DNA from: a virus
IMG/VR virus record: IMGVR_UViG_3300000227_000019
Span: 156-24,198 of that record
DNA: 24,043 bases
Reading direction: 5' to 3' (one strand)
Under the pieces are notes generated by a model. That model was not told where the DNA came from. It ran no database searches and saw only the letters and a list, made by a program, of their open reading frames with translations. Within the stretch, counting starts at the first letter, position 1. Every line of letters begins with the position of its first letter. The translations under genes and the position numbers were made by a program. Shown one piece after another: positions 1 to 24,043 of the stretch.

Positions 1-1554
1 AGGTTGTCGTTGAGGATATTCCTGCTCGAACTCTTTTCCTGCTACCACTGAAGCATAAATATTTTTTCCATCATGTTCTATGTCAACTCCCATGTGACCA
101 TCATAACCTGATACAGTTATTTCCTTTGATCCAGTTATTAGCCCAGTATAAGGATTTATTCCAACTACCCAGCAATGAGATTCATCATAATTATTCATAA
201 ATGCTTGCAGCCCAGATATTGGAACATTATATTCACAATCATTAGGAGTATCTACATTATCTGCTAGAGCATAAATGATATTATCTTTCCCGTGCTGAGC
301 AGCGGCCCTGACCTTTATTCCCTCAATATTTTCCTCTACACCGGATACAGTAGCTGGAAGGGAATTAATGGGTATTTTTATCCACGAAGGACTGTTCTCG
401 TACCGTCTGTACAGGCTTCCATCAGATGTTACACAGCTTAATACGCCAAGGTTCTTATTTAAATCTGTTACAAAAAGATTTTCCAATCCTGTTGAATAAT
501 TTTCCCAAATTTGTGGCTCATTTGTGTCTATAGGTTTTCTCCATACTCCGGCAGTAGTAGTCCCTATATACACATAGTCCTTAAAATTAAAGTACGCAAA
601 AATTCTAGAGCATTTTTCATCTAAGACAAGTACTGTTACTAGTCCATCTTTTGACATTGAAACTGTTTTTGTTGTAACTAGGCCGTTTCCCGTAAAAATA
701 TTACTGTTTACAAAAACAAAATCACCTACATTCGCTGGAGTAGTCCCAGCTATAGTCAATGTCTTTGTATATAATATTTCATCATACTCATTTACAATCT
801 TATTGGCTAGAGCCTTTGCCGTACCGAAATTTGGTATATTACTATTAGAAACGATAACAGTTCTATAGTCGTTCTCGTCATAGTTCCATGGAGTTAGAGT
901 CATTGCTTCTGCACAAACACTTGATCCGTTATTAGCACCTCCCCAAACTACTGCTCTATTTCTAAGAACTGAATCATTCTTTTCTGTAACTATTTCAAGA
1001 ATGGTTGTATCATCAAATTCATCAACAATGTTAGATATATCCTTGTTCAATTTTCCTATAATAGCTGTATTATCAGTATCGAATGTAAGATACCAACCGC
1101 TCATCTGTAGAAGAGTCATAATCTGATCATAAGCATTAGTTAGACCTAAAACAGTATTGTTCGATACTAAAGATCCATATCCAGTATCAGTGAATGAGAA
1201 ACTAAGGCCAACATCTTCAAGGAACTTTTGAATCCAATACTTCGTAGTTGAAGCTGTAGATACTGTATATGTCTCTGGGATAAAATAATCTGTTAAACGC
1301 TTTGAACCATCTTGAGCCTCGATGATTAGATTGTATGCTGGATCATCCCATCTGAAAGAACTAATGTAGTATTTTGCTACTTCTTCTCCATCTTCCTCTA
1401 TAGTAATTATATCCCAAACACTAAGTGAACCTGAGTAAGTTGGGGACATGACCAATAGCAATGTTCCTATACTAGAACAAAGTGATGAGCTTCTCTCGTA
1501 TGATATAACATAGGATGAAACATCATTCCCTCCAATCCTAATCACTGCATTCAT
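1..1554 (-). CDS. Tail hub-like protein with C-terminal beta-propeller-like domain (partial, runs off left edge)
   Basis: The frame is open from the ATG at 1554 to the window edge, giving 518 codons with no stop, so the C-terminus is missing. The start overlaps the stop of the preceding hub gene as ATGA, which implies coupled translation. Residues about 1-310 resemble phage baseplate hub proteins of the late-control D / gp27 type. Around residue 198 the segment LRNRAVVWGG, followed by a TVIVSN segment, matches LRNRIVLYGA and TVVVSN in the neighbouring 320-aa protein, so the two are paralogues. From about residue 313 the character changes to short repeated beta-blade-like segments, for example VYIGTTTAGVWRKP and later SCVTSDGSLYRRY, as in BNR/sialidase-type propellers. 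I infer a tail-tip protein combining a hub domain with a propeller that may contact the host surface. The hub assignment is moderately sure; the propeller is inferred from sequence pattern only. Confidence 0.65.
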   Translation of the reverse strand, partial: MNAVIRIGGNDVSSYVISYERSSSLCSSIGTLLLVMSPTYSGSLSVWDIITIEEDGEEVAKYYISSFRWDDPAYNLIIEAQDGSKRLTDYFIPETYTVSTASTTKYWIQKFLEDVGLSFSFTDTGYGSLVSNNTVLGLTNAYDQIMTLLQMSGWYLTFDTDNTAIIGKLNKDISNIVDEFDDTTILEIVTEKNDSVLRNRAVVWGGANNGSSVCAEAMTLTPWNYDENDYRTVIVSNSNIPNFGTAKALANKIVNEYDEILYTKTLTIAGTTPANVGDFVFVNSNIFTGNGLVTTKTVSMSKDGLVTVLVLDEKCSRIFAYFNFKDYVYIGTTTAGVWRKPIDTNEPQIWENYSTGLENLFVTDLNKNLGVLSCVTSDGSLYRRYENSPSWIKIPINSLPATVSGVEENIEGIKVRAAAQHGKDNIIYALADNVDTPNDCEYNVPISGLQAFMNNYDESHCWVVGINPYTGLITGSKEITVSGYDGHMGVDIEHDGKNIYASVVAGKEFEQEYPQRQP

Positions 1555-2513
1555 ACATATCTCCTTAAATCCAATGTTGTAGTATATCCACCTTTATTCC
1601 AGTTATGTTCTGCTCCATAGATATAAAAATCATTATCTAACGATAAAGATGGATATTTTAATGTAGCAGTAACTCTTGGAATTAATAATGGATTTCCCTT
1701 TACAGTTACTTCAGCCCTATGATTCAGTTTATTATATAGCTCCAGATTATACTCTACTGCCGCATTAGCCATATCTTGACTGTCTACATAATAGTTTGAT
1801 ACCACTACAGTTTTGTAATAACCGCTTGGTAAATAAGGAGAAGCTTCACTGGCCTCCGCATGAATTCCAGTTGCTCCATAAAGAACAATTCTGTTTCTTA
1901 GATCTTTATCTGATATTCCATAGGATATGGAAAGAATATTTGTTCCTTCTTCAAGAACTGCAACCGGTACATCATCATTTGTGGGCCATGGGAACCTTCT
2001 ATAGAAATTTATTCCTCCCCCAACATCTGCCCAAATGTTCCATGCTATTAGCTCTGCCAACGAGTGAGCAAAGTCATAAGACGTAACTAAATTTATCTCC
2101 ACTGGATTATGAATACCAAGTATAAAATTTGTTGCACTATAATCAACATCCATGAGTCCAGCTTCATTCATAACATCTCTAACAAGATCTCCAGCATCTA
2201 TATTGGATCTTCTCATTGGATTTTCTGGATTAGCAGAAACAATATAATATTCAGCCGCCCTTACCATAACATCACTAGCAGTAATTGTGTACCATCTTTC
2301 TGGTTCTTTCAGCTGAATATCCTTTACATAACCAGTAAATAAGAGCTGATGATTGTCTGTATATCCAAGATTTATTGAAATCCCATTTCCGACATCCAAG
2401 GTACATTCTTCTGCCTCTATTGTAGCTGTAGCTACTTGGGCTGAATGAGCATTTGTAATGTTCACACTGAGAATCTTGTCACATCCAGTGACATTTGCAT
2501 ATAGTGTATCCAT
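1551..2513 (-). CDS. Tail hub protein (gp27 / late control D-like)
   Basis: This 320-aa protein lies two genes after the tape measure, where tail-tip hub proteins normally sit. The N-terminal third has the pattern of hub beta-barrels: a short hydrophobic strand, a VGNGISINLGY strand near residue 42, then LFTGYVKDI and YTITASD near residues 58-80. The middle is helical (DLVRDVMNEAG, then SLAELIAWNIWADVG). The C-terminal third carries LRNRIVLYGA near residue 207 and ends in a beta-rich DLRRYV. The ATG at 2513 is preceded by AGGAT at suitable spacing, 7 nt after the upstream gene's stop. It is paralogous to the next gene downstream, which it overlaps by 4 nt. The likely role is a ring at the tail tip connecting the tube to receptor-binding parts. 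I cannot tell which of the two paralogues forms the central hub. Confidence 0.65.
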   Translation of the reverse strand: MDTLYANVTGCDKILSVNITNAHSAQVATATIEAEECTLDVGNGISINLGYTDNHQLLFTGYVKDIQLKEPERWYTITASDVMVRAAEYYIVSANPENPMRRSNIDAGDLVRDVMNEAGLMDVDYSATNFILGIHNPVEINLVTSYDFAHSLAELIAWNIWADVGGGINFYRRFPWPTNDDVPVAVLEEGTNILSISYGISDKDLRNRIVLYGATGIHAEASEASPYLPSGYYKTVVVSNYYVDSQDMANAAVEYNLELYNKLNHRAEVTVKGNPLLIPRVTATLKYPSLSLDNDFYIYGAEHNWNKGGYTTTLDLRRYV

Positions 2514-2520
2514 TTTAATC

Positions 2521-2886
2521 CTATATCACTTTTATTAGATCCAATGATACTTTATACACGGGAGATTCACAATCAAGGTCTGGTCTAATGGTCTGATATA
2601 TAACATTTAGTCTCTTATGATCTACGCCCCTAACATAATAACTCCCTAAATTTCCCTCTGGAGAGACTAGTTCAAAAGATGCTCCTCCACCACTTGTTGT
2701 AAGAGATTTTAGATGATCCTTATCCGCATTTCCTACAACAAGACCTTCAACCTTATATTTATCTGATTCCCATCCAAATTGTTGATAAATACTTCCAGCT
2801 CTAATAGGATTTAGTTCTGCAATGATTTGTTTTACTCCCTCAGAAATATCTTGCACAAAAACTCTAACTCCTGCAAATGTCCACAT
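2521..2886 (-). CDS. Small distal-tail / tail-tube-initiator-like protein
   Basis: This 121-aa beta-rich protein sits between the tape measure and the first hub gene. Its segments (FAGVRVFVQD, an FGWESDKYKVEGLVVG block near residues 38-53, an HP-like loop at about 75, and SPVYKVSLDLIKV at the end) follow the strand pattern of the N-terminal region of DNA-circularisation/gp43-type tail proteins and related distal tail proteins. I infer that it caps the end of the tube and adapts it to the hub, a Dit-like role. The start ATG at 2886 has AGAGG 6 nt upstream, 8 nt past the tape measure stop. Family membership is by pattern only; a structure prediction would settle it. Confidence 0.5.
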   Translation of the reverse strand: MWTFAGVRVFVQDISEGVKQIIAELNPIRAGSIYQQFGWESDKYKVEGLVVGNADKDHLKSLTTSGGGASFELVSPEGNLGSYYVRGVDHKRLNVIYQTIRPDLDCESPVYKVSLDLIKVI

Positions 2887-2894
2887 AATTACCT

Positions 2895-5800
2895 CTATAA
2901 TACATTTCCGCTGCTTGTTTTTCCATAAGCTGTTGTAGTTCTTATCAAATCCTTTGCGAGATAGTTCTTTACAACATTGGCTACTGTTTTACCATCTAGC
3001 TGTAAAGTAGTGGTTGAATTTATCTCTATTGCCAGTTTAGGAAGTGTTACCATTTGACCTGTCTCTTTTCTAAGATCTTCATGTCTAGGCAATCTTTTTT
3101 CGTTAAATAGCAGCTCCCTCAAGAATAGATCACTTAAGTTTCTATTTTTCCTTTCCAGATCTGGATAAAAATCATCAAGATTTACAGGAAGGTTCTTTCT
3201 TCCTTCAACTGGAACAAATACGTGTCTAGATAAAGCTCTTAGTTTTTCAATGCCGCCTCCCCATATTCCTCCTTCTCCACTACCGAGTCCAGCTTCGCCT
3301 ATAACTTCTTTTGTAGTTGTTTCCTCGCCTGCCCTCTTTACATTAGGAAAATTGCCACCTCCCCCTCCACCTCCAGCTGGAACATAGGATTGAATCGGTA
3401 CCCAGAACGACTGTCCTTCAGGAATATTCCACATACCCTGCTCTAGTTGTTTCTGCTGTAATTCGACCATTTTACTTTGAGCTAGGTTAATAGCAGTTAG
3501 ATCATAATGTAGAGTATCAAACTGATCATCTGAGAACATTGCTATAATACCTGGTTCTGTATTTATAGGCACTCCAGCTCCCTGTAGAAGATTCTGATAG
3601 TACTGTATCCAGCTCTTAAAAGTCCCAAGTTGTGATGACGGAAAATCAAATGTCTGAAAGCCAGGACCTCTGCTGGTCTGTGTACTTATCAAGCCTCGAT
3701 CCTCGAATTGCTTGAGGGCGATGTCCAAAAAGTCCTGACTTACTAGTCCTTGACCTAGTTCAGATAATTTCTTATATATAATTTCTCCACCAGCTTTTAT
3801 GGCAATAACAAAGTCATCTAGACTCTCACGATATGCCTCTATTTCCTCATCTGTATAATCAGTTGTTTGTTTTAAGAAATCTATCTGCATTTTGACAGCA
3901 TTTTGAACTGCTTGCATGATTGATCCTGGTGTTCCAACAATCGGAGAACTTTGATTTATTATGTTTAGTGGAGGATTTCTCTGAAGTGATAGATGAGACA
4001 TCATTGATGCCAGGATCTGTCCTCCTATCTGTTGCTTTTTGTTTATTTGTTCTTGAACATCGTTGATGTATGCTTCTGGAGCTCCAAGAGATCTTAATTC
4101 TTCAACTTTCAACATTAAATCACCAATCTCTGTTGCAAGTTTGGTTAGATTTGTTATCTGTTCATCAGATCCATAGGTAAATATATCCAAAAATGCCTTA
4201 TAAGCATCTGCAGCTGAATTGATGTCTTTACTTACTTCTTGGAACTGTTCACCAAAAGCTACGAAATAAGCTGCAGATTTTTCATCAAATCCTCCAAGAA
4301 CATCCATTTTCTCCTGATAGGAAGTAGGAGTTATTTTACCCTTGATTAGATCATTTAACATCTCCTCTTCCCTAGCTTTTCTTATGGCAGCTAAATATGA
4401 ACCTTGTCTTGATACCTCTTGATCAATTTTAGATATATATGGAGATGTAATTTCGGGTAATGATAGTTCCCCTGATTTCACTGCCTTTATTCTTTCTGTA
4501 TCTAGCAATGCTCTTTGCTCAGGAGTTGCTCTCGCATAGAGTATATCTAATGCAGTTAATCGCCTTGGTGCTTCTCCAGAGATCGCCGGAAGACCTTTTA
4601 GCCCTCCGCCCAAAAACTCTGTTCCTTCGAGAAAGAAGTTAATAATACCAGCGGACCATGACGCTACGAGTTGATCCCAAGCCCCAGCTCCCAACAATCT
4701 TGCCATGTTCTTACCTGAGTATGGTTCTTGTGATCCAGCAACTTTAAATGGCTCCCCACTCCGAAAATCTGCCAATGTTAGGTCTTCTGTAGCCTTAGTA
4801 ACAAATGATTCCGCAATTGCAGATCCAACTGCAGCTCCAATTAATGGACTTTGACCAATGAATGCAGCTCCAATTCCTCCGGCAATTCCTCCTACGATAT
4901 TGGCTATAGCTTTTGTACCACCGTGCCTATCATCTCCCTGTTGGAAATCAGAATAGTTCTGTAATGCTGGAATTAAGCTTGTTAATATTCCCGTACCTAT
5001 ACCCGCAGTTATTTTTCCTCTCAGTGAAGACATTAAGATAGCTTCATATCCAAGACTTCCAACACCTCTTCCAAGTCTATTTGCCAATGATTGTTGTGAA
5101 AGAGCCTGTGATGCGGCAGCTGGGTCAAATCCAAATATATCACCCACCCTACTAGCAAGTCTCGATGTAGCAAGAGGACCTTGAGTATATTTATATATAC
5201 CACTTATAGCCAGTGCTCCCAACAGTGCTGGACCTGCCTTTCCAGCGGATTCGGCTAGCTTATCCATTAGTCCAACAACCCCACCGAGAACTGTTATTAC
5301 AGTGCTAAACAGATCAAGAAGTCCTCCCTCATTTCCTAGAGTCTGAGCAAGTGATTGAAAAGCATTTTGAAGTTTTGTTAAAGCTGTTTGTACTGTATCC
5401 AGCCTCTTTGCAAGAGCTTTAGCCGCTTCTCCTTCTACATTTTCTTGTGCAGATACTATCTGAGAAATCCTTGGATAAGATTCAATGAACCCAGCTACAG
5501 CTGCGGCCCTGCGAGTTCCTCCTCCAATTGCTAGTGATAACTCTGAGAACTGTGTAGGAGAAAGGACTCCAGTTTGACGTAGCTCATATAAATCTCTCTG
5601 GATTTCCAGTAAACTTCTCATGTTTCCTTCAGTATCTTGAGTCGCGATACCTAAATTTTCAAGAGCTCTAACTGCTTTATCTGACTGGAATCCAGATACA
5701 AACGACCTAGCTACATTAGCTGCTTCTCTGCCTGTTATGCCCAAAGTTTCTGATGTTACGGCAAGAATAGCGTTCAATTCTTGCTGTGAAAGCCCAGCTG

Positions 5801-7385
5801 AATCTGCCTGTTCTCCGAGTACGGAAAAACCTACTGCTAGAGTTGTTAAGTCAACATTAGCGACTCTGGTTGTTTTTACCCACATATCCAGCAGTTCAGA
5901 TCCTTGATCTAGTTTCATTCCAGCTTGTCGAAGGGCAGCAGCTAATGTATCAATTGACTCTGCAGCACTTAGTGTGGATAATTTAGAAAGTACTAGAGCA
6001 TCGTTCATCAGCTTGGTAGCTACAGCTACTCTGGTTTCTGCATTTTCCATCCCACCAGTAGCTTGATATGCTTGTGAAAAGTTTACTATAACATCACTTA
6101 CATTTTCACCCATTGCATCAGCAGCTTCTGCGGCAATATCAAATACGTCAGTGACCTTCAAAGTAGAATCTGAAACGGCTATCATTGCATTTGCTAGCCG
6201 GGTCTCGTTCTCTACCATTAAAGTTACCATTTCATTTAGCTTGTTTAGAGGACCGTAGATAACTCCAATAGCCAATGTCCATTTGCTAAGCTCTACAATG
6301 TCCCTAGCTACTGATGATGCAAATGTATTAAATTGTCTGGATACTGCTGGCATTACTCGTCCGGCTTCATTCACAAATAAGCGAAGCTTTTGTGTTACGC
6401 CGGTAAGTTCATCAAATTTCTGGAAGTCAATTCTTTGTATTCCAGCTAGACCTACTTCTGTTATTCCAGCCAAATTGTCTCGTGTAAAGTTCTTGCTCTT
6501 AGCAAGTTCAAGTGCCTCCTCATATCTTGGCTGTGATATAACATTTTGCATTTGTCGCAAACGTTTTTCTTCTTCTAGCTGTTTCTTGGATAGTTTTACC
6601 GGCGGAGATGCCAGATCTGCTTTTAGCCTCGCCAGCTCAGCCTCAAATTGATCTTGTAATCTCTTTCCAGTTATTACATCAAGATCTGCAGTTAGTAAAT
6701 CAACTTCTGCCTGAGCTTGCTTTTTTATTCTGTCTAACGTTGCTTGATAAATTTCATCTTCTATTCTTTTAGCAGTAGCAAGTTTTTTCTCCTGTGCTGC
6801 TTTAAAAGCTTCGTGATCTTTGTAAGCTGTTTCTAAATAAAAATCTGGAAGATCTGAATATGATGCTCTGACTTCGGGTATTTTATTGACTACTGGTACT
6901 TGACTAGATAACTTCAGATCCGGACTTCTTAATGGATAAACCGCTTGAGATGGAATTGACAAGTTCTTTAGTCTTGATATAAAGCTACTAAGAGCTCTTT
7001 CAGATCTAATTATTTCCTCTTCAATTCCAGCAGCTATTCCAAAATTTCCAGATGCTTCTGCAGATGCCTTTCTAGAATATAATTTATTTATTTTTTCATC
7101 TAGAGAATTTATAGCTTTGATTGTAGAATCTAATTCTTTACTTGGAGGAGAAATTGTTTGAGCCTTTTCATATAACTGGGCCCTTTTTTGCTCTGCTTTG
7201 GCTATAGCTTCATACAAAGATGTAATTTTTTGAGCTATAGATGCCAAAGAGCTTGTAGCGCCCCTTTCAAGATCAGATGTAAATTTTGCACTAAGTTTAG
7301 CTACACTATCTGTTAGCTTATTTATAAGTGCATCAGTTTTATTTATACTAGCATTAATTTCTTCAATCGTATAATTTCTAGCCAC
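2895..7385 (-). CDS. Tail tape measure protein
   Basis: At 1496 aa this is the longest gene in the window, and it lies directly after the tail assembly chaperone, as is usual for tape measure genes. Residues 1-300 are mostly charged helix and coiled coil. Residues about 385-640 match the core of TP901-type tape measures, with helices rich in Ala, Leu and Ser and the segment FSELSLAIGGGTRRAAAVAGF near 613-633. Hydrophobic Gly/Ala stretches at about 695-730 and 825-862 could be membrane-inserting segments released during DNA entry. A seven-glycine linker lies near residue 1350. The start is a GTG at 7385, supported by GAAGG at 7395-7391 with 5 nt spacing; the ATG two bases upstream is in another frame. 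At about 0.15 nm per residue the tail would be roughly 220 nm long. No lytic domain is obvious. Confidence 0.93.
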   Translation of the reverse strand: MARNYTIEEINASINKTDALINKLTDSVAKLSAKFTSDLERGATSSLASIAQKITSLYEAIAKAEQKRAQLYEKAQTISPPSKELDSTIKAINSLDEKINKLYSRKASAEASGNFGIAAGIEEEIIRSERALSSFISRLKNLSIPSQAVYPLRSPDLKLSSQVPVVNKIPEVRASYSDLPDFYLETAYKDHEAFKAAQEKKLATAKRIEDEIYQATLDRIKKQAQAEVDLLTADLDVITGKRLQDQFEAELARLKADLASPPVKLSKKQLEEEKRLRQMQNVISQPRYEEALELAKSKNFTRDNLAGITEVGLAGIQRIDFQKFDELTGVTQKLRLFVNEAGRVMPAVSRQFNTFASSVARDIVELSKWTLAIGVIYGPLNKLNEMVTLMVENETRLANAMIAVSDSTLKVTDVFDIAAEAADAMGENVSDVIVNFSQAYQATGGMENAETRVAVATKLMNDALVLSKLSTLSAAESIDTLAAALRQAGMKLDQGSELLDMWVKTTRVANVDLTTLAVGFSVLGEQADSAGLSQQELNAILAVTSETLGITGREAANVARSFVSGFQSDKAVRALENLGIATQDTEGNMRSLLEIQRDLYELRQTGVLSPTQFSELSLAIGGGTRRAAAVAGFIESYPRISQIVSAQENVEGEAAKALAKRLDTVQTALTKLQNAFQSLAQTLGNEGGLLDLFSTVITVLGGVVGLMDKLAESAGKAGPALLGALAISGIYKYTQGPLATSRLASRVGDIFGFDPAAASQALSQQSLANRLGRGVGSLGYEAILMSSLRGKITAGIGTGILTSLIPALQNYSDFQQGDDRHGGTKAIANIVGGIAGGIGAAFIGQSPLIGAAVGSAIAESFVTKATEDLTLADFRSGEPFKVAGSQEPYSGKNMARLLGAGAWDQLVASWSAGIINFFLEGTEFLGGGLKGLPAISGEAPRRLTALDILYARATPEQRALLDTERIKAVKSGELSLPEITSPYISKIDQEVSRQGSYLAAIRKAREEEMLNDLIKGKITPTSYQEKMDVLGGFDEKSAAYFVAFGEQFQEVSKDINSAADAYKAFLDIFTYGSDEQITNLTKLATEIGDLMLKVEELRSLGAPEAYINDVQEQINKKQQIGGQILASMMSHLSLQRNPPLNIINQSSPIVGTPGSIMQAVQNAVKMQIDFLKQTTDYTDEEIEAYRESLDDFVIAIKAGGEIIYKKLSELGQGLVSQDFLDIALKQFEDRGLISTQTSRGPGFQTFDFPSSQLGTFKSWIQYYQNLLQGAGVPINTEPGIIAMFSDDQFDTLHYDLTAINLAQSKMVELQQKQLEQGMWNIPEGQSFWVPIQSYVPAGGGGGGGNFPNVKRAGEETTTKEVIGEAGLGSGEGGIWGGGIEKLRALSRHVFVPVEGRKNLPVNLDDFYPDLERKNRNLSDLFLRELLFNEKRLPRHEDLRKETGQMVTLPKLAIEINSTTTLQLDGKTVANVVKNYLAKDLIRTTTAYGKTSSGNVL

Positions 7386-7386
7386 A

Positions 7387-7689
7387 TTAGCCTTCTACAT
7401 CATCTATGTTGATGATTATTTTATCATTAGTTTGTTGTGCAGACTTGTTTCTTCCAAATACCTTATCTATCCATTCTTCTAGTTCATCTGAAGTACCGTC
7501 CCAGATTAAATCATCCGGTGGCCTCTTTTCCTTTGGAAGTTCGTTAAAACTGTCTATCTGCTGTCGTTTTCTTATTACATAACTTATTGTATATGGAACA
7601 TCTGTTAATTTCTTTAATTTAGGGTCTAACGGGATTCGCAATGCCTTTGAGATGTTCCATAAAGACCCTATTGCATTGCTCCCAGCTAT
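7387..7689 (-). CDS. Tail assembly chaperone, -1 frameshift extension (gpT-like part of a gpG-gpT fusion)
   Basis: This reading frame encodes 100 residues that would be joined to the 235-aa upstream ORF by a -1 ribosomal frameshift at 7689, giving a 335-aa product spanning 7387-8393. Read alone, it could begin only at a weak TTG at 7641 with no convincing ribosome site. In the -1 frame from the slippery site it stays open, starting IAGSNAIGSLWNISKAL and continuing into RIPLDPKLKKLTDVPYTISY. It then has an acidic DDLIWDGTSDELEEWIDKVFG segment and ends one base before the tape measure start. In lambda-like phages the minor long chaperone binds the tape measure and recruits tube subunits. The frame relation, slip sequence and pseudoknot are seen directly; the function is inferred from position between tube and tape measure. 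Confidence 0.85.
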   Translation of the reverse strand: MAGSNAIGSLWNISKALRIPLDPKLKKLTDVPYTISYVIRKRQQIDSFNELPKEKRPPDDLIWDGTSDELEEWIDKVFGRNKSAQQTNDKIIINIDDVEG

Positions 7690-7695
7690 TTTTTT
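7620..7695 (-). promoter_or_regulatory. Programmed -1 frameshift signal: A_AAA_AAA slippery site plus H-type pseudoknot
   Basis: The zero frame reads CTA AAA AAA TAG, placing the heptamer A AAA AAA (7695-7689) in exactly the phase needed for -1 slippage, with the stop codon immediately after. After a 9-nt spacer, GCAATGC (7679-7673) can pair with GCATTGC (7644-7638) to form stem 1 of 7 bp. TAGGGTCT (7670-7663), inside the stem 1 loop, can pair with AGACCCTA (7627-7620) beyond it to form stem 2 of 8 bp. The two inverted repeats are interleaved, which is the topology of an H-type pseudoknot. Connecting segments are 2, 18 and 10 nt. The 18-nt segment between the stems is long for a classical coaxially stacked knot, so only one stem may dominate. 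Confidence 0.85.
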
Positions 7696-8393
7696 AGCAT
7701 CTCGGACTCTATTTCCAAAGAAGCATATTCTTTCACAAGAGTATCTTTTATATCTGATGGAAGATTATCAAAGTCTTCAAATTTAGTGAAATATCTTTCA
7801 CTAAATGACCTGTCTTTGAATGTTCCAAAAAATACACAATGTTCTCTGTACCTCTTTAGTAATTCTTGTTCGCAAATCTCATTTATTATAGATGATTCAT
7901 ACAGTGCAAGAAGTTGGTCCTTCCCGAGCTCTGAGAGCTCTTCCCTTCGTCTCCGTACCTTTTCATCAATAAACTTTTTTATCTCAGCAGCTCTTTTTGC
8001 TGGATAAGCGTCTATGTCTGCTTGGTACTTTTCTATCTTCTCCGTAGGAGCATCTGAACCAGGATCCTTTGGAAGAGGAACTCTTACCTCTTTATAAGCA
8101 AGTTGTGTAAATTCTCTCATTCCGAAGAGAATAATAGCTTCAATTAGTTTATCTACATCCTCATCTGTGAAATCTGGAATATATGCTATTCTTTCATCAG
8201 ATTCCAATGTTTTTAATTTCTTTCTAAGGTCCGCACTAAATCTAAGCGCCATCACTCTCGATCTATTAGCATCTGCATCCCCCACTAACCTGATGAAAAA
8301 TTTGAACTTCTTTCCCTTTCTCTCTATAACAACTTCCTTATTCCAAACAAATAATTTACTTATATCCACATCGTTCTTCTCTACTACAGTCAT
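7686..8393 (-). CDS. Tail assembly chaperone, short form (gpG-like)
   Basis: This 235-aa protein lies between tail tube and tape measure, the standard position of the tail assembly chaperone. The N-terminal 60 residues form a small beta domain (FVWNKEVVIERKGKKFKFFIRLVGD). The rest is mainly helical and highly charged, with a basic helix (KKFIDEKVRRRREELSEL) near residues 140-157. It ends LKK followed by TAG, and the two Lys codons are the slippery sequence of the -1 frameshift. The ATG at 8393 follows AAGGAG about 8 nt upstream. The short form is expected in excess over the frameshifted form. There is no sequence motif specific to the family, so the call rests on position, size and the frameshift architecture. 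Confidence 0.8.
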   Translation of the reverse strand: MTVVEKNDVDISKLFVWNKEVVIERKGKKFKFFIRLVGDADANRSRVMALRFSADLRKKLKTLESDERIAYIPDFTDEDVDKLIEAIILFGMREFTQLAYKEVRVPLPKDPGSDAPTEKIEKYQADIDAYPAKRAAEIKKFIDEKVRRRREELSELGKDQLLALYESSIINEICEQELLKRYREHCVFFGTFKDRSFSERYFTKFEDFDNLPSDIKDTLVKEYASLEIESEMLKK

Positions 8394-8414
8394 TTCCTAT
8401 TCTCCTTATATAGT

Positions 8415-8466
8415 AAAAGGGGCTACTATAGAATCGGATGACCCGCTCTGATAAGTAGCCCCTTTT
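8415..8466 (-). terminator. Intercistronic hairpin, probable attenuator/partial terminator between tail tube and chaperone
   Basis: A perfect 13-bp inverted repeat (AAAAGGGGCTACT at 8415-8427 with its complement at 8454-8466) encloses a 26-nt loop in the 120-nt gap. On the minus-strand transcript the stem ends in four U and is followed by ACUAUAU, a weak U-tract. On the plus strand it ends in five T. It could reduce expression of chaperone and tape measure relative to the abundant tube protein, or block read-through from the other strand. Confidence 0.6.
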
Positions 8467-8484
8467 TCTTACGTCCTTTATGGC

Positions 8485-8502
8485 TTATCTATTTATAGAT
8501 AA
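8485..8502 (-). repeat. Small AT-rich hairpin after the tail tube stop codon
   Basis: A 7-bp perfect stem (TTATCTA with TAGATAA) with a 4-nt loop lies 11 nt past the tail tube stop and just before the larger 13-bp hairpin. It may protect the 3' end of the tube mRNA. An AT-rich palindrome of this size can occur by chance, so confidence in function is low. Confidence 0.35.
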
Positions 8503-8513
8503 TTATTCAATTA

Positions 8514-9701
8514 TTAAGCTATAGCACCACTGTAAATTATACACTGAGCATCTAGGCTCTTCCAATTAAATACCTGCTGAGCATTGTTGTTAACGTTTAG
8601 AGTATATGAATCTCCAACCACTGAGACAGAAGGTATGTGTATTGTCTTTAGAACTGTGTATGGTTCTGATGTATCACATGGATCGTATAGTTCTACTGTT
8701 AATGACAGACCTGTAGTATTGCATCCTTCTCCAGGAGCCCATTCTTGACCACTTCCAACTACTCCATTTGTTAGTAGAGAGATTAGATCTGTATCAGTAT
8801 CTAGTACTGTTATAGTTCCTTCAATAGTTGGAATTTGTCTTTGGTATCCTACGATATTTCTGTTCCCCATTTCCCTTACAGGTTGTACTTGTAGGTTACC
8901 GTTAATGGTGACCGATTGTACTCTTTCAATATCGTTAGCAGAGATCTTTAGATTTACATCTTTTCCTTTAATAGCTGCTGGAATAGTATCATCATTAACA
9001 TCTGTCCAGTTATTTCCAGAAGGATTTGCATGATATACTACCACTAGTTTTCTAGTAATAGAATCAAATATGGATAGAGTTGTACCACTTATTGCGTATT
9101 CTCCAGTAGCTGGGGATGAATCTACTTCAGTCAGATATACACCGTCTAATATAACAGATAGTGCATAGTTGCCATTCTTTAATTGTATAGGGGTCTCAGA
9201 CAGAGTATATGGAGCTGATCCAGTAAAAGTATCTACTACTACATCATATTTTAGCCAACGTCTTTCTGATCCAATTGCAGTATAGTCTTCAGTTGATTCT
9301 CCATCAACACTATAAGAGAACGAAAAATCTCTTATTTGTAGTCGTCTAGCATGTGCTGATTTTACATAGTCATCTGTAGTTGCATCTTTAGTGAAAATTA
9401 TTGCGTCAATTTCACCAAGTCTAGATACATCTACCCCAGTTCCAGGATAAGAATTTGGATCTGTTCCTGTCATAGCTGAGAAAATCTTAATGCTAGTATC
9501 AAAAGCTGAGAAAGATAAGGTTACATTTGGTGCATCCTTAGTCTCTCCAGCATGTTGTGAATTACCAAGTTCGTCTATAACTGTAGATGGAATATCTGTA
9601 CCTAAGCTAAGTCTCTGTATTCTTGAGGCCTTGAAAACATCCAACGGACCCACAATGTGTAATTGTGAGTGCTTAGATGGAATTGCTAGGGGTTTTGCCA
9701 T
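8514..9701 (-). CDS. Major tail tube protein (with probable inserted domain)
   Basis: This 395-aa protein is beta-strand rich and sits between tail terminator and chaperone, so it is the tube subunit. The N-terminal region (residues 1-150) has alternating strands and an acidic loop with DLGEIDAIIFTKDA-like character near 90-105. The C-terminal region (about 265-395) contains VNLKISANDIERVQSVTING, QRQIPTIEGTITVLDTD and a final VFNWKSLDAQCIIYSG strand. Residues about 160-235 look like a separate beta module (YTLSETPIQLKNG, YALSVILDGVYLTEV, GEYAISGTTLSIFD) inserted into the tube fold; it could be displayed on the tail surface. The length exceeds that of simple tube proteins, usually about 150-250 aa. 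No sheath gene is nearby. The start at 9701 is set by a perfect AGGAGG, fitting high expression. Confidence 0.75.
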   Translation of the reverse strand: MAKPLAIPSKHSQLHIVGPLDVFKASRIQRLSLGTDIPSTVIDELGNSQHAGETKDAPNVTLSFSAFDTSIKIFSAMTGTDPNSYPGTGVDVSRLGEIDAIIFTKDATTDDYVKSAHARRLQIRDFSFSYSVDGESTEDYTAIGSERRWLKYDVVVDTFTGSAPYTLSETPIQLKNGNYALSVILDGVYLTEVDSSPATGEYAISGTTLSIFDSITRKLVVVYHANPSGNNWTDVNDDTIPAAIKGKDVNLKISANDIERVQSVTINGNLQVQPVREMGNRNIVGYQRQIPTIEGTITVLDTDTDLISLLTNGVVGSGQEWAPGEGCNTTGLSLTVELYDPCDTSEPYTVLKTIHIPSVSVVGDSYTLNVNNNAQQVFNWKSLDAQCIIYSGAIA

Positions 9702-9704
9702 TAA

Positions 9705-10151
9705 TTATTCCTCCTGCGGTTTATCATTCTCGGTTAGAATTGTGATCCTTGCTCTATAATATAGAGGACTTACTAACTCTGGATCAATATCTATCCGTTT
9801 ATTACGTCTCTGAATTACATTAAGGTGTCCTATTTCAGTGGTGCTGGGAACTCCACCAACTATGTCGTACACCGTAATACCATTTTTTAGGGCATCATAG
9901 ATGTCATACGCTATTTCGTCTCTTTGAGATTTGTTTTTAGCAAATATATCTATAAACCAGGTTCTTAGCCTGCTCCCTCGTCTAGTTCCTAGTTCTCTTT
10001 CTATATTTTCTGTTTCGTCCCAATCTACTGCGACTGTTGGAATAGAAAGAATTTCTTCAGGAAATCCGTCTACAATAGTAACGGACTTTCCTGTAAATAA
10101 GTCTTGTAACCAGTAATAAATTGCTAAATCTTCTTTTCTTTCGTACTTCAT
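9705..10151 (-). CDS. Tail terminator protein
   Basis: This 148-aa protein is immediately upstream of the tail tube gene, where tail terminators (gpU-like) are found. It begins with a helix (DLAIYYWLQDLF), followed by strands with SIPTVAVDWDET near residue 36 and a RTWFIDIFAKNKSQRDEIAYDIYDAL segment near 64-88, then YYRARITIL near the C-terminus. This helix-strand-strand-helix-strand order is typical of tail terminator/minor tail proteins that cap the tube and join it to the neck. The ATG at 10151 is 1 nt after the stop of the preceding gene. The call is well supported by position and pattern, though no catalytic motif exists to check. Confidence 0.7.
   Translation of the reverse strand: MKYERKEDLAIYYWLQDLFTGKSVTIVDGFPEEILSIPTVAVDWDETENIERELGTRRGSRLRTWFIDIFAKNKSQRDEIAYDIYDALKNGITVYDIVGGVPSTTEIGHLNVIQRRNKRIDIDPELVSPLYYRARITILTENDKPQEE
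9710..9715 (-). promoter_or_regulatory. Strong ribosome binding site of the tail tube gene
   Basis: AGGAGG lies 8 nt before the ATG at 9701 and sits inside the last codons of the tail terminator gene. A full consensus site fits a highly expressed virion protein and confirms the start. Confidence 0.8.
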
Positions 10152-10152
10152 T

Positions 10153-11274
10153 TTAGTAGTTCACTCCGTATTCATCTGCTATTGTTGTTATTACTGGTCT
10201 ATATCTTCTTCTGCCACTCTTAGTAAGATCTATTCTACCCTCTGTATCTATACTCAAGTTGGAAATGTCACCAAGCCCTAGAGCCATTAGTGTTTTATTT
10301 AATTTTTTAGGGTCAACATCATTCATTCTACCCTTTATTTTATTTAAAAATGCCTCTTGAACCTTTTGGTTTCTTGCAGGGCCCTGTCTTTTAAGCAATG
10401 CCTTCAGATCTCTTATCATTTGTACTGACGCAGAAATCTTAGCTTTTATTTCCAGAATACTTTTGTTTATAATTCCCCGTTTTTGTTTCATCCTGGATCT
10501 AAATATTTTCTCTAAGGCTATTCTGGTTTTCTCTGTAAAACGAGTTGGACTGTTCATTGGGAATCCTTGTCCTTCTCCATAAGCTGCGGACCCGTCATCT
10601 ATAATTTGCCAATATGGAGCAAGTTTACCAGCCACCTCTAATCTTCTTTTCATTGTGTTCCAATATTTTTTTATTTGAGATTTCGTTACATCTTTTTCAA
10701 AGTATTCTTTTGTCTTTCTATTATACTTTCTTCTAGCTACTTTAGTTCCAAGTCTTGCTGGAGCATAGAATTTTTCTGCCCAAAAATGTAATGCTATCTC
10801 AGAAGATGTTACAGGAACATTTCCAAATAAGGGAACTTTTTCACCTTGCATAGATCTTCTTACGGATTCTACAGCATTTTTCCAATCCTCTATTGATCCA
10901 GCTGTTTTATTCAAATTAATTTCAACTATAAGTGCATCGTTTCTAGTAAGTAATGTAATGGATCCCGGTGTTCTACAGGCTGCGAACAGGCCTTTGGTAA
11001 AGAACGGATGATTATACTCCTGGTTAATAGCAAGAGCTTTTTTTAGCTCGATTAGTAGCGTCCTTCTAGGAAGTCCTTGATCAGTCATCTCTTGACATAT
11101 TTCAATAGATAAGTTCTGTAGGGACTCTTGTAGAGCTTCTATATCTGCCTTAAAAACTCTTATATTTGCCTCTAATTCCTCAATAAAGAGTTTTATTAAG
11201 CTATTGTCTATAGTAGCTGGAAGATAAAGATTTTCTAATTCTGCTTTATATGCATCTACCAGCTCTCTAAACAT
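10153..11274 (-). CDS. Neck-region protein, possible HK97 gp10-like tail completion protein with extensions
   Basis: This 373-aa protein lies between the head-closure candidate and the tail terminator. Residues 1-90 are coiled-coil helix (KAELENLYLP, NIRVFKADIEALQESLQNL). The central part (about 125-260) includes a strand region and APYWQIIDDGSAAYGEGQGF near residue 220, which recalls the Tyr/Glu-Gly segment of HK97 gp10-like neck proteins. The C-terminal 110 residues are basic helix (KAKISASVQMIRDLKALLKR) and a short tail ending in GVNY. It is about twice the length of usual gp10-like proteins, so it may be a fusion. It starts at the ATG at 11274, overlapping the previous stop by one base. 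A neck role is inferred mainly from position. Confidence 0.45.
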   Translation of the reverse strand: MFRELVDAYKAELENLYLPATIDNSLIKLFIEELEANIRVFKADIEALQESLQNLSIEICQEMTDQGLPRRTLLIELKKALAINQEYNHPFFTKGLFAACRTPGSITLLTRNDALIVEINLNKTAGSIEDWKNAVESVRRSMQGEKVPLFGNVPVTSSEIALHFWAEKFYAPARLGTKVARRKYNRKTKEYFEKDVTKSQIKKYWNTMKRRLEVAGKLAPYWQIIDDGSAAYGEGQGFPMNSPTRFTEKTRIALEKIFRSRMKQKRGIINKSILEIKAKISASVQMIRDLKALLKRQGPARNQKVQEAFLNKIKGRMNDVDPKKLNKTLMALGLGDISNLSIDTEGRIDLTKSGRRRYRPVITTIADEYGVNY

Positions 11275-11495
11275 TAAATTACCTCTATATCACCGAAAAT
11301 ATTTTGAATTACCGACCTAGCAAAATTACTAGTTTCATCTAGGATTACTTTTCTCATTTTTATATAGGCTGGAGAACTCTTGTCTGGAACTATTGTCTCT
11401 AGTTCCTGAAGTAGAATAGCTTGTAATTTTTTGTTCTTTTTACCTATGAAACGTAGTATCTCTAAAATATCCACTTGTTGTACAATATCGCTCAT
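11274..11495 (-). CDS. Small conserved-position structural-operon protein, function unknown
   Basis: This 73-aa, mostly helical protein has a hydrophobic N-terminal helix (VDILEILRFIG), a lysine-rich turn and a C-terminal helix (KVILDETSNFARSVIQNIFG). It has no cysteine motif, signal or membrane segment. The ATG at 11495 is preceded by AGGA 5 nt upstream, and two RNA hairpins end 16 nt before the start codon, so its translation may be controlled. It overlaps the next gene by one base. I do not recognise a family; a small neck or assembly factor is possible. Confidence 0.55.
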   Translation of the reverse strand: MSDIVQQVDILEILRFIGKKNKKLQAILLQELETIVPDKSSPAYIKMRKVILDETSNFARSVIQNIFGDIEVI

Positions 11496-11671
11496 TTTGT
11501 CCTAAATCCTTTAGAGTATTATGATTTTAGTTCACATACTCTATGATAATCCAATAACATTAATGCCGGTGGATTATTGTTATTTGCTATACCTGTCCAG
11601 TCTCATCCAAGCTAGAATGAAAATAAAGAACTTTACAGAAGATCACCATCAAATTCTTGAGAGGGCGAGAT
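11496..11671 (-). other. 176-nt non-coding gap with two tandem hairpins
   Basis: This is the longest gap in the structural block. It holds two perfect 8-bp inverted repeats with identical 16-nt loops. The first on the transcript is ATAATCCA/TGGATTAT (11546-11577); the second is TAGAGTAT/ATACTCTA (11512-11543), separated by 2 nt. The second stem ends directly before the AAGGATTTAGGA ribosome-site region of the 73-aa gene. No U-tract follows either stem, so they do not look like terminators. Possible roles are RNA processing, mRNA stability or translational control. The remaining 94 nt up to the previous stop show no promoter or credible ORF. Confidence 0.55.
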
Positions 11672-12184
11672 CTATATGCCAGAGGATGGTGGAAAAACAT
11701 CTGATAAGCTTGGATCTAGTGGAGATAAGAAATGATCATCTGTAGTTTCAACCTCTAACAACGATAGTAACATACGATTTAATGTTCGTACTCCTCGTCT
11801 AACTATTTTCCTTATTTCCATTATTCTTGAGTCAACACTAACAAATTTAGTTCTTTTAACAACCTCTTCATTGAACGGTGTTAGGTCTATCTGTATGACA
11901 CAATCTCCTCCCAAGAACTGTCCACCAGATTCCCAATTTAGTTTATCGGAAGGACCCCATGATATTACCGCTGATACTGTAACTCCAGTGATAACATCTA
12001 TATAATATTTTCCAGAACATACTGGACAGAATGAATCATCAGAGGTACCTGTAGCTGGATCTAGATTGCAAACAGGACATCCGTAAGACGAGGCAACGCA
12101 ATAGAAAGTTACATCACGTCCTATTGCTCCTCTAATTGCATCTATAACCTCATCTGTATCAGATGGCCAATTAATAGAAACCAT
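11672..12184 (-). CDS. Head closure / connector-like protein with zinc-binding cysteines
   Basis: This 170-aa protein starts at the ATG at 12184, overlapping the glycosyltransferase stop as TAATG. An N-terminal helix (TDEVIDAIRGAIG) precedes YGCPVCNLDPATGTSDDSFC and CPVCSGKYY, two CxxC pairs between about residues 34 and 58 that should bind one zinc ion. A beta barrel follows (GVTVSAVISWG, DCVIQIDL, FVSVDSRIMEIRKIVRRGVRT). Zinc-stabilised loops of this kind are seen in head-tail connector proteins. Position between the adaptor candidate and the tail terminator suggests the stopper that closes the portal after packaging. The last 20 residues are Pro/Ser-rich and probably flexible. The zinc site is clear; the stopper role is inferred. 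Confidence 0.55.
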   Translation of the reverse strand: MVSINWPSDTDEVIDAIRGAIGRDVTFYCVASSYGCPVCNLDPATGTSDDSFCPVCSGKYYIDVITGVTVSAVISWGPSDKLNWESGGQFLGGDCVIQIDLTPFNEEVVKRTKFVSVDSRIMEIRKIVRRGVRTLNRMLLSLLEVETTDDHFLSPLDPSLSDVFPPSSGI

Positions 12185-13383
12185 TATTCAATAACCTCTG
12201 TAAATAGTTTATCCCAGGTATTCGCAATCTCAGACCAACTGTAGCGCCTACTGCTAAACTTTTCTATAGATTTTCTAGAAAGCTCCTTGTATAGATCCCT
12301 ATCTACATAAAGTTTTTGCATTGCTTCAGCTACATCCTCTGCTTTTACTAGTTTTCCAAGAGTCATAGCTCCACCATCTAACATAAATGTTGTATATGGT
12401 TCTACTAATAATCCGCAATCCAAATAAAGCTCTTTACATGCACTATGGGCTGGAACTATCTGAGGAGCTCCTGTAACGGCGTGCTCCATGTTTGGAAGTC
12501 CCCACCCCTCTCCAAGGCCAGTGTTAATTCCAACATCTGTAGCATTGTAAATAAGGTTTAATTTATCTTCTGGAAATCGCTGAATACCTGTTATGTTATT
12601 GCCAGAAACAATAATTTTGTTTTTTAGCCCAAGGGTATGGGCCAATAGTTCTACGTTTATGTGATTAGCGTCAGTGTTACCACAATGCATATAAATAAAC
12701 GTATCATTTTTACCTTCTGAAAAAAGTTTGAACGCTTCTAGAGTTATCTCCAGCCTTTTTCTGGGCTGATTTCTATTGGCATTTAAAAATATAAATGTTC
12801 CTGGCTCTCTTAACTCTTGAATTCCAACCTTTTCAAATAGTACGTTCTTAGCCTCGTCTCTACTCTTGAATATCTTTGAGAATACCTTAGTATCTACCCC
12901 ATGAGGAATTATTTCCAGAGATAAATCTGGTCTTGCTATTGTGGCCACTGTTTTTGCAAACTCTGTGTAAGTTACCGCTTTAGTAACCATATCCATATTT
13001 GAATACCAGATTGGGAAATGTCTTTCTGCATCTACTGGAAAATAAACTACTATCTTAGGGATGGGGTTTTTTCCATAAGCTTCCTTTATTGTTTTAAGGT
13101 ACTCATTGATAACCCATATATCATTCAATATGAATATGATGTCAAAATTATGTGTACGTACTAGTGACTTAATCCTGTTCATCCCATAAATATCGCCCCC
13201 CAAATGAGCTGGAAATATTGGATACGGGTAGGGATGAGGATCTCCATAATAATTTACACCTACCCCAACAATATTATATTTTGATAATGAAAGGTTATTA
13301 AGTATTGAATGAGAAACTCTAGAAAACCCGGTTGGGGACACAAGATCCGAAATCCATAGAATATTTATTTTATCCTTTTTCAT
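12184..13383 (-). CDS. GT-B fold glycosyltransferase (GT4-like)
   Basis: This 399-aa protein has an N-terminal Rossmann-like half beginning INILWISDLVSPTGFSRVSH, an EIIPHGVDTKVF motif near residue 157, and FIFLNANRNQPRKRLEITLEAF at about 197-218. The C-terminal half carries the donor-binding E-x7-E motif at E292-E300 (GEGWGLPNMEH). These are hallmarks of retaining GT4-family enzymes, which transfer sugar from a nucleotide-sugar to an acceptor. It is full length, has no signal peptide or membrane segment, and should be cytosolic. It sits between the adaptor and head-closure genes, an unusual place for an enzyme, and overlaps the latter by one base. I infer glycosylation of a virion protein; DNA-base or host-surface glycosylation are alternatives. 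The start at 13383 follows AAGGATTTAGG. Confidence 0.88.
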   Translation of the reverse strand: MKKDKINILWISDLVSPTGFSRVSHSILNNLSLSKYNIVGVGVNYYGDPHPYPYPIFPAHLGGDIYGMNRIKSLVRTHNFDIIFILNDIWVINEYLKTIKEAYGKNPIPKIVVYFPVDAERHFPIWYSNMDMVTKAVTYTEFAKTVATIARPDLSLEIIPHGVDTKVFSKIFKSRDEAKNVLFEKVGIQELREPGTFIFLNANRNQPRKRLEITLEAFKLFSEGKNDTFIYMHCGNTDANHINVELLAHTLGLKNKIIVSGNNITGIQRFPEDKLNLIYNATDVGINTGLGEGWGLPNMEHAVTGAPQIVPAHSACKELYLDCGLLVEPYTTFMLDGGAMTLGKLVKAEDVAEAMQKLYVDRDLYKELSRKSIEKFSSRRYSWSEIANTWDKLFTEVIE

Positions 13384-13401
13384 CCTAAATCCTTATTATA
13401 T

Positions 13402-13890
13402 TTATACCTCTTCTAGAATTATAGCTTTCGATCCCTTAACAAGTCTCTTTGAAGGTGGTTTTAGAATCTTATCCAAATCTTCTTTTAGTCCTGCTATTAA
13501 TCCAGATCTAATCCTTCCACTTTCCGTGTTGGAGTAATAAATCTCTGCATCTCTCCAGGACCCAAGGTTCCAAGCAGAATTTTCTAGGTCTCCTTCTACT
13601 AGTATAATAGCTGCTTTGAGGACAATTGGTTCCTCATCTTTTTCCTGAACTATTGTACTAGTATCTAGTTCATCCTCATCAAACTCGAAATCTAGATATT
13701 CATTATTTCTGCTTATAAGACCTTCGTCTGTTATTAGATATTTACTATCCCAACGTCTAGCTAAACTTCTGACCGCAGCTACTAGAGCTAGAAGAATCCA
13801 TTCATCTAGATAACGATATGATGCAGCATTTATATCTCCGACTTTAAGTCTAACTTGTGGAATTAAATAGCTGATGTTAACTGCTGCCAT
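13402..13890 (-). CDS. Head-tail adaptor-like protein
   Basis: This 162-aa protein begins with a helical ISYLIPQVRLKVGDINAASYRYLDEWILLALVAAVRSL segment (residues 6-43), typical of gp6/gp15-like adaptors that dock under the portal. It has an acidic mid-loop, a second helix pair (PIVLKAAIILVEGDLENSAWNLGSWRDAEIYY) and a basic C-terminus. The ATG at 13890 overlaps the stop of the preceding gene by one base. The gene follows the capsid cluster, which suits a first connector protein after the portal. The call rests on helix pattern and gene order. Confidence 0.6.
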   Translation of the reverse strand: MAAVNISYLIPQVRLKVGDINAASYRYLDEWILLALVAAVRSLARRWDSKYLITDEGLISRNNEYLDFEFDEDELDTSTIVQEKDEEPIVLKAAIILVEGDLENSAWNLGSWRDAEIYYSNTESGRIRSGLIAGLKEDLDKILKPPSKRLVKGSKAIILEEV

Positions 13891-14387
13891 TATTCCTCTT
13901 CTTCTGGAATTGGTGCTCCCAACTCTGCTAATCTACCCTTAATAGCTCTCATAATAGCATCTGACTTCTCTAGATCTTCTGCTATACCAAGTAATCTAAA
14001 TAGTACTGCGGTAGATTCTATTTTATTTAGTTTATTAGTAAATGCTAAGAACTTTAGCTTGAATAATTCCTTTAATTCTTCATCTGATGCTTGTTCAAAC
14101 GATTTTTCAGGTACTGTTTCTACTTTTCTAGTTGTTTCGATCAGTGTTCCATTTTTAAAATGAACTTGATTCATTCTTTTAAAGAACACATCATCTCTCT
14201 CAGACCACATATCTATAAAAGCAGTTTGCTCATTTTTCTTTGGATCTCCATATAGCATAATACCTACAGGTTGGTCTGAGAATGGATCTATAGCAGACAC
14301 ATAAACTTTACCCAATATAGTTTTCTTGTATGTTTTATATGGGGTTCCAGTCTGCATTGCTGAATAAATATCTGTAATAGCTCTCAT
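13890..14387 (-). CDS. Structural-block protein of unknown function
   Basis: This 165-aa protein follows the major capsid gene. Residues 1-80 are beta-rich (TILGKVYVSAIDPFSDQPVGIMLYG, then EQTAFIDMWSERDDVFFKR). Residues 95-165 are helical and acidic, with ELFKLKFLAFTNKLNKI and AIMRAIKGRLAEL, ending in EEEE. No cysteine pairs, signal or membrane segments are present. The ATG at 14387 is preceded by AAGGA 7 nt upstream. It could be a capsid-associated or portal-proximal protein, but I do not recognise the family. Confidence 0.55.
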   Translation of the reverse strand: MRAITDIYSAMQTGTPYKTYKKTILGKVYVSAIDPFSDQPVGIMLYGDPKKNEQTAFIDMWSERDDVFFKRMNQVHFKNGTLIETTRKVETVPEKSFEQASDEELKELFKLKFLAFTNKLNKIESTAVLFRLLGIAEDLEKSDAIMRAIKGRLAELGAPIPEEEE

Positions 14388-14425
14388 AATTTTCCTTCTT
14401 ATTCCTAATATCCTATAACATTCGA

Positions 14426-14448
14426 TGGGGGAGGAATTTCCTCCCCCA
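14426..14448 (-). terminator. GC-rich hairpin after the major capsid gene (no U-tract)
   Basis: TGGGGGAGG (sense strand) pairs with CCTCCCCCA around a 5-nt AAATT loop, 9 bp (up to 11 if the loop is closed further). It lies 17 nt past the major capsid stop in a 77-nt gap and is by far the most GC-rich stretch nearby. Neither strand has a T-run after the stem, so it is not a classical intrinsic terminator. A role as a 3' mRNA-stabilising hairpin or partial terminator that raises capsid mRNA relative to downstream genes is likely. Confidence 0.6.
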
Positions 14449-14464
14449 CGAAAACATACACAAC

Positions 14465-15370
14465 TTATGCAACCTTGATTACATAAATGCCATTAGCATT
14501 GTCTATAATCATGCCGAACTGTTGCCATAGTTCTAGATACCACTGTGGAGGAGTCATTCTCATATCTTCCCAGGTCTTTGATTTTACATCACCGTAGGTA
14601 ATGAACTCTCCGACATTTTGTCCAATAACAAGAATCTTATCCTCAGGGATTAGCTTGATGTAATCTTCTGGGTTATTGTACTGTTGTTCTAGGGCCAAAA
14701 GATTTGCTCCATAGTAGTTTCCTATAGTACCAGACTGCATTATGCTCTGTATTCTTTCTGGAACATAGCCAACATTTGAACCATCTGACCAGAAAGCTGC
14801 GAACTTAGTAATTGGGGTCATTGCAGCACGTGAACCAACAACCATCTTAACGCCACCAGCGGTCTGATTGATTCTATCAATAGCATCCTCTAGTGCGGTG
14901 GGGGTTACTGCAGCTCCGACATCTATAAAGTTCTCAGCTGTATTTACTGCTGACCAAACTGTTGAAAGGGCAGTAAATACCTTTCCTAGATAATAGTCAC
15001 GAAGCTTTGCTTCCATTTCCTTACGAATATCTGCAACAGTACCTAGTTCACCTGATTCAAGTTCCCAAGCATTTGCAGTTACTTTTACATCAGCTCCGTC
15101 CAAAACATAGTTTATACGTTCTGAAACGGTAAGTTCTGATGATAGATGTTCTGCACCGGGAACTAGAGTATGAACTCTAATGCCTTTACGAACCTTCTTT
15201 ACTAGAGCATCGCCTAGTTTTAGGGCTCTGGTATTTAGGAGCATGCTAACGAAGTCAACAGTTAAGTGCTGTGGCTGAACATACTCTACAAATAGCTGAG
15301 CAAGAGCTTCTCTCTGTCCTTTATCTTTCATTAGGGAAGCTATGCTCTCCTTTACTTTAATTTCGTCCAT
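14465..15370 (-). CDS. Major capsid protein (HK97-like fold)
   Basis: This 301-aa protein lies after portal, protease-scaffold and decoration genes, the expected place for the major capsid protein. The pattern fits the HK97 fold: helical N-arm (residues 1-50), an extended ALVKKVRKGIRVHTLVPG E-loop-like stretch near 55-75, a long spine helix region (TVADIRKEMEAKLRDYYLGKVFTALSTV, about 110-137), and an A-domain with TPTALEDAIDRINQTAG, VKMVVGSRAAMTPI and a WEDMRMTPPQWYLELWQQFG C-terminal segment. No large N-terminal delta domain is present, consistent with scaffolding supplied by the separate upstream protein. AGGAGG 9 nt upstream of the ATG suits very high expression. Confidence 0.85.
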   Translation of the reverse strand: MDEIKVKESIASLMKDKGQREALAQLFVEYVQPQHLTVDFVSMLLNTRALKLGDALVKKVRKGIRVHTLVPGAEHLSSELTVSERINYVLDGADVKVTANAWELESGELGTVADIRKEMEAKLRDYYLGKVFTALSTVWSAVNTAENFIDVGAAVTPTALEDAIDRINQTAGGVKMVVGSRAAMTPITKFAAFWSDGSNVGYVPERIQSIMQSGTIGNYYGANLLALEQQYNNPEDYIKLIPEDKILVIGQNVGEFITYGDVKSKTWEDMRMTPPQWYLELWQQFGMIIDNANGIYVIKVA

Positions 15371-15379
15371 TAATTAATT

Positions 15380-15385
15380 CCTCCT
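15380..15385 (-). promoter_or_regulatory. Strong ribosome binding site of the major capsid gene
   Basis: AGGAGG stands 9 nt before the ATG at 15370 in the 19-nt gap after the decoration gene. It is a full consensus site, shared in this window with the tail tube gene. Confidence 0.8.
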
Positions 15386-15389
15386 AGAT

Positions 15390-15959
15390 TTAGTATAGCT
15401 TTACTGTAATGCTATCGTCATCTGAGTTATAGCGTTCTACAACTGCTACTACGCCGTCTGTCATGGTTGAGCTTGCTTTTGGCTTTCCAGCGTCTGCACC
15501 ATTGTATTCAACTACTAGCATTGTACCTTTGGTACGAATTTCTGCCGAGTCAACAAAATGACCTGATGGAATTGTAACAGTTCCTTCAGCAATAGCTAGT
15601 ACCTGGTTTCCTGATGGAATTTCAGTAGCTACCGTTGAATTACCTGGATGAGTTAGATATACTGTAGTTGCCCAAGGAGTATCCTGTGCCTGGTCCCATC
15701 CGCCAGCTCTACGTGAAAATGTTCTATCTGGATGTGGGAAGGCAAAATAAGGAGTTGGGATATTGCTTACTGGCCATGCAACAATGTACTTAGCTCTCTT
15801 AGCTTCTTCCTCTGAGGCTGGAAGTCTGATTCCAGGTAGGTCCTCTTCACTTCCGAAGTCCTTGCCAGTAGTATTGTCCACGAGAATACCGAAACGTCCT
15901 TCGTACATAGCCTGCTTAGCTACAGCTCCGAAAACGTCCTCTAAACGATTTTTCTCCAT
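15390..15959 (-). CDS. Probable capsid decoration / head-associated protein
   Basis: This protein is 189 aa when started at the ATG at 15959. A longer frame from a TTG at 15974 overlaps the ribosome site itself and is rejected. The N-terminus is helical (RLEDVFGAVAKQAMYEGRFGILV); the rest is loop and strand rich, with aromatic PYFAFPHPDRTFSRRAGGWD near residues 70-90. The C-terminal part (LAIAEGTVTIPSGHFVDSAE, TKGTMLVVEYNG, GVVAVVERYNSDDDSITVKLY) resembles a small beta domain. The position directly before the major capsid gene is where decoration proteins usually lie. I infer binding to the capsid exterior; this is not proven by sequence. Confidence 0.6.
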   Translation of the reverse strand: MEKNRLEDVFGAVAKQAMYEGRFGILVDNTTGKDFGSEEDLPGIRLPASEEEAKRAKYIVAWPVSNIPTPYFAFPHPDRTFSRRAGGWDQAQDTPWATTVYLTHPGNSTVATEIPSGNQVLAIAEGTVTIPSGHFVDSAEIRTKGTMLVVEYNGADAGKPKASSTMTDGVVAVVERYNSDDDSITVKLY

Positions 15960-15965
15960 TATAAA

Positions 15966-15972
15966 TTCCTCC
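15966..15972 (-). promoter_or_regulatory. Ribosome binding site fixing the start of the decoration gene
   Basis: GGAGGAA ends 6 nt before the ATG at 15959. The alternative TTG start at 15974 would lie inside or upstream of this site, so the ATG is the true start. Confidence 0.75.
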
Positions 15973-15976
15973 AAAA

Positions 15977-16987
15977 TTATCTTATCTTACGAAGTTCTTC
16001 CGCAAGTTCTGATATAGAAAATTCTTTATTTCCTTCACTTCCTGGAACTGGTGGAATTTCAGATCCTGTCGAAGCTTGGGATATTTCAGTTGCCGGAAAA
16101 GCTACTAGTTCTTGGACTAGGAACTTAATGGCATCCAAATCCATCGAAAGTAGTCTTTCACGGTTTGTTTCAAAATATTCAGCTGGTTTATTAATACCAG
16201 CTTCAGCAAATAGTCCCTTAATTTCTGATAGGAATGCTTCCTCTGTGACTTTACGATCTATTTCAGCCTTAAAATTTCTTAGAGAAACTAGCTCTGCTTC
16301 GACTGATTCTCTCTCTGCCTTTACAGCCAAAAGTTCATCTTCCTTGGCTGATAGTTCTGTCTTAAGGGTTGCTATTTGTTCTTTTAATTGCTCTAGTTCG
16401 TCCAAAGTATTTTCCTCCGAAGTAGATATAGAACCATCAGTAGATGCTACTTCTAAAACAGGAGTTCTTCCAGCATAGGCAGGCCTTCTTACTACTGTGA
16501 CCCCTCGCAGAGACGTTCCGATGAGATCCTCAACACCGTCGGCACCTATTTCAGAGTCCTCGTGCATAATTTCCCAGGAAACATTGACAGGAATTTTATT
16601 TGCCATACACTCTTTCAAATAGGCAATATCTTCCTCTCTTTCCTTTTTCCACAAGGCAGCTAACGCAACTATTTGGTTCCCAGTTCTTTTCAAATGTGCT
16701 ATAACGCCCAATGGAAATGCATCACTGTGGTCATCCTTAGGTTCTTTATATGCCATCTTGAAAGGCATATAGATTCCAGTTTTTATCAAATTTTCAAACT
16801 CTTTTTCTGGAACTCTTTGTTTATTTTCATTCGGTAAATTATCTGTCAAAACGAACTTTGTCCACGAAATCCAATCATTCTTAACAACAGTTGATGAAAC
16901 AGATTCATTTACCTCATCTAATGTTGGTTCACTAGACAATTCTACTAGTTCTTCAATATTTGTGCTAAATATAGTAGTTTTACTCAT
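15977..16987 (-). CDS. Prohead protease-scaffold fusion protein
   Basis: This protein is 336 aa from the ATG at 16987, which has AAGGG 8 nt upstream. A GTG at 16996 overlaps that site and is less likely. Residues about 65-180 look like a phage prohead protease: KTGIYMPFKMAYKEPKDDHSDAF, GVIAHL (candidate His98, with His87 as alternative), PVNVSWEI with candidate nucleophile Ser137, and a GTSLRGVTVVRRPAYAG end segment. Residues about 195-270 form a strong heptad coiled coil (LEQLKEQIATLKTELSAKEDELLAVKAE), and the C-terminus is Pro/Ser-rich, as in scaffolds. I infer a self-cleaving internal scaffold whose protease trims the prohead core. It overlaps the portal stop by 8 nt. The assignment of the catalytic residues is tentative. 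Confidence 0.7.
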   Translation of the reverse strand: MSKTTIFSTNIEELVELSSEPTLDEVNESVSSTVVKNDWISWTKFVLTDNLPNENKQRVPEKEFENLIKTGIYMPFKMAYKEPKDDHSDAFPLGVIAHLKRTGNQIVALAALWKKEREEDIAYLKECMANKIPVNVSWEIMHEDSEIGADGVEDLIGTSLRGVTVVRRPAYAGRTPVLEVASTDGSISTSEENTLDELEQLKEQIATLKTELSAKEDELLAVKAERESVEAELVSLRNFKAEIDRKVTEEAFLSEIKGLFAEAGINKPAEYFETNRERLLSMDLDAIKFLVQELVAFPATEISQASTGSEIPPVPGSEGNKEFSISELAEELRKIR

Positions 16988-18485
16988 TGGTTTCACCCTT
17001 CTTCACTTTTTCTCTAGTCTTTACTTTCTTATTAGGTTCTTCCGTAATATCAGGCTGTCTACTATTAGGCGTGGGCTGGAATTCTGGGACTCCAGATTCC
17101 TTTAGTAGCTTCTGTTCTGATGCTCTTTTCTCAAGTTCATCTTTGAAATCGAATCCAAAAATAGTATCAAGCGTTTCTCTACTTAGACTTCCAGAGTCAA
17201 GTAACATCTGAAGGCCTGATAGAAAGGTACGGAAGTCATATAGATTTATGGGTTTGAATGAAATACCTGGAGTACTTGTCAAGCCATTCCTATTTGATAT
17301 TTCATAAACAATCTGCTTCAGTACTGACAGAATTTTAGACCTGAAGTTCTCCATCATCTTTACTGGAGAAATAGCTGCATATTCTGGGTCTGATGCATTA
17401 CTTCTTTCAGATTCTCCTGAAATCAATGTTCTAGGGAATCCGAGTGCAAAAATTATTTCTTGGTTTACTTCTCTATATTTAGAATCATTCAAAAGTAAAT
17501 TTACGTCTGGAAATACCCATTTTAATTCTGTAGTATGGTCTGTAAATAGTTGAAAGATGTTTTCTATTGTATTTAGAGATGTATTTCTCCATGTTAGAGC
17601 CTGCCGTATATCATAAAGTCTATTAGCATCTTCCTCAGATTCTGTCATTGGAAATTCATCGCTTCCTATTTTCACGTGCAAAATTGCACTCAGTACCTTA
17701 ACAACTATTGAATAATCCGCTCTTCGTATGTTCCGTTTATGCTCTAAAATATCCAATGCTGGATACAGATATGGAGTTGGATATGGGCTATCTTGAAGAA
17801 CTCTTCTTCGTATTATCAAATCGTTATCCAGTCTTACCTTTGTCTTTCCAGATTCTATATCTGTAACAAATTTAGGATAGTTGGCCAATAGCCAAGTATA
17901 GAGTGTTTTTTCCTCTGTTCCATCTGGATATGTTCCTTTATGATTAATAAAGTAAATCAGCTCATCTGGAATTAAGACAAAGTAGATTGGTTTGCTAGAT
18001 ACAAATGTTTTCATAATCTCAATACTGCACGGATCTCTTAACCAGAAACTTTCTGGCAGTATGAAACTTTCATATTTCTTTAATCCTAGTCTTTTTATTT
18101 CTTCCTTTGATTTAGGAACGTACTTGATTTCTGGGACTACTAGTCCAGAAATCAAGAATTCAAGAGCCATCTCTTCTGCGAAGTCCAATAGCTCTTGTTT
18201 TATTCCTTGAAATATCCTAAATTCATTTTCACTCAAACCGTTCTTTGATAGCTCTATATCATTAATAGCTATTTCTACTATCTTGTTAATAGTAGTAGCA
18301 GCTATAGGATCATTCCTGTAATAAAATCTACACTTATTTACTAGATCCACGTACTTTGCTTGATCTATAGCAGGAGCCGTAGATGGTTTTACGTTCCATG
18401 GATTTACGATGCGGTATGGATTCTCTGTAGTTGACTGTGCAACAGATAATCTTGTTTTTTTCTTGCTAGATTTAACTTCGTCCAT
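16980..18485 (-). CDS. Portal protein
   Basis: This 501-aa protein lies between the large terminase and the protease-scaffold gene, the classical portal position. The N-terminal region is flexible and basic, followed by KCRFYYRNDPIAATTINKIVEIA (about 50-75), the helix typical of portals. A clip/wing region has strands (LRDPCSIEIMKT, KPIYFVLIPDELIYF, DNDLIIRRRVLQDSP). The stem and crown region includes REVNQEIIFALGFPRTLISGESERSN near 340-365 and YAAISPVKMMENFRSKILSVLKQIVYEI, features common in portal families. The C-terminus is charged and probably disordered (KVKTREKVKKGE). The ATG at 18485 is 3 nt after the terminase stop. A 12-bp inverted repeat lies within the coding sequence at 18123-18156. 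Confidence 0.85.
   Translation of the reverse strand: MDEVKSSKKKTRLSVAQSTTENPYRIVNPWNVKPSTAPAIDQAKYVDLVNKCRFYYRNDPIAATTINKIVEIAINDIELSKNGLSENEFRIFQGIKQELLDFAEEMALEFLISGLVVPEIKYVPKSKEEIKRLGLKKYESFILPESFWLRDPCSIEIMKTFVSSKPIYFVLIPDELIYFINHKGTYPDGTEEKTLYTWLLANYPKFVTDIESGKTKVRLDNDLIIRRRVLQDSPYPTPYLYPALDILEHKRNIRRADYSIVVKVLSAILHVKIGSDEFPMTESEEDANRLYDIRQALTWRNTSLNTIENIFQLFTDHTTELKWVFPDVNLLLNDSKYREVNQEIIFALGFPRTLISGESERSNASDPEYAAISPVKMMENFRSKILSVLKQIVYEISNRNGLTSTPGISFKPINLYDFRTFLSGLQMLLDSGSLSRETLDTIFGFDFKDELEKRASEQKLLKESGVPEFQPTPNSRQPDITEEPNKKVKTREKVKKGETNE
18123..18156 (-). repeat. 12-bp inverted repeat inside the portal gene
   Basis: CTTGATTTCTGG (18123-18134) is perfectly complementary to 18145-18156 across 10 nt. 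A 1-nt bulge followed by three more pairs (ACT/AGT) would extend it. It is in portal codons around residue 115. No T-run follows. It may be an mRNA structure, but codon constraint could also produce it. Confidence 0.4.
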
Positions 18486-18488
18486 AAT

Positions 18489-20039
18489 TTATATCCATCC
18501 GGGTCTCATTAATTTCGCCTTTTCTTTTTTTCTAAATGAAAATTCATTCATAAGATAATAAGAGGCACATCCGCACAACAACGCAGATGTAAAGTGATCT
18601 TCACCAGCTTTGCCTCCCTTCGCCGTGAGAGTTCTATATATAATTTCACCAGTTGCACCTTTTGTATAGGTCATTCTTTCAAGTTCTACTATCATGTCCA
18701 TATCAGTAGTGGAATAAACTAATTTATGGTTGTTTGTATAATCCTGTAGAACAGAAACTGCAAATGGTTTTGTTTTTGATTTTATCTCTTCACCCTCAGA
18801 ATTCAATCCGAGAACTATTTGTGATGAGAAATCTATTGGAACTATTTTTTTCTTATAATCCTTGTGAGCATAGTCCCGATGCTCAATTAAGGTTTGTATA
18901 ACTGATATACCAGTATTTCCTTTATCTATACCAATCAAAGAAGGTGTAAATCTGGAGTCCAATATATCAATAATCTTTTCTTGTACTGGGTAAGATACCT
19001 TAGTAAGCTGGATTTTTGCATGGAATTTTATCCGCCCATAATCGTCTACTTCCATTACCAAAATAGCAGTTGGTTCTGTATATCCTAGGTCTATACCAAT
19101 GAACCTATCATGTCTCTCGTCCTTAATTGAAGGAAGCATTGAGATCTTGGCTAGAATGTCAACTAGATTTTCAGATTCTCTAATTCCATCAATTACTAGT
19201 TTATAGATAGGATATGTCTGAATTTCAAAAGTACTTCTGTCAAACAATGAAAAGATTGGTTTCCCATGTTGACCTAGAACTGAATGAATGTAATCATCAG
19301 ATCCATCTCCTCCATACTGTTCTAATGCTCTTTCTTTATCTTTTTCTGTGAACCTTGGATTCTGGAACGCTGATATTCTATGCCTGGAGTAGTTAGAGTT
19401 CTCCCTATCTGCATGATAAAGAACATTATTTTCTCTTACTCCAGTCGGAACTCCAGATACTAATAGCTTGAACCCTTTTTGCCAGGTATTAATAATTGGT
19501 TGTAATTCCATGAATGTAGCCCAAGGAAAGTACCCAGCTTCATCCAATAGTACATAAGGAGTATGTAAACCAATGACATTAGTTCCAGTACCAGTCTGCC
19601 CAGCAATACGGCACATTAGCTTTGCATTGTTGAGCAACTTTATAGAATAATCAGAGTTATTAATTCCTCCACGAGGTTCTATAAAATGTTTTAGAACGGA
19701 GTTAGATCTCAACATTCTTGTTAAATTTGTAAACACTGGTTCCAAATGTACCTTACTAGGTACTGTATAAACAATATAATCATTTGGGAAAATATTAAAT
19801 AATAATGCCCATAAAATCAATATAGATATTGATAAAGTCTTTCCTACAGCACGAGCACAAGATAATGATACATAGCTACTAAAGTCTAGAATGAACTCCT
19901 TCTGGTATAATGTTAGTTCAAATTCTTCATCATTGGCTGTCTTATCAATGTTCATAAGAAACTCACCAAGAAGAACAGGATTTTTGAAGATTTCAAACAA
20001 TATCAAATCATCCTGTGTTACTCTTTCTAGCATAGCCAT
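18489..20039 (-). CDS. Large terminase subunit (ATPase and nuclease)
   Basis: This 516-aa protein has the full terminase large subunit layout. The ATPase domain has an adenine-binding region near LTLYQKEFI (42-50), a Walker A variant ARAVGKT at 62-68, Walker B YVLLDEAG at 162-169 with Glu167 as likely catalytic residue, and coupling motif SGVPTG at 195-200. The RNase H-like nuclease domain has acidic residues Asp317 (FIGIDLGYTEP), Asp372 (LIGIDKGNTG) and Asp481 (GEDHFTSAL). It translocates DNA into proheads through the portal and cuts the concatemer. The start could be 20039 or the Met two codons later; no strong ribosome site is visible, and 3 nt separate it from the methyltransferase stop. 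The usual small terminase gene does not directly precede it. Confidence 0.95.
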   Translation of the reverse strand: MAMLERVTQDDLILFEIFKNPVLLGEFLMNIDKTANDEEFELTLYQKEFILDFSSYVSLSCARAVGKTLSISILILWALLFNIFPNDYIVYTVPSKVHLEPVFTNLTRMLRSNSVLKHFIEPRGGINNSDYSIKLLNNAKLMCRIAGQTGTGTNVIGLHTPYVLLDEAGYFPWATFMELQPIINTWQKGFKLLVSGVPTGVRENNVLYHADRENSNYSRHRISAFQNPRFTEKDKERALEQYGGDGSDDYIHSVLGQHGKPIFSLFDRSTFEIQTYPIYKLVIDGIRESENLVDILAKISMLPSIKDERHDRFIGIDLGYTEPTAILVMEVDDYGRIKFHAKIQLTKVSYPVQEKIIDILDSRFTPSLIGIDKGNTGISVIQTLIEHRDYAHKDYKKKIVPIDFSSQIVLGLNSEGEEIKSKTKPFAVSVLQDYTNNHKLVYSTTDMDMIVELERMTYTKGATGEIIYRTLTAKGGKAGEDHFTSALLCGCASYYLMNEFSFRKKEKAKLMRPGWI

Positions 20040-20042
20040 ATA

Positions 20043-20558
20043 TTATTTATAAGCCCAACACATCAGGTTGGATCCTCCGTCTGATTTTATATCTATATTC
20101 TTAAATCCAGCATTCTCAAGATAGAATCGAAGAGATTCTGGCGAGAACAAAGCATAATGAGCATTATATCTCCAACTGTCATCGTCTTTCGAGAATACAC
20201 CGTCATTGTGTCCACCCATAATCCAATATGATGCAGAAAAATCTATTGGCATCCCACCCATCAATGGAAGATCATTGTTTAGCCATCTGGTTGCTAATAG
20301 CTTAGCGTCTGGACATTGGATATAAATCTTTCCCCCAGGCTTTAGAATTCTATACCACTCTTTTAGAACCCTTAGAGTATCCCTGTAAGAAAAGTGCTCT
20401 AAGACATCGCACGCCCTAGCCTCATCAAAATAATTGTCTGGATAAGGTACTTTATCAACACTTCCAACATGCTCAAGATGTGGGCACTTTGGATTTATAT
20501 CCATGTGAACATCAGCTGTCATATCTGGATGATAACCACTGCCCAATTCTATTTTCAT
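20043..20558 (-). CDS. Class I SAM-dependent methyltransferase
   Basis: This 171-aa protein opens with motif I ELGSGYHPD (residues 4-12), followed by an acidic strand end (VHMDIN, about 18-23), motif around VDKVPYPDNYFDEARACDVLEHF (34-56), and LKPGGKIYIQCPD (72-84), all typical of methyltransferase 11-type enzymes. The C-terminal region is short but has a last strand (LMCWAYK). It follows a glycosyltransferase and precedes the large terminase. No DNA-target domain or DPPY/NPPF motif is present, so a small-molecule, sugar or protein substrate is more likely than DNA. I infer joint action with the neighbouring glycosyltransferase, for example methylating a transferred sugar. The ATG at 20558 follows AAGGAG by 11 nt. 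Confidence 0.8.
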   Translation of the reverse strand: MKIELGSGYHPDMTADVHMDINPKCPHLEHVGSVDKVPYPDNYFDEARACDVLEHFSYRDTLRVLKEWYRILKPGGKIYIQCPDAKLLATRWLNNDLPLMGGMPIDFSASYWIMGGHNDGVFSKDDDSWRYNAHYALFSPESLRFYLENAGFKNIDIKSDGGSNLMCWAYK

Positions 20559-20702
20559 TATTATTTATTCTCCTTTTTCCTTTAATGGAGCTCATATAGG
20601 ATATATCTTTCCTGGATCATTTAATATTTCTTTAGGTTATCCAGTAGTTCCTAAAAACTTAAAAAAAATTTTGTTACTATTCACAGAAGAACAGCGGGTA
20701 TA
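20559..20702 (-). other. 144-nt non-coding gap before the methyltransferase gene
   Basis: The gap holds an eight-base T run on the sense strand (20668-20661) not preceded by a convincing stem, and AAAGGAG near the 5' end of the methyltransferase gene. No promoter with good -35/-10 spacing, no tRNA and no credible ORF is seen. It is unusually long for this tightly packed block and could be a remnant of a lost gene. Confidence 0.4.
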
Positions 20703-21551
20703 TCACATCGACTCCTTTACCTTATTCCAAAAAGTTGTAAAAATGGTTTCCCAGTTAAATATAGACTTAACTCTGCTAATTTCTTCGTCTGTTATTGGCC
20801 TTGGATGAGATGATAATATCTTATATAAATCGTCCACAAGAGTCGGAGAATCTTCTTCTACATACTCTACCAAATTTCCAAACCAGTACTGGTAATGTTC
20901 TTTTGCATAACAAATCCCTCTAGCCCCGCAAAGTAAACCTTCTAATATAGGAAGTTCAAATCCCTCTACTTTTCTCAATCCTGAGACATAATGTACAGAG
21001 TTATAGAGGTGTACCAAATCTTTATCTGATATGTTCTCTACCCTATGAAGATGTTTTCCAAGATGAAGATCTCCTCCTACATGAACTATTGTAGAATTAA
21101 GTTTCTGTACTGCCAAATATATCTTATCTATAGTTTCCATATCCGCTACATAGCCAGTAGTTAAAATTGGAAATCTTCTGGTTTGCTTATAATTTATAAA
21201 TATGCTTGGATCAGCCCCCAAAGGAATTCTTAGAAAATTAAAATCGTTATGTTGTAATATAACAGGAAGATTTAAGTAAGATGCTACAAAGACTGCATCC
21301 CTAAAAACCGGTAGCCAAAGATCTGGAGATGGATCATCTGCTGATAACAGACAATATTGTAATAGTATATACCTAGGACAATAAAGATATTTTAAGCTTC
21401 CTTTTCCTATAGAATCAAGTATCTGGATGTCCGCAATAGATGGGTTAGATACGAACTCAACATCTGGAGGAGCAAACCTTCTTAGATTAAGATTAATTCT
21501 ATACATTGCTCTACCTAGTGTAGTAGGTAGAACTTCAGCAAAGACTTTCAT
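20703..21551 (-). CDS. GT-B fold glycosyltransferase (short, GT4-like)
   Basis: At 282 aa this enzyme is shorter than typical GT4 proteins. Residues 1-110 include an acceptor-half strand order (MKVFAEVLP; LKYLYCPRYILLQYCLL; NLPVILQHNDF), RIPLGADPSIFINYKQ near 108-123, and an FPILTTGYVADMETIDKI donor-half entry. The donor motif E-x7-E is at E196-E204 (VEGFELPILEG), with a following CGARGICYA segment. These fit a nucleotide-sugar-dependent glycosyltransferase. The reduced N-terminal domain may mean a distinct acceptor. It has no signal peptide. It starts at 21551, 15 nt after the upstream gene, and precedes the methyltransferase. This is a second glycosyltransferase for the phage; the substrate is unknown. 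Confidence 0.78.
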   Translation of the reverse strand: MKVFAEVLPTTLGRAMYRINLNLRRFAPPDVEFVSNPSIADIQILDSIGKGSLKYLYCPRYILLQYCLLSADDPSPDLWLPVFRDAVFVASYLNLPVILQHNDFNFLRIPLGADPSIFINYKQTRRFPILTTGYVADMETIDKIYLAVQKLNSTIVHVGGDLHLGKHLHRVENISDKDLVHLYNSVHYVSGLRKVEGFELPILEGLLCGARGICYAKEHYQYWFGNLVEYVEEDSPTLVDDLYKILSSHPRPITDEEISRVKSIFNWETIFTTFWNKVKESM

Positions 21552-21566
21552 TATGCTAATCCTTTA

Positions 21567-22301
21567 CTACTCCATTCGTATTGGGACTATCGTTGGATTA
21601 CTATGCCCGTTCTTTTTCAAAAGTTCATTTGTCCCAATGGTTATTTCTCCATCACAGAAAACACCATCATCTATTTCTCGATTACATACCAAATGAATTT
21701 TATTCTTCTTTTCATTTGGGTACAAAGTCCAAATAGTACCTAGAAGTGTATTACATTTTGGACAGTATATATATTGCATCTTAGACTCATAAAACTTCCT
21801 AGCTCTAGCCTTCAAAGATTCCAGGAAGTCAATAAAAGATGTTTCCTCATCTGATTTTCTATGTTTTCTCGTGATCTTTAGGTCTGCCTGTAACTTAGAA
21901 ATATCCTCTCTAAGATCAGAGGCAACCTTGTTTACTTTCTCGAATACATAAATATTATCTGCATTAACAGATTCATCTTCGGTCCTCAATCTGTAAAGAA
22001 GCTGTTCATAGTCTTCAAGGGCGAGAAATGCTTGAACAAGAGCCCTAAGAGCCGCTCTGTCATTTATTTTTAAATCAGAAAGATCGTACTCCTTCTCGAA
22101 CTCCTCCAATTTGGAAGTAATTCTTTTCTCAAAATTGGCAGATTGTTCTACACTGTTGTACTTCTTCTCAAAGTATTCATCAAATTCCTCATCTGACATA
22201 TTCCGATACTGCTTCAGGTTCCTTGTCTTTCTCTTATCCGGTATCGTGTGCCTTATTCCATGCTGATACCATACTCCTTTAGATGGCAATTCTCCAGTCA
22301 T
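21567..22301 (-). CDS. Zinc-ribbon protein upstream of terminase block, unknown (possible DNA-binding packaging factor)
   Basis: This 244-aa protein is mainly charged helix over residues 20-170 (for example EEFDEYFEKKYNSVEQ, and RAALRALVQAFLALEDYEQLLYRL), followed by a C-terminal zinc ribbon: IYCPKCNTLLGT near 178-189 and HLVCNREIDDGVFCDG near 203-218. The four cysteines should bind one zinc ion. The ATG overlaps the previous gene's stop as ATGA. No small terminase is recognisable in the window, and this helical protein with a zinc ribbon is the nearest candidate to fill that role, but I see no helix-turn-helix typical of small terminases. I treat it as unknown. Confidence 0.6.
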   Translation of the reverse strand: MTGELPSKGVWYQHGIRHTIPDKRKTRNLKQYRNMSDEEFDEYFEKKYNSVEQSANFEKRITSKLEEFEKEYDLSDLKINDRAALRALVQAFLALEDYEQLLYRLRTEDESVNADNIYVFEKVNKVASDLREDISKLQADLKITRKHRKSDEETSFIDFLESLKARARKFYESKMQYIYCPKCNTLLGTIWTLYPNEKKNKIHLVCNREIDDGVFCDGEITIGTNELLKKNGHSNPTIVPIRME

Positions 22302-22513
22302 TTTTTCCTATTTTTTCCTTTTTCTTCTTCATTTTTCATATAATTATAAACTTTTTCTACATTCTGTGCTAAATATGAATTTATATCTGTTTTTGATAAA
22401 TCCATACAGGCCTTATGAAAAAAAAGATTCAGATAAGGTACATCTAGTCCAACCATCTGTACCTTATCTGAATCTTCTATAGGCTTATTGCAATGAAAAC
22501 ATATTTTTCCCAT
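22298..22513 (-). CDS. Small zinc-finger protein (C-x2-C ... H-x2-C)
   Basis: This 71-aa protein starts at the ATG at 22513 and has CFHC at residues 5-8 and FHKAC near 32-36, giving a C-x2-C...H-x2-C zinc site, as in small phage and LIM-like fingers. The tail is Lys/Glu-rich. The middle of the gene encodes a perfect 19-bp hairpin (22424-22476) with a following T-tract, and the Leu-Phe-Phe codons between the fingers are that T-tract. It overlaps the phosphatase gene by 29 nt and the next gene by 4 nt. The conserved finger residues on both sides of the hairpin suggest that the ORF is genuine. Function is unknown; nucleic-acid binding is plausible. Confidence 0.65.
   Translation of the reverse strand: MGKICFHCNKPIEDSDKVQMVGLDVPYLNLFFHKACMDLSKTDINSYLAQNVEKVYNYMKNEEEKGKNRKK
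22418..22476 (-). terminator. Intrinsic-terminator-like hairpin embedded in the zinc-finger coding sequence
   Basis: A perfect 19-bp inverted repeat (AAGATTCAGATAAGGTACA and its complement, 22458-22476 with 22424-22442) encloses a 15-nt loop. On the sense transcript the 3' arm runs straight into a U-run of eight (two bases within the stem plus 22423-22418), then CAUAAGG. This is the form of a Rho-independent terminator although the stem is only moderately GC-rich. It lies wholly inside the 71-aa gene. Translating ribosomes would disrupt it, so termination could depend on translation or on a phage antiterminator. Confidence 0.75.
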
Positions 22514-23066
22514 TTAGTATTTCCGCAATAATTTTATCAAATGCCTCTATGCAAGAATTGGTAAATTCAATACCTAGGCCAGATAATCTTTCCTCATCCT
22601 TAATATTATATGGTTGACGTATTCCGTATACTTTGCAATTATTTAATAAAGACTGCATTTTTTCCGCCTGATCTTCCACAAAGAAATCTATCTCCATTTG
22701 TTTACATATAGAACTTTTATCTTTAGAAAAGATAAGATTCTGTCTTTGAGGAAAATCATATCGCTTCAAGAAATTCTCTGTAGAAAAAGACACACTCAAA
22801 GGACGGCCAGTTACATAGTAAATAGATGTGCCCAGCGATTCCAAAATCCTCAATTTTTTGACAATATCTGGAGAGATTATGATTCTATTATACAAGAACG
22901 GAAGTGTCGCTATATACTCCATGTAATCTTCACTGACATATAATTTATAATTACTCCAGAAATCATTATTGGATACATCGCTTATTTTCCCAATTTCGCA
23001 AAGATACCTATATACAGCCAGGTGCCACGGATAGAGTACTCCATCAAGATCTGTGCCTACATTCAT
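22485..23066 (-). CDS. HAD-superfamily phosphatase (5'-nucleotidase-like)
   Basis: This 193-aa protein carries the HAD motifs in order: motif I GTDLDGVLYPWH with nucleophile Asp6 and Asp8, motif II YYVTGRP with Thr86, a motif III lysine near FSKDKS (Lys115 or Lys117), and motif IV IDFFVEDQAEKM with Asp127, Glu131 and Asp132. Residues 20-75 form the helical cap. Such phage enzymes are usually 5'(3')-deoxyribonucleotidases or nucleotide phosphatases that adjust nucleotide pools; a polynucleotide phosphatase cannot be ruled out. The ATG at 23066 has AAGGA upstream and overlaps the zinc-ribbon gene by 23 nt. The 3' end overlaps the 71-aa gene by 29 nt. Substrate is inferred only. Confidence 0.75.
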   Translation of the reverse strand: MNVGTDLDGVLYPWHLAVYRYLCEIGKISDVSNNDFWSNYKLYVSEDYMEYIATLPFLYNRIIISPDIVKKLRILESLGTSIYYVTGRPLSVSFSTENFLKRYDFPQRQNLIFSKDKSSICKQMEIDFFVEDQAEKMQSLLNNCKVYGIRQPYNIKDEERLSGLGIEFTNSCIEAFDKIIAEILNGKNMFSLQ

Positions 23067-23253
23067 TTATTCTTTCCTTATCTCCAAAATCATTGGCTTC
23101 ATCTTGATTGACTATAAAATATATTCCACAATTTTCACAGTGCTTACTAAATCCAAAATATACTTCTACTCTTGTATCGTGTATATTAGGACTTCCACAA
23201 AAGGGACAAAATTTACACTCTTTCCATAGGGTATTTTTTTTCCAAAATTCCAT
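23044..23253 (-). CDS. Small zinc-ribbon protein (Lar-like pattern)
   Basis: This 69-aa protein has two CxxC pairs, CKFCPFCGS (near 13-21, Cys16/Cys19 most likely as ligands) and CENCGIYF (near 39-46), separated by a beta hairpin (RVEVYFGFSKH). This is the single zinc-ribbon layout of Lar/restriction-alleviation-like and other small phage proteins beginning CPFCG. The ATG at 23253 has GGAG 6 nt upstream and lies within the end of the primase gene (41-nt overlap). Restriction alleviation is only a resemblance; the function is not established. Confidence 0.6.
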   Translation of the reverse strand: MEFWKKNTLWKECKFCPFCGSPNIHDTRVEVYFGFSKHCENCGIYFIVNQDEANDFGDKERINECRHRS

Positions 23254-24043
23254 TTATATCTCCAAGGCTCATTATATGCTGTGACTTTTCCACTAAAGTA
23301 TCAAATTCTTCCTTGGAACCTCCATTTCTTATGAAATCAACAAAATCATATTTTAGACCATAATCTAGAAACGAAATTATTCTAACTCTGAACTTGCCCA
23401 AACTATTAGCTACTTTTCTAGCTGCAGCATAGCCGGCCTTATCATTGTCTGCAACATAGAATATTTCCTTCTGATTCCTGAAAAAAGGAAACCAACTATC
23501 GTTCCATCCATTTGCTCCTCCAGTATGACTTACTGCCGGATACCCAACTTGATTCATCAAGATTGCATCTATAGGTCCCTCAGTTATAAAAACTCGTCTA
23601 ACTATCTGTAGTATGTTAGAATTGAATAACAAAGGTCCGACACCTCTGTACCATGGTTTTATAAGTTTCTTTGGAACATCAGTCCTGCATTGAAAATTTC
23701 TGAATTTCCCATTAACATAAATTGGCAAAGTCCAAAGTCCATCATACTTTCCAAGTCTAAATCTGTCTATTGTAGAATCTACTAAGCATCTATGATACCA
23801 ATAATCTCTATCGTTTAGTCCGTTCTTCCAAAATATGTCAACTAGTTTTTCATTTGGAAATACAGGCTCTCCCATTCTATGGGGAACGTACTCACTGGCA
23901 GATACTCCGGATAAATCATTTATTAGAGCTCTCGCCATATCTTCTGGTAATTTTCTGATAAACAGAAGATATTCCAAAGGTCCCCCTTTCAGATTTTGTG
24001 AGTTCCAATACCAAATCTGTTTCTCCAAATCAAGTACTAGAGA
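23213..24043 (-). CDS. DNA primase with TOPRIM domain (N-terminus beyond right edge)
   Basis: The frame stays open to the window edge, so the visible 276 residues are the C-terminal part. An apparent TTG start at 24028 has no ribosome site and is probably internal. KGGPLEYLLFIRKL at the edge resembles the segment that follows the CHC2 zinc finger in DnaG-type primases, suggesting the finger lies outside the window. The TOPRIM core is clear: VFITEGPIDAILMNQVGYPAVSHTGG with the catalytic Glu, then EIFYVADNDKAGYAAARKVANSLG with the DxD pair, and a later DFVDFIRNGG helix. No helicase domain follows, so it is a primase-only protein. It makes RNA primers for phage DNA replication. Confidence 0.85.
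   Translation of the reverse strand, partial: SLVLDLEKQIWYWNSQNLKGGPLEYLLFIRKLPEDMARALINDLSGVSASEYVPHRMGEPVFPNEKLVDIFWKNGLNDRDYWYHRCLVDSTIDRFRLGKYDGLWTLPIYVNGKFRNFQCRTDVPKKLIKPWYRGVGPLLFNSNILQIVRRVFITEGPIDAILMNQVGYPAVSHTGGANGWNDSWFPFFRNQKEIFYVADNDKAGYAAARKVANSLGKFRVRIISFLDYGLKYDFVDFIRNGGSKEEFDTLVEKSQHIMSLGDINGILEKKYPMERV

Follow-up and report, generated by a model that had tools for sequence, protein, structure and literature searches.

The locus described here raises the question of why a small protein-coding gene of a phage should carry, in the middle of its codons, a long and perfect hairpin that runs out into a series of uridines. The gene encodes a 71-aa protein on the minus strand (22298-22513) of what we call the window, a 24,043-nucleotide stretch of viral DNA taken from a virus record of 33,196 bases (positions 156-24198); the contigs compared are metagenomic fragments.

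A hairpin inside a small zinc-finger-type gene

An inverted-repeat search and RNA folding delimited two arms of 19 nt each (22424-22442 and 22458-22476, minus-strand gene), which are 100% complementary, are separated by a loop of 15 nt (22443-22457) and form the longest perfect inverted repeat of the window among those with arms ≤60 nt apart. In the RNA, the 5′ arm (AAGATTCAGATAAGGTACA, 22476-22458) comes first, and the 3′ arm (TGTACCTTATCTGAATCTT) leads into a U8 tract (22425-22418) that is made of Leu-Phe-Phe codons and is the best U-tract of the gene. Two of the eight U's lie inside the 19-bp stem, and an equivalent description is a 17-bp stem followed by U8. As the preliminary description had stated, the whole structure falls within the coding sequence, where it occupies codons 13-31, between the two halves of the finger, a CxxC (residues 5-8) and an HxxC (residues 33-36). 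Folded on the coding strand the hairpin has an energy of −36.6 kcal/mol, a z-score of −9.4 against a dinucleotide null in which 0 shuffles were equally good. Under a synonymous-codon null the longest stem averaged ∼6.5 bp and never reached 19 (0/1000 and 0/300), with MFE z-scores for the window of about −7 to −8 (−7.8 in the homologue comparison below). Hence the amino acid sequence does not force the hairpin, and the earlier judgement that it goes beyond chance is borne out.

A stem that is stable beyond expectation under both of these nulls and a U-rich tract directly 3′ of it on the transcribed strand are features of an intrinsic terminator, and the tail score (4.85 in sense vs. 0.93 in antisense) makes the hairpin terminator-like in the sense direction only. 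A short loop and a G+C-rich stem, which are typical of terminators and not strictly defining, are lacking here, with 15 nt in the loop and 6 G-C pairs out of 19 in the stem. A consensus terminator scan with a loop limit of 8 did not list the hairpin, and the Rfam 15 covariance models gave no match at the gathering score in the window. Elsewhere in the window, at an intergenic site of the structural region, there is a near-perfect 16-bp inverted repeat with T-runs (8412-8469, AGTAAAAGGGGCTACT/AGTAGCCCCTTTTTCT), an ordinary terminator candidate that is possibly bidirectional.

The gene that hosts the hairpin is real, as 16 homologues of its product retain C5, C8, P26, N29, and H33. Its product is a probable treble-clef-like zinc finger, and the AlphaFold2 model has a mean pLDDT of 81.5. 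No known family was convincing, with matches to Pfam, PHROGs, and solved structures all weak and none above cut-off in Pfam or PHROGs. Fold searches with the model gave nothing below an E-value of 0.001, the resemblance to small zinc proteins of the ribosome and to PHD/LIM fingers being weak. Annotated phages contained no homologue at useful E-values, and a pattern scan of bacterial and archaeal genomes found none.

All of the main genes of the window are on the minus strand, and gene annotation confirmed the setting previously described for the hairpin gene, with primase- and phosphatase-type genes upstream and the terminase, portal, and major head protein genes downstream. The order begins with tRNA and methyltransferase-like genes in the rest of the record and proceeds through a Toprim primase-like gene and a zinc-ribbon gene to a HAD/NT5C-like phosphatase gene (22485-23066, minus strand), which overlaps the start of the 71-aa gene. 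The stop codon of the latter is in turn overlapped (ATGA) by the start of a 244-aa gene (21567-22301, minus strand) with C-terminal CxxC motifs and a structure model of poor quality. This is the first gene of the downstream group, which continues with glycosyl-/methyltransferase-like genes and then the large terminase, the portal, and the head protein. Beyond the window, the same record (L005:11115-16163, minus strand) holds 18 tRNA genes of many specificities interspersed with several methyltransferase-like genes; for a fragment of 33 kb, this number of tRNA genes is large. One undetermined base (N) at L005:8199, in the primase-like gene, points to an assembly joint or to low coverage. The sole relative of the terminase in the genome collection (50% identical, L124:3238-4782) is on a contig that was assigned to a Bathyarchaeota MAG by binning; whether this is a viral contig or a question of binning bears on the host.

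Stems in homologous genes

Scans of viral contigs by protein and by terminase alignment, together with whole-record searches and a local profile search, yielded 17 distinct gene homologues. Strong stems are present in six genes, that of the window and those of L018 (ACTCCCTATG/CATAGGGAGT), L019 (AAGATTCACA/TGTGAATCTT), L020 (AGGACTTG/CAAGTCCT), L022 (TCCCAATGGAAA/TTTCCATTGGGA), and L031 (GTCTCGATG/CATCGAGAC), and they differ in sequence, in register, and in exact position. In the window and L019, which have a register in common in its outer part only, the 3′ arm stands directly before the Leu-Phe-Phe codons. In L018, L020, and L031, where a Trp breaks the Leu-Phe-Phe run, and in L022, it stands before Cys-Phe codons; these four genes pair nearly the same codons, each in a register of its own. 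In none of the six cases did the flanking sequence examined contain a stronger hairpin; outside the window the perfect stems measure 8-12 bp only, and the stem-bearing homologues have long loops of 14-33 nt, some of which contain inner helices. The stem adjoins the best U-tract of its gene in 5 of the 6 strong cases. L022 has a mediocre tail score, none of the six has more than a weak tail in the antisense direction, and compared with synonymous recoding the U-tract alone shows no significant gain.

The preliminary description had proposed that a stem absent from relatives that keep the protein would refute its reading. Such an absence is found in L113, the closest relative with a complete gene, and in L021, L115, L116, L119, L120, and L122, but it is contradicted by at least five other relatives. 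It had also proposed aligning homologues for compensating synonymous changes, and this comparison gave support of another kind, as relatives carry different stems in place of one stem maintained by compensating changes. The idea that stem-less homologues have a terminator in the intergenic gap instead found no general support.

Against a codon-randomized null, with the pooled codon usage of the fetched contigs, local MFE z-scores were −7.8 for the window, −3.5 for L018, −4.2 for L019, −3.6 for L020, −2.3 for L022, and −3.8 for L031, and the six zinc-finger chunks all rank in the top 17 of the 234 coding chunks of their contigs (mean z of −0.20 and sd of 1.2 for the 228 others). Given that these six contigs had been chosen for their stem, a terminator score that combines the hairpin within the 56 nt immediately preceding a U-tract with the tail score was calculated for all 17 genes, again with a codon-randomized null. 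The score reached z ≤ −2.5 in 8/17 homologues (the window, L018, L019, L020, L022, L031, L117, and L121) vs. 8/240 control coding chunks, a count that is not independent, as the homologues are related, and that uses a self-built combined score picked after the six stems were known. Across all values, homologues and controls differed with a Mann-Whitney p of 0.002, and elsewhere in these contigs stems that resemble terminators are rare. That the stems differ in sequence and register speaks for their having arisen repeatedly. Retention of structure and not of sequence is what would be expected of an intrinsic terminator, unlike a sequence-recognized site or chance; the hairpin next to the U-tract is probably under selection and a real signal at the border between replication and particle genes.

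A promoter-like element and the competing readings

Approximately 45 nt past the U-tract, still in the 3′ part of the 71-aa gene, there is a promoter-like element recognized from sequence only, TTAGCA-18-TATAAT (22343-22372, minus strand; 10/12 matches), which has the −35 and −10 hexamers with 16-18 nt spacing of a σ70-type promoter. A start ∼7 nt after the −10 would leave a leader of roughly 35 nt before the 244-aa gene. Most homologues have a similar element at the 3′ end of the gene, and where the homologous gene is shorter, a comparable −10, or one of the extended form (TGnTATAAT), comes just past the stop codon (e.g. L022, L114, L118, and L119). Scored with self-built simple weights on an AT-rich consensus, the −10 elements at or just after the gene 3′ end in the 17 homologues gave a Fisher combined p of about 6e-8 against a same-record background, with single sites unremarkable in several homologues (L115 and L117). 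The −10 of the element coincides with the two codons for Tyr-Asn in a C-terminal motif that recurs: at 22343-22351 of the window and in homologues, Tyr-Asn (often Tyr-Asn-Tyr) near the C terminus is encoded as TATAAT(TAT), and this protein motif may partly reflect the overlapping −10 element. Upstream of the zinc-finger gene of L048, a 14-bp inverted repeat of two mirrored GTGGTATAAT elements (L048:2906-2969) looks like overlapping divergent promoters.

The reading that we favor, with a probability of roughly 0.6, is that the hairpin is an intragenic intrinsic (Rho-independent) terminator and that a promoter follows it, at the boundary with the terminase and structural genes. Polymerase arriving from the upstream replication- and nucleotide-type genes would transcribe the stem and then the U-tract, where part or all of it would stop, and the downstream group (the 244-aa gene, sugar and methyl transferases, terminase, portal, and capsid) would be started from its own promoter ∼45 nt on. 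Both signals would be written into codons because these phages pack genes without gaps. The stem would be remade in other registers through codon choice and placed beside the U-rich codons that the protein makes available, Leu-Phe-Phe or, if Trp breaks this first run, Cys-Phe-x-Leu. The cost would be that full-length mRNA for the 71-aa protein needs read-through, which could come from translation close behind the polymerase, a possible entry point for a regulatory switch; translation of the gene could also mask the stem, and this counts against a terminator. We infer termination, its efficiency, and the activity of the promoter.

A switch was the proposal of the preliminary description, in which the hairpin is a translation-sensing attenuator or antitermination device and the stem is kept from forming by a phage factor or by ribosomes that translate the 71-aa gene, so that late-gene transcription is timed. 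Overlap of the gene with its neighbors by start and stop codons makes coupled translation likely, the hairpin sits at the early/late border, and hairpins of intrinsic terminators are known not to form where transcription and translation are tightly coupled (PMC5021804). We nevertheless consider this unlikely: no alternative antiterminator structure was noticed in the folds made and no factor was identified, several relatives of similar gene order have no stem, and the promoter-like element just downstream offers a simpler route to late-gene expression, so that a boundary formed by just a terminator and a promoter is the more economical interpretation. The broader idea that the zinc-finger-type gene is a conserved, recodable switch cassette between the replication and structural genes of this phage group, with codons that would carry a late promoter and a terminator relievable by translation or by the protein itself and a hairpin re-invented in new registers, is speculative and improbable.

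The remaining alternatives carry less weight. An RNA processing or stability element, either a duplex cut by RNase III or a 3′-protective hairpin that sets the ratio of upstream to downstream mRNA, would suit the perfect 19-bp stem and a structure without sequence conservation, but appears improbable given that the perfect stems of the other homologues are short for RNase III and that such an element would not be expected to lie so regularly just 5′ of the best U-tract. Long perfect arms are typical of template-switch mutation, and a palindrome perfected in this way (quasipalindrome correction), or by chance, could be without function, as the stem-less relatives might suggest; however, different stems recur in the same gene stretch in several phages, elsewhere not at such a rate, and the stem tracks the U-tract, so that we find a non-functional origin very hard to credit. 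Slippage of RNA polymerase on U8, favored by the hairpin and giving a frameshifted product, draws on the features that stem-loop-stimulated slippage has in common with intrinsic terminators and on the position of U8 directly after the stem in the window, but the runs in relatives are interrupted (TTTTCTTTC, GTTTTGATTT, and TTGCTTTAC) and unsuitable, which leaves this reading with even less credit. We attach the least probability of all to a DNA-level element near the terminase gene, for example a signal for replication or for the start of packaging: its position upstream of that gene in the contig would be appropriate, but the arm sequences are not conserved among homologues and the U-tract is oriented on the sense strand only.

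Relation to known systems

Termination within a phage gene is already known from gene 4 of the Bacillus phage phi29, inside which there is a Rho-independent terminator (PMC11476376), and a terminator directly followed by a promoter (t97 and p98) from the kayvirus vB_SauM-515A1 (PMC7698491); the new evidence here is comparative. With phi29, the window would have in common an intrinsic terminator that a compact phage genome carries inside one of its protein-coding genes. The phi29 terminator is thought to tune the output of genes in one transcription unit (PMC11476376) and lies in the early region, where it presumably favors production of p5 and p6, whereas the predicted signal of the window precedes the terminase and structural genes, lies within a zinc-finger-type gene unrelated to gene 4, and is followed by a promoter-like element. 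The kayvirus pair similarly marks a phage transcription-unit border by a terminator and then a promoter, whereas in the window both elements are within one small coding gene and are known from sequence alone. For E. coli, ORF-internal RNA 3′ ends and premature termination are reported (PMC7815308); termination signals within coding sequences that set expression would be common to both, the E. coli cases coming from mapped 3′ ends and that of the window from structure and evolution in uncultivated phages.

These data suggest that selection can keep a regulatory RNA structure in a protein gene even as the sequence and the register of that structure change, as a comparison of relatives makes visible. 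If termination is confirmed, a transcription-unit border, a stop and then a start, would be encoded in the codons of one small gene, and this suggests scanning small genes at the module borders of tightly packed phage genomes for hidden terminator/promoter pairs.
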